DNA from: Paludisphaera borealis
GTDB taxonomy: Bacteria > Planctomycetota > Planctomycetia > Isosphaerales > Isosphaeraceae
Length of the DNA stretch: 64,000 nucleotides
Direction: 5' to 3'
NCBI RefSeq assembly: GCF_001956985.1
Contig: NZ_CP019082.1
Span: 6,634,001-6,698,000 of the forward strand
The position numbers and the translations under genes are program-made. The notes under the pieces are model-generated. The model was given only the letters and a program-made list of their open reading frames with translations. It was not told the DNA's origin and searched no databases. This document shows, one piece after another, positions 1 to 64,000 of the stretch (within the stretch, counting starts at the first letter, position 1; each line of letters opens with the position of its first letter).

Positions 1-54
1 TCGACGGGCGGCGGGGAGATCAACACGCCTCTCGAGGACGAGTCGGCGGAGTAG
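1..54 (+). CDS. 3' end of a gene cut by the window edge
   Basis: Frame 1 is open from the first base to a TAG stop at 52-54 and gives an 18-codon tail ending PLEDESAE, an acidic low-complexity C-terminus. It lies 24 bp from the 3' end of the convergent DUF2292 gene, a normal spacing for two gene ends. Too little is present to name the product, and it could be chance open sequence. Confidence 0.35.
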   Translation, partial: STGGGEINTPLEDESAE

Positions 55-78
55 ACATCAGCGGATCGTCACGCGCTC

Positions 79-264
79 TCAGCGCAGCCGCTGCTTCTCC
101 AGGCGATCGATCTGAACGATCTGACCATCCTGAATGATCACGCGAACCTCGCCGTAGCGGATGCCCCGTACGGCGGCCCGCACTTGATCGAGATCGAGAT
201 CGCCCGCCGGGATGGGAAACCCTTCGCGGTCGATGTTTCTCGTGCTCAGAGGTTTGTTCACCAT
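79..264 (-). CDS. DUF2292 (YezD-like) small protein
   Basis: 61 aa. The C-terminal half (YGEVRVIIQDGQIVQIDR) matches the DUF2292/YezD family: a short beta-hairpin around a G-x-V-x-(V/I)-x-(V/I)-x-(D/H)-G core, followed by a basic tail. Function is unknown in the family. An upstream in-frame ATG at 313-315 would add 17 residues with no family-like sequence and no ribosome-binding site. The ATG at 262-264 has GAGG nearby and is preferred. No operon partner is visible, and 265-540 holds no convincing gene. Confidence 0.7.
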   Translation of the reverse strand: MVNKPLSTRNIDREGFPIPAGDLDLDQVRAAVRGIRYGEVRVIIQDGQIVQIDRLEKQRLR

Positions 265-540
265 GATCGCCTCGGGGGTCTTCCAGATCCTTGCATCCGC
301 TGGCAAGCGTGGCATTCATCACGCGAACCAAGCCTTGACCGGGTCGCGGGGACGGTCGCCGAAAACGAATATCCTCTATGTCTATCGACATTGTCAAGAT
401 TTCTTCTTGAAGCCCGACCAGGAAAATTTCTGTTCACTCGACGGGCACCGGAATGGGGCCTTGGAAACCTGCCCATTGACTCGGTGCTCGACGCCGCCTG
501 AGAATCAGCGGGATTCGCGTGCGAGGCGAGGGAGGCTGCG

Positions 541-1806
541 GTGGTCGCGACCCGGTCATACTTCGGGGCGGCGATTCTGATCGTGGCGGCCATGGCCGTC
601 GCGGGTTGGTCGTGGCATGCGCGGCGAGGGGAGCCTGCGACCGCGCGCGAGGCTCGGGCGGCGGTCGCGGCGGGTCGTTACGAGGACGCTTCGGCCGCGC
701 TCGCGCGATGGGCCGCCGCCGCGCCGGACGAGCCCGAGGCCCTCGTGACTGAGGGCCGGATCTTGATCGCGCGAGGAGCGGTCGTCGAGGCGAGAGAAGC
801 GCTCAAGAAGGCGATCGCGCGGGGCGTTCCGGGTCCGGGACCGGCGTTGCTCCGCGCGCTGATCGCCGCGAAGACCGGCCGCGGCGCCGAGGCCGTCCCC
901 GCACTGCACCGGGAGTTCGCCGAAGGTCGCGGACCCGACCGGCAGGTCGACGAGGCGCTGGCGAAAGTCTACCTGGAGGCTTTCGACCTGGGACGGGCGA
1001 CGGCGGTACTCGATCGATGGGCGCGGGATTTCCCCGACGATCCCAAGCCGTACCTCTGGCGAGCAGAGGCCCACGCCCGCGACGGCGGCGACCCTGGCGC
1101 TGTATTGCACGACTATCAGGAGGCGCTCGACCGCGACCCGAAGCTTGCGCGCGCCCGGCTCGGCCTGGCCGACGCGCTCCGCCAGGCGCACCGTTCGATC
1201 GAAGCCGCCGCCGCTTACGACGCCTATCTCGCGGCCGAGCCCAACGACGCCTCGGCCCACTTCGGCGCGGGCCGTAGCCTGTTGGACCAGGGCGACGAGG
1301 AGGCCGCGATCCGCCATCTGACCCGGGCGTCGGAACTCAATCCCGGCAACGCCGAACCGCTCAAGGAACTCGCCGAGGCCGCCCAGCGTCGCGGCGACTG
1401 GCCCGGCGCCCTGGCCCTCCTCGACCGGGCGACCGCCCTGGACCCCAACGACGTCCCCGTGCGGTACAGCCGAGGCGTCGTCCTGGCTCGCCTGGGAAGG
1501 ACCGAGGAAGCCCGGGCGGAACAGGCCGCGGCGGGCCGCTTGCGTGACGATCTCAAAAGCCTCAACGCGGCGCGGTCTCGGCTCGTCGCCGACCCTCACG
1601 ACCGCGACAGCCAACTTGCGATCGCGCGCTGGATGTTCGACCATGCGCACGAGGACGAGGGCGCCCGGTGGGCCGGCCGCATCCTCGATGAGCGGCCGGG
1701 CGATTCCGAGGCCAGCCGCCTGCTCGCCGATTATCACGAGCGACGGGGCGAGACGGGCCTTGCCAACTTCCACCGTCTGCAAGTGACGCCGGAGGCCGCA
1801 CGATGA
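541..1806 (+). CDS. TPR-repeat protein with N-terminal membrane anchor
   Basis: 421 aa from a GTG start preceded by GGGAGG at 529-534. Residues about 8-24 form one hydrophobic segment (uncleaved signal or anchor), so the rest should be periplasmic. The remainder is tandem helical repeats of TPR type, with repeated A-x-x-x-L...P-x-(D/E)-A signatures such as LARARLGLADALRQ and ASAHFGAGRSLLDQG. TPR domains are protein-binding scaffolds; there is no catalytic motif. The stop overlaps the next start (ATGA, 1803-1806), so it is translationally coupled to the CRTAC1 protein and probably works with it. Confidence 0.8.
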   Translation: MVATRSYFGAAILIVAAMAVAGWSWHARRGEPATAREARAAVAAGRYEDASAALARWAAAAPDEPEALVTEGRILIARGAVVEAREALKKAIARGVPGPGPALLRALIAAKTGRGAEAVPALHREFAEGRGPDRQVDEALAKVYLEAFDLGRATAVLDRWARDFPDDPKPYLWRAEAHARDGGDPGAVLHDYQEALDRDPKLARARLGLADALRQAHRSIEAAAAYDAYLAAEPNDASAHFGAGRSLLDQGDEEAAIRHLTRASELNPGNAEPLKELAEAAQRRGDWPGALALLDRATALDPNDVPVRYSRGVVLARLGRTEEARAEQAAAGRLRDDLKSLNAARSRLVADPHDRDSQLAIARWMFDHAHEDEGARWAGRILDERPGDSEASRLLADYHERRGETGLANFHRLQVTPEAAR

Positions 1807-4148
1807 AAGCCGCATTCGGATCAATCGCATTGAGGCTCCTCCTGGCCGGGATCGTCCTGGTCGCGACCTGCCTGGGCGCGGCCGTCGCCCTCACCGACCC
1901 GGCGCCGGCGACGCTGCCCGGGCGCGTCTGGGCCTGGATGTCCGCTCGCCCGGCCCGAGCATCGGCACCGCCCCAGGCTCGCGCAGCCAGGGCCGTCGAC
2001 ACGGCCCCTCCGGTGTTCTCGGACGTCGCCTTCGACGACAGTGGCTACGCGTCGGCGATCCGGTTCTCCGGCCCGATCGCCGATCCGTCATCGCTCCAGC
2101 AGGTCCGCGAGTCGGTGATGGGCCGAGGCCGGCGCGGGGTCGCGTACCTGGAGGCGAAGCTGGCCGAATTGAAGCCCGGCGATCCGTCGGCGGCCAGGGT
2201 CCGCATGCTGCTCGGCTCGATCTGGATGTACGAGGGCGAATGGGACGAGGCGGGCCGGCAATTCGCCCGGGCGCAGACCGACGACCCCAAGGCGTCGCCC
2301 CTGGCACGAGCGAACCTCGACGCGCTCCGCGGGGTCGCGGCTCTTCGCCGCGGCGAGGTCGAGAACTGCGTCTCCTGCTGCAACGAGGCGAGCTGCATCT
2401 TCCCGCTCGCCGCCGCCGCGATCCACCGCCGCGTCGAAGGCTCGCGCGAGGCGATCGAGCATTTCACACGTTACCTGAAGCTGCGCCCCGACGACCTCGG
2501 AGTCCAGTGGCTCTTGAACGTCGCCTACATGACGCTGGGCGAATACCCCGACGCCGTCCCCCGCGACCTGCTCTTGCCCCTGGGACGGTTCGTGGAGACG
2601 ACCGACGGCCTGGCGCGGATGCCCAACATCGCGTCACGGGTGGGCCTCAACGCACAGGGATCGTCGATGGCCGGTGCATGTCTCGTCGACGACTTCGACG
2701 GCGACGGCCGGCTCGACGTCTTCATGCCCACGACCGACCCCGAGCGCGGGGCTTCGCTGCTTCGCAACAAGGGGGACGGCACGTTCGAAGACGTCTCCGA
2801 CTCCGCCGGCCTGGCCCATCAGGTCCTGTCCTTGAACGCCTGCCACGCCGATTACGACAACAACGCCGATCTCGATGTCTTGATGCTTCGGGGCGGGTGG
2901 GAGACGCCCCGGCGGATGTCGCTCCTGCGGAACAAGCGGGGCGTGTTCGAAGACGTCACGCTGGCGGCGGGGCTTGGCGAACCTATCGCGTCGCAGGCGG
3001 CCGGCTGGGCCGATTACGACAATGACGGCCTGGTCGACCTGTACGTCGCGGGCGAGTTCGACCCTGGCCGACCCGACCCTCGGAATCGAGGCCGGCTCTA
3101 TCACAACAAGGGCGACGGCGGGTTCGAGAACGTGGCCGTCGCGGCCGGCGTGACCAACGACCGGTTCGGCAAAGGGGTCGCATGGGGCGACTACGACGAC
3201 GACGGTTTCCCCGACCTCTACGTCTCGAACCTGGGCCAGCCGAACCGGCTGTATCGCAACAACGGCGACGGCACGTTCCTCGACGTGGCCTCGGCTCTGC
3301 GGGTCGCCGAGCCGATCGACAGCTTCGCCTGCTGGTTCTGGGACTTCGACAATGACGGCCGCCTCGACCTCTGGGTCAATCCCAACCGCGCGACCCTTAC
3401 CGAAGTGATCAAGGACCAACTGGGCATGCCGACGACCGGCGAACGCCCGCGCTTGTATCGGAACGTCGGCGGGGCCGAGGGATTCCGCGACGTCACGGCC
3501 GAGGTCGGCCTCGACCGCGTCGTCCTGCCGATGGGCTCGAATTTCGGCGACCTCGACAACGACGGCTTCCTCGACGTCTACCTGGGAACCGGCAGGCCAT
3601 CGTATTCCTATCTCATGCCCAACCTGATGTTTCGCAACATCGGCGGACGGCGGTTTGAAGACGTCACCGCGGCGACAGGGACGGGGCACCTCCAGAAGGG
3701 CCACGGCGTGGCCTTCGCCGACTGGGACCGCGACGGCGACCTCGATCTCTTCGTCGAGGCGGGCGGCGCCGCGCCCGGCGATCGAGCCCACAACGTCCTC
3801 TTCCAAAACCCCGGCCACGGCCGCCACTGGCTGACCGTCAAGCTGATCGGCACCAAAACCAACCGCGCCGCGCTCGGGGCGAAGATCCGCGTCGACCTGC
3901 CGTCCGCCGACGGCGCGATCGTCTCGCGCCACCGCCGCATAACGGCCGGATCGAGCTTCGGCGGCAACCCGCTCACCTGCACCATCGGCCTCGGCGCCGC
4001 CGAAACGATCAAGATGCTGGAGGTGACCTGGCTGACCAGCTCGACGCGTCAGGCCTTCCACAACACGCCGATCGACTGCGCCGTCGAGATCACCGAGGGC
4101 CGCGAGGGCTTCCACATCCTCGACGCCGGTCCGATCGGCTCTCGTTGA
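1803..4148 (+). CDS. CRTAC1-family FG-GAP/UnbV secreted protein
   Basis: 781 aa. The N-terminal hydrophobic segment (about 9-30) is a signal or anchor. Residues about 95-260 are TPR-like helical repeats. From about 285 there are seven FG-GAP/VCBS calcium-type repeats (DFDGDGRLDVF, DYDNDGLVDLYV, DYDDDGFPDLYV, DFDNDGRLDLWV, DLDNDGFLDVYL, DWDRDGDLDLFV and a degenerate DYDNNADLDVL). The C-terminal 100 residues are an ASPIC/UnbV domain (NRAALGAKIRV; GLGAAETIKMLEVTW). This is the bacterial CRTAC1 layout: an extracytoplasmic beta-propeller of unknown ligand. GGAGG lies before the start, and the first four bases overlap the upstream TPR gene. A paralogue lies at 5826-7751. Confidence 0.9.
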   Translation: MKAAFGSIALRLLLAGIVLVATCLGAAVALTDPAPATLPGRVWAWMSARPARASAPPQARAARAVDTAPPVFSDVAFDDSGYASAIRFSGPIADPSSLQQVRESVMGRGRRGVAYLEAKLAELKPGDPSAARVRMLLGSIWMYEGEWDEAGRQFARAQTDDPKASPLARANLDALRGVAALRRGEVENCVSCCNEASCIFPLAAAAIHRRVEGSREAIEHFTRYLKLRPDDLGVQWLLNVAYMTLGEYPDAVPRDLLLPLGRFVETTDGLARMPNIASRVGLNAQGSSMAGACLVDDFDGDGRLDVFMPTTDPERGASLLRNKGDGTFEDVSDSAGLAHQVLSLNACHADYDNNADLDVLMLRGGWETPRRMSLLRNKRGVFEDVTLAAGLGEPIASQAAGWADYDNDGLVDLYVAGEFDPGRPDPRNRGRLYHNKGDGGFENVAVAAGVTNDRFGKGVAWGDYDDDGFPDLYVSNLGQPNRLYRNNGDGTFLDVASALRVAEPIDSFACWFWDFDNDGRLDLWVNPNRATLTEVIKDQLGMPTTGERPRLYRNVGGAEGFRDVTAEVGLDRVVLPMGSNFGDLDNDGFLDVYLGTGRPSYSYLMPNLMFRNIGGRRFEDVTAATGTGHLQKGHGVAFADWDRDGDLDLFVEAGGAAPGDRAHNVLFQNPGHGRHWLTVKLIGTKTNRAALGAKIRVDLPSADGAIVSRHRRITAGSSFGGNPLTCTIGLGAAETIKMLEVTWLTSSTRQAFHNTPIDCAVEITEGREGFHILDAGPIGSR

Positions 4149-4352
4149 TGTGGACTTCAACGCGCTCCGGAAATATGAAGCGATTCTCACAGCGGAATTC
4201 CCCGATGCGTATCTGAATTCTTTCTCAGAACGCCCGATCGATAGGTTTCTTCGTAGGTGATCTCTTGAAATGAATGTTGAGCATGGTTAGCATCAGCACG
4301 CTGGACTGATTCAATTCTTCCATCCGGTCGTGCTTGCAAAAGGAAGCCTCTC

Positions 4353-5501
4353 ATGTGCCACAATCTCCCTGCGCGCAGACGTGGCGGCTTCACACTGATC
4401 GAATTGCTCGTGGTGATCGCGATCATCGCGGTCCTGATCGCGCTTCTACTGCCCGCGGTTCAAGCGGCGCGCGAGGCGGCGAGGCGGGCGCAGTGCATCA
4501 ACAACATCAAGCAATTGGGCCTGGCCGCGCATAACTATGTGTCGTCGAACAACGTCTATCCATGCCAGACCGTTCAGAATACGAGCCAGTGGGCCTGGGA
4601 GCCGTCGTGGGCCGCATCGATCCTGCCGAACCTGGAGCAGTCGCCGATCTACAACTCGATCAACTTCAACCTTCCGATGCTCGAGATCGGCTTCGTGACA
4701 TCGAACACGTTCGGCGGCCGGGCGAATTCGACGTCGGGGTTGCTGGCCCTGGCGACGTTGCTGTGCCCGTCCGAAAGTTTGACCCACGAGATCTCGTTCA
4801 CGGGGACGTGGGGACAGACCAACTACGCGGGCAATTACGGCGGACCGGGTATGATCGCGACGTGCAACGGCACGATCGTGCCCGCGCGCGGCGACATCTT
4901 TGTGAGCAGTCCGAAGCTGGGGCCGGTCACTCTGGCGTCCGTCACCGACGGCACCAGCAATACGGCCTTGTTCTCCGAGCACCTTCTGGGCTACGGGACC
5001 GGGTTGGACGATCCGACGAAGTCGGCGGCCACCGCGGGGTCGGCGTTCGCGAAGCGGTCGCTGTTCCAGATCAGCTCCGTCGCCCCCCCACAGGACCAGG
5101 GGCTGCTGGGCCTCACTCTGGCCCAAAGCCTGATGTCCGGGTGTCAGAGCCTTCCGAACGGCACGCCCCCTTCGTCGGACGCTGCCTTCGGCTCATCCTG
5201 GCTCTTCAGCCAGGGGTACGTCACGGCGAACACGTCGTATACACACTTCATGACCCCGAACAAGTATTCCTGCGTGGGCGCTGAAAGCGGCTTCTTCGGC
5301 GCCCAGGGGAACTTCAGCTCCGACGGGGCGAACGGCGGAACCACTGCGGCCGTCACGGCGACCAGCAACCACCCGGGCGGAGTGAACATCGGCTTCGCCG
5401 ACGGCTCGGTCAAGTTCATCAAGGACAGCATCAACCTCCAGACATGGTGGGCGCTGGGCAGCCGCAACGGCGGCGAGGTCGTGAGCGCTGACGCCTATTG
5501 A
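4353..5501 (+). CDS. DUF1559 prepilin-like protein
   Basis: 382 aa. Residues about 11-30 carry a type IV prepilin cleavage signal ([20 protein letters not shown]) with the conserved Glu five residues after the processing site, then a hydrophobic stalk helix ending in [12 protein letters not shown]. The DUF1559 body follows, and the C-terminus has the family's G-F-A-D-G-S box ([11 protein letters not shown]). These type II secretion pseudopilin-like proteins are strongly expanded in planctomycetes; their role is unknown. AAGGAAG precedes the ATG. It stands between two CRTAC1 genes and directly ahead of a small lipoprotein gene 40 bp away, so the two are probably co-transcribed. Confidence 0.93.
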
Positions 5502-5541
5502 CCGGACCTCCCGGCCCGACTCTATCGATAAGGAGCAGGTC

Positions 5542-5769
5542 TTGAGCTTGAGCTATCGTCATCGCGCGCGGTCGGCGCTGATCGTCCTGGTGTGCCTCGG
5601 CTTCGGGGCCGGCTGCGGCTCGCAGACGCCGGCCTCGTCGTCGGCCCCGGCCGAACTGGGAGAGGCGGGCCCGAACCAGCGGCTCCGCTTCAAGCCGGAA
5701 TACAAACAGATGATCGGCAAGCACGGCGAGCTTCTCAAGAAGCGCCCGGCCAACATCCCCAAGGGCTGA
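5542..5769 (+). CDS. Small lipoprotein
   Basis: 75 aa from a TTG start chosen because AAGGAG (5530-5535) sits six bases upstream and no ATG or GTG is available. An Arg-rich N-region and hydrophobic core lead to a lipobox-like GAGC at about 22-25, so it is probably a lipidated outer-face protein. The mature part is Ser/Ala/Pro-rich, then basic (FKPEYKQMIGKHGELLKK). Small lipoproteins of this kind often follow DUF1559 genes in planctomycetes. Function is unknown. Confidence 0.75.
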   Translation: MSLSYRHRARSALIVLVCLGFGAGCGSQTPASSSAPAELGEAGPNQRLRFKPEYKQMIGKHGELLKKRPANIPKG

Positions 5770-5825
5770 AACGCCGGGCCGCGAAGCGGACGGGACGGCA
5801 CCACGACGCGTCGAGAGCGCATTCC

Positions 5826-7751
5826 ATGGCATGGCCGATCGGTCCGACCGCCTTGACGACGTGGATTCTGGCGGCCGCCTGCCTCGTGCTCCCGGCCGCC
5901 GGTTGCGACCACGCGCCGGCCGTCGAGCAGCCGTCGACGCGCCTGCCCCAGGCTCCGTTCGCGCCCAACATTCGCGACCGCGTCGACTACTCGATCGGCC
6001 GGCAGTCGACGTTCTACGCCCTGGCCGACACCTCGTCCAACCTGTCCGACCAACCGAGCCCGTTCCGGTTCGTGGACATCACCGAATCGTCGCATGTCGA
6101 TTTCGTCCACGTCTCGGGAGTCGACGACCGCAAGCTCTATCCCACCGCATTCGGCTCGGGCGTGGGAATGTTCGACTACGACGGCGACGGTCGGCTGGAT
6201 CTCTATTTCGCGACCTGCCAGCCGCTGCCCTTGGGTTCCGGGCCGAAGTCCTCGAACCGGCTGTACAGGAACCTCGGCGGTGGTCGGTTCGAGGACGTCA
6301 CTGAGGCGTCGGGCCTGGGCTTCTCCGGCTTCTGCCACGGGATCATCGCCGGCGACCTCGACAACGACGGCGACCCCGACGTATTCCTGTGTAATTATGG
6401 GTCGAACGCCCTGTTCGTCAACAACGGCGACGGCACGTTCCGGGACGTCGGCCGAGCTTCGGGGATCGATGCGCCGAACTGGTCGTCGGGCGGGGCGATG
6501 ATCGACTACGACGGCGACGGCGACCTCGACGTCTACGTGGCGAACTACGGCGACTGGGTCTATCCGCAAGACGCCCACCGCTGTGGCAACGACCGAGTCC
6601 CGCTGTTCTGCTCCCCCTCGGAGATCCGCACGGTCAAACACATCCTCTACCGCAACGACGGCGGGCTGAAGTTCACCGACGTGACCGACCAGGCGGGTTT
6701 GGGCAGGGTCGACGGCCACGGCTTCGGAGTCGTGGCCGCCGACCTCAACGGCGACGGCCGGACCGACCTCTACGTGGCCAACGACCTGAACCCCAACTTC
6801 CTCTACCTCAACCAGGGCGACGGCACGTTCGAGGACGCCACCGAGGTATCGGGCGCCGCCTTCAACGAATCGGGCCTTGCTCAATCGAGCATGGGAGTTG
6901 ACGCCGAGGACTGCGACGGCGACGGCCTCCCCGAGCTGTTCGTCTCCAACTTCCAGAACGAGCACATCGCCTTCTACCGCAACCTCGGCGGCGCGCCAGT
7001 GAGCTTCCGCGAGGCGTCGGCCGTGGCGGGCCTGGCCGCCGCCAGCAAGCCGTGGGTCGGCTGGGGATGCGCCCTGGCCGACTTCGACAACGACGGCTGG
7101 CCCGACGCCTTCGTCGCCAACGGCCACATCGACCCGAACCGCAAAGACCTCGCGCCGATGATGACCTATGACGAACCTCCTCTCTTGTTCCGCAACGTCC
7201 CGACCGAGACGGGTTCGAAAGCCGGCGGTCGGCGGTTCGAGCTGTCGACCCGCGACGTCGGGCCGTACCTCGTCGCCCGGCACGTCGCTAGGGGCGCTGC
7301 TTTCGGCGATATCGACGACGACGGCGACGTCGACATCGTCGTCAACCACATGGACGGCCGTCCGGCGATCCTCCGCAACGACACCCCCAGCGACGGTGCG
7401 TGGGTCCGCCTGACCCTGGTCGGAACCCGGAGCAACCGCGACGCGATCGGAGCCCGCGTCGAGGTCGAGGCCGGCGGCCAGGTCGTCACCCGCCTCCGCA
7501 AGGGGGGATGCAGCATGCAGTCGACGAACGACCCGCGCCTGCTCGTCGGGCTTGGACCGGCGGAAACCATCAAACGCATCACAATATATTGGCCTTCGGG
7601 TATCGTGGATATCCTCCGGAACGTCGCTCCCAGGGCGAGCTACATGGTGGTGGAGTCAGGCGGCGACGTCGCTCCGGCGCCCGAGCGCGTCGACGGCCGC
7701 CGCCGCGACACCTCCGGCGGCGCAGACGCAGACCAGAAGCCGGGCGAGTAG
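5826..7751 (+). CDS. CRTAC1-family FG-GAP/UnbV lipoprotein
   Basis: 641 aa from the ATG at 5826. This start gives a clean lipoprotein signal ending LVLPAAGC, whereas the frame further upstream only overlaps the previous gene. Seven FG-GAP/VCBS repeats follow (DYDGDGRLDLYF, DLDNDGDPDVFL, DYDGDGDLDVYV, DLNGDGRTDLYV, DCDGDGLPELFV, DFDNDGWPDAFV, DIDDDGDVDIVV). The C-terminal ASPIC/UnbV domain is SNRDAIGARVEVEAGG to ETIKRITIYWPSG. Compared with the paralogue at 1803-4148 it lacks TPR repeats and is lipid-anchored. Its last 96 bp overlap the 3' end of the convergent gene at 7656-8450. Confidence 0.9.
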   Translation: MAWPIGPTALTTWILAAACLVLPAAGCDHAPAVEQPSTRLPQAPFAPNIRDRVDYSIGRQSTFYALADTSSNLSDQPSPFRFVDITESSHVDFVHVSGVDDRKLYPTAFGSGVGMFDYDGDGRLDLYFATCQPLPLGSGPKSSNRLYRNLGGGRFEDVTEASGLGFSGFCHGIIAGDLDNDGDPDVFLCNYGSNALFVNNGDGTFRDVGRASGIDAPNWSSGGAMIDYDGDGDLDVYVANYGDWVYPQDAHRCGNDRVPLFCSPSEIRTVKHILYRNDGGLKFTDVTDQAGLGRVDGHGFGVVAADLNGDGRTDLYVANDLNPNFLYLNQGDGTFEDATEVSGAAFNESGLAQSSMGVDAEDCDGDGLPELFVSNFQNEHIAFYRNLGGAPVSFREASAVAGLAAASKPWVGWGCALADFDNDGWPDAFVANGHIDPNRKDLAPMMTYDEPPLLFRNVPTETGSKAGGRRFELSTRDVGPYLVARHVARGAAFGDIDDDGDVDIVVNHMDGRPAILRNDTPSDGAWVRLTLVGTRSNRDAIGARVEVEAGGQVVTRLRKGGCSMQSTNDPRLLVGLGPAETIKRITIYWPSGIVDILRNVAPRASYMVVESGGDVAPAPERVDGRRRDTSGGADADQKPGE

Positions 7752-8450
7752 GCGGGTCGGCCCGGTCCTGGAGACGTACCGCGCGGTCTCGGCCGTGGGG
7801 AACGCGAACGCGCCGACCAGCTCGAAAACCGTGGCGCCCACCGCCGCGCCGATGAGCCCCCCCAGCACGACATTGAGGATCGCCCGTCGATCGCCCAGTC
7901 CCAGGCCGACGCCCAGCGCCAGGCCGCCGGCGGCCCCGGCCGTCGCCCAGACCCCGACATGGACGAGCAGGGGAAGGATCAGGTCGCGCGAAGCCTCGTC
8001 CGGATGGCTGAGCCTATAAGTGTCATACGCCGGAAGGATCGCCAGGGAAACGAGGGCGGCGCCCAACGCCCCCGCCCCCAGGCCGACCGCCGCGGCCGAG
8101 CCGGCCCCCCGGTTGGAGCCTCGAATCCGCCCCCCCGCCGCTCCCAGGGCCGCCCCCAGCGACCCACCAAGAAGTATGAACGCCAGCCCCGCATTGACGG
8201 CGGTCGCGTTGGCCTCGCCTCGGCGATCGGAGACGTTCAGAGTGATCCCCCGATCGACGATCGCATGACGTCTGGGCTGGACGACGTTGAGGCAAGCCTC
8301 GCCCGCGAGCCAGGCGACGACCCCCGCGACGACTCCCAACGCCATCACATGTATCCAGATCCGGATGGGACGGATCGTCGCGACGCCCTCCTCGACAGCG
8401 AGGGTTGACGAGGGTGATTCGGCGCCGCGTTCGCGTTCGGTCGACGGCAT
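7656..8450 (-). CDS. Polytopic membrane protein of unknown function
   Basis: 264 aa, GGGAG nine bases before the ATG. About five Gly/Ala-rich hydrophobic segments are visible (near 34-50, 88-108, 118-140, 158-182 and 192-215) plus a C-terminal one (about 232-250). The 30-residue N-terminal cytoplasmic tail is charged. The glycine-zipper-like composition (GGSLGAALGAAGG, AVGLGAGALGAALV) is seen in many unrelated membrane proteins, and I do not recognise a named family. It is convergent with the CRTAC1 gene and overlaps it by 96 bp. Confidence 0.7.
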   Translation of the reverse strand: MPSTERERGAESPSSTLAVEEGVATIRPIRIWIHVMALGVVAGVVAWLAGEACLNVVQPRRHAIVDRGITLNVSDRRGEANATAVNAGLAFILLGGSLGAALGAAGGRIRGSNRGAGSAAAVGLGAGALGAALVSLAILPAYDTYRLSHPDEASRDLILPLLVHVGVWATAGAAGGLALGVGLGLGDRRAILNVVLGGLIGAAVGATVFELVGAFAFPTAETARYVSRTGPTRLLARLLVCVCAAGGVAAAAVDALGRRSDVAA

Positions 8451-8610
8451 CGGAGAGGGCTCCCGCGCAAGGAGAGTTGATGCGCACGATCGGATGACCG
8501 GCTGCCGGAAACGTGCGTCCCCGGTCGGCCCGCCCCCTACGATACAAGATACGATCCAGGCGGGTGTAGCCCCTCGACCCCGGCCCGCGCGAAACGCCTT
8601 TCCGGTCTTC

Positions 8611-9210
8611 TCAGCGGGGACCGCCTGGAGGCCGCCCCGGGCCGCCGGGTCCCCGCCGACCGCCTCCCGGAGGGCCGAACCCGCGAGGGCCTCGCGAACT
8701 CAGCTCTTTGAGCTGCTGCTTCTGGGCGTCGGTCAGGATCTTGGCAAGCGACTGGTCGACTTCCTTCTGAAGGTTCTCCAGCTCGCGGGTCTGCTCGGAA
8801 GACAGCTTCAGGTCGCGCCGGAGCATCTGCGGCAAGATCTCGCCGGGTCGCGGAAACCCGCCCATCATGAAGCCGGGAGGAGGACCGCCGGGGCCTCCCG
8901 GAGGTCCCCCGGGGCCGCCGAAATCGGGCTCGTCCGAGTGCTCCTTCGACGCGAGGGCGGTCAGTTCGTCCTTGGTGACCTGGCCGTTCTTGTCGGCGTC
9001 GGCCCGATCGAAGAGGCGTTCGAGCCGCTTGTCGGCGATCTCGGCCCTGGTCAGCTTGCCGTCGCCGTCCTTATCGAAGGCCATCATCCGCCTGACGAGG
9101 TTCTCGGCGTCGGCCGCCTTCGTGAGGGTCGCGCCCGGCCCCTGGGCCGATGCGGCGGAGACCGCGAACGCCGCCATACCCATCAAAAAACACCTAATTA
9201 TCATCTTCAT
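8611..9210 (-). CDS. Secreted EF-hand protein with Gly/Pro-rich segments
   Basis: 199 aa. Signal peptide 1-22 (cleavage after ASA). Two EF-hand loops are intact: DKDGDGKLTRAE (about 45-56) and DADKNGQVTKDE (about 71-82), each with D-x-D/N-x-D/N-G spacing, so calcium binding is expected. A Gly/Pro tract follows, then a helical LSSEQTRELENLQKEVDQ segment similar to the C-terminal helix of periplasmic metal-sensor or Spy-type proteins, then another Gly/Pro/Arg-rich tail. AGGTGA precedes the start. It lies 42 bp downstream of the dioxygenase gene on the same strand, so the two may be co-transcribed. Confidence 0.85.
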   Translation of the reverse strand: MKMIIRCFLMGMAAFAVSAASAQGPGATLTKAADAENLVRRMMAFDKDGDGKLTRAEIADKRLERLFDRADADKNGQVTKDELTALASKEHSDEPDFGGPGGPPGGPGGPPPGFMMGGFPRPGEILPQMLRRDLKLSSEQTRELENLQKEVDQSLAKILTDAQKQQLKELSSRGPRGFGPPGGGRRGPGGPGRPPGGPR

Positions 9211-9252
9211 CGTTCACCTGGATTCAAGGGGTGTTTCGGCAGGGTGGAGGCG

Positions 9253-9963
9253 TCACGATCCGAGGTTGGGCTTTCGGCTCGATTGCAGAGCGTGTTCGTC
9301 GGGCGTGCGGCCCAGGACGATCGTGAACTCGGCGACCAGCTCGCCGATCTTCGAGCCCGGGATCGGCTTGAAGTCGGTCATCAGCAGCTCGCGGTCGAAC
9401 ACGCCGATCCCGCCTCGCACCACGCCGTCGACCTCGTTGCCCGGGTGGCCGGCGATGTTGATCTGGGAGGTGAGGAGCGTGCGATCCCCCTTCTTGACCT
9501 TGAAGTGGATATGAGGCGCGGGACGTCCCGGATAGGGGACCGGTTTGATGGTGCGGAATCGGTACTCGCCCGTCGATCCGGTCGTGAACCGGCCGAAACC
9601 CTGGAAGTTCTTGTCTTGCTGATCGACCTTCTGACCGCTGTCGGTGGTGTGGAGGTAGACCGCGTTGGCGTCGCACTGCCAGATCTCGATCGTCGCATCG
9701 CGGACCGGGCTGCCGGTCACGTCGAGGACGCGGCCGGTCAGGTGGGTGATTTCGCCGACCGCCGGCGTGATGCCGTCCTTGATGATGATCAGGTCGTTGT
9801 CGGTGTCGAGCGGCAGCTTGTCCGGGTAGAACGGGCCCTCGGTCCGCGACGGCGTGCGGGCCAGTTCCTCGGCGAACAACCCCCGCGTGGTGAAGAACGC
9901 CGCGCTCGCGGAGCACGCTCCGAGAAACGCCCGACGGCTTGCATGACGATCGTGAGAAAGCAT
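9253..9963 (-). CDS. Tat-exported intradiol ring-cleavage dioxygenase
   Basis: 236 aa from the ATG at 9963, chosen because AGGAG lies nine bases upstream; a longer frame adds 18 residues with no support. The N-terminus is a twin-arginine signal (SRRAFLGACSASAAFF). The body is the protocatechuate/catechol dioxygenase fold, with the four Fe(III) ligands expected at Tyr103 (IWQCDANAVY), Tyr144 (PVPYPGRPAP), His151 and His153 (PHIHFKV). Such enzymes cleave catechols between the two hydroxyls using O2. Export through Tat fits an iron cofactor loaded in the cytoplasm. Substrate is unknown; no muconate or ketoadipate genes are nearby. Confidence 0.88.
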   Translation of the reverse strand: MLSHDRHASRRAFLGACSASAAFFTTRGLFAEELARTPSRTEGPFYPDKLPLDTDNDLIIIKDGITPAVGEITHLTGRVLDVTGSPVRDATIEIWQCDANAVYLHTTDSGQKVDQQDKNFQGFGRFTTGSTGEYRFRTIKPVPYPGRPAPHIHFKVKKGDRTLLTSQINIAGHPGNEVDGVVRGGIGVFDRELLMTDFKPIPGSKIGELVAEFTIVLGRTPDEHALQSSRKPNLGS

Positions 9964-10124
9964 GGGAAGAGTCTCCTGATGGTCATCGGAATGAGACGAA
10001 TCTACGGTTTCACCCAACCCCTTGTCTTGATGGCGTCGATTCTAATCTCATCGGCCCTCGTCCTCCCGTAACAGTCTGTAAACACGGATACGGAACGAGC
10101 GGACGGATTTTGGACTTGCCTTGC

Positions 10125-10724
10125 TCAGGGCGACGAAGGCGTCGCCACTGGCTCGCTCACGGCCCGGATCATGGCCGCCGCCGACCTTCGGCCAAAAAGT
10201 CGTTGGGACCATCGCATGTAAGGGTATCCAACCAGGGTGAGCAACGCGTGGGGGCGAGAGTAAGCCAGAATGTCGTACCAGACCTCGTCGCGGTTGCGGT
10301 CCCACTCGATCAAGAAGCGCTCTTCGCCCGCCCCCACATGATCAGGGAGCGTCCCATAGGCAAAACCGAAGCGTCCGATGGGATCCGCTTCATCGACGAC
10401 GTAGACCACCCGGCAGGCGTTCAGCCACCAGACGCCGAGCCGTTGGGCGACGATTGCGACCACCGTTCCGGGGACGATTGGCGCGTCGGCGGGCTGCACC
10501 TCAGCCCATCCGATGCGAAACTGTTCCCAGCGCCGCAGCGCGGCCTTCGCTCGCTCGAACACTTCTACGCCCTGGCCGATCCTCACTCGGGTATGATTCA
10601 GCCGATAACCCAATGGGAGCGCGCCGGCTGTCGCGCCGACCGGCGCATAGGTGAATTCGCCCTTCGATTGCTGCTTCAGGAACTTCTTGATCAGTTCGGC
10701 AGACGGTTTGCGAAAGGTTTTCAT
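10125..10724 (-). CDS. DUF1990 family protein
   Basis: 199 aa. The sequence carries the DUF1990 hallmarks: a YAPVGAT segment near the N-terminus, GYRLNHTRVRIGQG, a WNxC-like stretch (VWWLNACRVVYVVDE), FGFAYGTLPDHVGAGEERF and the ending EVWYDILAYSRP...PYMRWSQRLFG. The family is uncharacterised. ATG at 10724 is preferred; a TTG at 10739 would add five residues without a ribosome-binding site. The gene is divergent from the NAD(P)-binding protein at 10815, with about 90 bp between, and the two may share a control region. Confidence 0.85.
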   Translation of the reverse strand: MKTFRKPSAELIKKFLKQQSKGEFTYAPVGATAGALPLGYRLNHTRVRIGQGVEVFERAKAALRRWEQFRIGWAEVQPADAPIVPGTVVAIVAQRLGVWWLNACRVVYVVDEADPIGRFGFAYGTLPDHVGAGEERFLIEWDRNRDEVWYDILAYSRPHALLTLVGYPYMRWSQRLFGRRSAAAMIRAVSEPVATPSSP

Positions 10725-10814
10725 CGCGACCGCTTTCAAGAGGGAGTGCTGCTCGCCGGTGTGGATCGAAGGGAGTTCGAGAGGCCCGCCTTGCTATCCG
10801 GGAGACCCGCAACT

Positions 10815-11750
10815 ATGTGCCCAATGATCTCCGAAACGCGACCCCTCATCTTCGTGGCCGGAGCCAGCGGCTACATAGGCGGACGGCTCGTCCCCGCGCT
10901 GGAGCATGCCCGAGTGCCGCTTCGATGCCTCGCCCGCGATCCGGACAAGCTGCGATCCATCGTAGGGCCCGAGACCGAGGTGGTCGCCGGTGACGTCCTG
11001 GATCGCGGGTCGCTGGATCAAGCCCTGCGGCGAGTGGAAACGGCCTACTACCTGGTTCATCTGATGTCGAGCTCGAAGGATTTTGAGAACGAAGACCGTA
11101 GGGCCGCGACCAACTTCGCCGCCGCAGCAAAGGCGGCCGGGGTCGCGCGGATCGTCTATCTCGGCGGCCTGGGCGACGACTCCGATCCGCACCTCTCCCC
11201 GCATCTTCGGAGCCGTCACGAGGTCGGCGAGATCCTCCGAGATTCGGGTGTCGAGACAATCGAGTTTCGGGCGTCGGCGATCCTGGGGGAAGGAAGCCTA
11301 TCGTACGACATGGTCAAGACCCTGACCGAGCGACTGCCGGTGATGATCTGCCCACGCTGGCTCTCTACCCCGACCCAGCCGATCGCCGTAGCCGACGTCG
11401 TGTCGTATCTCCTCAAAGCAAAAGATCTTCCGAAGACGGGCAGCCGGACTTACGAGATCGGCGGGACCGACGTGGTGAAGTACAGCGACCTGATCCGTGA
11501 GTATGCGCGACAAAAGGGGCTGCATCGGGTCTTGATCCCGGTACCCGTCCTCTCGCCCTGGTTCTCAGGGCTCTGGCTCGCCCTCGTCACTCCTTCGCGA
11601 TTCGAAGTCGGCAGGCATCTGGTCGAGGGGCTCAAGAACCCCACGGTCGTTCGCGACCGAAGCTCGCTGAACGATTTCTCGATCCGGCCTGTCGGTGTAT
11701 CCGAGGCGATCCGCCGGGCGATCGCCCAGGCCAACGGACGGTCGGGTTGA
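10815..11750 (+). CDS. NAD(P)H-binding atypical SDR (NmrA/YbjT-like)
   Basis: 311 aa. A Rossmann nucleotide-binding motif (GASGYIGG, 16-23) opens the protein. After it come ARDPDKL, a VVAGDVLD segment (Asp contacting the cofactor) and AYYLVHLMSS, typical of atypical short-chain dehydrogenases of the NmrA/YbjT type. No Tyr-x-x-x-Lys catalytic pair is evident, so it may be a redox sensor or quinone-related reductase. The ATG at 10815 follows GGGAG. Its 3' end is two bases from the convergent S4 gene. Confidence 0.8.
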   Translation: MCPMISETRPLIFVAGASGYIGGRLVPALEHARVPLRCLARDPDKLRSIVGPETEVVAGDVLDRGSLDQALRRVETAYYLVHLMSSSKDFENEDRRAATNFAAAAKAAGVARIVYLGGLGDDSDPHLSPHLRSRHEVGEILRDSGVETIEFRASAILGEGSLSYDMVKTLTERLPVMICPRWLSTPTQPIAVADVVSYLLKAKDLPKTGSRTYEIGGTDVVKYSDLIREYARQKGLHRVLIPVPVLSPWFSGLWLALVTPSRFEVGRHLVEGLKNPTVVRDRSSLNDFSIRPVGVSEAIRRAIAQANGRSG

Positions 11751-11752
11751 AT

Positions 11753-11977
11753 TCAGACGAGCAGGATCTTCGGCCCGTTCTCGATCACGACGACGTCGCC
11801 CTTGGCCATCTGCCGACGCTTGCGCAGCTCGACCTCGCCGTTGACCCGGATCGCCCCGTCGGCGATGAGGTTCTTGGCCTCGCCGCCGCTGAGGACGCAT
11901 CCCGCCAGCTTCAGCACCTGGGACAGGTTGATGGGTCGGTCGCCGACTTCCACACGGAACTCTTCGGTGTCGCTCAT
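11753..11977 (-). CDS. S4-domain RNA-binding protein
   Basis: 74 aa, essentially one S4 RNA-binding domain: INLSQVLKLAGCVLSGGEAK, then GAIRVNGEVELRKRRQMAKGD and a closing strand VVVIENG. It resembles the small YbcJ/RlbA-type proteins that bind structured RNA, often ribosomal. Its start overlaps the CvpA-family stop (ATGA, 11974-11977), so the two genes are translationally coupled. Confidence 0.88.
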   Translation of the reverse strand: MSDTEEFRVEVGDRPINLSQVLKLAGCVLSGGEAKNLIADGAIRVNGEVELRKRRQMAKGDVVVIENGPKILLV

Positions 11978-13041
11978 CGAGGGTTTTTCTCCGGGGCGGG
12001 TTGCAGGCCGCCCAGCCTGTCGAGCTGCTGATCGATTGTCTTGTCGATCGTATCGCCGATCCTCTGTTCGATCTTCTGCCGGGCCTTGACGGCCTGCCCC
12101 TGGATCTGGTTGACGCGACCTTGAACCTGTCCGGCTCGCCCCTGAGCCTGCTTGGTCAGGTTCTGCTTGACGCCCCCCACGACATCGGAGACGGCGTTCT
12201 GGATTCGCTTCTTGTCCTTGTCGACGAGCTGACGAATGGTGGAGGCCTTCTGATCGGGATCGGTGTCGAGCGACTCGACGACGACCTGCTCGACCGCCTG
12301 CTTGCCTTGATCCACGATGGAGTCGAGCACCGACCGAGGACCGGCCTGGGCAGGTTGCGCGGGAGCTTCGAGCGCCGGCGTCTCGTCGCCACGGCCGGCG
12401 ACGGGCCGGACGGCGGCGTCGCGCGTCGATGCGGGCTTCACCGGCTGAACCACGGACGCGGCGACGACCGGTGCTGAGGCTGGGCTCTCAGGAGCGGGGG
12501 CCGGGGCGGGCTCGTCCGAGTCCGCGACGGACTGGCCGTTGGAACCGTCGGCCGCGTTCCAAAAGGGTTGCAGGATACGCCGCACCTCGCCGGGCAGGAC
12601 CGGCCCGAGTGTATTCATGACGCTGCCGACGACCCGGCCGCTGGGGCTCGCGAAGATCGGCTCGCGGGTGTTGGGAGAGACGCTGACGATCAGCAGAGTC
12701 AGCAAGATCCCGACTCCCGCCCCCTCGACGCCGCCAAGCATCATGCCGAGATGGCGGTCGAAGGCGTCGAATTTGAGCTTGTGAATAGTGCCTCGAACCA
12801 TCCATGCAGCGAAGAATACACCGCCGGAGACGACCGCGTAAGCGACGGCCATCGAGAGCGCCCGGGTCGTCTCGGCGGGGCCAGGCAGCAGGGGGGCGAT
12901 CTGCGCCGAGATCGGGTAGGCGAACAGGTAGCCCAGGACGAGTGAGCCGATGCTCGCAAGCTGCCAGGTAATCCCGCGCCACGCGCCTCGGATCATCCCG
13001 CCGATCAAGACGACCGCCATGGCCGCATCGTAAATCGTCAT
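11974..13041 (-). CDS. CvpA family membrane protein
   Basis: 355 aa from ATG 13041, with GGAGG seven bases upstream. The first 150 residues are the CvpA domain: four hydrophobic segments with MTIYDAAMAVVLIGGMIRGAWRGI at the start, a family pattern for a colicin V production-like membrane protein. The C-terminal half (about 170-355) is not membrane: an Ala/Pro/Glu-rich linker, then Gln/Lys-rich helices (KQNLTKQAQGRAGQVQGRVN) that look coiled-coil. The extension is longer than in typical CvpA (about 160 aa). Function in planctomycetes is unknown; septum or envelope roles have been proposed for the family. Confidence 0.82.
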   Translation of the reverse strand: MTIYDAAMAVVLIGGMIRGAWRGITWQLASIGSLVLGYLFAYPISAQIAPLLPGPAETTRALSMAVAYAVVSGGVFFAAWMVRGTIHKLKFDAFDRHLGMMLGGVEGAGVGILLTLLIVSVSPNTREPIFASPSGRVVGSVMNTLGPVLPGEVRRILQPFWNAADGSNGQSVADSDEPAPAPAPESPASAPVVAASVVQPVKPASTRDAAVRPVAGRGDETPALEAPAQPAQAGPRSVLDSIVDQGKQAVEQVVVESLDTDPDQKASTIRQLVDKDKKRIQNAVSDVVGGVKQNLTKQAQGRAGQVQGRVNQIQGQAVKARQKIEQRIGDTIDKTIDQQLDRLGGLQPAPEKNPR

Positions 13042-13491
13042 CCCTGATCCTCCATACCGAGCGTACATTCGGTCTTCGACGCACGACTCGCGCACGCGTC
13101 CCATCTCCTTCCATCCGGACAGGCCGCGGCATCGTAACGGAGCGATCCGATCCCGTGAAGGGAACTTCCAACGACCCGCAGCCCTCCGATCCCGGCCGAC
13201 TCAATCGCTCCGAATAAAGCCGTCAGCCGGGCCGAATTGGCTTCGCTCGCGCCGAAAAACAGCCTCGCCCGCCTCTTCCTCAACGGCCCCCGCCGCCTGA
13301 GCGCTCCCACGAGCCCGCCCCGTGCGATTGGGTTCGTTCGACCTCGACCCGCCGCCTCGAATTTCAGCGTAACACTTTTACACAAATCAATTTGGAACTG
13401 AGAATCAAATTGGCTTCGATCACGCGAAAAAGCGGCCACTCGGCTTGCTCTGAAACAGACGTCCCAGGAATGCGACTGCCGTAAGCTCCAT

Positions 13492-13574
13492 GGGTGCCAC
13501 GGGTTCCGTACTCGGACCCCGTGCTGGACCAAGCCTCGCCTACACGGGGTCCGAGTACGGAACCCGTGGCACCC
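13492..13574. repeat. Perfect 32-bp inverted repeat, 19-nt loop
   Basis: Arms 13492-13523 and 13543-13574 are exact reverse complements. The left arm begins GGGTGCCACGGGTTCCGTAC and the loop is 13524-13542. No T-run follows, so a simple intrinsic terminator is unlikely. It would form a very stable hairpin in DNA or RNA. Confidence 0.9.
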
Positions 13575-13723
13575 CAAGAGGTTCCGTGATCCTCGACTCC
13601 ATTTTCATGAGGTCGGGCGCCCCAAACTGGCGGCATGGCGATTCGTTCGGTCGTCGCTCGCGAGATTGTTCCTATCGTTGCCGCGATAGGATAGAAGGAG
13701 ACGGGCCAAGCCGGCGAATCGTC

Positions 13724-13818
13724 GGCTGCTGGAGCGTTGGGTTCGTTCGCGCCGATTCTTGGCGTCGCGAGTCGCTCCAGGCTGCTGGAGCGTTGGGTTC
13801 GTTCGCGCCGATTCTTGG
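13724..13818. repeat. Two direct copies of a 39-bp repeat
   Basis: 13724-13762 and 13780-13818 are identical over 39 bp, 56 bp apart. Both begin GGCTGCTGGAGCGTTGGGTT and end with the Cys-Gly-rich word GCGCCGATTCTTGG. The core TTGGxTTCGxTCGCGCCG recurs in weaker form at 13237-13254, 13328-13340 and 13410-13426, so it is probably a dispersed intergenic word rather than coding. Confidence 0.85.
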
Positions 13819-14040
13819 TGCCACCAGCTGCTCAGCACGGTTGTTCCAACGTCGAATTATCAAAGACCGCCTGCCGTTCGGAGAGTCCTCCATCTGGGAA
13901 CATACTCCCGATCGCTTCGAAGCCTTGTGAACCTCATCACAATTCTCCCTCGCTCCAATCCGAGCGATCGACAAAAGCGGCGGGATCATCCGAATCGGCC
14001 CGAATCCCGAATACGAACCACAATGACGCCTTCGGGACAC

Positions 14041-14251
14041 CCGGCCTCATGAAAATGGGGGGCTTTTCGCATGGCGTCACGACCGGGTCCGGTAGGCGCG
14101 TCCCTACGGCAAACCACGGACCGGAATTTCCAGAGCAGCCCGAAGCGGCAGCGAGTGAATCGATTCGAATGGCCGACCGGAAATTCACTCGCTGCCGCTT
14201 CGGGCTCGTATCCGGACCCGGACCACTCCGAGCCCAATTTTCATGAGACCG
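14041..14251. repeat. Nested palindromic element with conserved hairpin core
   Basis: Three inverted pairs are nested. The outermost is CTCATGAAAAT (about 14046-14056) with ATTTTCATGAG (about 14238-14248). The middle is CCGGGTCCGG (14083-14092) with CCGGACCCGG (14212-14221). The core is 14138-14160 with 14183-14205, a perfect 23-bp stem beginning GCCCGAAGCGGCAGCGAGTG. The core recurs at 47613-47690. The structure is MITE- or REP-like and has no coding capacity. Confidence 0.8.
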
Positions 14252-14288
14252 GTTGTCTTCACAGCGTCATGATGGATTGAAGTCGGAG

Positions 14289-15446
14289 TCAAACCGTCTC
14301 GCGATCATGGACGATCGGCTGCGGCCGGCCTTTCCAGACGGTCGGGCGGCCGAGGAGGTTGCGGAGCAGGGCGTACCACTGGATGGCCACGAGGACGAAG
14401 ACGCCAAGGGGGTGGAGGATCGCGCCGGCGAGCGGTAGGCGGAAGCGAGCGACGGCGGCGAATCGAGGCAGCCAGGCGGCGCAGACGGCGCATGCCAGGA
14501 GGCTCCACTCGACCGCGCTCCATGGTCGGGGCCAGCCGGCGACGGCCGGAACGATCAGCAGAAACGGGAGAATCTGACCGCCCAGCAAGATGGTCGTCAT
14601 CGGCACGATCAGGCGCGGTGCCGCGAGGGCTTCGCCGGCGTTCTTGGCGAGGCCGTTCCAGACGTCGCGGGCGGTCTGGTAGAGCCGGCATTCGGCCAGG
14701 TCGGTGGCGTCGAAGAGATCGTTCCTCAGACCGGCCGCGCGGAACAGTCGAGGCATCTGGAGGCCGTCGTGCCACGACGCGCGGATCGCCGCGTGTCCCC
14801 CGGCGCGGAAGTACGAATCGCGGCGGGCGACGATAAGCTGGCCGCAGCCGGCCGACAGCGACGGCATCCGCGTGCGTCTCATGCTCGGGATCGGCATGAA
14901 GCCTAGCATGACGAAGTGGATCAGCGGAATCAGCAGCTTCTCCAGAAATCCCAACGTCTCCTGGTGGGGAATCCCGCTGGCGAGATCGGCCCCGCTCGCC
15001 GCCAGAAACGCCGACATCCGCCCCAGCGCGTCGGGCGCGAGCCGAACGTCGGCGTCGAGGAAGACCAATACGGGATGACGCGCCTCGTGAGCCAGCGCCC
15101 AGCAGGCGTACTGCTTGCCGCACCAGCCCGGCGGAAGCGCGGCCCCCGCGATCAGGCGAACCCGGTCGTCCCGGCTCGCGATGGCTTCGACGATCTCGGC
15201 CGTCGCGTCTCCCGAATGGTCGTCGAGGACCAGCACTTCGAATTCAATCCCCTGGTTCGCCAGCACGGCGCGGACCGCATCGCCGATCAGAAGCTCCTCA
15301 TCGCGCGCAGGGATCAAGACCGAGAGGGGCAGGGCGGCCCCCGGTGGCTCCCCGAGCGGAGGCGGCCGGTACGCGCCGAGATTGACCAGGAAAATCAGCG
15401 CCGGCAAGAGGGCGAGAGCCAGGCAGATGGCGAGAAAGAGCGTCAT
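14289..15446 (-). CDS. crtQ: CrtQ-like family 2 glycosyltransferase
   Basis: 385 aa. An N-terminal membrane segment (2-22) is followed by a GT2 domain: SVLIPARDEE (42-51), LDDHSGD (about 75), the nucleotide-sugar DxD-type LDADV (about 129) and an acceptor region PPGWCGKQYACW that parallels staphylococcal CrtQ. The C-terminus has two or three membrane segments. Established: CrtQ glucosylates diaponeurosporenoate. Inferred: this enzyme does the same on a C30 carotenoid acid, because it is last in an operon with crtN and crtP and its start overlaps the acyltransferase stop by 4 bp. The alternative is an HpnB-like glycosyltransferase. Confidence 0.75.
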   Translation of the reverse strand: MTLFLAICLALALLPALIFLVNLGAYRPPPLGEPPGAALPLSVLIPARDEELLIGDAVRAVLANQGIEFEVLVLDDHSGDATAEIVEAIASRDDRVRLIAGAALPPGWCGKQYACWALAHEARHPVLVFLDADVRLAPDALGRMSAFLAASGADLASGIPHQETLGFLEKLLIPLIHFVMLGFMPIPSMRRTRMPSLSAGCGQLIVARRDSYFRAGGHAAIRASWHDGLQMPRLFRAAGLRNDLFDATDLAECRLYQTARDVWNGLAKNAGEALAAPRLIVPMTTILLGGQILPFLLIVPAVAGWPRPWSAVEWSLLACAVCAAWLPRFAAVARFRLPLAGAILHPLGVFVLVAIQWYALLRNLLGRPTVWKGRPQPIVHDRETV

Positions 15447-16258
15447 GGTTGGGATTCGCCGGTCGGTTGGTGGGCTTGGTGGTCGGCGATGAACGGCTTG
15501 CCGCGAATCGCCGCCAGGAATCTGCGGCCGACGTCATAGAAGCCGCCGACGCCCGCCGTTCCGCCGATCAAGACGTTGAAGGCCTCGGGATCGCGACGGC
15601 AAGCCGATTCGGCGAGGTGATTCTGCACGGCTTCGAGGGCCGATTCGATGCGTCGGGTCCAGCCTTCCGACGATTCCGCCGCCCCATCGCCGACGTCTAT
15701 GAGCGGACCGAACCGCACGAGCAGCTCGGGGAGCCGATCGTTCCAGAACGGGTACTCAATCGCCAGCGGAACGACCGAGACGCGCGACGCGCGATGGAGC
15801 AGGTGGCCAATCCCTACCTTGAGGCGGGTCGGTCGGTCGCGAACGTCGGCGAACCGCCCCTGGGCGGTGATCCACAACACCGACTCGGGCCTGGCGAGGA
15901 CGGCGTTGCACTTCCGGAGAAAGACGAGGCTCCCGCGCGTGGTTCCCAGCTCGATCCCGAAGATCCCCAGCCACTCCATGAACCGATATTGCGCCAGCCC
16001 GCCCGCGTCCATCGGGGCGTAGTGCGCCCGCGCATCCGGCATCAGTCCGGAGAGCACGACCGCCGTCAACGGGTCCCACCACGAGGGGTGATTCATCGCG
16101 ACGATCAAAGGGCCGTCGGGCAGGTCCGGCAAGGTTCCGCCCGCGTCGATCCGCATCGCGTGGAAGTTCTTGCTGATGTAGCGTCGAGCGTACTTGCGGA
16201 AGCCGCGAAAGAGTCGCGCCGATCGGCGTGGCAGAGCGTCGAGCGATCGCGACGTCAT
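15443..16258 (-). CDS. PlsC-type acyltransferase in carotenoid operon
   Basis: 271 aa. The lysophospholipid acyltransferase motif NHPSWWDP puts the catalytic His57 and Asp62 in H-x4-D spacing. The downstream GSLVFLRK and IEYPFWNDRLPE segments fit blocks II-IV of the family. Both ends overlap neighbours by 4 bp (ATGA), coupling it to crtP and the glycosyltransferase. In the staphyloxanthin pathway an acyl chain is added to the glucosyl group by CrtO, which belongs to a different family; this enzyme is a plausible functional substitute. It could instead be a general 1-acyl-glycerol-phosphate acyltransferase. Confidence 0.82.
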   Translation of the reverse strand: MTSRSLDALPRRSARLFRGFRKYARRYISKNFHAMRIDAGGTLPDLPDGPLIVAMNHPSWWDPLTAVVLSGLMPDARAHYAPMDAGGLAQYRFMEWLGIFGIELGTTRGSLVFLRKCNAVLARPESVLWITAQGRFADVRDRPTRLKVGIGHLLHRASRVSVVPLAIEYPFWNDRLPELLVRFGPLIDVGDGAAESSEGWTRRIESALEAVQNHLAESACRRDPEAFNVLIGGTAGVGGFYDVGRRFLAAIRGKPFIADHQAHQPTGESQP

Positions 16259-17835
16259 GAGACGGCCGTGTGCGCGGAGGAGTTGGCGTCTAGGGAAACC
16301 GCCCCGCCCCGGCGTTCGACGACCCCGTCTTGATCGAGGGCGTCGGCCGCAATCCAGCCCGACATCAGGACCATCGGCATTCCGGGTCCGGGGTGCGCGG
16401 CGCCACCGGCGAGATAAAGCCCCGGGACGTCCGGGCTGCGATTCGCCGGTTTGAACGCCCCGTTGAGCCGACCGTGGCTGGCCAGGCCGTAGATCGCGCC
16501 GTCGAGCACGCGGTAACGGTCGTGGATGTCTTGAGGCGTCAGCCGGCGTTCGACCTTGATCCGGCTTTCGAGGTCCGTCATCCCGGCGGTCTTCGCGAGT
16601 TTGTCGAGGATGGTCCGGCGGTACGCGGGATAGAGCGCATCCCAGTCGTGATGCGACCGCAGATAGGGCGTGTGAACCAGGACGTAAAGCGCCTCGCCCC
16701 CTTCGGGCGCGACGTCGGGGTCGGTGGCCGCCGGCGCGCAGAGGTAGCAGGTCGGGTCGGGGGCCGGCTCGCCCTTGCGGTAGATGAAGTCGAACTCCTC
16801 GTGCGGATCGCGTGAGAAGACGAAGTTATGGTGGAGCAATTGCTCGTAGCGGCGGTCGAGGCCGAGGTACATCACGACGCCCGAGCAGGCCGGCTCGTAG
16901 CGTCGCCGGCGCTCGAACCGCGAAGCGGCGGGGCGGCCGGCGAGCAGTTCGCGATGGGTCCGGACCGAGTCGCTGTTCGAGACCACCGCCCCGAGCGGAA
17001 TGCGCCGGCCGTCGTCGAGGTCGACGCCCTCGACGCGGCCTTCCGCGTCGGTCGCAATCGAATCGACCGACGCGCCGACGACGAACTCGACGCCCAGGTC
17101 GCCGGCCAGGCGAACCAGAGCGTCGGCAACGGCGCGGGTTCCGCCACGCGGATACCAGACGCCCTCGCCGGTCTGCATCCGCGCGATGCCGCAAAGGACC
17201 GTCGGCGAGAGGTCCGGCGCCGAGCCGACGTACTGCGTGAAGTGGTCGAGCATCTGGGCGACGCGCGGGTCGCGCGCATAGCTCCGGATCGTCGCGCCCA
17301 TCGTGCTCCACGGCCGCATGGCAATGAGGTCGCCGAGGGTCGAGAGGTTGAAGGTGGCCGAGGGATCGAACATATCGCGGACCGACCCGATCGACCGCCA
17401 GAAGTAATAGCGTCGCGAGATGTCGTCGAGCCGCTCCGAGAGGTCGAGGAAACCGCGATAGCCCGCCGACGCCGCGCCGCCGGGGGCGAACGCGTCGAGG
17501 GTCGAGGCCATGGCGGCGACGTCGGCGTGCAGGTCGAGGGTCGCGCCGTCGTCGAAGAACGACCGCCACTGGGGGTCGAGCGGGATCAGGTCCAGCTCGT
17601 CCTTGAGGTCGCGCCCGGCCTCGGCGAAGATCTTCGCCAGGACGGAGGGCATCAGCAGGATCGTCGGCCCCATGTCGAACCGGTAGCCGCCCTCGGTCAG
17701 GACGGCCGCCTTGCCGCCGAGCCAGGGGTTCTTCTCGAACAGGACGACGTCGTACCCGCGCGCGGCCAGCGTGCAGGCCGAGGCCAGCCCGCCCAGCCCG
17801 CCGCCGACGACCCCGATGCGTTCCGACTTGCTCAT
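16255..17835 (-). CDS. crtP: CrtP-like C30 carotenoid oxygenase/desaturase
   Basis: 526 aa FAD-dependent amine-oxidase/phytoene-desaturase fold. The dinucleotide-binding motif is GGGLGGLASA (11-20), and the C-terminal FAD motif is VPGLYLAGGAAHPGPGMPMV. Segments DPQWRSFFDDGATLDL, RYEPACSGVVMYLGL and LLHHNFVFSRD parallel staphylococcal CrtP (diaponeurosporene oxidase) more closely than CrtN, so I call it crtP. Predicted reaction: oxidation of a terminal methyl of the C30 carotene to aldehyde or acid. It sits 19 bp after crtN and overlaps the acyltransferase start by 4 bp. Confidence 0.82.
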   Translation of the reverse strand: MSKSERIGVVGGGLGGLASACTLAARGYDVVLFEKNPWLGGKAAVLTEGGYRFDMGPTILLMPSVLAKIFAEAGRDLKDELDLIPLDPQWRSFFDDGATLDLHADVAAMASTLDAFAPGGAASAGYRGFLDLSERLDDISRRYYFWRSIGSVRDMFDPSATFNLSTLGDLIAMRPWSTMGATIRSYARDPRVAQMLDHFTQYVGSAPDLSPTVLCGIARMQTGEGVWYPRGGTRAVADALVRLAGDLGVEFVVGASVDSIATDAEGRVEGVDLDDGRRIPLGAVVSNSDSVRTHRELLAGRPAASRFERRRRYEPACSGVVMYLGLDRRYEQLLHHNFVFSRDPHEEFDFIYRKGEPAPDPTCYLCAPAATDPDVAPEGGEALYVLVHTPYLRSHHDWDALYPAYRRTILDKLAKTAGMTDLESRIKVERRLTPQDIHDRYRVLDGAIYGLASHGRLNGAFKPANRSPDVPGLYLAGGAAHPGPGMPMVLMSGWIAADALDQDGVVERRGGAVSLDANSSAHTAVS

Positions 17836-17854
17836 ATCAGGCTCCTTACAAAGA

Positions 17855-19417
17855 TCAGGCGACGCCGATCAGTGCGGCGGCCGTCGCGCGGCGATCCGAC
17901 ACCTCGCCGTCGACGACGACCGGCACGCCGAGGTCTTCGCCGATCAGCCGCGAGGTGATCCGGGCCGACTCGTAGATGACAGGCAACCCGCTCCCCGGAT
18001 GCGTCCCGCCGCCGACGAGGTAGACCGATTCGAGGCCCTCGAAGCGGTTGCGAGGGCGCAGGTAAAGCATCTGCGACAGGTTGTGCGCCAGGTTGAACGT
18101 GGCGCCCAGGTGGATTTCATGCTGCTGGTCCCAGTCGGCGGGCGTCACCTGGCGCTCGAAGACGATCCGCTCCGCCACGTCGTCGAGGCCGATCTTGGCG
18201 AGTTGCCGCAGCGCGAGCTTGCGGAACCGAGGCGCCTCGCGGGCCCAATCGACGTTCGAATGCTGATGCGTGACCGGCAAGAGGACGTAGAGCGTGCTCT
18301 TGCCCGGGGGCGCGAGCGACGGGTCGGTGACGCAGGCGTTCTGAACGTAGAACGACGGATCGTCCGACAGGACGTGGCGCGTCTCGATGTCGTCGAGGTT
18401 GGCAAGGTAGTCGTCGGCCAGGTGGATCGTGTGATGCGCCAGGTCGTCGTACCGGCCCTCGATACCGAGATAGAGCATGTAGGTGGAGCACGAGAACCGC
18501 TTGCGCGCGATCTTTCGGTCGGACCATCGCGGACGAAGATGGTTCGGCACCAGCCGCTTCATGGCTCGGGCGAAGTCGGCGTTGATGACGAGGGCGTCGG
18601 CGTGGTGGACGCCCGACCGCGATCGAACGCCGACGGCCTTGCGGCCTTCGAAGAGGATTTCCTCGACCTCGTCGTCCAGCGAGATCGTCGCGCCCAGGCT
18701 CTCGGCGACGCGGGCCATCGCCTGCGAGACCGCGCCGCAGCCGCCCACCGGATGGTGGACGCCGTACTCGTATTCGAGGAACGAGAGGATCGAGAACAGG
18801 CTCGGGCAGTTGAACGGCGACATGCCGAGATACTTGGATTGGAACGTCATCGCGAGGCGGACGCGGGGGTCGTCGAAATAGCGCTTCAGCTCGCCGTCGA
18901 GCGAGAGCCATGGGCGGAGGATCGGCAACATCTTCGCGAGCCGGGGCGAGAGCATGTCGCGCCATCGCAGGAAGGGCGATTCGAGGACGGTGCGGAACGC
19001 GTTCATCTTCACCCGGTTGTCGTCGAGGAACCGGCGAAGCTGGAGGGCGTCGCGTGGCGAGAAGGCTGCGATCTCCCGCTCCATCCGCTCGACGTCGGGA
19101 GTCGCCTTGATCTCCCCCCCCGCGCCGAAGACGAGGTGGTACTGGGGGTCGAGGCGGATCATCGTCGTTTCCTGGTGGAGGTCGCGACCGACCGCCGCGA
19201 AGATCGATTCCAGGACGCGGGGGTAAAGGAAGAACGTCGGCCCGAGGTCGAACCGGAAGCCGTCAGCCTCGAAGGTCGACGTGCGACCGCCGACGTAAGG
19301 CTGCCGCTCCAAGACCGTCACCTTGCAACCGGCCGCCGCGAGCAGCATGGCCGCGGCCAGCCCCCCCGGCCCCGCCCCGACGATGACGACTCGCTTGCTG
19401 TCTGCTGGCGCTGGCAT
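17855..19417 (-). CDS. crtN: CrtN-like dehydrosqualene/squalene desaturase
   Basis: 520 aa. Motif GAGPGGLAAA (FAD) lies within the first 25 residues; C-terminal LESVYLVGGGTHPGSGLPVI binds FAD. FSCSTYMLYLGIEGRY and LAPPGKSTLYVLLPV match CrtN-type C30 desaturases. ATG 19417 is chosen because GAGAGG is just upstream; ATG 19447 would add ten residues with weaker context. It is first in a four-gene operon on this strand. Expected role: stepwise desaturation of squalene or dehydrosqualene to the coloured C30 chain. CrtN versus CrtP assignment is by visible motif similarity only. Confidence 0.82.
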   Translation of the reverse strand: MPAPADSKRVVIVGAGPGGLAAAMLLAAAGCKVTVLERQPYVGGRTSTFEADGFRFDLGPTFFLYPRVLESIFAAVGRDLHQETTMIRLDPQYHLVFGAGGEIKATPDVERMEREIAAFSPRDALQLRRFLDDNRVKMNAFRTVLESPFLRWRDMLSPRLAKMLPILRPWLSLDGELKRYFDDPRVRLAMTFQSKYLGMSPFNCPSLFSILSFLEYEYGVHHPVGGCGAVSQAMARVAESLGATISLDDEVEEILFEGRKAVGVRSRSGVHHADALVINADFARAMKRLVPNHLRPRWSDRKIARKRFSCSTYMLYLGIEGRYDDLAHHTIHLADDYLANLDDIETRHVLSDDPSFYVQNACVTDPSLAPPGKSTLYVLLPVTHQHSNVDWAREAPRFRKLALRQLAKIGLDDVAERIVFERQVTPADWDQQHEIHLGATFNLAHNLSQMLYLRPRNRFEGLESVYLVGGGTHPGSGLPVIYESARITSRLIGEDLGVPVVVDGEVSDRRATAAALIGVA

Positions 19418-19552
19418 CGTCCTCTCGCCCCTCTCGTTTCGATTCATCGAATCGTCATCCGTGCAGGAGGGTTGTAAGGCGAGGGCCCGTCAACCGTCAA
19501 GGAAGCCCGGAAAAATCCCTTCGGGCCTCGGCGGGCGAACGTCACGCCCTCG

Positions 19553-20719
19553 TCACTCCTCGTCGGAGATCAGACGGGCGATCGGCCGGGTCGCCGGCGT
19601 GTGCTCGAGAATGATCTTGAAGATCACCGTCAGCGGCACCGCGAGCACCATGCCGACCAGTCCCCAGAGCAGGCTCCAGAACGCCAGGCCGATCAGCACG
19701 ATCAACGGACTAAGGCCGAGCGCCTTGCCGGTCATCGCCGGCTCGATCACGTTCGAGGTGACTCCGTTAATCGTGATCAAGATCAGCGTGAAAACGATCG
19801 GCGGCCACATCGAGTCGAACTCCAGAAACGCGAGCGTGACCGGCGGAACCACGGCGATCAAGGGGCCGATGTACGGCAGGAAGTTGCCGAAGAACGTGAT
19901 CACGGCCCAGGTAGCCGCGCCGGTGATCCCGAACCCCCAGCACAGCAGGCCGATCGGGACGGCGACCAGCAGGCTGGCCTTCACCTTCACCGCCAGATAC
20001 TCGGAGATCGCGTGGTTGATCGACTCGACGACTTCCATGATCCCTTGCGCCCGCCCCGTCGAGAAGCTGGCGGTGATCCGCTGGGGCAGCCGCGACGCCG
20101 ACTGGAGCAGGAAGATCATGTAGAAGGCGATCACGACCGATTCGAGCGAGATCGACACGAACGCCGACGCCGCTCCGCGCACCAGCCGCTGGGAAAGCTC
20201 GCTGGTGAGCGAGTCCTCGGGTTCGACCGCCTTGGCGTCGGGGTTCGACCTCTGGAACCGGGACGTAAACGAGTTGGACAGCTCGCGGAACCGGCTCTCC
20301 AGCTCGGCCTCGCGCTGCTGGTAGATCGGCAGTTTGGCGTCGATCTCGACGACGTCGCGGTAGACCATCCGCGTCAGGAGTAGAATTCCCAGCGTGAAGC
20401 CGATCGCGATCGAGAGGAACGACAGCACCGGCCACATCTTCCGGCGCAGGCGATTATACAGCGGCAGGAACAGGTAGCAGAGCAGGACGGCGATCAAGAG
20501 CGGACGGAGGACCGGCTCAAGTCGTTCGAGCAGATAGAGACTCGTCGCGATAATGACCAGCACGAAGGCGAGCATCCGCACGCCGCTGAGGCTCGGAGCG
20601 CGTTGCAACAGAGCCGCGCCGGCGGTCTCGCCCGGCTTCGGCGCGGCTGCGTCCAGGATCGATCCCAGGTCGTCGTCGGCGGCTCCAGGGTCGGCGGCGG
20701 CGGTCGCGTGGTTCTCCAA
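19553..20719 (-). CDS. AI-2E family transporter
   Basis: 388 aa. Eight hydrophobic segments in the family's pattern, with the long soluble loop (about 110-190) after the third and the typical NFLPYIGPLIAVVPPV and GVTSNVIEPAMTGKALGLSPL motifs. The family includes TqsA-like exporters and Na+(Li+)/H+ antiporters; the substrate is not predictable. Start: TTG at 20719 is preferred, with AAGGAG ten bases upstream and directly after the preceding gene's stop. The ATG at 20815 would overlap that gene by 77 bp. C-terminus ends in an acidic tail. Confidence 0.88.
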   Translation of the reverse strand: MENHATAAADPGAADDDLGSILDAAAPKPGETAGAALLQRAPSLSGVRMLAFVLVIIATSLYLLERLEPVLRPLLIAVLLCYLFLPLYNRLRRKMWPVLSFLSIAIGFTLGILLLTRMVYRDVVEIDAKLPIYQQREAELESRFRELSNSFTSRFQRSNPDAKAVEPEDSLTSELSQRLVRGAASAFVSISLESVVIAFYMIFLLQSASRLPQRITASFSTGRAQGIMEVVESINHAISEYLAVKVKASLLVAVPIGLLCWGFGITGAATWAVITFFGNFLPYIGPLIAVVPPVTLAFLEFDSMWPPIVFTLILITINGVTSNVIEPAMTGKALGLSPLIVLIGLAFWSLLWGLVGMVLAVPLTVIFKIILEHTPATRPIARLISDEE

Positions 20720-20738
20720 GGCGGGAACGCTCCTTGAG

Positions 20739-21731
20739 TCAGCTTCTCGTCGTGAGCGCGGGGGCCAGCCAGGACCGAAGCTCGGGCGCGCCGAGCTTGG
20801 CGCGGAAGTCTTCAAGGGCGGCGTCGAGCGAACGCATCAGGCCCGGCTTGCACGATTCGAGACGGTCGATCAGGAGGCCCGCGTTCAGAGGGCGGGGCGC
20901 GCCCTGGCCCAGTTCGGCCGTCGGCGTCGCCGTGATCAGGCTCTCATCGAGATCGAAGGCGCGAGCGATGGCGCGGGCAAACCGAACCCGATCCATGATC
21001 TCCGGACCGACGACGTGGATCAGGCCCGAGGCGCCCGCCTCGACCAGCAGCAGCACCGCGCGCGCCACGTCGGGCCCGTAGCTCGGGCTCGAGACCTGAT
21101 CGCTCGGGCAAATCATCGGCTTGCCTTGCTCAAGAGCGCGGATGAGCTGGTAGGAGAAGTTCTTGCCCTGTCGCTCGGGGCCGTAGACCCAGCAGGTCCG
21201 GACCGTGAGCAGCCGGTCGCCCAGGACCTCCGCGAGCGCGACCTCAGCGTCGTACTTAGCTTGCCCGTAGACGGAGAGCGGGTTCGTGGGCGCGTCTTCG
21301 GAGTACCGCCCTTTCACACCGTCGAAGACGTAGTCGGTCGAGAAGTAGACGAATCGCGCGCCCAGATCGGCCGCGGTCCGGGCGACGTGCAGCGGCTGTT
21401 CGAGGTTCGCCGCGTAGGCCCGCGCCTTGTCGCGCTCGCAGCCGTCAACCCAGGTGAAACCCGCGGGGTAGAAGACCACGTCGGGCCGCTCCGCGCGCAA
21501 GAGAGCCGTGACGGCGTCAAGGTCCGCCGCGTCGAGCGCGATCAGGTCCGAGAACGCCTGGCTGGAATAGGTGCCGACCGCCTGGTGCCCGCGCTCGGCG
21601 AGATACCGGAACAGCCATCCCCCGATCTGTCCCGACCCGCCGACCACCACGGCCCGCAACGGAGTCTCTGCCTTGGCGTCCCATTGAGCGGAAAAAACGG
21701 CAGGTCGAGCCACCGAAAACTGTGTCGACAT
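20739..21731 (-). CDS. RmlD-like SDR (dTDP-4-dehydrorhamnose reductase family)
   Basis: 330 aa. Extended SDR: cofactor motif GGSGQIGG (31-38), YFSTDYVFDG with the Ser/Thr of the active site, and the catalytic YGQAK (Tyr-x-x-x-Lys). This is the RmlD signature; MAT2B-type regulatory proteins share it. No other dTDP-rhamnose gene is nearby, so the exact substrate is open. The ATG at 21731 follows GGGGAGG by 11 bases; a longer frame to 21878 has no supporting site. The 3' end is 19 bp from the transporter start, so they are likely one operon. Confidence 0.82.
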   Translation of the reverse strand: MSTQFSVARPAVFSAQWDAKAETPLRAVVVGGSGQIGGWLFRYLAERGHQAVGTYSSQAFSDLIALDAADLDAVTALLRAERPDVVFYPAGFTWVDGCERDKARAYAANLEQPLHVARTAADLGARFVYFSTDYVFDGVKGRYSEDAPTNPLSVYGQAKYDAEVALAEVLGDRLLTVRTCWVYGPERQGKNFSYQLIRALEQGKPMICPSDQVSSPSYGPDVARAVLLLVEAGASGLIHVVGPEIMDRVRFARAIARAFDLDESLITATPTAELGQGAPRPLNAGLLIDRLESCKPGLMRSLDAALEDFRAKLGAPELRSWLAPALTTRS

Positions 21732-21919
21732 TCCGAACAAGACCTCCCCGTTCTCTCGAATCCCCAGACGACCAACTCCGCCGCCGTCCGGCCCGAACGC
21801 GCGACTTCCGCACCGCCGGCGCGAGGGTGCTTTCAATGGCCCCCGGCGGCGGCTGCCATGATAGCAAAGACGTCGCACTGCGACACCTTTCGATTTTCTC
21901 AGACCCTCTTTTCGAAATG

Positions 21920-21945
21920 AAAAACCCGGCGACGAGGTCGCCGGG
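21920..21945 (-). terminator. Intrinsic terminator
   Basis: On the minus strand a perfect 9-bp stem (CCCGGCGAC/GTCGCCGGG, loop of three) is followed by five T (A-run 21920-21924 on the plus strand). It lies 26 bp past the stop of the 21971-22630 gene. Confidence 0.85.
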
Positions 21946-21970
21946 CGTTTGACCGATCTTCGGGGTCGAA

Positions 21971-22630
21971 TCAGGTGTTTTTGGTGCCGAAGGCGTGACT
22001 GCCGGCGGGTCCGAACGCGGCGACGTACGACGGCAAGATGCCGGTCGTCGTGGTGCTGGTGCGGGCCAGGGTCTGGATGCGAACTTGCTCGAGATTGCTC
22101 TGCAGCTCTTGCTGCGTGGTCGAGTTGGCGACCGCGTTCTCGAGGAGTTCCGCGACCGACAGGTTGCCGACGGACTCAGAGCTGGAAGCCGGGTTGAGCG
22201 TCGTCAGCGCGGTGCGGTTGGAGAGACCGGCGCCGCCGGTCGGGTTATTGGTGCTGAGGCCGCCGCCGTAGGGAAGCTTGAACTCTAGCGAGGCGATCTT
22301 GGCGTCGAGCTTCGCCAGCGCGGTTCCGTTGCCGTACGACCAGTCGTTGCCCCCCGTGCCGTAGGTACCGACTCCGATCTTGGCGTCGAAGGTGTCCGTG
22401 AAGCCCTTCTGCTGGTTGTAAAGGTTCAGCACGCTCTTGTTGAAATTCAGGATCGCTGTGTTGATCTGGCTCTGGACGTTGCTGTACGTCCGACTCGTCA
22501 GGACAAGCGCGCCCTTGAAGCCGAGCGTGTTGCTCCCGCCCAAAGCAGCGGGGAACCTGAACCCGCCGCTGAGCAAGGCTCGTTCTTCAAGGATCGCGAC
22601 GTGACCGGGAACAAAGTGGTGCTTCTTCAT
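21971..22630 (-). CDS. Secreted-type protein with LEPR-XLL-like N-terminus
   Basis: 219 aa from ATG 22630, GAGAGG just upstream. The N-terminus is basic, then AILEERALLSG, which resembles the LEPR-XLL motif that heads many planctomycete extracellular proteins. The rest is Ser/Thr/Asn-rich with little charge (SNVQSQINTAILNFNKSV; GVGTYGTGGNDWSYGNGT) and one helical stretch near NLSVAELLENAV. I see no catalytic motif and recognise no family. It ends at a strong terminator and has its own 5' region, so it is monocistronic. Confidence 0.75.
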   Translation of the reverse strand: MKKHHFVPGHVAILEERALLSGGFRFPAALGGSNTLGFKGALVLTSRTYSNVQSQINTAILNFNKSVLNLYNQQKGFTDTFDAKIGVGTYGTGGNDWSYGNGTALAKLDAKIASLEFKLPYGGGLSTNNPTGGAGLSNRTALTTLNPASSSESVGNLSVAELLENAVANSTTQQELQSNLEQVRIQTLARTSTTTTGILPSYVAAFGPAGSHAFGTKNT

Positions 22631-23352
22631 GGGTTCCTCTCTAAGTCGGCCGATCAGAGCAAGTATCCGCATCAAAGCGGACCCGAAACTCAGTCGAAAA
22701 CTCGCGGTGGATCACGACCCAACCGCTTGCGGAAACACCGGCGAACACCAGCCAGGAAGTCGTTCGCTCATCGAGCGGAGCGACTTGCCGTCGGGACGAC
22801 GCCCCAATTGCTTGGCTGCCTCAATGGATTTCGCATCGCGGCCATGACGTCTACTTAAGAGCGAGTCCCTCTTGTCGCATCCTCCAACGAGTCGAAGACT
22901 TCGCCCCCAGTAGGCCGCATGGTCGCCAACCTGCGTGAGTATTGGTGTACTAGAATTCCTGCGTAATCATTGGCGTATCAGGATTTCAGGTGCCATTCTC
23001 GCCACACGGAGGTAAGCTTGCATACGGCTGATCTCTTGGACTCCAGCCGCAAATCATGGATGCACGGCCGAGAACGACCTCACTTCCGACAAACTCCGGC
23101 GCACCCTCCGGATAACCCTCATAATCCCTAATTCCCTTTCATCTTGCAAATTAAACCTCGATCGAAGAATAATTTTTGGGATTTCGGAACTGTTCTGGAA
23201 CCGACAAGCGTGCCGCCAGTCTCGAACCCGTCTGCGTGTTGCGCGCAAGCCCACCCTTAAGGCTTTCGTTCAATTCCGTTTAGGACGAATCCTGGCCGAT
23301 TTCGGGTGCGTCGATGACCGAAGTGCCGTCTCCCATGAGCCGGAGTCCGGAA
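22631..23352. other. Gene-free divergent control region
   Basis: About 720 bp between divergent genes, AT-richer than its surroundings around 23130-23190. No convincing frame. Two GGAAC words 12 bp apart (23186-23190 and 23198-23202) could belong to an ECF-type promoter, but spacing to a -10 cannot be fixed by eye. Two imperfect 21-bp direct repeats beginning ATTGGTGTAC and ATTGGCGTAT lie 28 bp apart at 22941 and 22969. Confidence 0.4.
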
Positions 23353-23973
23353 ATGAACCAACAGCTCATCGCCGACAGGACGAACGACGAAGCGATTGAA
23401 TCGCTGCTTGGACTGGCGCGCAATGGATCGATCGAGGCCCTCGGAGATCTCTTCGAGATGACCCGGGAGCACCTCTTACATGCCGCCAGCCACGAACTGC
23501 CCATGGACCTGAGAGCCAAACAAGGCGCATCGGATCTCGTGCAGGAGACGTTCCTTGTAGCGCATCGCCTGTTCCACCGGTTCGAGGGGCGAACTTCGGC
23601 CGAGTTGTTGCTCTGGCTGAAGGCGATCCTGCGGAACACATCGGCCCATCTGCGACGGAGTTATCGCACGGCCCGCCGCGCCGCCTTCCGCGAGGTGCCG
23701 ATGGACGCCGCCTCGTCGTTGACGGCCGACCTGAGCGCTTCCGATTCCACTCCGAGCGCCCTGATTCAGCGTGAGGAGACGGCGACGATGTTGCGGGCCG
23801 CGACGGAACGACTGCCGGCCCGTGATCGCCAGGTGCTCCTGTTGAAGCACCATGACGAGTTGACCTTCGAGGAAGTCGGCCAGCGGCTGGCGATCTCGAC
23901 GGTCGCCGCGCGGAAGGCCTGGCTGCGAGCCATCGAACGGCTTCGCGAGCAGCTCGAACTGGAACAGGTCTGA
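23353..23973 (+). CDS. ECF-type sigma-70 factor
   Basis: 206 aa. Region 2 (DLRAKQGASDLVQETFLVAHRLF; core-binding and -10 contact) and region 4 (ERLPARDRQVLLLKHHDELTFEEVGQRLAISTVAARK; helix-turn-helix for the -35) are both intact with a variable linker between. The FEEVGQRLAIS helix-turn-helix and the longer linker are common in planctomycete ECF groups paired with Ser/Thr kinases. The ATG at 23353 has GGAG seven bases upstream; ATGs at 23314 and 23335 are weaker alternatives. Convergent with the kinase gene at 24053, 79 bp away. Confidence 0.88.
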   Translation: MNQQLIADRTNDEAIESLLGLARNGSIEALGDLFEMTREHLLHAASHELPMDLRAKQGASDLVQETFLVAHRLFHRFEGRTSAELLLWLKAILRNTSAHLRRSYRTARRAAFREVPMDAASSLTADLSASDSTPSALIQREETATMLRAATERLPARDRQVLLLKHHDELTFEEVGQRLAISTVAARKAWLRAIERLREQLELEQV

Positions 23974-24052
23974 GCCGGCGCGGGGATCGCGAGCGGACGG
24001 GGGCCGAGGCCCGACCGCCCTCGGGCCGCTCGACTACGCTCGGACGGAGGAT

Positions 24053-25378
24053 CTACTCAGGCGAAACCTTTGGCGAAACGGCGCCCTCGGCTTCCTTGAG
24101 CAGCTCGGTTTCCGCCCGTCGCCTGTTGGGTTCGCTGGCGGCTTCCCCCGCGGCCCCGGTGGGTCGGCCCTGGGATTCCCAGATGCGAAACGCCCGCAAG
24201 TTGACTTCGGCCGTGATCTCGGCCTCCGCCTGGAACCAGTTGGGCTCGCGGACGGCCTCGCCCGCCTCGCCCTCGGGGCTGCCTTGCGATTTCCAGATCG
24301 CGAACGCCCGAAGCTCGGTCAAGCGTCGAAATTCCGGCGACGGTTCGGGCGCGGGCGGCGGCGCGGCGGTCTGCTTTTCCACGACTCCGGGCGCGGAAGT
24401 CGCGTCGCTCCGCGGCGCGCCGACCCAAGGCTTGCTCGCCGGCCGGTTGCGCTCCGGAGCGGTTCGACTTTCGCCGTGTCGCCAGCTCCAGGAGGCCAGG
24501 GCCACTCCGACCGCGACGGTCGGCAGTCCGATCGCCAGTGGAAGCAACCACCGGGAGCGGCCGGCCGACGACGCCAGAGCCGCGTCGAGGTCGCGCAAGA
24601 AATCCGAGAGCTTGGAATAGCGATTCCCAGGGTCCTGCGCCAGCGCCTTGGCCAAGACCGAATCGACCTGCCTGGCGAGCTTCGGATTGATCTCCGAGGG
24701 GGGGATGAACAGCCCCAGCACGCGCTTCCTCGTGAGCAGCTCGTAGGCCAGGGCCGCGAGCGAGTACTGGTCGGAGCGCTCGTCGACTTCGAGTGCGTTC
24801 TGTTGTTCCGGAGACGCGTAGCCGACGGTGCCGAGCCCGCAATTGGTCGCGGTCAACAGGCCCTTCTGGCTCTGGACGACCGCGAGTCCGAAATCCGCGA
24901 CCTTGACCAGCGACTCGGTCGGCATGAGGATGTTTTCGGGCTTCAGATCACGATGCAAGATACCCTTGAGCTGGAGGCAGACCAGGGCCTCGCCGATCTG
25001 CGAGACGACCGCGCGGACCTTGGCCACCGCCAGCGGCGGACCGCCCCGCATCAGCCTGCGGAGGTCCCCTCCTTCAATGTATTCCGTGACCAGATACGGA
25101 ACGCCGGAGTCCGCCGTCGTCCCGAAATCGAGAACCGTCAGGATGTGCGGATGGGAGACCATCGCCAGCAGCTCGGCTTCGCGGCGGAACCGCTCGCGAC
25201 ACGACTCGGCGTCCACGCCGTCGGGAATCGCCAGCACCTTGACGCAGACGTCCCGGCCGAGGGCGTGCTGACGAGCCAGGTAAACCCTCCCCATCCCCCC
25301 TCGGCCCAGTGCGCGGAGCACCTGATAGCCCGGAATCTCGGGGAGCAGACCGGCGTCGGAGGTTTCGCGAATCGGCAC
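24053..25378 (-). CDS. Transmembrane Ser/Thr kinase with two DUF2934 repeats
   Basis: 441 aa from a GTG start with GGGAGG seven bases upstream. Kinase domain 18-275: glycine loop GRGGMGRV (25-32), Lys47, HRDLKPEN (142-149), DFG (162-164), and the activation segment GTVGYASPEQ. One membrane helix (277-297) follows. Outside it a Pro/Ala-rich linker leads to two DUF2934-like units of about 35 residues (RAFAIWKSQGSPEGEAGEAV; RAFRIWESQGRPTGAAGEAA). A Hanks-type PknB-like kinase with the sensing part outside the membrane. The nearby ECF sigma gene is a possible target; that is inference from position only. Confidence 0.9.
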   Translation of the reverse strand: MPIRETSDAGLLPEIPGYQVLRALGRGGMGRVYLARQHALGRDVCVKVLAIPDGVDAESCRERFRREAELLAMVSHPHILTVLDFGTTADSGVPYLVTEYIEGGDLRRLMRGGPPLAVAKVRAVVSQIGEALVCLQLKGILHRDLKPENILMPTESLVKVADFGLAVVQSQKGLLTATNCGLGTVGYASPEQQNALEVDERSDQYSLAALAYELLTRKRVLGLFIPPSEINPKLARQVDSVLAKALAQDPGNRYSKLSDFLRDLDAALASSAGRSRWLLPLAIGLPTVAVGVALASWSWRHGESRTAPERNRPASKPWVGAPRSDATSAPGVVEKQTAAPPPAPEPSPEFRRLTELRAFAIWKSQGSPEGEAGEAVREPNWFQAEAEITAEVNLRAFRIWESQGRPTGAAGEAASEPNRRRAETELLKEAEGAVSPKVSPE

Positions 25379-25726
25379 GGCGAATCCTCCCTACCAAGAC
25401 GGGTGACATCCACGGACGGAACGGCGACGAAATCCAGCACGGACGCTTGATCGACAGCAACGCGTTAAGACAGTTTCATACTTCTCGAACATGCTGACTC
25501 AGGTTTAACCCAATCTTCCCCCGACATGCAAGTCCGTCGTCGAAATGGGAATTCGAAGGCGATCCGTTTCGTACGGCAAGCCCCCGAGTCGAAACAACCG
25601 CATCCGACGTCTGGCGTCGTCCGGAACGGCCGAGTACACTCGTCGGAGGCATTGATCGAGAGAGCGACGGAAACCGCCGAGTTTCGGCGTCGGATCGTCG
25701 GCAGCGAGCGAGGATCGGGAGGCTTG
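25379..25726. other. Divergent intergenic region
   Basis: 348 bp between the divergent kinase and membrane-protein genes. An open frame runs through it on the plus strand into the next gene, but it has no start signal or family-like sequence, so I treat it as non-coding. It should hold promoters for both genes; I cannot identify them by eye. Confidence 0.4.
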
Positions 25727-27172
25727 ATGAGCTTGATGACGACGCCGTTGGTGTGGGCGCAGTCGGGAGGTTCGGGGGCTTCGACGAATCCGGCGGCGAC
25801 GGCTTATCTGGCGCTTCGTCGCTGGTGCGGCGGGCTGACGTTGTCGTCGCCTCAGCCGGTTCCCGGCTTCGAGGGGCTCTGGATCTTCCTGGGGGCGCTC
25901 GGGGCTCTCGTGTTGATCGGGCTGGCGCTGCAAGGGGCGGGCCCGCTTCTCAAGCAGCTTTGCGACGTTCCAGGGCACGTCCGGCTGGCTCAGGCCGCCG
26001 CCGCGCGGGTCTGGCGGGCGGGTCGGCTGGTGGTCGCGGCCATCGGCTTCACGGTGATGTCGTGGACCGGCGCTCTGACTCTGGCGTTCTTCTTCGAGAA
26101 CCAGGACCGGGGCCGAAGCGACTTGCTGCTCCTCTTCCGGACCAGGAGCCGGAGCGAGCTGGCCCTTGAGCAAGGGCTGACGGCCGCCTTGACGCCGTTG
26201 CGCGACCTCGCCGGCCTGGCCGACAACCTTCCCGCGCTGCTCGCCGCGATCTGGCTGGTCTTCCGATTCGCGTCGGGCGTGCGACCGATGTTCGTGGTCG
26301 CGACCAATGCTTCGGCCCAAGCCGCCGCGCCGAGATTCTCGATCCGGGACCGAAGAACGATCGACGGCTGGGCGACCGTCGTGTGGACCTGCGCCGGGCT
26401 CTATGCAGTCTACCGGATCGTCGCCAAGGCCGCCGGCAGCGCCGAGCTTCCGGTCGGAAACTGCCTGGTCCTGGAAACGCTGATCGTCCCGGCCTTGATG
26501 CTCTTCTGCGACGGCTTCCTCCTGGCGTGGGTGCTGGTCGAGCTGCGCGACGCCGGTTCCGACGTTCGCGGAGAGACGCGCCTTGATCCCACTCAGGCGT
26601 TGAAACTGATGCCGGCCGCGGCGTTGGGGTGCCTGCTGGCCTTGCCGGCGCGCTACATGGCGACGGCGGTCTTCCTCGCGTCTCAGCACGTCCCCTCGAA
26701 GGTGCTGGCGACGACGGTCGGCCGCTACATCCGCTGGCAACTTGGCTGGGGGCTCGTCGACCTCCAAGGGGCCTCGCTGGTGCTCGTCGGGGCCGTCGGG
26801 GTCATCGCCTGGAGTCGCGGCTCCCTCGCCGAGACGTTCCACGGATACCGCCGGCTGCTGGCCCGCGAGACCGGTAGGCTGGTGGTCGGGCTGGCGGTCG
26901 CCGGCCTCGGCTGCGCGGCGGCGGCCGGTACGACGTACTTGCTGGTCTTCCTGCTGCCGCCGGCTGGATGGGTGCTGGCGGCGGCCGACAGCTACGCCCA
27001 CTACGCGACGATGCCCATCGGCCTCTGGACGCTCTCAGCCCTCGTCACGCTCGCCGAGCGATCGTTGCCGATCGCGGCCGCCGCTTCCGATCCGCTCCCG
27101 GCGCTCGACGTCGTCGCTCCCGCTCCCGAGGGTTCCGAGGAGCCGGACGCGGAGCCGATCGCCGGACCGTGA
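25727..27172 (+). CDS. Polytopic membrane protein of unknown function
   Basis: 481 aa. About nine hydrophobic segments (near 42-64, 92-110, 145-168, 190-212, 225-250, 285-305, 330-352, 372-400 and 415-435), an acidic Pro-rich C-terminal tail, and no recognised motif. ATG 25727 follows GGGAGG by four bases; a second ATG lies nine bases on. A stretch before it is open but looks non-coding. The gene stands alone, 575 bp before prkA. It could be a planctomycete-specific integral protein. Confidence 0.72.
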   Translation: MSLMTTPLVWAQSGGSGASTNPAATAYLALRRWCGGLTLSSPQPVPGFEGLWIFLGALGALVLIGLALQGAGPLLKQLCDVPGHVRLAQAAAARVWRAGRLVVAAIGFTVMSWTGALTLAFFFENQDRGRSDLLLLFRTRSRSELALEQGLTAALTPLRDLAGLADNLPALLAAIWLVFRFASGVRPMFVVATNASAQAAAPRFSIRDRRTIDGWATVVWTCAGLYAVYRIVAKAAGSAELPVGNCLVLETLIVPALMLFCDGFLLAWVLVELRDAGSDVRGETRLDPTQALKLMPAAALGCLLALPARYMATAVFLASQHVPSKVLATTVGRYIRWQLGWGLVDLQGASLVLVGAVGVIAWSRGSLAETFHGYRRLLARETGRLVVGLAVAGLGCAAAAGTTYLLVFLLPPAGWVLAAADSYAHYATMPIGLWTLSALVTLAERSLPIAAAASDPLPALDVVAPAPEGSEEPDAEPIAGP

Positions 27173-27746
27173 AGGTCGTCAAAACGGCGTTCCACAGCAA
27201 GGCGATCATCGAAAGGCGCGGCGTTTGCTGATGATGGAACGAGGAGGGTAAGTTGGAACCACAAAGACCGCCGTCCGCGAAAATCCGAGGCTGAGTTTTC
27301 ACAATCCCGCGTTCCGGGTCGTACACTACATAGAGAGAGCGTTGCGAACCGGGCCGCGATCGGTGCGACCGCGGCGTCGCGAGGCGCCTGGCTCGCTTGA
27401 CAGAAGAACAACGCCGCAGTTGTAATGACGTACAGCGGCCTGGGCTCGCCGACGGCGGACGCCCAGTCGACTCGAATGGTCATCCAACGGAGACCTTATC
27501 GTCCGGCTCCCGGACTTTTTCGCTTGGTCGGCGATCGCTCACGGCGATCGGATCGGCTGGGCCTTTCCCGTCGCGTCGAACACGTTGACAATTCGGCCGA
27601 GACCTCAACCGGAACGAGGCTAACGCCCCTCCGTGCCGCGAGTGTTCGATGGGACGACTTGCGGACGGAATCGACCGATTCGCAGCGTCGGCTTCCTCTC
27701 GGTCGGCCAACAACCCGAACGATCGGCATTCAGGAGGATTCCAGCC
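27173..27746. other. Gene-free region upstream of prkA
   Basis: 574 bp. The plus-strand frame entering prkA is open for only 114 bp before the ATG and shows no start signal. A long minus-strand frame here is the shadow of prkA. Such a leader is expected to hold the stress-responsive promoter of the prkA operon; no motif is clear to me. Confidence 0.45.
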
Positions 27747-29804
27747 ATGTCCGCAGGATCGGATCTGATCTCGCTCATCGCTCGTCGCCAGAATCTCGAC
27801 GACTACAAGCAGAAGCACTGGACGGGCAGCTTCGCCGAGTACCTGGACCTCGTCAAACGCGACCCCAAGGTCACGCGCACCGCGTATCAGCGGCTGTACG
27901 ACATGATCTTGTCCAAGGGCACTGAGGAAATCGTCGTCAACAAGGAGAAGCTGCTCCAGTACAAGTTCTTCGAAGACCCGGACGCCAACGGCGAGGACGC
28001 CATCTTCGGGCTCGAGCGAACCCTGATCAGCCTGGTCAACATCCTCAAGAGCGCCGCGCACGGCTACGGCACCGAGCGCCGCGTGCTGCTGCTGCACGGC
28101 CCGGTCGGCAGCTCCAAGAGCACGCTCGCCCGGTTGATCAAGAAGGGGATTGAACGGTACTCGAAGATCGAGGAAGGCCGGCTGTTCACCTACGGGTGGA
28201 AGGATGACGGCGACGGCGCGGAAGAATACCTCGAATGCCCGATGCACGAGGAGCCGCTGCACCTGATCCCGCCCGAGCACCGCGCGGAAATCGTCTCGTT
28301 GCTGACCGACGAGGAGATCCCGCGCGTCTACGACCTGAAGATCGAAGGGGACCTCTGCCCATTCTGCCGGCAGATGTTCAACGAGCGGATGGAGCGGTAC
28401 AACGGCGACTGGTCGCGCGTCGTCCAGGACGTCCGGGTGCGCCGGCTGATCCTCTCCGAGCAGGACCGGATCGGAATCGGCACGTTCCAGCCGAAGGACG
28501 AGAAGAACCAGGACGCGACCGAGCTGACCGGCGACATCAACTACCGCAAGATCGCCGAGTACGGCACCGAGAGCGACCCCCGGGCGTTCAACTTCGACGG
28601 TGAATTCAACATCGCCAACCGTGGGGTGATCGAGTTCATCGAGGTCCTCAAGCTCGACGTCGCGTTCTTGTACGACCTTCTGGGCGCCAGCCAGGAACAC
28701 AAGATCAAGCCCAAGAAGTTCGCGCAGACCGACATCGACGAGGTCATCATCGGGCACACCAACGAGCCCGAGTACAAGCGGCTCCAGTCGAACGAGTTCA
28801 TGGAAGCCCTGCGCGACCGGACGGTAAAGATCGACGTCCCGTACGTGACTCGCTTGCAGGACGAGATCCAGATCTACCAGAAGGACTACAACGAGCGGAA
28901 GGTGCGCGGCAAGCGGCTGGCCCCGCACACGCTGGAAGTGGCGGCCATGTGGGCGGTTCTGACCCGGCTCGAAGAGCCCAAGAATGCCGGCCTGACGCTC
29001 ATGCAGAAGCTCAAGCTCTACAACGGCAAGACCCTGCCGGGGTTCACCGAAGACAACATCAAGGAGCTGCGCGAGGAGTCGGAGCGCGAGGGGATGCTGG
29101 GCATCAGCCCGCGGTACGTGCAGGACAAGATCTCCAACGCATTGGTGGCGCATCCCACCGAGCGCTCGATCAACCCGTTCATGGTTCTCAACGAGTTGGA
29201 GACGGGGCTCAAGCACCACTCGCTGATCAACAGCGACGAGACCCGCAAACACTACCGCCACCTGCTGTCGCTGGTGAAGGAGGAGTACGAGGACATCGTG
29301 AAGAACGAAGTCCAGCGGGCGATCGCCGCCGATGAAGACGCCCTGACCCGGCTCTGCGGCAACTACATCGACAACGTCAAGGCGTACACCCAGCGCGAGA
29401 AGGTCAAGAACAAGTACACCGGGCAGACCGAGGAGCCCGACGAGCGGCTGATGCGGTCGATCGAAGAGAAGATCGACATCCCCGAGAGCCGCAAGGACGA
29501 CTTCCGTCGCGAGATCATGAACTACATCGGCGCCTTGGCCCTCGACGGCAAGAAGTTCGACTACCGGACCAACGAACGGCTCCAGAAGGCGCTCGAGCTG
29601 AAACTGTTCCAGGATCAGAAGGATACGATCAAATTGACGACCCTGGTGTCGAGCGTGGTCGACAAGGACACACAGGAAAAGATCGACATCGTCAAGGCTC
29701 GGCTGATCCGCAACTACGGTTACGACGAAGATTCGGCGACCGACGTGCTCAATTACGTCGCCAGCATCTTCGCCCGAGGCGACGTCAAGCGCGGCGGTCA
29801 TTGA
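27747..29804 (+). CDS. prkA: PrkA serine protein kinase/AAA+ protein
   Basis: 685 aa, AGGAGG nine bases before the ATG. N-terminal AAA+ domain with Walker [10 protein letters not shown] (118-126); the C-terminal half has the PrkA kinase-like region. The zinc-like [12 protein letters not shown] and CPFCRQMF segments match the family. Length and motifs agree with PrkA/YeaG, a cytoplasmic Ser kinase or ATPase active in starvation, nitrogen stress or sporulation. First gene of the conserved prkA-yhbH-spoVR set on this strand. A 15-bp hairpin follows its stop (29827-29862), which may tune expression of the downstream genes. Confidence 0.96.
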
Positions 29805-30392
29805 CGACCGCCGCCGCGAGCCCCACCGGCCGCCGCCGTCCGGATCAGGACGGCGGCGGCCGAACGGCTTGAAGCGCGAGCGACGGGCGCCCGCTGCTGA
29901 AAACCTGGGCGACATGATGCCGCGAGGCGACAACGCCTGCGACCCCGGCGGAAGTGCGATACTGTCCTTGAATCGAAAGGGCGTCGCGGTCTACAATTTG
30001 CTGTTGAGATCGAATACCTCTTTTGGATCGGAAACCGGGATCGCGACCGTCGCGAGCAGCAACCTCGTCACCCCACCTCCACCCGACGCCGGTCTGCGAC
30101 GTTTTTCTTTCTGATCCGCACCCGCGTACGCACAACCTGATCTTTGCCATCTGAATGCCGGTCGGATCGTGGATCTCTCCGGGATGCGGGCCATCTGGCC
30201 TGCGCCGAGGGGGAGCCCGTCGCGGGGATGAGACGTCCGCGCCCGGGTCGGAAGCGGTTCGGTCCGGCTCAACAACGAGCACGCCCGGCCTCGCCAAGGG
30301 ATGGAGGAGCGAAGCCGGGTCGGTCCGGGCGCGGTCGATGCGTCGGCCATTCTCGTCAACCCAACCCACTGAGCGGCGGGGGCAAATCAGCC
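29805..30392. other. Region between prkA and yhbH with a hairpin
   Basis: 588 bp, unusually long inside a normally compact operon. A perfect 15-bp inverted repeat lies at 29827-29862. Open frames on either strand are low quality. The plus-strand frame into yhbH is open from 30144 but has no family-like sequence before 30393, so it is treated as untranslated. Confidence 0.5.
29827..29862 (+). terminator. 15-bp hairpin after prkA, no T-run
   Basis: Arms 29827-29841 (CGGCCGCCGCCGTCC) and 29848-29862 are perfect reverse complements with loop GGATCA. The following sequence is AACGGCTT, so it lacks a U-tract. It could attenuate or stabilise the prkA transcript rather than stop it completely. Confidence 0.55.
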
Positions 30393-31496
30393 GTGGTCCG
30401 AAAAATCGATCGAGATTCCAGTCGGTTCAAGCAAATCGTCCGCGGGAAGATCAAGTCCGACCTGCGCAAGTACATCACGCACGGCGAACTGATCGGCAAG
30501 TCGGGCGGCGAGTTCGTGTCGATCCCACTCCCCCAGATCGAGATCCCCGAGTTCCGCTACGGCGACAAGAACCGCGGGGGCGTGGGGCAGGGGCCGGGCG
30601 ACGTCGGCACGCCGATCGGCCGCTCCGGCGACGGCGAACCAGGGCAGGGCGCCGGCGAGGCCCCCGGCCACCACATCCTCGAAGTCGAGTTGACCCTCGA
30701 CGACCTGGCGCAGATCCTCGGCGAGGAGCTCGCGCTGCCCCGGATCGAGCCCAAGGGGCGCGCCAACATCATCGAGGAAAAAGACAAATACACCGGCATC
30801 CGCCAGGCCGGCCCCGAGAGCCTCCGCCACTTCAAGCGGACCTACAAGAAGGCCCTCAAGCGGCAGATCGCCTCCAGCCAGTACGACCCCCGCGACCCCC
30901 TGGTCATCCCGATCCGCGAGGACAAGCTCTACCGGTCGTGGAACCCGATCACCTCGCCCCAGTTCAACGCCGTGGTCCTCTACCTGATGGACGTGTCGGG
31001 CTCGATGACCGACGACCAGAAGGAGATCGTCCGGACCGAGGCGTTCTGGATCGACACCTGGCTCAAGAGCCAGTACGACGGCGTGACCACCCGCTACATC
31101 ATCCACGACGCCGTCGCCCGCGAGGTCGACGAGCACACCTTCTACCACACCCGCGAGAGCGGCGGCACGCGGATCAGCTCGGCCTACAACCTCGCCAACA
31201 AGCTGATCGACGAGTTCCATTCGCCGATCGACTGGAACATCTACGTCCTCCATTTCTCGGACGGCGACAACTGGGGCGAAGACAACCGCCAGTGCATCAG
31301 CCTGCTCCGCGACCAGCTCCTCCCCAAATGCAACCTGTTCTGCTACGGACAGGTCGAAAGCCCCTACGGATCGGGCGAGTTCTACCGCGAACTCGAAGAA
31401 GCGTTCGACGATGTTCCGAACATGGCCCTCTCCGAGATACGTAATAAGGAAGGGATCTACGACTCGATCAAGGAGTTCCTGGGACGAGGACGCTAA
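30393..31496 (+). CDS. yhbH: YhbH/YeaH (DUF444) protein
   Basis: 367 aa from GTG 30393, where the family-typical N-terminus KIDRDSSRF begins. Basic N-terminal part, then a von Willebrand-like fold with the metal-ion site [10 protein letters not shown] (Asp-x-Ser-x-Ser), [11 protein letters not shown], and [19 protein letters not shown]444 is uncharacterised but is almost always linked to prkA and spoVR. The plus-strand open frame before the GTG has no resemblance to the family. An 8-bp hairpin (31559-31577) follows before the Uma2 gene. Confidence 0.93.
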
Positions 31497-31558
31497 ACGC
31501 CCCCTACCGGTTTTGTGAGCGGACTCGATGAGGCCGGTTCGGTCCCACGGCGCGCGTC

Positions 31559-31577
31559 CCGGGGTCGCAGACCCCGG
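31559..31577. repeat. 8-bp hairpin between yhbH and Uma2
   Basis: Arms CCGGGGTC (31559-31566) and GACCCCGG (31570-31577) with loop GCA are exact complements. No T-run follows; role unknown. Confidence 0.5.
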
Positions 31578-31637
31578 TTACAACCGGCGGGGCGCCTTCC
31601 CTTCACGACCCGACTGATTTTCGATGGAGCCGACGTG

Positions 31638-32336
31638 ATGCCGACCACTCTTGCCGAGACCCGCCCGGCGACCGACTCGACGATCGAGCCGTGCGTCGTC
31701 CTCCACGACGTCGATTGGTCGGGGTACGAGTCGATCCTGAAGATTCGGGGCGAACATCCCGTGCCCCGAATGGTCTATCTGGACGGGAGCCTCCTGCTCA
31801 TGTCTCCCTCGTACCCCCATGAACGCCTCGCGGAACGCCTCGGTTGGTTCATCAAGGTGATCGTCGAGGAGCTGGACGTTCCCTGCATCGCGTCGGGAAG
31901 CACGACGTTTCGGCGCGGTTCGGAAAAGGGGGGCGTTGAGGGGGACCAAACCTATTATCTAGCCTCGGTGGTCAGGGTTCGAGGAAAGACCGAGATCGAT
32001 CTCGAAATCGACCCGCCCCCCGACTTGGCCGTCGAGGTCGTCTGGACCCACAAGGCCGACGCGGCCGTCGAAGTCTACCGAAGGCTTCAGGTCCCAGAAG
32101 TCTGGGTCTGCGACGGCCGCGCGCTGACGATCCTTACGCTCCAGGCCTCGGGGCAGTACGCCCCGGCCGAATCGAGCCTCGCGGTCCCGGTCTCGGCGGC
32201 CGAGATCCAGGAATGGGCGGCGGAGCGACCCGAGGACGACGACACCGCCTGGGCGAAGGCCGTCCGCCGCTGGGTCCGCGAGGCCGTCGTCCCGCGCCGC
32301 CGGCCTGAGATCAAGATCGAACCGAACCGTGATTGA
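31638..32336 (+). CDS. Uma2 family (DUF820) putative endonuclease
   Basis: 232 aa. ATG 31638 follows GGAG. The Uma2 pattern is present: MVYLDGSLLLMSPSYPHE (Glu-rich first strand), then DLEIDPPPDLAVEVVW with the PD-(D/E)xK-type acidic residues, and VPEVWVCDG. Uma2 proteins have a restriction-endonuclease-like fold but no proven biochemical role; they are heavily expanded in planctomycetes and cyanobacteria. Its position between yhbH and spoVR, which are normally adjacent, is odd and suggests a later insertion in the operon. A second Uma2 gene lies at the right edge of the window. Confidence 0.86.
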   Translation: MPTTLAETRPATDSTIEPCVVLHDVDWSGYESILKIRGEHPVPRMVYLDGSLLLMSPSYPHERLAERLGWFIKVIVEELDVPCIASGSTTFRRGSEKGGVEGDQTYYLASVVRVRGKTEIDLEIDPPPDLAVEVVWTHKADAAVEVYRRLQVPEVWVCDGRALTILTLQASGQYAPAESSLAVPVSAAEIQEWAAERPEDDDTAWAKAVRRWVREAVVPRRRPEIKIEPNRD

Positions 32337-32387
32337 GAACGTCGTCGCGTCTAGTTGATTCCGTTGCTCGCAAGCGAGACCCGTCTC

Positions 32388-33941
32388 ATGTCGACCGTCA
32401 ACACCCACAACCTGCCCGCCGACCTCCGCGCGATCCAGATGGACACCGAGGATCATGCGCGGACTTACGGGCTCGACTTCTACGAGACGATCTTCGAAGT
32501 TCTCGACTACGACGAGATCTCGGAGATCGCCGCGTTCGGCGGATTCCCGACTCGCTACCCGCACTGGCGGTTCGGCATGGAGTACCAGCAGCTCTCCAAG
32601 GGCTACCGCTACGGGCTCCAGAAGATCTACGAGATGGTCATCAACAACGACCCGTGCTACGCCTACCTGCTGCGCTGCAACCAACTCGTCGACCAGAAGC
32701 TCGTCATGGCCCACGTCTACGGCCACAACGACTTCTTCAAGAACAATATCTGGTTCAGCCAGACGAACCGCAAGATGATGGACGAGACGGCCAACCACGG
32801 CAGCCGCATCCGCTCCATCATGGAACGGTTCGGCGAGGACGCGGTCGAGAGCTTCATCGATTCCTGCCTGTCGCTCGAGAACCTGATCGACGTCTACTCG
32901 CCCCACATCAAGCGCCGGGCCGCGGTGAATCGGTACGATTTCGCCGCCGAGGATGAAGACGACGCGCTGCCGTCGAAGTTCCAGAGCAAGGGCTACATGG
33001 ACGGCTTCATCAACCCCCCCGAAATCCTCAAGGCGGAGCTTCGCAAGAAGGAGAGCGACCGCCAGAACGCCAAGCCGATGTCGTTCCCCGAGCAGCCCGA
33101 GCGGGACGTGCTCCTGTTCCTGATCGAGCATGCCCCGCTCCAGCCCTGGCAGCGCGACGTCCTGGACATCATCCGCCAGGAGGCGTACTACTTCGCGCCC
33201 CAGGGGCAGACCAAGATCATGAACGAAGGGTGGGCCTCGTTCTGGCACTCGACGATCATGACCCAGAAGATCCTCCACCCTTCGGAGGTGGTCGACTACG
33301 CCGATCATCACTCGGGGACGATGGCCACGCAGCCGGGACGTCTCAACCCGTACAAGGTGGGCATCGAGCTGCTGCGCGACATTGAGGAACGATGGAACAA
33401 GGGGCAGTTCGGCCCGGAATGGGACGAGTGCGACAACTACGAAGTCAAACGCCGATGGGACAAGCAGGTCGGCCTGGGTCGGGAGAAGATCTTCGAGGTG
33501 CGGCGGATCCACAACGACGTGACGTTCATCGACACCTTCTTGACTCAAGACTTCTGCAAGCGACACCAGTTGTTCAGCTTCAAACATAACGACCAGAACG
33601 ACGTCTACGAGATCGAGAGCCGCGAGTTCAAGAAGATCAAGGAACGGCTCCTCTTCAACCTGACCAATTTCGGCCAGCCGATCATCCGGGTGAAAGACGG
33701 CAATTACCGCAATCGCGGCGAGCTGTACCTGAACCAGGAACACTTCGGCGTCGATCTCCGCCTGGACTACGCCCAGGACACGATTCGTCATCTTCACCGC
33801 CTCTGGACACGTCCCGTTCATCTCGAGACGACCGTCGACGGGCGGCCCACTCTGTTGTCTTTTGACGGAACCGATCACTCGATCCGCCCGTTGGGGGGTG
33901 CTTCCCATGACGCTGAGCCGAAAGATCGCCGCCGCGCTTGA
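32388..33941 (+). CDS. spoVR: SpoVR family protein
   Basis: 517 aa. SpoVR signatures run through the protein: [76 protein letters not shown], and [18 protein letters not shown]. Third member of the prkA-yhbH-spoVR set, named for B. subtilis stage V sporulation but widespread in non-sporulating bacteria. ATG 32388 fits the alignment; TTG 32355 is a possible upstream alternative. Its last 35 bp overlap the next gene. Confidence 0.95.
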
Positions 33942-34389
33942 TGAAAATACGCGGGCCTACAACCTTCCCTGCACGATCACGGTCGATGAAGGACCGAACC
34001 GGATGACCCTCGACATCACCGCCCTCGACGCAGTCGGCGTGGCGTTCGACACGCTCGAATTCGCCGCGACCAACCGCGCCGATTGGTCGTCCTCGGCCCT
34101 CAACGCCTGGGGCGATCAATTGGCGAAGCGGGTCACCTATCTCATGGAGCCGCTCCGGGTCCTCGAGATCGACGCCGGAGGCGGTGAGGTCCAGATCCGC
34201 AGCGCTGCGCCCACCCCTCGGGCTGACGCCCACGGCTTCTACGAAGTCCGGCTCAACCGCGGAGGAACCTGCCGGCTGGAACGCTACGTCTACGACGAGT
34301 CCGACCGAAAGCGCCGGCGGACCCCCTGTCACCTGACCCGCGAAGTCGTCGAGCGCCTCGCCGACGACATCGCCGCCAGCGCGGTCTGA
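33907..34389 (+). CDS. Hypothetical protein coupled to spoVR
   Basis: 160 aa. It starts inside the end of spoVR in another frame (35-bp overlap), so it should be translationally coupled. The sequence is mixed alpha/beta with [22 protein letters not shown] and a C-terminal [24 protein letters not shown] segment. No signal peptide or known domain is visible. Its tight link suggests a role with PrkA/YhbH/SpoVR; function unknown. A terminator-like hairpin follows at 34419. Confidence 0.78.
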
Positions 34390-34418
34390 AGACTTCCAAC
34401 AGCCGGACGACCGACTCC

Positions 34419-34453
34419 AGGCGAGATCCGTGATCCGCGGATCTCGCCTTTCA
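34419..34453 (+). terminator. Putative terminator of the prkA operon
   Basis: Perfect 12-bp stem AGGCGAGATCCG (34419-34430) with CGGATCTCGCCT (34438-34449), loop of seven, followed by TTCAT. The T-run is short, so termination strength is uncertain. Confidence 0.65.
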
Positions 34454-35798
34454 TAGGGATGTCCAGATGATCCTCGCCGATCAGCCGGTATTTGGAGTGA
34501 AGGAGTCAGCCGACCGCAAGCTGTTAAACCGCCTCACTCAGATCCGATCTCTCTTCAAATTGTTGCACCTTCGGCAGAGAAGTTGAACGTTGCCGACGGT
34601 GTTAGCGCCGCCGCGGGCGTGAGGGATGATGTGGTCGAATTCGAGATAGTCGGTTGCGCTGCAACGGACACATCGGCCGCCGTCACGATCCCAGACTTCG
34701 CGTTTGACTTCGTCAGGGATGTGTCGAGTTCGGGAGGAGGAATAATCTTCAGAGAGTAGGTATTTGTGCTTACGAACGACGCCGGTCAGTACGGCGTCGA
34801 GCTCACGCGGGTCAGTTACGAAGTAGTGGCCGGTCCCCTGCCGGGAACTTGCTTTGACTTCGAGGCAATCGGAATAAAGGTTGAGGTCGAGGATCTTCGA
34901 AGGAGGGAACGAGACGGATTTGGTTGGAGAGAGAAAGACGACCCGCTTGCCCGTGATGAGCAACTCGCCGTCGACCCGAAATTCGCTCTTGGGCGTCTCG
35001 TATCGATACACACACGGGCCGTCCCAGTGGCACGTCTCCCCGCCTTCCAGGAGTTTTGACGTCCGCACATTAGGGAGGTCGCCGTTGCGATAGCCCTCAC
35101 GCCGCTCGGCGTCGCGGATCTCTTTCCAGAAGGGGGCCACGTCCGGCTCGGATAAGCCGGTTTCGGCCTGGAGCCACTTCAGCATCTGGTGTTCTTCTGG
35201 AGTGACCACGCCATCCTGGATAGCCATCGTGATGCATTCGCGATAGAGGTCCGTTGCATGTCCGGCGAGGAACAGCGGGGTGTCGGCGTCGGATATAGCC
35301 AGTGCAAGCTTGAGCCTGGCGAGATCGTCCCGTAGCTCGGGTGTGAATCGACCGTTGCGGACCAGACGCCGCATCTCGGCGACGTACGCGTCTCGAGACA
35401 TGTCCTCCGTCAGCGCGAGGCTCTCCTTACGACTTATGCCGAGAGATCGACGAAGACTCTCGAGTTCTTCGAGTTCGTCCTGGGAGATGCGGCCGTCTCC
35501 CAGCGCCGATGAGACCGCACGGTGATACTGGGCGTTGCGCGCCTTGCCCTCGACCGAGGACGCGACCTCTGACGGAATCTCTAAGGCGGTGGTCAACCGG
35601 TCCATCGTCCGACGTTCATCCTCGGAGACCACGCCGTCGCTGAACACCTTCTGACAGTATCCCCCGTAGAACTCCTCCGCGACGATGTCGGCCTCGGCCC
35701 GCTCGATGCCACAACCGGCCACGAGGTCCGAGAAGCTGAACCGCGATGCTTTGGCTTTACGAAGTTCGCGTGTTAGCAAATGCCGGAAGCCGGACCTA

Positions 35799-36659
35799 GA
35801 GCGTGTTATGAACTTTAGTCCAGTGCAGGGCGTAGGATAGGCATGATCACCCACAAGCCCTATCCGAGCGACGCGACCGATGCGGAGTGGCAGTTCGTGC
35901 TTCCCTATCTCTGCCTGGTGCGCGAGGACGCCGCGCAGCGCGTCTACAACCTTCGCGATCTGTTCGACGGCCTTCGTTGGCTCTCCCGCAGCGGCGCCCC
36001 CTGGCGTTATCTGCCCGCCGATTTTCCTCCCTGGCACGCGGTCTACCAGCAGGCTCGTCGTTGGATCGACGCCGGCTGCTTCGAGGCCGTCGTCTCGGAT
36101 CTGCGGGTCACGATCCGTCTCGCCAAGGATCGCAAGGCCCAGCCCTCGGCGGCTGTTCTCGACAGCCGAACGCTCCGCTCCACGCCCGAGAGCGGCAACC
36201 GCGCCGGCTACAACGGTCACAAGAAGATCAAGGGGTCGAAAGTTCATATCGCCGTGGACACGCTCGGGCATTTGCTGGCGCTGGGCGTGACGCCCGCCAA
36301 CGACGACGACCGGACGCAAGTCGCCGAGCTGTGCGAGGCCGTCCAGGCGGCCACCGGCGATTCGGTGGAAGTCGCGTTCGTCGACCAGGGCTACACGGGC
36401 GAGGCGGCGGAGAGTGCCGCGGCCGACCACGGGATTCGCCTGGAAGTCGTGAAGCTGCCCGAGGCCAAGCGAGGCTTCGTCCTGTTGCCGAGGCGATGGG
36501 TGGTGGAGCGTTCGTTCGCATGGCTGACGCGATTCCGACGCCTCGCCAAGGACTACGAACGCCTGCCCGAAGTCCTCGCCGGCATGAACTTCATCGCCTT
36601 CAGCTTCCTCATGCTCCGCAAAGCCGCTCCGCTCCTGGCAACAAGTGCATAACACGCTC
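35799..36659 (+). mobile_element. IS5-family insertion sequence, 861 bp
   Basis: Terminal inverted repeats GAGCGTGTTATGAACTT and GAGCGTGTTATGCACTT (12 perfect bases, then partial identity) bound 35799-36659. A TA is duplicated at 35797-35798 and 36660-36661, as in the IS5 groups with short target duplications. Excision of the IS and one TA exactly restores the interrupted gene, which proves the boundaries. One transposase gene fills it. No accessory genes. Confidence 0.93.
35843..36652 (+). CDS. IS5-family DDE transposase
   Basis: 269 aa, one uninterrupted frame, ending seven bases before the right end. The DDE catalytic triad is visible: VLDSRT (first Asp), TPANDDDR/FVDQGYTG (second Asp region), and WVVERSFAWLTRFRRLAKDYE (Glu with the Y-2-R-3-E-6-K-type C-terminal block of IS5/IS4). 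The N-terminus (YPSDATDAEWQFVLPYL) is the DUF4096-type domain common in this group. It appears intact, so the element may still be mobile. Confidence 0.94.
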   Translation: MITHKPYPSDATDAEWQFVLPYLCLVREDAAQRVYNLRDLFDGLRWLSRSGAPWRYLPADFPPWHAVYQQARRWIDAGCFEAVVSDLRVTIRLAKDRKAQPSAAVLDSRTLRSTPESGNRAGYNGHKKIKGSKVHIAVDTLGHLLALGVTPANDDDRTQVAELCEAVQAATGDSVEVAFVDQGYTGEAAESAAADHGIRLEVVKLPEAKRGFVLLPRRWVVERSFAWLTRFRRLAKDYERLPEVLAGMNFIAFSFLMLRKAAPLLATSA

Positions 36660-37028
36660 TAAGCTTGTGCCGCTCCTTCTCTCGAGCCTTGGCGTCCTCA
36701 CGGGACTGATGAACGAGATATCCTCCACCGCCTACGGTGGCGAGGCACGCGATCGCGAGGAAAAGGAAGCCCATCGTCGAGTAGCTCGATAGATTACGTC
36801 CCCGTCGGGCTCACATGGACGGCTCAAGATGAATAGGCCCGACGGCATTAAGCCGGAGTCTACAGGGATGCAAGCTCAGAAGCAACAGTGCGTCCATTGC
36901 GGCGAGGGGCCTCGCCTTTCGCGTTTCGAACCCGCCCTTCGGCGCGGGACTTACCACCCGAGGTTGGTTATGATGCGCGAGTCGGGCTCGATCGCCACGA
37001 TCTAGCTGGATTGGACGGAGGACGACCC

Positions 37029-38384
37029 ATGACGACGCGACATCGGGGAAAACTTCGGATGCGAATCGGCCGACCGGCCGCGTGGCTCTGCCTGCTGCTG
37101 GCCGGCTTCGTCCCGGCCCGCGCAGACGACGCCGCGCCCCAGACGGCCGACGCCCGGACATGGTTCGAGAACGCCAAGTTCGGACTCTTCATCCACTGGG
37201 GAGTGTACTCGCTGCTGGGTAAGGGCGAGTGGGTGATGGAGACCGACAAGATTCCGATCGCCGAGTACCGGAAGCTGCCGCCGCAGTTCAATCCGGTCAA
37301 GTTCGACGCCGAGGACTGGGCGCGGCTCGCCAAGGCGGCCGGCGTCCGCTACGTCACAATCACGAGCAAGCACCACGACGGCTTCTGCATGTTCGACAGC
37401 AAGCTCACCGATTACGACGTCGTCGACGCCTCGCCCTATGGCAAGGACCCGTTGAAAGCCCTGGCCGAAGCCCTCCGCAAACAACACATCAAGCTCTTCT
37501 TCTACTATTCGCTGCTCGACTGGCATCATCCCGACTTCTACCCGCTTGGCAAGTCGGGTCATCAGGCGGGACGTGAGAAGAAAGGCGAATGGGAGAAGTA
37601 CGTCGCCTACTACCAGGGTCAGGTTCGCGAGCTTTGCACCAACTACGGCGAGATCGGCGGAATCTGGTTCGACGGCTGGTGGGATCGCCCCGAGGCGGCC
37701 TGGGATCTGGAAGGAACGTACAAGCTGATCCACGAGCTTCAGCCTGGCGCCCTGGTCGGCAACAACCACCACGTCGCGCCGTTTCCCGGCGAGGACTTCC
37801 AGATGTTCGAGCAAGACCTGCCGGGCGAGAATTCGGCCGGGTTCAACAAGGCGGGCGTGACCACCGCACTGCCGCTCGAAACCTGCCTGACGATGAACCA
37901 GTCGTGGGGCTACAACGCAACTGACGATCACTACAAGTCGCCCGAGCAGATCATTCAGGCGCTCGTCGGCGCGGCGGGACGAGGCGCGAACCTGCTGCTC
38001 AACGTCGGTCCAAAGCCCGACGGCGCGATCGGCCCGGAATTCACCGAACGGCTGCTGACCGTGGGCCGATGGCTGGAGAGCAACGGCGAGGCCGTCTATG
38101 GCACGCGCCGAGGTCCGATTCCGCCCCAGTGGTGGGGGGTGACGACCCTTCGCACCGGCCGCGACGGCAAAGCGCCGGCGATCTACCTCCACCTCCTCAA
38201 GCCCGACGCTCACTCGATCATGCTGCCCGAGGAATTGGTCGAGTACGACGCGATTCCGCTGGGCAAAGCGACTCCTTTGGAGCGGGACCCCGAACACGGC
38301 CGGACGAAGCTGGAAATACCCGTCGATGGCCGGGCGCCTTACGACGCGATCATCGTCTTGTCGCCCCCCGCGCTGGGCCGTTGA
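37029..38384 (+). CDS. Secreted alpha-L-fucosidase (GH29)
   Basis: 451 aa, GGAGG before the ATG. Signal peptide to about residue 32 (ARA). GH29 hallmarks: WFENAKFGLFIHWGVYSL (45-62), KHHDGFCMFDS, and GIWFDGWW, with Asp215 as the nucleophile. The enzyme should release L-fucose from fucosylated glycans outside the cytoplasm, in keeping with planctomycete growth on algal or plant polysaccharides. C-terminal all-beta accessory region. It precedes a redoxin-like gene by 55 bp. No fucose transport or catabolism gene is nearby. Confidence 0.92.
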   Translation: MTTRHRGKLRMRIGRPAAWLCLLLAGFVPARADDAAPQTADARTWFENAKFGLFIHWGVYSLLGKGEWVMETDKIPIAEYRKLPPQFNPVKFDAEDWARLAKAAGVRYVTITSKHHDGFCMFDSKLTDYDVVDASPYGKDPLKALAEALRKQHIKLFFYYSLLDWHHPDFYPLGKSGHQAGREKKGEWEKYVAYYQGQVRELCTNYGEIGGIWFDGWWDRPEAAWDLEGTYKLIHELQPGALVGNNHHVAPFPGEDFQMFEQDLPGENSAGFNKAGVTTALPLETCLTMNQSWGYNATDDHYKSPEQIIQALVGAAGRGANLLLNVGPKPDGAIGPEFTERLLTVGRWLESNGEAVYGTRRGPIPPQWWGVTTLRTGRDGKAPAIYLHLLKPDAHSIMLPEELVEYDAIPLGKATPLERDPEHGRTKLEIPVDGRAPYDAIIVLSPPALGR

Positions 38385-38439
38385 TCGGATTCGTCGATTC
38401 GTCGGCCTCTTTTTCCCCCTTGATTTCGGGACCTCTCCC

Positions 38440-39153
38440 ATGTCGACCGACCCGGCGATCCCCAGCGGCGACGCCCCCGGCAAGCGATACGATCGGCCGA
38501 GCGCGGTGCTCGGCCTCATCACACTCGCGCTGGTGATCGCGACGGCGTGGCTGAGGCTCGGTCCGGGGCTTTGGCCCACACCACCAACGGTCGGCTCACT
38601 CCTGCCGCCGACCCGGCTGGAACGGCTTCAGGACGACGAACCACTGCTCCTGCTCGGGGTCGAAGGCCGCGTAACCTGGCTGGTCTTCTTGTCGGCGGAA
38701 TCGGTCGAAGGCCGCGCCGTCCTGCCCCAGCTCGAAGCGGTCTGGAAGAAGCTCAGGCCGTCGAAGCGGTTTGCGGTCGTCGCCGCGGCCGTCGACCAGG
38801 GCGTTCCCGAACAGCTCCGAACGGCCCTGGCCGCATACCAGGGCGAGGGGCGGCTGCCACTCTACCTGGCCGGTCATGAGGCCCGGCGCGTGTTCGGAGT
38901 CGACGGTGCCGACCCACCGTGGCACTTCCTGGTCGACCCCGAGGGTCGCATCGCCACGATCGCCCGAGGCTCGGGAAAAGAGACGATCGACCGACTCGCC
39001 AAGCAGGCGGGGCGCTGGCTCGAATCGTTGGAGCCGCTCGAAGAGGCGCACTTCGCGCGGGTCGGCGCGGCCCCTGGCGTCGCCGACGAATTCCAGCCGG
39101 GGCGAGGTGCGGACCGACGGAATGACGTTGTGGCGAGCGCCGCCCGGCGTTAA
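38440..39153 (+). CDS. Membrane-anchored thioredoxin-fold protein lacking the Cys pair
   Basis: 237 aa. One hydrophobic segment at about 22-38, then a redoxin-like fold: WLVFLSAESVEGRAVLPQLE, KRFAVVAAAVD, PLYLAGHEARRVFGV, and PPWHFLVDPEGRIATIARG, the last a clear AhpC/TSA-type strand. The position normally holding CxxC reads SAES, and no cysteine is present nearby, so thiol-disulfide exchange is not expected. It may be a structural or degenerate member. Follows the fucosidase gene by 55 bp in the same direction. Confidence 0.65.
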   Translation: MSTDPAIPSGDAPGKRYDRPSAVLGLITLALVIATAWLRLGPGLWPTPPTVGSLLPPTRLERLQDDEPLLLLGVEGRVTWLVFLSAESVEGRAVLPQLEAVWKKLRPSKRFAVVAAAVDQGVPEQLRTALAAYQGEGRLPLYLAGHEARRVFGVDGADPPWHFLVDPEGRIATIARGSGKETIDRLAKQAGRWLESLEPLEEAHFARVGAAPGVADEFQPGRGADRRNDVVASAARR

Positions 39154-39338
39154 TGTTGGTTCGTTAAGAATCGCCTCTTGCTCACGACTTGACTTGGTGA
39201 ACGCGCCAAGAGAGCGGCGACGACCCCGACGAGGTCTTTTGCGAGCGACTCCGCCCGCCGCGACCGTCTGTCGCCGTCTGTGCTTTCACACGCCGAAATG
39301 CTTTATTAAGACCCCAGTCAATCTGGATGGAGCTTCGA

Positions 39339-40664
<1,326 letters not shown>

Positions 40665-40688
40665 GGCAAGCCGAGAAGATTCGCCCGA

Positions 40689-40720
40689 CCGCCGCGATCG
40701 ACACGGTCGATCCGCGGCGG
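40689..40720. terminator. Bidirectional hairpin between convergent genes
   Basis: CCGCCGCGATCGAC (40689-40702) and GTCGATCCGCGGCGG (40706-40720) pair over 14 bp with one bulge. GGCGGTTT follows, with a short T-run on the plus strand. It sits between the PFK and ABC permease stops and could terminate both. Confidence 0.6.
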
Positions 40721-40734
40721 CGGGCGGTTTCGCG

Positions 40735-42057
40735 CTACTTGGTCAGAACCCACTTCGCCAGCTCGGCGAACGTCGGCGTCTTGCCTTGCATCAAGAGGCC
40801 CGTTCGGAAGATCTTGCCCCCGGCCCACACGCAGAACAGTGCCGTGAGGCTCGTCAGGACCACCGCCAGGATGACCTGCCAGATCGGCGGCGCGGGGTTC
40901 ATGGCCATCCGCATCAGCATCAGGAACGGGCTCGCGGGCGGAAACAGCGACATGCCGACCGACAGCGGGCTCGACGGGTTCTTGAGAACCGCCGTCCAGA
41001 CGAAGACCGGCAGCATCGACATCAGCATCACCGGCATCATCAGCGACTGCGCGTCCTTGAGATCGTTGCAGGCCGATCCCACGGCCATGTAGAGCGACCC
41101 GTAAAGCAAGATCGCCAGCAGCAGGAACCCGCCCAGCGCCACGAGCAGGCCGGGGGTCATCACGTCGGCGTAGCCGTGGTACGCCGCGACGCCGTACGCT
41201 CCGCCGATGTACAGAACCGCCAGCAGCATGGCGATCCCCGCGTTGCCGAGCAGCTTGCCCATCATCAGCTCGAAAGGCGAGACCGAGCCCAGCAAGACCT
41301 CGCTCACGCGGTTCATCTTCTCCTCGATCACGCTGTTCAGAAGTTGCGGGGCGCTGGTCATGAGGATCATGAACACGACGAACATCAGCGCGGCAGGAAC
41401 GAGAGCCGTCCGGACCGGATCGACCTTCGCCGCCGACTTGATCGCCCCCGGCTCGTCGCCCGTCGCCGCCGACCGCTCGACGAGCTGAAGGTTCTCGACC
41501 TCCACCGGCCGGCTCAGCCGCATGGCGAGCGCCTCGTCGACGCCCGCCGCCCGGAAGCGTCGGGCGCGGACCTCGGTGTTCACGGTTTGTCCGAGCCAAT
41601 CGCGGAGGATGCTGTCGTTCGGGTTGTCGGAGTGGTAGCGCACCGCGGCCGGCTCGGAACCCTCGGCCGTGATCTCGACGTAAGCGTCGAGTTCGCCGCG
41701 GCGAATCCGCTCGGATAATGCGAGCTGCTGAGCCGAGTCGCCCCCGGGCCCCTCGGCGGGGGGCGTCGGTTCCAGTTCGAAACGCGGGCGAGTCCGCTTC
41801 GCATCGCTCGATTCGACGCCTGCGTTGTAGTCCTTGACCGCCTTGGCGATCGTAGGCTCCAAGGTCTTCGATTCGTCGACGACGACGAATCGCCGGGTCT
41901 TCACGTCCGCTCGGTCGGCGACGATCGTCTGGAGCAGGATTGACGCCCCCATGATGATCGGCAACGCCAGAAGGCTGATGAGGAACGACTTGGTGCGAAC
42001 CGAAGATCCGAACTCGGTGGTCGCAACCACCCAGATCTTGCGTAGATCAGGACCCAT
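40735..42057 (-). CDS. ABC-2 type exporter permease (NatB-like)
   Basis: 440 aa. One N-terminal membrane helix (about 24-44), a long extracytoplasmic domain (50-220), then five or six membrane helices with FELMMGKLLGNAG and NPSSPLSVGMSLFPPASPF. This is the NatB/ABC-2 permease arrangement. The start overlaps the ATPase gene by 11 bp, and the two form one exporter. Substrate unknown; Na+ export is described for NatAB but cannot be inferred here. Confidence 0.88.
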   Translation of the reverse strand: MGPDLRKIWVVATTEFGSSVRTKSFLISLLALPIIMGASILLQTIVADRADVKTRRFVVVDESKTLEPTIAKAVKDYNAGVESSDAKRTRPRFELEPTPPAEGPGGDSAQQLALSERIRRGELDAYVEITAEGSEPAAVRYHSDNPNDSILRDWLGQTVNTEVRARRFRAAGVDEALAMRLSRPVEVENLQLVERSAATGDEPGAIKSAAKVDPVRTALVPAALMFVVFMILMTSAPQLLNSVIEEKMNRVSEVLLGSVSPFELMMGKLLGNAGIAMLLAVLYIGGAYGVAAYHGYADVMTPGLLVALGGFLLLAILLYGSLYMAVGSACNDLKDAQSLMMPVMLMSMLPVFVWTAVLKNPSSPLSVGMSLFPPASPFLMLMRMAMNPAPPIWQVILAVVLTSLTALFCVWAGGKIFRTGLLMQGKTPTFAELAKWVLTK

Positions 42058-42976
42058 GGCTCACCATCACTTCCTGTTGCGACAGCTCCGGCGCGGCGAT
42101 GCGGACGAAGATATCGTGCAACGACGGCCGCGCGACTTCGAACCGAGTGATCCGGGTGCGATCGACCAGAGCGTGCAGCAGGTCTTGCGAATCGCCCTGA
42201 TAGCGCACTTCCTGAATGTTCCCCTGATCGTTGATCTCGTCGATGCCGCTCAGGCCCGTGAACGCGCCGACGCCGGCGTCGCACTCGACCCGGATCGTGT
42301 CGAAACCGTAGACCGACTGGATCTCGTCGAGCGTGCCGTCGAGGACCTTCCGACCTTTATAGATCATGAAGATCCGATCGCAAAGCCGCTCGGCGACGCT
42401 CATGTCGTGCGTCGAGAAAACGACCGTGGCCCCCGCCTTCTTGAGGTCGAGAACGGCGTCCTTGAGAACCTCGGCGTTCACCGGATCGAGCCCCGAGAAC
42501 GGCTCGTCGAGGATCAAAAGATCCGGGCGGTTAAGGACCGCCGCGATGAACTGGACCTTCTGCGCCATGCCCTTCGAGAGGGCGTCGACCCGCTTGTCGA
42601 TCCAGTCGGAGAGCCCCATGCGTTCGAGCCACTCGGCGATCGATCGATCCAGATCCGGCTGCCGCGCCCCCTTGAGCGCGCCGAAATAGCGGAGCAGCCG
42701 TCGCACGCTCATCCGCTTGTAGAGGCCGCGCTCCTCGGGGAGATAGCTCACCCGGTCGTGCGCCGCGCGGGTGTCGCGAACCCCCAGCACCTCGATCTCG
42801 CCGCTGTCGGGCAAGAGAATGTGCATAATCATGCGCAAAGTCGTCGACTTCCCCGAGCCGTTGGGCCCGATGAAGCCGTAAAGCGAGCCGCGCGGCACGG
42901 CGAGGTCGAGCGCGTCGACCGCGACCGTCCCGCCGAACCGCTTGGTCACCCCGCGGATCGCAATCGCATCGTTCAT
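42047..42976 (-). CDS. ABC transporter ATPase (NatA-like)
   Basis: 309 aa. Walker A GPNGSGKST (about 38-46), signature LSKGMAQKV, Walker B LLILDEPFSGLDP and the switch His in VVFSTHDMS are all intact, so it should hydrolyse ATP. The C-terminal ~85 residues form the regulatory domain seen in exporter ATPases. First gene of a two-gene operon with the permease, overlapping it by 11 bp. Confidence 0.93.
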   Translation of the reverse strand: MNDAIAIRGVTKRFGGTVAVDALDLAVPRGSLYGFIGPNGSGKSTTLRMIMHILLPDSGEIEVLGVRDTRAAHDRVSYLPEERGLYKRMSVRRLLRYFGALKGARQPDLDRSIAEWLERMGLSDWIDKRVDALSKGMAQKVQFIAAVLNRPDLLILDEPFSGLDPVNAEVLKDAVLDLKKAGATVVFSTHDMSVAERLCDRIFMIYKGRKVLDGTLDEIQSVYGFDTIRVECDAGVGAFTGLSGIDEINDQGNIQEVRYQGDSQDLLHALVDRTRITRFEVARPSLHDIFVRIAAPELSQQEVMVSHGS

Positions 42977-43073
42977 GAGCAGTCCGTTCGATGAGACCGG
43001 CGAAGGTCCGCCATCGCCCTCCGTCGGGCTCGGCCGAACCTCGCTCGCGAAGACATTCGTAAAACCGGCGTTC

Positions 43074-45245
43074 TTATTTCCGAAGATCGATGGGGCTGAG
43101 CCAGACCGGCTGCGTGAACCCGCCGTCGTGGGCGACGTCCCAGACTTCCAGACGAGCCCAGGTTCGGCCCTTGAGATCGGCCGTGAACTTGAGCGTCCGC
43201 TCGCCGAACGCCTCGGCGTCGGCCAGATCGATCCGCTGCCGGTGGACGCGCTGTCCGTCTCCCGAGACCAGCTCGGCGAACGCGGGCGGGAACGTCCACT
43301 GGATCTTCGCCTCGACGGCGCTCGGTCCGTCGGCCTTGGGTGTGAGCCGGCCGCCCCCCGGCTGGCCGTCGATGGTGAACTCGGGGATCAGCACCTCTCC
43401 CGTCGTAACGAAGAACCGCCCGCCGCGCAAGGCGTCGAGCACCGGCTGCCAGCTTTCGCCGTACTTCGGCATCCGGTCAAGCCGCAGATAGTTGACGTTC
43501 ATGTGGCCGTACAGCTCGTGCGCGTGGTCGATCTTGAAGACGTCGACTTCGCCCAGCACGTACTTGGGATCGCCCCAGTTGGCCATATCGTCGAGCAGGT
43601 CGAGCGCGCGCCGGCCGAGGCGGTCGTGCGACAGGTCGGCCGGCATGGCCTTCCACGCGGCGCCCAGCCAGCGGTCGGACCGGAAGAAGTCTTCGCCCCG
43701 ATAGCCGTCCGGGGCCCAGCTCGACGACTTGATCCGGGCATGGGCGGTCCAGGCCAGGCCGTTTTCTTCCTTGAGCAGCCGAAGCATCTCGCGGCGGTCG
43801 CCGACGTGGTAGACCTTCCCGTATCCGACGACTTCCTCTTCGAACGGCCGGCCGGCGTCTCGGTTCATCGTCCAGAAGACGGGGCGCGGGAACAGGTAAA
43901 GCCAGTGACCCGCCTCGGCGCCGGGTCGTTCGACCCCGAGATGGACGTTAGCCTCCTCGCCGGGGAGGAACAGGAGGTCGTCGTCCGAGAGTCGTCGGCA
44001 CTCGTCGAACATCGCGGCCAGCTCTTTCAAGCGAAGCTCGCCCGGATCGCGCGGATGGCCGTCTCCGTGGAACTCGGCGAGGTGGACGGCGTCGACCCCC
44101 ATATCCTTGAACATCTTCACGAATTCCGGCGTGGATCGAGTCCCGTCGCCGGCCTTCTCCGCCATCGCCGCCATGGTGATCGCCATGTGCCAGTGGCTGG
44201 TGAACGTCTTGTACCCCGGAAGCTCGGAGAATCGATCGCCGTGCGTGTACCGGAGGGTCTCGGCAAGGGCGTCCTCGGCCTTGCCGCCGGACAGCAGATA
44301 GAACGTCCCCAGCCTCTGCTCGGTCCCCGGCGGCGCGTTGAACCAGGGGACCCACGGCCCGCCCCCTTGCTCGGTCTGGCGGACGCCGAACCCGAACCGC
44401 GGGTCGAGCCCACGGTGGCCATCGCCGAACCAGACCGTGCTCTGATTGTCGGTGACGTCGCGCGGGTAGAAATACTGGTGCGGCGGTGGGAAGCACGCAG
44501 CCGAGCCGTGCTCGCCCTCGATCACGATCGTCCTGTGGCGAACGGCGACGGCCCGATCGGGCGTCGAGGCGATCGGCTCGCGTTGGACCACGCCTTCCGT
44601 GTCGAACCACGCCGCGTTGCCGACCGGCGGGGTCGAGCTCGCGAGCCCGACGTCGTAGAGGATCGCCCGACCGTCTTCGCTCGTGCTCACGACCGCTTCG
44701 ACATGGACGAGTCGCGACCCTGGATAGAGATTGATCCGCCAGGCCCCGCGAAACGGGCCGATCGTGAGCCCGCTGAGCGTCACCGCGAGCCGACGGCCCT
44801 GCGATGTCACGGCGACGTCGCCGAGTGCGAACTTCGACCCATGCCGCTGGAACGGCCGCTTGGCCGGCGTGTCGAAGAACACGTTGAACACGCTCATTCC
44901 GGGGGGCTGGCCAGGGGGCAATCGACGCTCGCCGACCACGAGAAACGCCACCGGGTCGACTTCCGTCAGGATCGGCCCGCGTTCCCCAACGTCCTTGCCA
45001 GCGATCGCCATCTCCGCGATCAACGGCCTGCCCGAGCGGAGGTCGAGGGTCACTCGGCCAACCTCGCCCCCCGCGATCGGCCATTGCAAGCTGAGCCGGC
45101 CGTCGTGATGCTCGACGTCGACGCCGCAGTCGGGTCGATAGCCGCTGAGATCGACCTTCGATTCGCCCCGGGCATAGGACGCCGCGCACGCCAGCACGAC
45201 GAACACGATCGCCGCGGCTTTCCCGGTTCGTAAAAAGCGGTTCAT
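43074..45245 (-). CDS. Large secreted PHP-like protein of unknown substrate
   Basis: 723 aa, GAAGGGGAT before ATG 45245. Signal peptide 1-27. The first half is a beta-rich region. A possible PHP-like metal-binding segment follows: TSHWHMA, EFHGDGHPRD, FLPGEEANVHLG, HWLYLF and GLAWTAHARIK, giving several His/Glu positions as in CehA/McbA-type metallohydrolases. The match is weak; sequence order and spacing differ from typical PHP domains. The C-terminal domain looks beta-sandwich. The gene is divergent from transketolase with 206 bp between. It may be a secreted hydrolase. Confidence 0.6.
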   Translation of the reverse strand: MNRFLRTGKAAAIVFVVLACAASYARGESKVDLSGYRPDCGVDVEHHDGRLSLQWPIAGGEVGRVTLDLRSGRPLIAEMAIAGKDVGERGPILTEVDPVAFLVVGERRLPPGQPPGMSVFNVFFDTPAKRPFQRHGSKFALGDVAVTSQGRRLAVTLSGLTIGPFRGAWRINLYPGSRLVHVEAVVSTSEDGRAILYDVGLASSTPPVGNAAWFDTEGVVQREPIASTPDRAVAVRHRTIVIEGEHGSAACFPPPHQYFYPRDVTDNQSTVWFGDGHRGLDPRFGFGVRQTEQGGGPWVPWFNAPPGTEQRLGTFYLLSGGKAEDALAETLRYTHGDRFSELPGYKTFTSHWHMAITMAAMAEKAGDGTRSTPEFVKMFKDMGVDAVHLAEFHGDGHPRDPGELRLKELAAMFDECRRLSDDDLLFLPGEEANVHLGVERPGAEAGHWLYLFPRPVFWTMNRDAGRPFEEEVVGYGKVYHVGDRREMLRLLKEENGLAWTAHARIKSSSWAPDGYRGEDFFRSDRWLGAAWKAMPADLSHDRLGRRALDLLDDMANWGDPKYVLGEVDVFKIDHAHELYGHMNVNYLRLDRMPKYGESWQPVLDALRGGRFFVTTGEVLIPEFTIDGQPGGGRLTPKADGPSAVEAKIQWTFPPAFAELVSGDGQRVHRQRIDLADAEAFGERTLKFTADLKGRTWARLEVWDVAHDGGFTQPVWLSPIDLRK

Positions 45246-45451
45246 GAATCGATCCCCTTCCACCACCCTCCGGCGTTCCAGCATGGTCGCGGGTCCGCCA
45301 GGCCGAGGAACATCAGTTCACCGCCAGCGATCCGCGTGAATGAGATTGTCATGCGTCGCGCCGGGTTTTAGGCTAAGATGCTTGTTCAATTTGATCAGCC
45401 AAGCGTCCTCAAAGCGAGCCGGGCGCGCGACTCGAAGGAGTTTTCCGAGGT

Positions 45452-47554
45452 ATGTCGTCCACCGTGAATCTGAAGCAACATGTGAGCGCGGCCAAGACCC
45501 CGATGGACACGACCTGCATCGACACGATTCGGACGTTGGCCATGGATGCCGTTCAGAAGGCCAACTCGGGCCATCCGGGAACTCCGATGGCTCTGGCGCC
45601 GGTGGCCTACGTCCTCTGGCAGGATCACCTCCGGTTCGACCCTTCCGAGCCGGTCTGGCCCAATCGCGACCGCTTCGTCCTCTCGGCCGGCCACGCCTCG
45701 ATGCTGCTCTACTCGCTGTTGCACCTCACCGAGGTCCAGGCGGTCGATGAGAATTACGAGACGCTCGGCAAGCCGTCGGTCTCGCTCGACGAGATCAAGA
45801 AATTCCGGCAGTTGCACAGCCACACGCCGGGCCACCCCGAATACCACCTGACGTCGGGCGTCGAGACGACGACCGGGCCGCTGGGGCAGGGGGTCGCCAA
45901 CAGCGTCGGCATGGCGATCGCCGAGCGCTGGCTCGCCGCCCATTTCAACAAGCCCGGCTTCGAGGACTTGATCGACTTCAACGTCTACGCGATTTGCAGC
46001 GACGGCGACATGATGGAGGGGATCTCGCACGAAGCCGCTTCGCTCGCCGGGCACCTCAAGCTCTCGAACCTCTGCTGGATCTACGACGACAACCGGATCA
46101 CGATCGAAGGCAGCACCGAGCTGACCTACGGCGACGACGCCGCCGAACGGTTCATGGCCTACGGCTGGAACGTCACGCGGGTCGGCGACGCCAACGACCT
46201 GGAGCTGCTCGAACGCGCCTATCAGGCGTTCCTGAACTGCAAGGACCGGCCGACGCTCATCATCGTCGACAGCCACATCGCCTGGGGCGCCCCGAACAAG
46301 CAAGACACCAGCGGGGCGCACGGCGAACCCCTGGGCGAAGAGGAAATCCGCCTCACCAAGAAGTTCTACGGCTGGCCCGAGGACGCCAAGTTCCTGGTCC
46401 CCGACGGCGTCTACGAGCACTTCCGCCAGGGCGTCGGCCGACGGGGCAAAGAGCTTCGCGAGGCCTGGTTCAAGCGGCTCGACGCCTACAAGGCCGAGTA
46501 TCCGGAACTCGCCGACCAGCTCTACAAGATTCAGCATCGCGAGCTTCCCGACGGCTGGGACAAGGACGTGCCGACCTTCCCGGCCGACGCCAAGGGGCTG
46601 GCCTCGCGCGATTCGTCGGGCAAGACGCTCAACGCCTTCGCCAAGAACATCCCCTGGCTGATCGGCGGCGCGGCCGACCTCGCTCCCTCCACCAAGACTA
46701 TGTTGACCTTCGACGGCGCGGGGTCGTTCGAGGCCGAGAACTACGGCGGCCGAAATTTCCACTTCGGGATCCGCGAACACGCGATGGGCGCCATCCTGAA
46801 CGGGATGTCCACCGTCAAGGTGCGACCCTACGGATCGGGCTTCCTGATCTTCAGCGACTACGGCCGAGCGCCGATCCGGTTGGCCGCGATCATGGAATTG
46901 CCGGTCGTCTATGTGTTCACGCACGACTCGATCGGGGTCGGCGAGGACGGGCCGACCCACCAGCCGGTCGAGCAGCTCCCGTCGCTCCGAGCGATCCCCG
47001 GCCTGCTCGTTTTCCGGCCGTGCGACGCCAACGAGGTCGTTGAAGCCTGGCGAGTGGTCCTTCAGCTTCGCCATCAGCCCGCCGCGCTAGTGCTCACCCG
47101 GCAGGCGATCCCGACCCTCGACCGCACGCAGTTCGGCGCGGCGTCCGGGCTCGCCAAGGGCGCCTACATCCTGGCCGACGCGGCCGACGGCAAGCCCGAC
47201 GTGCTCTTGCTCGCGACCGGCAGCGAGGTTTCGCTCTGCATCGGGGCGTACGAGCAGCTCAAGGCCGAGGGGATCAAGGCCCGCGTCGTCAGCATGCCGT
47301 GCTGGGAACTGTTCGACGACCAGGACCAGGCGTATCAGGACCAGGTTCTCCCGCCGGACGTCAACGCCCGCGTGTCGGTCGAACAGGCCTCGACCTTCGG
47401 CTGGGCGAAGTACGTCGGACGCACCGGCGCGACCGTCGGCATGCATTCGTTCGGCGCCTCGGCCCCGCTCAAGGACCTGCTTCACGAGTTCGGCTTCACC
47501 GCCGATCGAGTCGTGGCCGCCGCCAAGGAACAGATCGAGAAGAACCGCCGCTGA
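45452..47554 (+). CDS. tkt: Transketolase
   Basis: 700 aa, full length. HPGTPMALAP, the thiamine-diphosphate motif SDGDMMEGISHEAAS...WIYDDN, HGEPLGEEE, the pyrimidine-domain FREHAM-type IREHAMG, and HDSIGVGEDGPTHQP are all present. Cytoplasmic; moves two-carbon units between sugars in the non-oxidative pentose phosphate pathway. GGAG lies 13 bases and GAGG about three bases before the ATG. Monocistronic; a dispersed palindrome follows at 47613. Confidence 0.96.
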   Translation: MSSTVNLKQHVSAAKTPMDTTCIDTIRTLAMDAVQKANSGHPGTPMALAPVAYVLWQDHLRFDPSEPVWPNRDRFVLSAGHASMLLYSLLHLTEVQAVDENYETLGKPSVSLDEIKKFRQLHSHTPGHPEYHLTSGVETTTGPLGQGVANSVGMAIAERWLAAHFNKPGFEDLIDFNVYAICSDGDMMEGISHEAASLAGHLKLSNLCWIYDDNRITIEGSTELTYGDDAAERFMAYGWNVTRVGDANDLELLERAYQAFLNCKDRPTLIIVDSHIAWGAPNKQDTSGAHGEPLGEEEIRLTKKFYGWPEDAKFLVPDGVYEHFRQGVGRRGKELREAWFKRLDAYKAEYPELADQLYKIQHRELPDGWDKDVPTFPADAKGLASRDSSGKTLNAFAKNIPWLIGGAADLAPSTKTMLTFDGAGSFEAENYGGRNFHFGIREHAMGAILNGMSTVKVRPYGSGFLIFSDYGRAPIRLAAIMELPVVYVFTHDSIGVGEDGPTHQPVEQLPSLRAIPGLLVFRPCDANEVVEAWRVVLQLRHQPAALVLTRQAIPTLDRTQFGAASGLAKGAYILADAADGKPDVLLLATGSEVSLCIGAYEQLKAEGIKARVVSMPCWELFDDQDQAYQDQVLPPDVNARVSVEQASTFGWAKYVGRTGATVGMHSFGASAPLKDLLHEFGFTADRVVAAAKEQIEKNRR

Positions 47555-47612
47555 GGTTGACGTAGAAAACGGGCCGGGGCCGGATTCGCTTCGACCCCGC
47601 GCGGGCGATTGT

Positions 47613-47690
47613 ATACGTGCCCGAAGCGCCAGCGAGTGCATCCACCGTCAGCCGACAGGGAATGCACTCGCAGGCGCTTCGGGCTCGTAT
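47613..47690. repeat. Dispersed palindromic repeat, second copy
   Basis: Arms 47613-47641 and 47662-47690 pair over 29 bp with two mismatches. The core GCCCGAAGCGCCAGCGAGTG matches the hairpin at 14138 apart from one base in 20, and both right arms run into GGGCTCGTAT. It lies between the ends of the convergent transketolase and serpin genes, where a strong hairpin could also end transcription. Confidence 0.85.
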
Positions 47691-47721
47691 TTTGATGCGC
47701 CGAAGACGGGCGGCGTAACTC

Positions 47722-48978
47722 TCAGGGACGGCTCAGCCGTCCCATGAAAAGAATCGCGCCCGTTTTCGTGTCGCGGATCAGGTAAAGGAACGGGTGATCG
47801 GCCCGGAAGACGATCTCCTTGGCGGCGAACGCCGACGAGCGGACGCCGACGACGGCGGTCGCGGCAGCAGCCTCGGTCCCCTTTTCCTCGACCTCGACGA
47901 ACGCCTTGTGGACGACGGCCGAGATCGCGAAGTCGCGCGACCCGGTGATGCCCGAGAAGTCCGCGCCACCCTGGAACGCGAGCGGCATGCCGAGCTTCGT
48001 GAGGACGTCCTTCAGCTCGGCTTCGACCGTCGACGTGAAACGGGGGAGGCTTACCTTGACCCGGCTCGACTTCAGCCCGGCGAGCCAGGAGTCGAGATTT
48101 TCGACCGATAGGGACGCCTCAAGAGCTTCCAGTCCGTCCGCCTGCTTGGGCAGCAGCACGACCATCGCCAGCGAGCCGTCCTTGTACGGCAGCTCGAGCG
48201 TCTGGAACGCCTCGCCTTCGAAGTAGGGAAGCCGGGTCGTCTGGTTCATCATCTTCACCCGGACGGGGTCGCCCTTCGCGGGCCGAAAGTCGTCGTCTTG
48301 AGTCGCCTGGGCCGAGAACGGGTGCGCCCAGTAGCCCTTGAAGTAGATCGCGCTCGTCAGCACGACGACCGTGTCCGAGGTGACGACCGACGGCTTCAGC
48401 AGATCCTTGATTTTGTCGCGGGTCTGGTCCTCGACCCACCGGTTGATCGTCTCGCGGGCGGCGGCGGCCGCGTGCGCGAAGTCGACGGCCCGCGCCTTGG
48501 AACGGAACGACCGATCGAGCAGCGCCACGAAATCCGGGACCAGCTTCTCGCGCTCGTCGATCCAGACGGCGTTCGCCATCCACAGCCCGGCCTCTTGGAG
48601 AGCTTGATCCTTCTCACCAGGCTGCTGTTGCGCGTCCTTGATCGACGCCCGCAGCGAATCGATCCAAAGTCCAAGGTCGGCGTGGGCCTGGGGGCCAAGG
48701 CGGTCGAGGTGGAGCGTTCGGTTCATCTGCTCGGCGGTTTCGCCCCGCGCGCCGGCCGAGGTCATCGCCAGGGCGGTGGTGATGCTCAGGGGCGAACAGA
48801 AGACGTTGCCCTCGCGCCGCCGCAGTTCCCCGTACAGATCGAGCGCGAACCGCGACGTGGCCGAGGCCAGTTTGGGATCGCTCGCCTCGCGCGCTGGCGC
48901 GTCCGAATCCGGCATGGGAGTCTCCAACGCGGCCGCCGCGGCCAGGAGAAAGGGAAGCATCACGAGCAGGGGTTGCAT
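47722..48978 (-). CDS. Secreted serpin
   Basis: 418 aa, AAGGAG ten bases before ATG 48978. Signal peptide about 1-18. Serpin core: NVFCSPLSITTALAMTSAGA, VLTSAIYFKGYWAHPF, AISAVVHKAFVEVEEKGTEA. The reactive loop hinge GTEAAAATAVV (367-377) is small-residue rich, as in inhibitory serpins, so loop insertion is expected; the scissile bond is probably near Arg380-Ser381, suggesting trypsin-like targets. Ends FLYLIRDTKTGAILFMGRL. 71 bp downstream of a secreted aspartic protease gene, same strand. Confidence 0.93.
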   Translation of the reverse strand: MQPLLVMLPFLLAAAAALETPMPDSDAPAREASDPKLASATSRFALDLYGELRRREGNVFCSPLSITTALAMTSAGARGETAEQMNRTLHLDRLGPQAHADLGLWIDSLRASIKDAQQQPGEKDQALQEAGLWMANAVWIDEREKLVPDFVALLDRSFRSKARAVDFAHAAAAARETINRWVEDQTRDKIKDLLKPSVVTSDTVVVLTSAIYFKGYWAHPFSAQATQDDDFRPAKGDPVRVKMMNQTTRLPYFEGEAFQTLELPYKDGSLAMVVLLPKQADGLEALEASLSVENLDSWLAGLKSSRVKVSLPRFTSTVEAELKDVLTKLGMPLAFQGGADFSGITGSRDFAISAVVHKAFVEVEEKGTEAAAATAVVGVRSSAFAAKEIVFRADHPFLYLIRDTKTGAILFMGRLSRP

Positions 48979-49049
48979 GATCCGGGGCTCCTTCAAGCTA
49001 GACGTGGAGCGGAGCCCGCCCGTCCGATCGGTTCGATCCGGCTCACGGC

Positions 49050-50318
49050 TCACTCGGGGTCGGCGAGGTCCGCCCCGGGGTCGGGCTCCTGGGTGGTCGC
49101 GGGTTTCCGGGCTGCGCCTCGGGTACGTCGATTCCGGGTCGTGGCCTTGGCCGGCGCCTTGGTCTGACGACTCGCGCGTCCGACCTTGGCGGCAGCCTCG
49201 TCCTGCTCGACCTTGGCGACGGCCAGTCGGCCGTCGCTCGACATCTTGTGATCGACCCGGCTCAAGAACGCCTGGCCGAGCAACGGGGCCAGGTCGGCCT
49301 TGTTGCCGGGCATCACCGAACAGACGACGTTCTTGACGGTTACTTTTCCCACACGGACTGACGGCAGCGTCATTTTCCGCGCCTCGACGACGCTGCCGTC
49401 GGCGATCCGGTGCTTGACGACGGGGTCGGTATCCTTGGGCTTCATCCCCAGCTCGTCGGCAAGCTCGGACGAGATCACCACCTCGCTCGCGCCGGTGTCG
49501 TAGATCATGGGCACGGCGAGCTTACCATTGAGCATCGCGTCGACGACGAAGACGCCCCCCTCGCGGCGACACTTGATCGTGTCGGACGAGACGGCCCCTT
49601 CGGCCTTTTCCAACCGCTGGACGGCGGCAAGGAAGTCGCGCGAGGGGCCGAGCTTGTATTTGATCTTCGATTTCGAGGCCGTCGAGACGTCATTCAAGGC
49701 GCGAACGATTTCGTCGTCCTTGGCCAGCCCCTGATACTTGGCGAGGGTCGCGTCGACCAGCCGCCTCAGTTCGAGCATCGCCTCCAGGAATTGCTCGCGC
49801 CGTTGCGTCACCTCGCCGAGGACCTGATGCTTCTGGTCCGTGTCGCGGTCCATCCGGCGGAGCGAGTTCAACCGCTCGGCCATCTGATTCGACGTCGCGA
49901 CGACCGAATTGCGCTGGGCGACGATCTGGTTTCGCTGCGCGTTCATGACGATGCTGTTGACGCCGGCCTGCTCGATCTGTGCGATCTCCTGGTCGAACGC
50001 CTGGATCTGCTGTTGAGAGGCCTGGTAGTTTTGCGAAAGCTCCTCGAGATAGGCTTTGCGCTCCTCGGCCCCGGCCTCGATCATGTTGAGGTAGTCGAGT
50101 CCCTCGCCGACCTTCTGATGGAGCGCAGCGAGTTCCTTTATGCTCTTGAGGACCTTCGCCTCCTCCGGCAGAACGTAGGTCCCGCCGGAGCGCTTCAGCT
50201 CGTGCGTCTTGAGCGTGGCGTCGGCCGCGGGGACAGCCTGGGCGCGGACGGAAGCAGTCGCAGATCCGACCAGGAGGCACGCGAGTCCGGTCATACGAGC
50301 GATTCGCCGCGTGATCAT
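49050..50318 (-). CDS. Secreted retropepsin-like aspartic protease with coiled coil
   Basis: 422 aa. Signal peptide to about residue 27. Residues 50-200 are Gln/Glu-rich helices, probably coiled coil. Residues 255-365 are a clan AA aspartic-protease domain: IYDTGASEVVIS with the catalytic DTGAS (274-278), hydrophobic flap strands, and LLGQAFLSR. One DTG motif, so it must dimerise. The C-terminal 50 residues are Lys/Arg/Ala-rich. Located 71 bp upstream of the serpin gene. Confidence 0.82.
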   Translation of the reverse strand: MITRRIARMTGLACLLVGSATASVRAQAVPAADATLKTHELKRSGGTYVLPEEAKVLKSIKELAALHQKVGEGLDYLNMIEAGAEERKAYLEELSQNYQASQQQIQAFDQEIAQIEQAGVNSIVMNAQRNQIVAQRNSVVATSNQMAERLNSLRRMDRDTDQKHQVLGEVTQRREQFLEAMLELRRLVDATLAKYQGLAKDDEIVRALNDVSTASKSKIKYKLGPSRDFLAAVQRLEKAEGAVSSDTIKCRREGGVFVVDAMLNGKLAVPMIYDTGASEVVISSELADELGMKPKDTDPVVKHRIADGSVVEARKMTLPSVRVGKVTVKNVVCSVMPGNKADLAPLLGQAFLSRVDHKMSSDGRLAVAKVEQDEAAAKVGRASRQTKAPAKATTRNRRTRGAARKPATTQEPDPGADLADPE

Positions 50319-50476
50319 TTTCGACTCTCCGGAGGACCTCGGCGCGCAAGAAACCCGTGCTCAGCCGAACGGCTTACAGCCAAGACTATCTTACGACGCC
50401 CGGTAGAAGTCGGAAAGCATCCAGTTCAACCGACCGGAGAATCACCACCTGATGGACGCGGGCCGATCCGAGGCGC

Positions 50477-51376
50477 TTAGCGGTGCGAACCGCCGGGCCC
50501 CCTGTCGCGCTTGCCGGGCGGCCCGTGCCGCCGTCCGCCGGGAATGGCCGGCTGGCCTTCGGCCCCGGCCGCGAGCGCGGTGCCCTCGCCGACGACTCGC
50601 GTCACCATGTACGTACCGCTCTTGGGGTTGCGCTCGATGTCCACCAGGCTGAGGTTGTCGCCGTCTTCCAGCAGGTGGGTGAAGCTGCGATAGCCGTAGT
50701 AGCTCTCGTCGAACGAGGGCTTCTTCCGCTTCATCGTGTCCTTGATCATCGACGCGTAGAGCACTTCGTGATTCTCGCGGCGGAGCGCCGTGCAGGCTTC
50801 GAGCAGGAGGCTGAAAACCTCGCGCTGCTTCTCGGGTAGGCTGGCCGGCAGAAACGAGTTCAGGTCGATCGCGAGCTGCTGCTCGTTCTGTTCCTGACGC
50901 TCGAGGTCTTCGTAATAGATGAACTCGTCGCAGTTATCGCGGAGCAACTCCGAGGTCGACCCCTTCATACCCAGCCCGATGACGTGCTTGCCGTTCTCTT
51001 TGAGCTTGGAGACCAGCGGCGAGAAATCGGAGTCGCCCGAGACGATCACGAACGTGTCGACGTGCGGCTTGCTCCAGGCCAAGTCCATCGCATCAACGAC
51101 CAGCCGGATGTCGGCCGAATTCTTGCCGGTCTGCGAACGCTTGGGGATCTCGATCAGCTCGATCGCCGACTCGTGAAACGGCGCAGTGTAGTTAGGATAG
51201 CGGCTCCAGTCGGCGTACGCCTTTTTAACGATCAACTTGCCCTTCTCGACCAGCCGCTCGAGCACCTTCTGGACGTCGAACTTGATCTTCCGTTGCCCCT
51301 GAAAACCCATCGCGAGGTTCTCCAGGTCGATGAAAACAGCCAGGTTGCGTTCGCGTTCACGATCAACTTTGGTCAT
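50477..51376 (-). CDS. NYN-domain nuclease with C-terminal LOTUS-like domain
   Basis: 299 aa. NYN/PIN-like fold: LAVFIDLENLAMG (Asp17), SADIRLVVDAMDLAW and the acidic SGDSDFSPLVSKLKENGK give the metal-binding Asp cluster; the LabA/DUF88 family. A second helical module (about 170-260) resembles an OST-HTH/LOTUS domain, with REVFSLLLEACTALRRE and YYGYRSFTHLLED. The tail is Gly/Pro/Arg-rich. Cytoplasmic; probably processes or binds RNA. ATG 51376 fits the domain start; no strong ribosome-binding site is seen. Confidence 0.85.
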   Translation of the reverse strand: MTKVDRERERNLAVFIDLENLAMGFQGQRKIKFDVQKVLERLVEKGKLIVKKAYADWSRYPNYTAPFHESAIELIEIPKRSQTGKNSADIRLVVDAMDLAWSKPHVDTFVIVSGDSDFSPLVSKLKENGKHVIGLGMKGSTSELLRDNCDEFIYYEDLERQEQNEQQLAIDLNSFLPASLPEKQREVFSLLLEACTALRRENHEVLYASMIKDTMKRKKPSFDESYYGYRSFTHLLEDGDNLSLVDIERNPKSGTYMVTRVVGEGTALAAGAEGQPAIPGGRRHGPPGKRDRGPGGSHR

Positions 51377-52044
51377 GGGAGGAGGCACTCGCGCCGAGCA
51401 ACGGTTGGGTCCGGAAACTGCATGGGAATCCATCGATCTCCGCGCGCTGTTCGACGACCCGAGATCAAGGCCCTTGTCACCGTCTCATGCTACGGCAATT
51501 CGTTCCTTCGCTCAACCCAACACACATCCGATCGAGTCACATTCCATCACGCACCAAAACACCCGCCCCAGCACACTCTCGCCCTTGCATGCCCACCAGA
51601 AACCTCAGCGCATTAAAAAATTCGTCAGACTGACGACGAAACCGGAAACGCGCTTTACATTTCTGTTGCCGAAGAATCGAAAGAATCCTCCGTTCCCAAT
51701 CGCTGGGCTCCTTGACAGCCCCTAAATCTAATCCATTCCCATAGAAACAGGTTTGCATACTTGGTCCGATTCTTGCACGGCCCTGCGATCCAGGGGGGTC
51801 TGCCCAAAATAGATCGCCGAAGAGTCGGCATCAAATGTGTGAAAACATGAGGCCTGAGCCATGGAAATCGGCTTGCCGGCCCAGTAGATTTACATCGCCT
51901 GAGCTATCTAGAGAGAATAGACGCTATAGGCAAACGAAGCACGTCGCACGAAATTGTGTGTGAAATCGGGGGATTCCATCAAGGGAGTGACTTCGATGGC
52001 GAACGGAGTCAGGCTTTTTTAGGCAGTCCAAGGAGATGACCGAC
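51377..52044. other. Gene-free divergent region before the YTV gene
   Basis: 668 bp between divergent genes, AT-richer than average from 51600 to 52000. No credible frame. A TTGACA hexamer at 51712-51717 could be a -35, but no good -10 lies 16-18 bases on. The region should hold the promoter of the repeat protein, whose leader would then be long. Confidence 0.4.
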
Positions 52045-53937
52045 ATGATTTTCAACAGGCGGAACATCCGCGGCATCGCAGGGGCGAGCCTGGCGACGAG
52101 CCTCTTGCTGCCGCCTTTCGCCCAGGGCGCGGACGACGCGAAGCCGTCGCCGCAATCACCGGCTCCGAGCAGTCAGGCTGCGGCCGCGGGGACGACCACG
52201 GTGCTCGTGCCTCAGACTCAGGTGACCTATGAGACCGTGTACGACCTCCAGTGCGTGCAGGTCCCGGTGACCGTCAACCAGACCCAGTACAAAACCGAAC
52301 TCCGCAACCAGACCGTCCCGGTCACTCGGGTCGTCACCGAGAACGTCCCCGTCACCGTCAACCAGACCCAGTACAAGACCGAACTCCGCAACCAGACCGT
52401 CCCGGTCACTCGGGTCGTCACCGAGAACGTCCCCGTCACCGTCAACCAGACCCAGTACAAGACCGAACTCCGCAACCAGACCGTCCCGGTCACTCGGGTC
52501 GTCACCGAGAACGTCCCCGTCACCGTCAACCAGACCCAGTACAAGACCGAACTCCGCAACCAGACCGTCCCGGTCGTCAAGACCGTCGCCGAAGTGGTGA
52601 ACGTCACCCAGACGTATACGGTCAACGTGCCGAAGCAGCAGACCGTCAACCAGACCGTGACCAAGACCGTCTACAAGCCGGTCACCACGACTCAGAAGCA
52701 GCAGCAGTACGTGACTGTGCTCAAGCCGGTGACCCGGACGGTTCTCCAGCCTCAGACCAAGACCGTGCTCACGTCGCAGGTTCAGACCAGCTACGTCAAC
52801 CAGTCCTACACCGAGAACGTGCCGGTGACCACGAATCGCCAGGTCGTCGAGGAGACGGGCGGTTACGTGACGCAGACCGTCGCGATCAACACTCCGGCCC
52901 CCGCGGTCGACGCCTGCGGCAATCCGGTGAGCGGCTACACCGGCGGTAGCGTGGGCCACGGCCACGGTCTCTTGGGCCATGGCCTCGGCCTCAAGCACGG
53001 TCACCACGGCGGCTTCGGCAGCGCCAGCCTCTTCAGCGGCGTTCTCGGCGGCTCACCCTCCGTCGGCGGCGCCAGCGCGTGCCAGACGACTTACGCCACC
53101 CAGCAAGTCTACGTTTCTCGTCCGGTCGTCCGTTGCGTTCCGGAAACGACGTACGTCGCCCAGACGCGGACGCAGGCGGTGCCGGTCCAGCAGGTCGTTC
53201 AAGTGCCCACGACAACGACCGAACTGGTGCCCGTCAGCGTCACCGAGAACGTCCCGACCCAGGAAGTCACGACGATCGACGTCCCCGTGACGACGATGCA
53301 GGCGTCGCAGGTCAGTGAGACGGTTCCGGTCACCACCACGGTGTACGTCGCCGAGCAGCGGACCCAGCAGGTGCCGATCACGCAGTACAAGCAGGTCACC
53401 GAAAACGTCACCCAGCAGTACGCCGTCCAAGTCCCCTACACGGTCCCCGTCACCACCTATCAGCAGCAGCAGAAGCAGGTCACCGAAAACGTCACCCAGC
53501 AGTACGCCGTCCAAGTCCCCTACACGGTCCCCGTCACCACCTATCAGCAGCAGCAGAAGCAGGTCACCGAAAACGTCACCCAGCAGTACGCCGTCCAGGT
53601 CCCCTACACGGTCCCCGTCACCACTTATCAGCAGCAGCAGAAGCAGGTCACCGAAAACGTCACCCAGCAGTACGCCGTCCAGGTCCCCTACACGGTCCCC
53701 GTCACCACCTATCAGCAGCAGCAGAAGCAGGTCACCGAAAACGTCACCCAGCAGTACGCCGTCCAGGTCCCCTACACGGTCCCCGTCACCACCTATCAAC
53801 AGCAGCAGAGGCAGGTGGCCCGACAGGTTCCGGTCACGCGCCAGGTTCTGGTGCCGGTGACGGTCCCTGCCGCCCCCGCCTCCGCCCCGCTGGCTTCGCC
53901 CCAGGCCGCCCGCGATCGTAAGACGAGCGTTCGCTGA
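52045..53937 (+). CDS. YTV-type planctomycete cell-wall repeat protein
   Basis: 630 aa. ATG 52045 is chosen because AAGGAG (52030-52035) lies nine bases before it; the ATG at 52036 abuts that site. Signal peptide about 1-28. Two arrays of 28-residue repeats carry the body: VPVTVNQTQYKTELRNQTVP units (four, 52261-52596) and QVTENVTQQYAVQVPYTVPV units (five, 53392-53811). Between them are Gln/Thr/Val-rich repeats and a Gly/His-rich island (about 300-330) with a few Cys. YTV repeats are known from planctomycete cell-wall fractions; a structural envelope role is likely. Extremely low charge. Confidence 0.85.
   Translation: MIFNRRNIRGIAGASLATSLLLPPFAQGADDAKPSPQSPAPSSQAAAAGTTTVLVPQTQVTYETVYDLQCVQVPVTVNQTQYKTELRNQTVPVTRVVTENVPVTVNQTQYKTELRNQTVPVTRVVTENVPVTVNQTQYKTELRNQTVPVTRVVTENVPVTVNQTQYKTELRNQTVPVVKTVAEVVNVTQTYTVNVPKQQTVNQTVTKTVYKPVTTTQKQQQYVTVLKPVTRTVLQPQTKTVLTSQVQTSYVNQSYTENVPVTTNRQVVEETGGYVTQTVAINTPAPAVDACGNPVSGYTGGSVGHGHGLLGHGLGLKHGHHGGFGSASLFSGVLGGSPSVGGASACQTTYATQQVYVSRPVVRCVPETTYVAQTRTQAVPVQQVVQVPTTTTELVPVSVTENVPTQEVTTIDVPVTTMQASQVSETVPVTTTVYVAEQRTQQVPITQYKQVTENVTQQYAVQVPYTVPVTTYQQQQKQVTENVTQQYAVQVPYTVPVTTYQQQQKQVTENVTQQYAVQVPYTVPVTTYQQQQKQVTENVTQQYAVQVPYTVPVTTYQQQQKQVTENVTQQYAVQVPYTVPVTTYQQQQRQVARQVPVTRQVLVPVTVPAAPASAPLASPQAARDRKTSVR
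52261..52596 (+). repeat. Four 84-bp coding repeats (array 1)
   Basis: Units at 52261, 52345, 52429 and 52513, each 84 bp (28 residues). The first three are nearly identical at DNA level; the fourth diverges after NQTVPV. They are in frame and coding. Confidence 0.93.
53392..53811 (+). repeat. Five 84-bp coding repeats (array 2)
   Basis: Units at 53392, 53476, 53560, 53644 and 53728, each 84 bp, differing by single synonymous bases (AAGTC/AGGTC, ACCTAT/ACTTAT, CAGCAG/CAACAG). Near-identity shows recent in-frame duplication or gene conversion. Confidence 0.95.
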
Positions 53938-54010
53938 AAGCACCTCGCGGACTGTTCCAGCCGTAGCATCTCACTCTCCAGGCTCGCCTGACTGGGTGGG
54001 AACGATTCCC

Positions 54011-54076
54011 AAGACGACCGAGCTGTTCTCGACGAGGCTTGCAAGCAAGCCGAGCAGGAGCAGCTCGGTCGTTTTC
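54011..54076 (+). terminator. Long hairpin after the YTV gene
   Basis: AAGACGACCGAGCTG (54011-54025) pairs with CAGCTCGGTCGTTTT (54061-54075), one mismatch, and CTTGC with GCAAG at the loop. It ends in TTTT on the plus strand, so it may terminate the YTV transcript 70 bp after the stop. Confidence 0.5.
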
Positions 54077-54462
54077 GTTGATTCGACGCCAGGAACGCCG
54101 GCCCGACGGGCGCCGCCGATCAAACGGCCCTTACCCGCTGAACAGCCTGCTCGGCCGGCCAGCGTTGCAGACGGGCCGGAGCTGGATTCTCGTCTCCACC
54201 CATGGCGTGGGAGCAGGCGCCCCAAGAGCCGGATGATGGGGTTTGGTCGGCGAGGCGTTCGACGAATTCCTATGACGCCCACCCTCGCAAGACATGCTCG
54301 CGGCAGCCTGTCTTGATGACTTTCAGCAATCCAACACGCAAACCACGCCAACGGCGGCCGGAACTCGCCTGGCCTTGCGCGATGAGGAGATTGGTCGACG
54401 GATCAAGTCCGATGCACGACTCGAAGGCCCGGGCGTTGGCCCCGCTCGAAAAACCTGGGCGC

Positions 54463-54491
54463 AAAAAAAATCCCCGGTCGATGACCGGGGA
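54463..54491 (-). terminator. Intrinsic terminator of the Ala/Pro repeat gene
   Basis: Minus strand: perfect 9-bp stem TCCCCGGTC/GACCGGGGA with triloop, followed by eight T (A8 at 54463-54470). It lies 28 bp past the in-frame stop at 54520, which supports that stop as the true gene end. Confidence 0.9.
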
Positions 54492-54519
54492 CTCAAGCAG
54501 GCTCGAACTCAACGGACGA

Positions 54520-55469
54520 TCAAGCCTTCTTCGGGTTCTCGGCGGCGGGAGCCGGAGCCGGAGGAGCCGGAGCCGGGGGAGCGGGGGCCGGGGGAGCCTC
54601 ATCAGCGGCCGGAGCGGCCTCAGCCGGGGCGGCAGGGGCGGCCTCAGCCGGAGCGGCAGGAGCCGAAACGACCGGAGCGGCCTTGGCCGGGGCCGGAGCA
54701 TACGCGCCGCCTTGGGGAGCCGGCAGGGTCTTCGCCGGAGCGTAGGCCGGGGCCGCCTGAGCGGCCGGCAGCGTCTTGACCGGGGCCGGAGCCTGAGCGA
54801 CCGGCAGGGTCTTCGCCGGAGCGTAGGCCGGAGCCGCCTGAGCGGCCGGCAGCGTCTTGACCGGGGCCGGAGCCTGAGCGGCCGGCAGGGTCTTCGCCGG
54901 AGCGTAGGCCGGAGCCGCCTGAGCGGGGCCGGCAGCGTCTTGACCGGAACCGGAGCCTGAGCGGCCGGCAGGGTCTTCGCCGGAGCGTAGGCCGGAGCCG
55001 CCTGAGCGGCCGGCAGCGTCTTGACCGGAACCGGAGCCTGAGCGGCCGGCAGGGTCTTCGCCGGAGCGTAGGCCGGAGCCGCCTGAGCGGCCGGCAGCGT
55101 CTTCATCGGGGCCGGAGCCTGAGCGGCCGGCAGGGTCTTCGCCGGAGCGTAGGCCGGAGCCGCCTGAGCGGCCGGCAGCGTCTTCATCGGGGCCGGAGCC
55201 TGAGCGGCCGGCAGCATCTTCGCCGGAGCGTAGGCCGGAGCCGCCTGAGCGGCAGGCAGCGTTTTGACCGGAACCGGAGCCTGAGCGGCCGGCAGCGTCT
55301 TCATCGGGGCCGGAGCCTGAGCGGCCGGCAAGGTCTTGGCCGGAGCGTACACGACACCCTGGGGTGCCGGAGCGACGGCGGTCGGAACCTGCTTGGAGGG
55401 AACTTGAGCGTATGCGGACGTAGCCAGGGCGGCCACGGTCGCAGCGCTGAACAACCGAGTGCGCAGCAT
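54520..55469 (-). pseudogene. Frameshifted Ala/Pro-rich secreted repeat protein
   Basis: From ATG 55469 (GGAG nine bases upstream; signal peptide to AYA) the frame encodes repeats of 27 residues, LPAAQAAPAYAPAK alternating with TLPAAQAPVPVK. At about 54924-54927 two extra G (minus strand: CC) break the repeat: KTLPA is followed by PLRRLRPTLRR instead of AQAAPAYAPAK. Deleting them restores the repeats and a Pro/Ala-rich tail ending AENPKKA, stop 54520, 315 aa, just before the terminator. The broken frame instead runs to 54270 through the terminator. Either a real mutation or an assembly error in a repeat. Function unknown, probably envelope. Confidence 0.82.
54713..55345 (-). repeat. 81-bp tandem coding repeats
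   Basis: About seven units of 81 bp (27 residues) with minor differences (PVPV/PAPM in the second half, KTL/KML), in the coding region of the Ala/Pro repeat protein. Confidence 0.85.
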
Positions 55470-56059
55470 AGGTGCATTCTCCACGGTAGCCGGATCATCA
55501 AAAAAACAGATGCCTGGGGACGTCCCGGGCACGTGATCCCGTCTAGGACTCACCTAGTATACGAGATCACGGTCTGCGAGTTCTGGGAGCTTTGCGAATT
55601 TTTAGTAGATTAAATCGAGTCTTTCGCCTTGTCCAGGCTTCAGGCCTACATGATTGGCAAAATTGGCGCCTATCGCCGATCTGTAGGATCTGTAACGCTT
55701 CGGCTGACTGCATCAAACAAGGCGAAGGATTGTCTGAGTATAGGACTCGAACTCGCATCAGGCGGGGGGGTTCATCAACTTGGTCGAGCCGTAATCATTT
55801 CCGCGACTCGCGAAGCCGATTCCTCAAAAGAAGCGGTTTGGGTCTGAGCGACTGATCGACTATGCTCGAATCGTAGGATCTAGAGTTCAGGTCGGAAAGT
55901 CGCACCCGAAACCCGCGCGGTTTCAGGAGGGACGCCGACGGCCGGGCAGGGCTGCGAAGCCAGACCGACTTTATCGATTCCAGGCCGTGCCAAGCTCGAG
56001 AGCCATAGGATGGTGGTTTCAGCGAGCGTCGCGCGGGATCTCAGGGAGGGGCAGGTCGA
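55470..56059. other. Gene-free divergent region
   Basis: 590 bp between divergent genes, AT-richer between 55560 and 55830. No credible frame; one tRNA-like T-loop word at 55742-55754 does not fold into a tRNA. Likely holds promoters for both genes. Confidence 0.4.
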
Positions 56060-59000
56060 TTGATCTCCATCATCTCGGCGAGACACCGGGATCGGACCGC
56101 GCGAGCCGGTTCGCGCTGCGCGCTGGCCTGCGCCGTCGGCTTGCTGCTTTTTCTGGTTGCGATGCCCGGCTCGACTCTCGGTCAAAAGGGGTCGGACGAC
56201 TCCACGCCCGCCCCTCGGGTGATCCCGGATTCGCTCCGGTTCGCTCACGGGCTCTTCCGACAACGGAAGTTCGATCTCGCCGCCGAGGAGTATCAGCGGT
56301 TCCTGGAGACCGATCCAGCAGTCGTCGACGCCGACGACGCGCGGTTCGGCCTGGCCAGCGCGCGGCTGCTTCAAGGACGCTACAAGGAGGCGCGGTCGGC
56401 CTTTCAGGAGTTCCTGCGGCTCGCCCCGAAGCATGCGAGGGCGCGAACCGCCTGGTATCGACTTGGCGAGCTCTCTTACATGCTGGGCGATCTCCCCTCG
56501 GCCCGCGAGGCGCTCGAACGATTCACGGCCGATCCCGCTCCGCATCCCAATCTTGAGACCGCCTGGACCTATCTGGGCGACGTCCGATCGTCGCTCGACG
56601 ATCCCAAGGCCGCCCGCGAAGCCTACGAGAAATCGCTGGCGATGGCGCCCGACGCCCGCCTGGCCGACCGCGCCCGCTATGGTCTCGGGCGCTCGCTCGC
56701 GAGCCTGGGCGAGACCCAGCCGGCGATCGACGTTCTGCGCGAGGTCGTGCGTCGAGGGGCCTCGGATTGGGTCGACAAGTCGTTGCTCCAGATCGGCAAG
56801 ATCGAGGTCAACGCCGCCCGATTCGCCGACGCCGAGAAGACGTTCGACAAGCTCGCCGGCCTCGTCCCGCCGAGTTCGTTCCAGTCGGAGGCTCAGCTTC
56901 GCCGCGGCGAGGCGCTCTTGCGACTCGATCGCCACGACGAGGCCCTGCGTCTGCTCCAGCCGCTGGCGGCCGACCCGTCGCAAGCGCTCGCCGCCGACGC
57001 CTCGCTCGCCTTGGCCAGCATCGAGCTGCGTCAGGGCCACGCCGACGAGGCGCTGAAGACGCTCGACGCGACCCTCGCTCGCGCGGCGAAATCGCCTCTC
57101 GAACCGGCCCTGCTGTACCGATCGGCCGAAGCCCTCCGCGCGCTCAAGCGTCCGGACGAAGCGAAGGCGCGGTTCCTCAAGGTCGCGGAGGTCGCCCCGG
57201 CTGATCCCTGGGCCGACGACGCGTGGCTCGAAGCCGCCCGGCTCGCCCTCGACGCCGGCGACCACGCCGAGGCCGGCAAGCTCGCCGCCGCCTTTCCGGA
57301 GAAGTTCCCGAAGTCCAAGCTTGGCCCGGACGTCGTGCTGATCCAGGCTCGCGCGGCGATGAGCGGCCGTCAGCCCGAGGCGGCCGTCGGGCTCCTTGAA
57401 CCGCTGGTCGGCCCGGAAGCCAAGCCGTCCGCCGTGCTCGCTCCCGATCTGGCCGCCGCGATCCGGTACGAGTTGGCGTTGGCTTATCGAGCAACGGGCC
57501 AGGGGGCTCGGGCCGACGCGATCCTGGCGTCGTTGACGACCTCCGCCGAGGCCGGTTTCTTACTCGGTCAGAGTCACCTGGAAGCCGGGCGATACGCCGA
57601 GGCGCTCGCGGAGTTCGAACGCTACCTGAATTCCTCGCCCAAGGGACAGGTGGCCGACCACGCTCTGGCCCATCAAACCGCCGCGTATCTCGGGCTGGGC
57701 AAGCGCGACGACGCGGCGAAGTCGCTCGGCGTGCTGGCCGAGCGATTCCCCGAAAGCCCGGCGCTTCCCCCCGCGCGGCTGCGGCTGGCGGAATCGGCCT
57801 TCGCGGCCGGCGATCTCCCAAAGGCGATCGAGCAGTTCCAGATCCTTGTCGGCCCCAATCCCGCCGCCAAGGTGGAAGTCCCCCAGGCTGTTCGCGAACG
57901 CGCCGAGCTGGGGCTGGCGCGGGCGCTGTCGAAGAAGGGAGACGCCGGCGCCGCCGCGGCAATCTTCGACACGATCATCGCCCGCACCAAGGACGGGCCC
58001 CAGGCGGCCGGCCTGACGCTCGAACGCGCCCGATCGCTCGAAGCCGCCGGCAAGATCGATGAGGCGATCGCCGCCTATGAACAGCTCGAGACTCGCTTCG
58101 CGGCGGACGACTCGGTCCTTCACGCCGGCCTGGCCCGGGCGCGGCTGCTCGCCGAGTCGAAACGTCCGGAGGCCGCGGCCGAGCTGATCGGAAAACTCGT
58201 CGCCGACGAAGCCGCCCGCAAGCGGCTCACAACGATCGGCCAGCCGATCGACGCGCTGCTCGCCGAGCGGGCCTGGGCCCTCGCCGACGCCGGGAAGACG
58301 GCCGAGGCCGACGACGCGTTCGGCGAGTTGCTCAAGACCTTTCCCAACAGCGAATACGCCGCGGACGCCCGCTTCAACCTGGCCGAATCGGCCAACCAGA
58401 AGAAGGATTTCGCCGAGGTGGCGCGGCTGCTTGTTCCGCTCGTGAAACCCGACAAGCCCGACGCTCCGAAGACGCCCGACCGACTGCTTCCCGCCGTCCT
58501 CTACCGGCTGGGACGAACTCAGATCGAACTGAGCGACTGGCCGGCCGCGTCGTCGACTCTCGATCGGCTGATCGCCGAATTCGCCAACGACCGGCATCTC
58601 CGCGAAGCCCGCTTGCTCCGCGCCGAGGCGGCGCTGCGGCAAGATAGGTTCGACGCCGCCGAGTCGGATCTCTCCGCCCTGACGGCCGGACCGCCGAGCC
58701 CCGACGATCCGCCGAATTTCGCGAGCGTCGTGCGCGAGCGTCGGCTTCAGAGCCTCCTCGGCCTGAAACGCTGGAAGGACGCGCTCGCCGAGGCCGACGC
58801 CCTGAAGGCCGAGAAAACCGACTCCGCGCGCGACGTCGTCGAATTCGCACGCGGTCGGGCTCTCCTGGGCCTGGCCCGGCCCGACGACGCCCGCGCCGCC
58901 TTCCAGGCGGTGATCGAATCGCACCCGGGGAGCGAACTCGCCGCGCAAGCCCAGCTCATGCGGGGCGAGACGTACTTTCACGAGGACCGCCTTCGCGAAG

Positions 59001-59254
59001 CCAAGTTGGAGTACCTCAGGGTCGACAGCCTCTTCAACGCTCCGCGCTGGCAGGCCGCGGCGCTGCTCGAAGCCGGCAAGGTCGACGAGCGTCTCAGCCA
59101 GTGGAGCGACGCCGTCGAGACGTATAATTATTTACTCAATCGATTCCCCGACGACCCGTCCACCGTCGAGGCTAAGAACGAAGCTCGGAAGCGCCGCGCG
59201 GCGGTCCTCGATCAGCATAAAGTGAAAGAGCCGAGCGATGGCGAAGCGAAGTGA
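56060..59254 (+). CDS. 1064-residue secreted TPR protein
   Basis: 1064 aa from TTG 56060, with GGAGGGG eight bases upstream. Signal peptide about 1-41 (STLGQ). The remainder is tandem TPR and TPR-like helical repeats (KFDLAAEEYQRFLETDP; DLPKAIEQFQILVG; FLLGQSHLEAGRYAEALAEF; LLRAEAALRQDRFDAAESDL), more than 20 units by eye. No enzyme motif. As first gene of the set with an ExbB-like protein and a TonB-like toroid protein, it is probably a periplasmic scaffold for that system. Confidence 0.9.
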   Translation: MISIISARHRDRTARAGSRCALACAVGLLLFLVAMPGSTLGQKGSDDSTPAPRVIPDSLRFAHGLFRQRKFDLAAEEYQRFLETDPAVVDADDARFGLASARLLQGRYKEARSAFQEFLRLAPKHARARTAWYRLGELSYMLGDLPSAREALERFTADPAPHPNLETAWTYLGDVRSSLDDPKAAREAYEKSLAMAPDARLADRARYGLGRSLASLGETQPAIDVLREVVRRGASDWVDKSLLQIGKIEVNAARFADAEKTFDKLAGLVPPSSFQSEAQLRRGEALLRLDRHDEALRLLQPLAADPSQALAADASLALASIELRQGHADEALKTLDATLARAAKSPLEPALLYRSAEALRALKRPDEAKARFLKVAEVAPADPWADDAWLEAARLALDAGDHAEAGKLAAAFPEKFPKSKLGPDVVLIQARAAMSGRQPEAAVGLLEPLVGPEAKPSAVLAPDLAAAIRYELALAYRATGQGARADAILASLTTSAEAGFLLGQSHLEAGRYAEALAEFERYLNSSPKGQVADHALAHQTAAYLGLGKRDDAAKSLGVLAERFPESPALPPARLRLAESAFAAGDLPKAIEQFQILVGPNPAAKVEVPQAVRERAELGLARALSKKGDAGAAAAIFDTIIARTKDGPQAAGLTLERARSLEAAGKIDEAIAAYEQLETRFAADDSVLHAGLARARLLAESKRPEAAAELIGKLVADEAARKRLTTIGQPIDALLAERAWALADAGKTAEADDAFGELLKTFPNSEYAADARFNLAESANQKKDFAEVARLLVPLVKPDKPDAPKTPDRLLPAVLYRLGRTQIELSDWPAASSTLDRLIAEFANDRHLREARLLRAEAALRQDRFDAAESDLSALTAGPPSPDDPPNFASVVRERRLQSLLGLKRWKDALAEADALKAEKTDSARDVVEFARGRALLGLARPDDARAAFQAVIESHPGSELAAQAQLMRGETYFHEDRLREAKLEYLRVDSLFNAPRWQAAALLEAGKVDERLSQWSDAVETYNYLLNRFPDDPSTVEAKNEARKRRAAVLDQHKVKEPSDGEAK

Positions 59255-59330
59255 TCAAGTCGAGCCGATCATGATCGCGCATGTCGATGCAGTAGACGTC
59301 CATCGCCACAAATTGGGAAGGAACCCGTCG

Positions 59331-60194
59331 ATGAAGCCCAAGCAGCGGACAGGCCCATGGACTTGTCGGACCTTGACGTCGGGTTTGCTCTGTATCGGGC
59401 TCTTGGCCTTCGCGCCGACGGCCCGCGCGGAAGACGCGGCCGAGGACGGAAAGTCGATCGTCATCCAGCGGCGCATCGCCCGCGTCGTCAGCGAAGTCTT
59501 GATCTGGTACGAGCAGACTCCGGCCGGCGAGCGGATCGCCTGGGGAGGGCTTGCCGCGTGCATCCCGCTGGGTCTGTGCGTCGTGGCCGAACGATCGTTT
59601 CGATTGCGGAGGCGATCGGTCGTCCCCAACGACTTCACCGCCCGGTTCCTCGACCGCCTGCACGAGGGCAAGCTCGACGGCGGCAAGGCGCTCGACTATT
59701 GCGAGATGAACCCGAGCCCGGCCGCCCGCGTCGCTCTGGCCGCGGTGCGCCGCTGGGGACGACCGGCGATCGAGTTGGAACGCGCCGTCGCCCTGGCCCA
59801 CCGTTGGGAGTCGGAGCGGTTGCGGAGCAACGTCGGAACCTTGCGACGAATCACAATCCTGGCACCGCTGCTGGGCTTGCTGGGCACCCTGCTGACCTTC
59901 GACCGGATCATGACGGAAGCCGGTGCGTCGCCGCTCTCGTGGCCGGCCCTGGCCGAGGCGCTACGGCCGTCGATCCTGGGCGTGGGCATCGCGACCGCGG
60001 CCCTGGTCGCCTATGACCTCATGATGGTGCGGATCGAGCGGCTGGGCGGCGCCCTCGACCGATTGGGCGCCGAGACCGTCGACGCCGTTGCAATGACAAC
60101 TCCCGTATCGGCCCCGACCTTCCCCTCGACGCCTCACGTCCGGATCGGCGCCGGCCCGTCGGAGTCGCGGCGCGTTCCAAACTCCGGGTCATGA
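59331..60194 (+). CDS. ExbB/TolQ/MotA-family proton channel protein
   Basis: 287 aa from ATG 59331 (AAGGA upstream); ATG 59238 overlaps the TPR gene and lacks a signal peptide. An N-terminal signal peptide (to about 34) precedes three membrane helices near 58-77, 165-185 and 212-238. The LAPLLGLLGTLLTFDRIM and SILGVGIATAALVAYD segments match the TolQ/ExbB core, including the GLLGT turn. Such proteins form the pentameric stator of PMF-driven machines with ExbD/TolR. No ExbD gene is next to it, which is unusual. It lies between the TPR gene and the TonB-like gene. Confidence 0.85.
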   Translation: MKPKQRTGPWTCRTLTSGLLCIGLLAFAPTARAEDAAEDGKSIVIQRRIARVVSEVLIWYEQTPAGERIAWGGLAACIPLGLCVVAERSFRLRRRSVVPNDFTARFLDRLHEGKLDGGKALDYCEMNPSPAARVALAAVRRWGRPAIELERAVALAHRWESERLRSNVGTLRRITILAPLLGLLGTLLTFDRIMTEAGASPLSWPALAEALRPSILGVGIATAALVAYDLMMVRIERLGGALDRLGAETVDAVAMTTPVSAPTFPSTPHVRIGAGPSESRRVPNSGS

Positions 60195-60300
60195 CGACCG
60201 AGCGAGCGCGGCCTGGTGCGAGAATCAGGCGTTTCGACTATGCTGAACACGATCCGTCGTCCCGTAACGCACGGCGATCCTCGAACCTGGGCGTGAGCCG

Positions 60301-62373
60301 ATGACCGACGGTCTAGATCTGGAATCGTTCCTGCTGCTGCTGAGAGCCGACCTGGGGGCCTGGGCCTTCCTGGGCCTGGTCTCGCTGCTGCTGGCGATCC
60401 TGGTCTGGGTGAGTTGGGGATCGCGCAAGGCGCTCCGCAAGTGTCTAGCGCTGTCGATCGCCGCGCACGCGGGACTTCTGGTCGGCGGAACCAGCATGCC
60501 GGCCGTGATGAAGGCGCTCCACCCGACGCCGATCGACGCCGAGTCCGAGCCGCACATCCGACGAATCAAGGTCTCGCCGTCGCCGTCGGACGCATCGACC
60601 CGATCGGGCGGCGCGGAGTCGACCGCCAGCGTGGGCGATGCGTCCCGTCCGGCGGTCGTCGGTCCGGTCGATCGGCTTGAGGAACCGGTCGTCCTGGCAA
60701 TGCAACGGCTGCCCACGAGCCGGCCCGATCAGGAAGCGTCGACCGTCCGCGCGCCGCTCCCCGAGTCGCAGCCGCAGCCGCCGCTGGCGATCGATGAAGC
60801 CACCCCCGACGCGCCGCTCCCCCCGACCTCCGCGGAGCCGGAAACGCGATCGGCGACCAGTCCGCCTCTGTCGGCCGCCGCGCCGGCTTCCGCGCTCAAC
60901 GTCTCGGGCGACGAAACGCTGAAAGCCCCGGACGTCCCCCCGCCGCCGCGCAGCAAGGACGACGCCTCGACCACGCCCCGCGTCGCTGCATCGCTCCTTC
61001 CCGACTCGCGCCTCCGTCCGCCGTCGCCTCACGCCCGACCGGCGACCCCGAGGCCGTCGGAGAACGCGAAAGAGAGCGCCAGGCCGGTCCCCCTGGCGAT
61101 GACGACTCTCCGACCGGCCCCACCGGATCGGTCGACGCCCGTGCTGGCCGACCTCCTCGGCGCGACGGGACGGCCGACGATCACCGAGGTTCCCAAGATC
61201 TACCGCTCGCGGCTCGACGCCGACCGCTCGGCGCGAGCCGAACGCAGCGGAGCAAGCAACGCCAGCGAGCAGGCCGTGGAGCGCGCGCTCGACTGGCTGG
61301 CCCGCCATCAAGACGCGGACGGCCGGTGGGACGGCGGCACGGCTCGCTACGACGACGGCGTGGTCGTCGAGGGCGACGACGATTTCACAGTTCACTGCCC
61401 GGCTGGTCAGACCTGTTTCGGTGAGTGCGCATACTGGGAAGCCGACACCGGGCTGACCGGCCTCGCCCTCCTGACCTACCTCGGCGCGGGCTACACCCAC
61501 AAGGACGGCAAGTACGCGACGACGGTCTCCAAGGGCCTCGACTTCTTGCTGAGCCAGCAGAAGCCCGACGGCGACCTCCGAGGCGCGAGCCGGACCGTCG
61601 GCATGTATTGCCATGCGATGGCCACCCTGGCTCTCTGCGAAGCGTACGCGCTGTCGCTCGACGACAAGCTGCTCTCGGGAGCCGAGCGCGCGATCGGCTT
61701 CCTCGCACGGTCGCGCGCCCGCGACGGCCTGGCATGGCGATATGCGCCCGGCGCGGGCGTCGGCGACACGAGTATCCTGGGCTGGGTCGTGATGGCGCTT
61801 AAGTCGGCCAAGGAGATCGGCATCCCGATCGCGAATCAGGCGTCGCTCGAAAAGGGCGCCGCGCTCTGGCTCGACAAGGTCGCGAGCGGCGACGCCAAGG
61901 GGCTGGGGCGCTACCAACCCTGGGACGACGTCACGCCGACGATGACCGCCGAGGCCTGGGCCTGCCGCCAGTTCCTCGGACTCGGCGGCCCAGGCCCCAG
62001 CAGCGCCGAGGCCGCCGCCTACTTGCTCAAGCACGAATCGGACAAGGGCGACACGAACGTCTATTACTGGTATTACGCCACGCTCGCGATGTACCAGCAC
62101 GGCGGCCAACCCTGGAAGCAGTGGAACGACCGGGTCCGCAACCGCCTGGTCGGACTTCAGCGCAAGTCGGGGCATCAGGCGGGAAGCTGGGACCCCGACG
62201 CCAGCGTCTATGGCGAGCGCGGAGGGCGGATTTATTGTACCACGCTCGCCGCGCTCTCGCTCGAAGTCTACTACCGCTACCTGCGGCTGTACGACAAGCC
62301 GAGCCTCGACCACGACGCCGAAGACGACGCCCCCGCCCTCGAAGCACCGCCCGCTGGCTCGCCTCGGCCTTGA
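60301..62373 (+). CDS. TonB-like anchor fused to a terpene-cyclase-like toroid domain
   Basis: 690 aa. Two N-terminal hydrophobic segments (20-39 and 48-66); the second contains S52-x3-H56 (LSIAAHAGLL), the same S-x3-H pattern as the TonB transmembrane helix that contacts ExbB/ExbD. A Pro/Ser/Ala-rich periplasmic linker follows (about 85-310). Residues about 320-670 are a prenyltransferase/squalene-cyclase-type alpha/alpha toroid with repeats such as ALDWLARHQDADGRWDGG, GLDFLLSQQKPDGDLRG, and DVTPTMTAEAWACRQFLGL. No DxDD acid motif of squalene-hopene cyclase was seen, so catalysis is doubtful. Clustered with an ExbB-like and a TPR gene. Confidence 0.8.
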   Translation: MTDGLDLESFLLLLRADLGAWAFLGLVSLLLAILVWVSWGSRKALRKCLALSIAAHAGLLVGGTSMPAVMKALHPTPIDAESEPHIRRIKVSPSPSDASTRSGGAESTASVGDASRPAVVGPVDRLEEPVVLAMQRLPTSRPDQEASTVRAPLPESQPQPPLAIDEATPDAPLPPTSAEPETRSATSPPLSAAAPASALNVSGDETLKAPDVPPPPRSKDDASTTPRVAASLLPDSRLRPPSPHARPATPRPSENAKESARPVPLAMTTLRPAPPDRSTPVLADLLGATGRPTITEVPKIYRSRLDADRSARAERSGASNASEQAVERALDWLARHQDADGRWDGGTARYDDGVVVEGDDDFTVHCPAGQTCFGECAYWEADTGLTGLALLTYLGAGYTHKDGKYATTVSKGLDFLLSQQKPDGDLRGASRTVGMYCHAMATLALCEAYALSLDDKLLSGAERAIGFLARSRARDGLAWRYAPGAGVGDTSILGWVVMALKSAKEIGIPIANQASLEKGAALWLDKVASGDAKGLGRYQPWDDVTPTMTAEAWACRQFLGLGGPGPSSAEAAAYLLKHESDKGDTNVYYWYYATLAMYQHGGQPWKQWNDRVRNRLVGLQRKSGHQAGSWDPDASVYGERGGRIYCTTLAALSLEVYYRYLRLYDKPSLDHDAEDDAPALEAPPAGSPRP

Positions 62374-62396
62374 TCAGCCTCGACGGCGGCCGATCG

Positions 62397-63614
62397 TTAC
62401 TCGTGCCGTAGTGCGTCGATCGGGTTGAGCAGCGCGGCCTTGATCGCCGGCACGAGGCCGAAGACGACGCCGGTTCCCGTCGAGATTCCAAAGCCCAGCG
62501 CCACCGCCCACCACGGGATGACGACGTTGACCATCTGGGGATGAAGGCTCGCCAGGGCGCTCATCGCGTAGCCCAGGCCGATCCCCAGCGCACCACCCAG
62601 CAAGCTAAGGAATACGGCCTCGATCAAGAATTGCAACAGGATGTCGCGTCGGCGCGCGCCAACGGCCTTACGCAGGCCGATCTCGCGAGTCCGCTCGGTC
62701 ACGCTGACCAGCATGACGTTCATGATCCCGATGCCGCCGACGAGCAGCGAGACCCCGACGATCCCCGCCAGCACCGCCGTCGCCACGAGGCTGAGGCTGT
62801 TGAAAGCTTCGAGGATCTCGTCCTGGGTCACGATGTTGAAATCGTTGGGCTGATAGGCGTCGAGCCGATGACGGCGGCGTAGCAAGTTGACGATCTGCGC
62901 CCGGGCCTCGGGAACCGCCAGTTCCGACGTCGCCTGGGCCGTCATGGCGATCTTGCGCTGGAGCGCGGGGTACATCTTGAGAGCCATGGTGTACGGGATC
63001 AAAACCAGGTTGTCCTGGCTGTTGCCGAAGAAACTCCCTTTCTCTTCGAGAACGCCGATCACCTGAAACCGCCGGCCCGCGAGCAAGATCGTCTGGCCCA
63101 CGACGCCTTCATCGAGGTTGAGCTTACGAAGGACCTCGCGACCCAGAATGCAGACGTGATGTCGCTCCTCGACGTCGACGATCGAGAAGGGACGGCCGAT
63201 CGCGACGTGGAAATTGCGGATCGCGTGGTACGGGGCCGACGCCCCCTCGACCGGCACACGAAGTTCGTCGCGTCCGTATTGCAGCAAGGCGTCGGGGGGC
63301 TTCACCAGCGGCGAGATCCGCCGCAACGCGGGGCAGCCGTCCTCGATCGCCGCGATATCGCGCTCGTCGAGCACGATCCGCCCCAGCCGCTTCCCCGCCT
63401 CCCCCCCGGGCCGTTCGGGCCAGACCCACATGGCGTTCGTCCCCAGCCCCTGCAAGAACTCGGCGACATACCGCGTGAACCCCTGGACGACTCCGACGAC
63501 CGTGATCGTCGACGTCACCGCGATCACGATCCCCAGCACCGTGAGCAGCGACCGAAACCGATGCGCCCACAACTGCTCGAAGGCGTTCCAGACGTTGGCC
63601 AGTGCGATCCTCAC
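62397..63614 (-). CDS. MacB-type ABC transporter permease
   Basis: 405 aa from GTG 63614, preferred because the longer frame to 63668 would overlap the Uma2 gene end. N-terminal helix with FRSLLTVLGIVIAVTSTITVVG, a large periplasmic MacB_PCD-type domain (50-270), then three C-terminal helices (FtsX domain) with VGGIGIMNVMLVSVTERTRE and LRKAVGARRRDILLQFLIEA. No ATPase gene is adjacent inside the window, so the partner is elsewhere. Convergent with the TonB-like gene. Confidence 0.88.
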   Translation of the reverse strand: MRIALANVWNAFEQLWAHRFRSLLTVLGIVIAVTSTITVVGVVQGFTRYVAEFLQGLGTNAMWVWPERPGGEAGKRLGRIVLDERDIAAIEDGCPALRRISPLVKPPDALLQYGRDELRVPVEGASAPYHAIRNFHVAIGRPFSIVDVEERHHVCILGREVLRKLNLDEGVVGQTILLAGRRFQVIGVLEEKGSFFGNSQDNLVLIPYTMALKMYPALQRKIAMTAQATSELAVPEARAQIVNLLRRRHRLDAYQPNDFNIVTQDEILEAFNSLSLVATAVLAGIVGVSLLVGGIGIMNVMLVSVTERTREIGLRKAVGARRRDILLQFLIEAVFLSLLGGALGIGLGYAMSALASLHPQMVNVVIPWWAVALGFGISTGTGVVFGLVPAIKAALLNPIDALRHE

Positions 63615-63648
63615 GGCGAAGTCGTCCCCTGAATTCCTGGAGCTTGCG

Positions 63649-64000
63649 TCACTCGAACAGCCGACCAACCACGACGGAGAATCCCGGAAGAATCTCTGGA
63701 TACGTCAACTCGTCGTTTCGCCCCAAGGTCCGAGGCGCGCTCTCGGCGCCGTGCACGACGGCGATCTCGTCGTCGAGGTCGAGCACGGTGACGAATAGAA
63801 CACCCGCGTTCAGGTACTCGGCGATTTTCTTCAAGACGTCCGACCAGCGATCGCTCGGCGACTTCACCTCGAAAACAAGCTCGGGAATCTCCGGCCCGTA
63901 CCCGGTCGATCGCGAGCTTTCGGGAAGCCTCTCGTAGCTGTAATACGCCACATCGGCACCTCGCACAGTGTCGGGATTGCGCTCGGTGACGATCGCTGAA
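63649..64000 (-). CDS. Uma2 family protein, 5' end outside the window
   Basis: The minus-strand frame is open from the window edge to the stop at 63649; 117 codons are present. The sequence AIVTERNPDTVRGADVAYYS, PEIPELVFEVKSPSDRW and EYLNAGVLFVTVLD is the conserved second half of Uma2 (DUF820), including the E-x-K-type catalytic strand FEVKS. The N-terminal third lies beyond 64000; an internal GTG at 63966 is not the true start. Its stop is close upstream of the MacB-type gene on the same strand. Confidence 0.85.
   Translation of the reverse strand, partial: SAIVTERNPDTVRGADVAYYSYERLPESSRSTGYGPEIPELVFEVKSPSDRWSDVLKKIAEYLNAGVLFVTVLDLDDEIAVVHGAESAPRTLGRNDELTYPEILPGFSVVVGRLFE

What the first reader, a model, noticed from the sequence alone, without database searches (positions are those of the whole stretch)
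56060..62373. ExbB-like protein next to a TonB-like protein whose C-terminus is a cyclase-type toroid, plus a giant TPR protein
Seen: the 690-aa protein has a membrane helix with S52-x3-H56, a long Pro-rich linker and a terpene-cyclase-like alpha/alpha toroid instead of a TonB receptor-binding domain. Next to it are an ExbB/TolQ-type protein and a 1064-aa secreted TPR protein. Known: TonB uses S16-x3-H20 in its membrane helix to couple with ExbB/ExbD. Inference: a PMF-driven machine that moves or opens a toroid domain in the periplasm. No ExbD gene is adjacent. I know of no described system with this arrangement.
Basis: partly seen in the sequence, partly recalled or inferred. Interest (0 to 1): 0.7.

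Follow-up and report, generated by a model that had tools for sequence, protein, structure and literature searches.

The report
Toroid-headed TonB-like protein with split motor
These planctomycete bacteria carry a membrane protein that looks built to be pulled by a proton-driven motor like the one that drives iron uptake in other bacteria, but its working end is a ring-shaped domain shaped like terpene cyclases; in the window's own family the working motor seems to sit elsewhere on the chromosome and the motor gene beside it has lost key residues.

Summary
The genes are real: a secreted TPR protein, an ExbB-like protein and a 690-aa protein with S52-x3-H56 in its second membrane helix, a 235-aa Pro-rich linker and a confidently predicted toroid. 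Outside the window's family, 62 of 66 loci read have ExbD just upstream of the toroid gene and 46 also ExbB. H56 is invariant in 89 of 89 aligned proteins; S precedes it in 92 of 96.

"No ExbD adjacent" is a trait of the window's family (0 of 33 loci). All 21 family genomes read carry a separate ExbB-ExbD pair of the same lineage (0.97 Mb away in the window's genome) that keeps the proton-path residues and the ExbB Ser aligned with the S/H contact. The ExbB type beside the toroid has lost that Ser (28 of 29) and the second channel Thr (29 of 29; Ser in the window). Best reading: a toroid-headed force transducer driven in trans by that pair.

No TonB C-domain or receptor plug was found in 37 family genomes. 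Nearest described system: TPR-TolQ-TolR-vWA (2025). The head is new; the arrangement is not. Nothing was tested biochemically.

The parts
56060..59254 (+). Secreted TPR-repeat protein, 1064 aa (TTG start, N-terminal signal-like helix); first gene of the cassette
   Evidence: TPR_16 E=1.9e-58 and others; a TPR gene upstream of the toroid in 22 of 33 family loci and 41 of 66 other loci, 5 of the 41 by weak hits more than 4.4 kb off
59331..60194 (+). ExbB/TolQ-like protein, 287 aa (ORF opens at 59238); derived copy: TM1 Ser position is I78, TM2 Thr kept (T186), TM3 Thr position is S214 after P213, D229 at the position of E. coli Asn196
   Evidence: Pfam MotA_ExbB 4.6e-10; residues; trees
60301..62373 (+). 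Toroid-headed TonB/TolA-like protein, 690 aa
60352..60414 (+). TM1 of the toroid protein (residues 18-38), predicted to run from periplasm to cytoplasm; preceded by D17 (60349-60351), acidic at that distance from the His in 32 of 32 family proteins and 0 of 64 others
   Evidence: orientation inferred from the positive loop and from relatives with an N-terminal PD40 propeller
60430..60489 (+). TM2 of the toroid protein (residues 44-63) with S52 (60454-60456) and H56 (60466-60468)
   Evidence: H56 89 of 89, S52 at least 90%; S four before the His in 92 of 96, A in the other 4
60490..61194 (+). Pro-rich linker, 235 aa, 45 Pro, predicted mostly disordered, presumably periplasmic
61195..62280 (+). 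alpha/alpha toroid domain, residues about 299-660
   Evidence: AlphaFold; VIA-align Z 26.6 to squalene-hopene cyclase 2sqc, 23-24 to cellobiose 2-epimerases

Best explanation
The 690-aa protein is a TonB/TolA-type force transducer with a new kind of head. TM2 carries the S-x3-H that docks such proteins on TM1 of an ExbB/TolQ pentamer, the Pro-rich linker spans the periplasm, and the toroid grips a partner (the co-encoded TPR protein, an outer-membrane or cell-wall component, or a small ligand in its conserved pocket). Proton flow through an ExbB5-ExbD2 motor pulls or twists it. In most loci read outside the window's family the motor is encoded with it (TPR-ExbB-ExbD-toroid, or ExbD-toroid with TPR-ExbB elsewhere). 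In the window's family (Isosphaeraceae by inference; the window is probably a Paludisphaera) the working motor is a separate ExbB-ExbD pair acting in trans, and the ExbB type still beside the toroid is a derived, non-canonical copy kept under selection for another role. Shown: gene linkage, residue conservation, lineage of the separate pair, predicted fold. Inferred: docking, proton drive, force transfer, the pairing in trans. Unknown: what the toroid binds.
For: Linkage: ExbD within 0.7 kb upstream of the toroid in 62 of 66 loci outside the family, ExbB within 3 kb in 46, TPR in 41. S four before the TM His: 32 of 32 family and 60 of 64 other proteins, A in the other 4 (this scan picks the most hydrophobic His, so it measures S, not H); H itself 89 of 89 in an alignment; 7 of 831 background TM segments hold S-x3-H. 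Separate motor: in the own genome at G000:C1 5721211-5722611 (L073), about 0.97 Mb from the cassette; a second ExbB hit of this strength in 33 of 37 family genomes, the 4 without being 68-81% complete; ExbD next to it in 21 of 21 read. Lineage: cassette-type, separate and outgroup ExbB form one clade, 97/97 (long-branch L074 and L075 left out; 82 with them); ExbD of the separate pair sits with outgroup cassette ExbD, 83/86, and grouping with the genome's other ExbDs is rejected, AU p = 5e-87. Residues: TM2 and TM3 Thr 21 of 21 and ExbD Asp25 21 of 21 in the separate pair; TM3 Thr 0 of 29 in the cassette type; TM1 Ser 21 of 21 versus 1 of 29. Three genomes at least 92% complete (G011, G019, G033) show no cassette-type ExbB but do show the separate type; in two, the TPR and toroid genes abut with no ExbB between (L082, L090). 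No TonB_C or Plug in 37 family genomes.
Against: No interaction, proton flow or phenotype was tested. Only S and H of the SHLS motif are present: the Leu and last Ser positions are not conserved (H+7 is G in 30 of 32 family proteins, A in 36 of 64 others; H+11 is P in 24 of 32, varied in the others). A TM profile does not recognise TolA or TonB as relatives (TolA E = 7.8, rank about 18; TonB not listed at E 100), so homology of that helix is not shown. TM3 Pro190, proposed as relay to TonB/TolA (PMC12905483, passage), is absent from the separate ExbB (0 of 21 keep it) as from the cassette type (0 of 29), though kept in 50 of 50 outgroup ExbBs. Two other motor clusters of the own genome (L072, L074) also show no S-x3-H transducer in the 14 kb read, so the separate pair is not the only motor without a local partner. 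In other classes 13 of 20 toroid loci have S-x3-H in a hydrophobic helix with no ExbB in the stretch, and 5 of 20 show no such motif. In the window itself the TM3 change is conservative (Thr to Ser) and the TM2 Thr is kept.
Confidence: 0.6

Rival explanations
1. Anchored periplasmic enzyme or binding protein: the toroid does the work (sugar, lipid or polymer chemistry), ExbB/ExbD neighbours only organise or anchor it, and force is not transmitted.
For: 29 polar, charged or aromatic residues are kept in at least 97% of 89 proteins, 28 of them in the toroid (W479-R480-Y481, D489, S491, E447, E551, Y588, Y591, Y592 and others), which looks like an active or ligand site. Structural neighbours are enzymes: squalene-hopene cyclases, cellobiose 2-epimerases, GH76.
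Against: Does not explain invariant H and near-invariant S in TM2, nor an ExbD just upstream in 62 of 66 loci. The cyclase D-x-D-D[TSA] motif is in only 14 of 89 toroids and D-x-D-D is absent from the window protein.
Confidence: 0.22
2. Rewired motor: the adjacent ExbB works without ExbD, an acidic residue at the start of the toroid protein's TM1 (D17) or D229 of ExbB standing in for the ExbD aspartate.
For: D17 position is acidic in 32 of 32 family proteins and 0 of 64 others; D229 is Asp in 29 of 29 cassette-type ExbBs and in none of the other 84 ExbBs compared. vWA proteins that take ExbD's place in TolQ pentamers are proposed in PMC12204202 (section 8).
Against: Both traits are confined to one family, so the correlation may be a single event. 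TM1 is predicted to run opposite to ExbD's helix and its Asp lies at the membrane edge. The TM3 Thr is gone in 29 of 29 (Ser in the window). A canonical pair of the same lineage exists in the same genomes.
Confidence: 0.08
3. Decoupled relic: in Isosphaeraceae the toroid no longer needs any motor; the adjacent ExbB is a decaying remnant.
For: The cassette-type ExbB lost channel and docking residues, lies away from the toroid in six genomes (G006, G007, G010, G024, G027, G036) and was not found in three genomes at least 92% complete.
Against: dN/dS of this ExbB is 0.20-0.36 between genus-mates, like the toroid's 0.23-0.44, so it is under selection; S-x3-H stays 32 of 32 in the family.
Confidence: 0.1

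Closest known systems
vWA force transducers beside TPR-tolQ-tolR genes (Williams-Jones et al. 2025, PMC12204202; abstract, passages and section 8 read)
   Same: TPR gene, TolQ-like gene, TolR-like gene(s), then a transducer with S/H in its TM helix, a Pro-rich linker and a globular head unlike TonB/TolA; reported in Planctomycetes too
   Different: Head is a von Willebrand A fold, motor has a pair of TolR-like genes, one TM helix; here the head is an alpha/alpha toroid, one ExbD (none locally in the window's family), two TM helices. The paper's main text has no 'toroid', 'cyclase' or 'squalene'
TonB-ExbB-ExbD (E. coli)
   Same: ExbB/ExbD motor, S16-x3-H20 TM helix, Pro-rich linker
   Different: No TonB C-domain (0 of 37 family genomes) and no receptor plug (0 of 37); Leu and second Ser of SHLS absent
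Tol-Pal (TolQ-TolR-TolA-TolB-Pal-CpoB)
   Same: A TPR partner (CpoB-like), TolQ/TolR-type motor; in two loci of other planctomycete classes the toroid protein carries PD40 beta-propeller repeats, the repeat type of TolB (L225, L228)
   Different: No TolB N-domain in 59 of 59 genomes; head is not TolA domain III (toroid)
Squalene-hopene cyclases and other alpha/alpha toroid enzymes
   Same: Fold (Z 26.6 to 2sqc)
   Different: Catalytic D-x-D-D absent in the window protein, membrane anchor and motor linkage

Membership tests
TonB/TolA-type force transducers | TM helix with S-x3-H | tested here: met
   S before the His in 92 of 96, A in the other 4; H 89 of 89 in the alignment
TonB/TolA-type force transducers | Full SHLS motif (Ser-3X-His-6X-Leu-3X-Ser, definition from a passage of PMC12905483) | tested here: not met
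   Leu and second Ser positions not conserved; E. coli TonB and TolA have them
TonB/TolA-type force transducers | Pro-rich or extended periplasmic linker | tested here: met
   235 aa, 45 Pro, low pLDDT
TonB/TolA-type force transducers | TonB_C / TolA domain III head | tested here: not met
   Toroid instead; no TonB_C match in own genome
TonB/TolA-type force transducers | TM homologous to TolA/TonB | tested here: inconclusive
   TM profile gives TolA E = 7.8, not significant
TonB/TolA-type force transducers | Docks on the motor and transmits force | not testable with these tools
   Needs interaction and functional assays
ExbB/TolQ/MotA proton channels (cassette-type ExbB) | Sequence family | tested here: met
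   PF01618 4.6e-10; profile A1 matches TolQ/ExbB chains of PDB, best 7.4e-11
ExbB/TolQ/MotA proton channels (cassette-type ExbB) | TM2 and TM3 Thr of the channel | tested here: not met
   TM3 Thr 0 of 29; TM2 Thr 11 of 29; window has T186 and S214
ExbB/TolQ/MotA proton channels (cassette-type ExbB) | Encoded with an ExbD/TolR partner | tested here: not met
   ExbD beside the toroid in 0 of 33 family loci
ExbB-ExbD motor (separate pair, L073 type) | Thr148, Thr181 and ExbD Asp25 equivalents | tested here: met
   21 of 21 each
Squalene-hopene (class II) cyclases | alpha/alpha toroid fold | tested here: met
   Z 26.6, 3.1 A over 291 residues to 2sqc
Squalene-hopene (class II) cyclases | Catalytic D-x-D-D motif (recalled) | tested here: not met
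   Absent in window protein; D-x-D-D[TSA] in 14 of 89
Tol-Pal system | TolB | tested here: not met
   PF04052 0 of 59 genomes; control rings in E. coli, Caulobacter, Bacteroides

The most novel reading that the evidence does not exclude
Planctomycetes use a phylum-wide class of motor-driven transducers whose head is a cyclase-type toroid with a working ligand pocket, so that proton motive force moves or reloads a bound isoprenoid or glycan across the periplasm in cells that have neither TonB nor TolB. In Isosphaeraceae the motor was duplicated: one copy, directly next to a DedA-type (VTT) gene in 17 of 21 loci, stays the engine, and the copy beside the toroid became a non-conducting clutch or scaffold.
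Probability: 0.15. Interest if true: 0.85.

Novelty: new variant of a known kind. Interest (0 to 1): 0.62.

Why it matters
ExbB/ExbD motors are known mainly through TonB and TolA. The window's genome keeps several ExbB/ExbD genes, but no TonB C-domain and no TonB-receptor plug was found in its family, so what those motors drive is an open question. This names a concrete candidate, common in the class and testable by point mutation. It also gives a natural case of a motor subunit that stayed beside its transducer yet lost proton-path residues and the TM1 serine while a separate copy kept them, which bears on which residues serve coupling and which serve assembly.

Tried and rejected
Hidden ExbD between ExbB and toroid in the window: 106 nt only; an ExbD HMM finds none near any of the 33 family loci. 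In L084, L086 and L092 the gap is 1.0-1.8 kb; nothing ExbD-like passed E 1e-3 there.

Profile proof that TM2 is homologous to TolA/TonB: not significant. The PDB profile hit to TolA (E about 5e-4) spans the low-complexity linker and was not used as proof.

'The separate pair is the only motor without a transducer': not true, L072 and L074 also show none nearby, so it is not claimed. 'S-x3-H always goes with an adjacent motor': not true for toroids of other classes.

Duplication of ExbB inside Isosphaeraceae is the best tree but weak (78/35); the alternative that the separate ExbB groups with outgroup cassettes alone is not rejected (AU p = 0.22).

Structure library: a family not listed there is not excluded; no new fold is claimed. 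Complex prediction of toroid with ExbB was not possible with the tools.

Rows dropped and selection: the motif counts leave out second-family or truncated toroids (L076, L078/1873, L080/1348, L081/14756, L109, L116/2, L157/1258, L165/12463, L180, L181) and f3 loci L182-L185; one search leaves out the same except L109, L180 and L181, which it counts. The f3 loci do have an ExbB-ExbD-ExbD cluster of another lineage within a few kb of a toroid. Of the 95 toroid refs, 88 plus the window went into alignment A3. The ExbD tree used 66 of 105 sequences and the ExbB trees 71 and 46 of 113. Toroid loci were best-scoring hits, chosen neither at random nor by linkage, so they lean to cassette-like toroids; lower-scoring paralogues were not surveyed, and 34 of 248 class genomes had no hit at E 1e-40. 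The 20 loci were chosen because ExbB had been found there; the ExbD beside it was not selected for. Of the 29 cassette-type ExbBs, 22 are at toroid loci and 7 were fetched elsewhere in their genomes (L171-L177). TM1 Ser was scorable in 48 of 50 outgroup ExbBs and its match to the E. coli Ser is my own alignment by eye; a first looser pattern gave many wrong placements and was discarded.


Full report
WHAT IS THERE. The window lies at G000:C1 6634001-6698000 of a 7.65-Mb genome. Its genus-mate G003 has a contig of the same length (257346) as Paludisphaera soli NZ_JAALJI010000008.1, and G031 one of the same length (9629675) as Singulisphaera acidiphila NC_019892.1, so I take the window to be a Paludisphaera and family f1 to be Isosphaeraceae; this is inference from contig lengths. 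Three co-directional genes are present: TPR 56060-59254, ExbB-like 59331-60194 (ORF opens at 59238), toroid 60301-62373. Pfam confirms TPR and MotA_ExbB (E 4.6e-10) and gives only a weak SQHop_cyclase_C match for the toroid. A convergent MacB/FtsX-type permease follows (62397-63668); it recurs in the genus and in two other genera of the family but in few other loci.

TOPOLOGY AND FOLD. AlphaFold on an 89-sequence alignment: short helix 7-15, TM1 18-38, TM2 44-63, disordered linker to about 290, toroid about 299-660 with pLDDT mostly above 90. The loop between TM1 and TM2 is positively charged, so TM1 should run out-to-in and TM2 in-to-out, placing the toroid in the periplasm and S52/H56 in the cytoplasm-near part of TM2, as in TonB (inference). 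Two loci from other planctomycete classes fit this orientation: L225 and L228 encode TPR-ExbB-ExbD and then one protein with PD40 beta-propeller repeats before TM1, then TM2 (S-x3-H in L225, A-x3-H in L228), a long linker and the toroid. VIA-align puts the toroid nearest squalene-hopene cyclase (2sqc Z 26.6, 3.1 A, 291 residues), then drimenyl diphosphate synthase (about 24) and cellobiose 2-epimerases (about 23-24). The window protein has no D-x-D-D. Many toroid residues are kept across 89 proteins (W479, R480, Y481, D489, S491, E447, E551, Y588, Y591, Y592 and others), so a conserved pocket or surface is likely.

(1) Linkage. I read the gene order around best toroid hits of relatives. Outside Isosphaeraceae, 62 of 66 loci have an ExbD on the same strand within 0.7 kb upstream of the toroid, 46 an ExbB within 3 kb, 41 a TPR gene (5 of these by weak hits more than 4.4 kb off); the usual order is TPR-ExbB-ExbD-toroid. 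Of the 4 without ExbD one starts at a contig end (L181) and three do not (L109, L146, L162). In family f2 the set is often split: ExbD-toroid in one place and TPR-ExbB in another (L186-L188, L190). In Isosphaeraceae 0 of 33 loci have ExbD, 21 have ExbB within 3 kb (one more, L079, about 6 kb off) and 22 TPR; of the 12 without ExbB within 3 kb four begin within 600 nt of a contig end. (2) S52/H56. Taking the most hydrophobic His of the N-terminal part, the residue four before it is S in 32 of 32 Isosphaeraceae and 60 of 64 others, A in the other four. The His itself is 89 of 89 in the alignment. Background: 7 of 831 TM segments in non-toroid ORFs. Only S and H of the SHLS motif are kept, and a TM profile does not pick out TolA or TonB significantly.

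THE MISSING ExbD. The own genome has 7 ExbD and 6 MotA_ExbB matches, none of the ExbDs near the window. One ExbB-ExbD pair, L073 (ExbB 5721688-5722611, ExbD 5721211-5721663, minus strand), scores highest of the own genome's non-cassette genes with the cassette models. A second ExbB hit of this strength is in 33 of 37 Isosphaeraceae genomes; the four without it are 68-81% complete. I read 21 of these loci and all 21 hold ExbD next to ExbB. The pair is never at the toroid locus but not always far: by the coordinates it lies roughly 25-70 kb from the toroid in G001, G002, G004 and G005, and about 0.97 Mb in the window's genome. In an ExbB tree the cassette-type, separate and outgroup-cassette ExbBs form one clade (97/97, without the long-branch L074 and L075; 82 with them), apart from the genome's L071 and L072 ExbBs; joining the separate ExbBs to those two is rejected (AU p 2.7e-8). 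In the ExbD tree the separate ExbDs sit with cassette ExbDs (83/86, not starred), and joining them to the genome's other ExbDs is rejected (AU p 5e-87). So the simplest reading is that ExbD was not lost but relocated with a copy of ExbB. Whether the duplication happened inside Isosphaeraceae is not settled (78/35; alternative AU p 0.22).

THE ExbB LEFT BEHIND. At the E. coli Thr148 and Thr181 positions (called essential in PMC12905483, passages seen) outgroup cassette ExbBs have T,T in 50 of 50 and the separate ExbBs in 21 of 21; the 29 cassette-type Isosphaeraceae ExbBs (22 at toroid loci, 7 elsewhere) have T148 as S 14, T 11, A 3, G 1 and T181 as L 22, F 2, V 2, S 1, C 1, I 1, with Pro just before it in 28 and Asp at N196 in 29. 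The window is the mildest case, the one with Ser: T186 and S214. ExbD Asp25 is kept in all 105 ExbDs compared. The TM1 Ser position that I align with the Ser said to contact the S/H of TonB/TolA (PMC12905483, passage seen) is S in 47 of 48 scorable outgroup ExbBs, 21 of 21 separate, 1 of 29 cassette-type. Against a simple story, TM3 Pro190 is absent from both Isosphaeraceae types (0 of 21 and 0 of 29) and kept in 50 of 50 outgroup ExbBs. The cassette-type ExbB is not a pseudogene: dN/dS 0.20-0.36 between genus-mates. In three genomes at least 92% complete it was not found (G011, G019, G033), and in L082 and L090 the TPR and toroid genes abut; S-x3-H persists in both. In six genomes (G006, G007, G010, G024, G027, G036) it lies away from the toroid; in G020 it is on another contig, but both genes sit at contig ends, so linkage cannot be told.

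A second family-wide trait is an acidic residue at the start of the toroid protein's TM1 (D17; 31 D and 1 E of 32, against 0 of 64 outside). It may be a single event, so it is only a lead.

WHAT THE GENOMES LACK. TonB_C: 0 of 37 Isosphaeraceae, 5 of 59 genomes in all. TonB-receptor Plug: 0 of 37, 8 of 59. TolB_N: 0 of 59. All three searches ring in E. coli, Caulobacter and Bacteroides controls. So no classical TonB client of ExbB/ExbD was found in this family, and the toroid protein is the best candidate client found.

BREADTH. In the class, 214 of 248 genomes have a toroid at E 1e-40. In the phylum sample, 207 of 244 at E 1e-15. Of 20 toroid loci read from other classes, 2 have ExbB-ExbD beside the toroid (L225, L228), 13 have a toroid with S-x3-H in a hydrophobic helix and no ExbB in the stretch, and 5 (L222-L224, L231, L232) show neither. 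A similar protein in the window's own genome is L076. They may use motors in trans, or the motif may serve something else there.

KNOWN SYSTEMS. Williams-Jones et al. 2025 (PMC12204202; [quoted passage not shown] The own genome has what looks like one: in L071, ExbB-ExbD-ExbD is followed, one gene on, by a protein with S-x3-H and a sub-threshold vWA match (VWA_3 E 2.2e-5, 25 bits against a cut-off of 27). The toroid system looks like the same kind of machine with another head. The paper's text holds no 'toroid', 'cyclase' or 'squalene'. Searches for planctomycetes+ExbB+TonB+squalene (0 papers), planctomycet+ExbB+ExbD (17), ExbB+terpene cyclase+TonB (1, on Collimonas; listing only), force transducer/TolQ/ExbB/toroid (7) and planctomycet+TolA+Tol-Pal (4) listed none whose title or abstract start describes the toroid system; I saw passages of five papers (PMC12204202, PMC2754498, PMC12505986, PMC12905483, PMC8871954) and none of those passages does. 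The library is open-access only. PMC2754498 (one passage seen) reports exbB and exbD induced by salt in Rhodopirellula baltica; whether those are the cassette genes was not checked.

MECHANISM, STEP BY STEP. Shown: conserved cassette, S/H, Pro-rich linker, toroid, a separate motor of the same lineage with intact channel residues. Inferred: TM2 docks by S/H on TM1 Ser of the motor's ExbB; proton flow past ExbD Asp and the Thr ring drives it; the linker passes force to the toroid; the TPR protein, as in the vWA cassettes, is its periplasmic partner. The cassette-type Isosphaeraceae ExbB may be a scaffold, a modulator or part of a mixed pentamer; no data choose among these. The DedA-type gene directly beside the separate pair on the same strand in 17 of 21 loci (VTT domain in 3 of 3 tested) and the isoprenoid-enzyme fold of the head make a lipid cargo thinkable, but that is speculation.

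Noticed in passing
L073:5427-6128 (-), own genome G000:C1 about 5720426-5721127, and 16 more loci among L192-L209: A DedA-type (VTT domain in 3 of 3 tested) membrane protein gene lies directly beside the separate ExbB-ExbD pair on the same strand in 17 of 21 loci. Possibly a functional link between the motor and lipid-carrier translocation.
   Followed up: partly
L225:3156-7403 and L228:2636-6640: In two genomes of other planctomycete classes the toroid protein carries TolB-like PD40 beta-propeller repeats in its N-terminal part and follows TPR-ExbB-ExbD.
   Followed up: partly
L227, L229, L230, L233-L240 and own genome L076:7073-8836: Toroid proteins, mostly 500-650 aa, with S-x3-H in a hydrophobic N-terminal helix and no ExbB in the stretch read occur across the phylum, some in tandem (L229, L234, L235, L237, L238).
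   Followed up: partly
L071:5207-9300 (own genome): ExbB-ExbD-ExbD and, one gene on, a protein with S-x3-H and a sub-threshold vWA match: a likely case of the vWA force transducers of PMC12204202.
   Followed up: partly
window 54270-55553 (-): 427-aa ORF whose first half is repeats of the type PVKTLPAAQAAPAYAPAKTLPAAQAP and whose second half turns Arg/Leu-rich, as if the same repeat DNA were read in another frame; perhaps a repeat array with frame-changing copies.
   Followed up: no
window 52036-53937 (+): 633-aa protein with near-identical tandem repeats (VTVNQTQYKTELRNQTVPVTRVVTENVP and VTENVTQQYAVQVPYTVPVTTYQQQQKQ).
   Followed up: no
toroid protein D17 (window 60349-60351): Acidic residue at the start of TM1 in 32 of 32 Isosphaeraceae toroid proteins and 0 of 64 others; role unknown.
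   Followed up: partly
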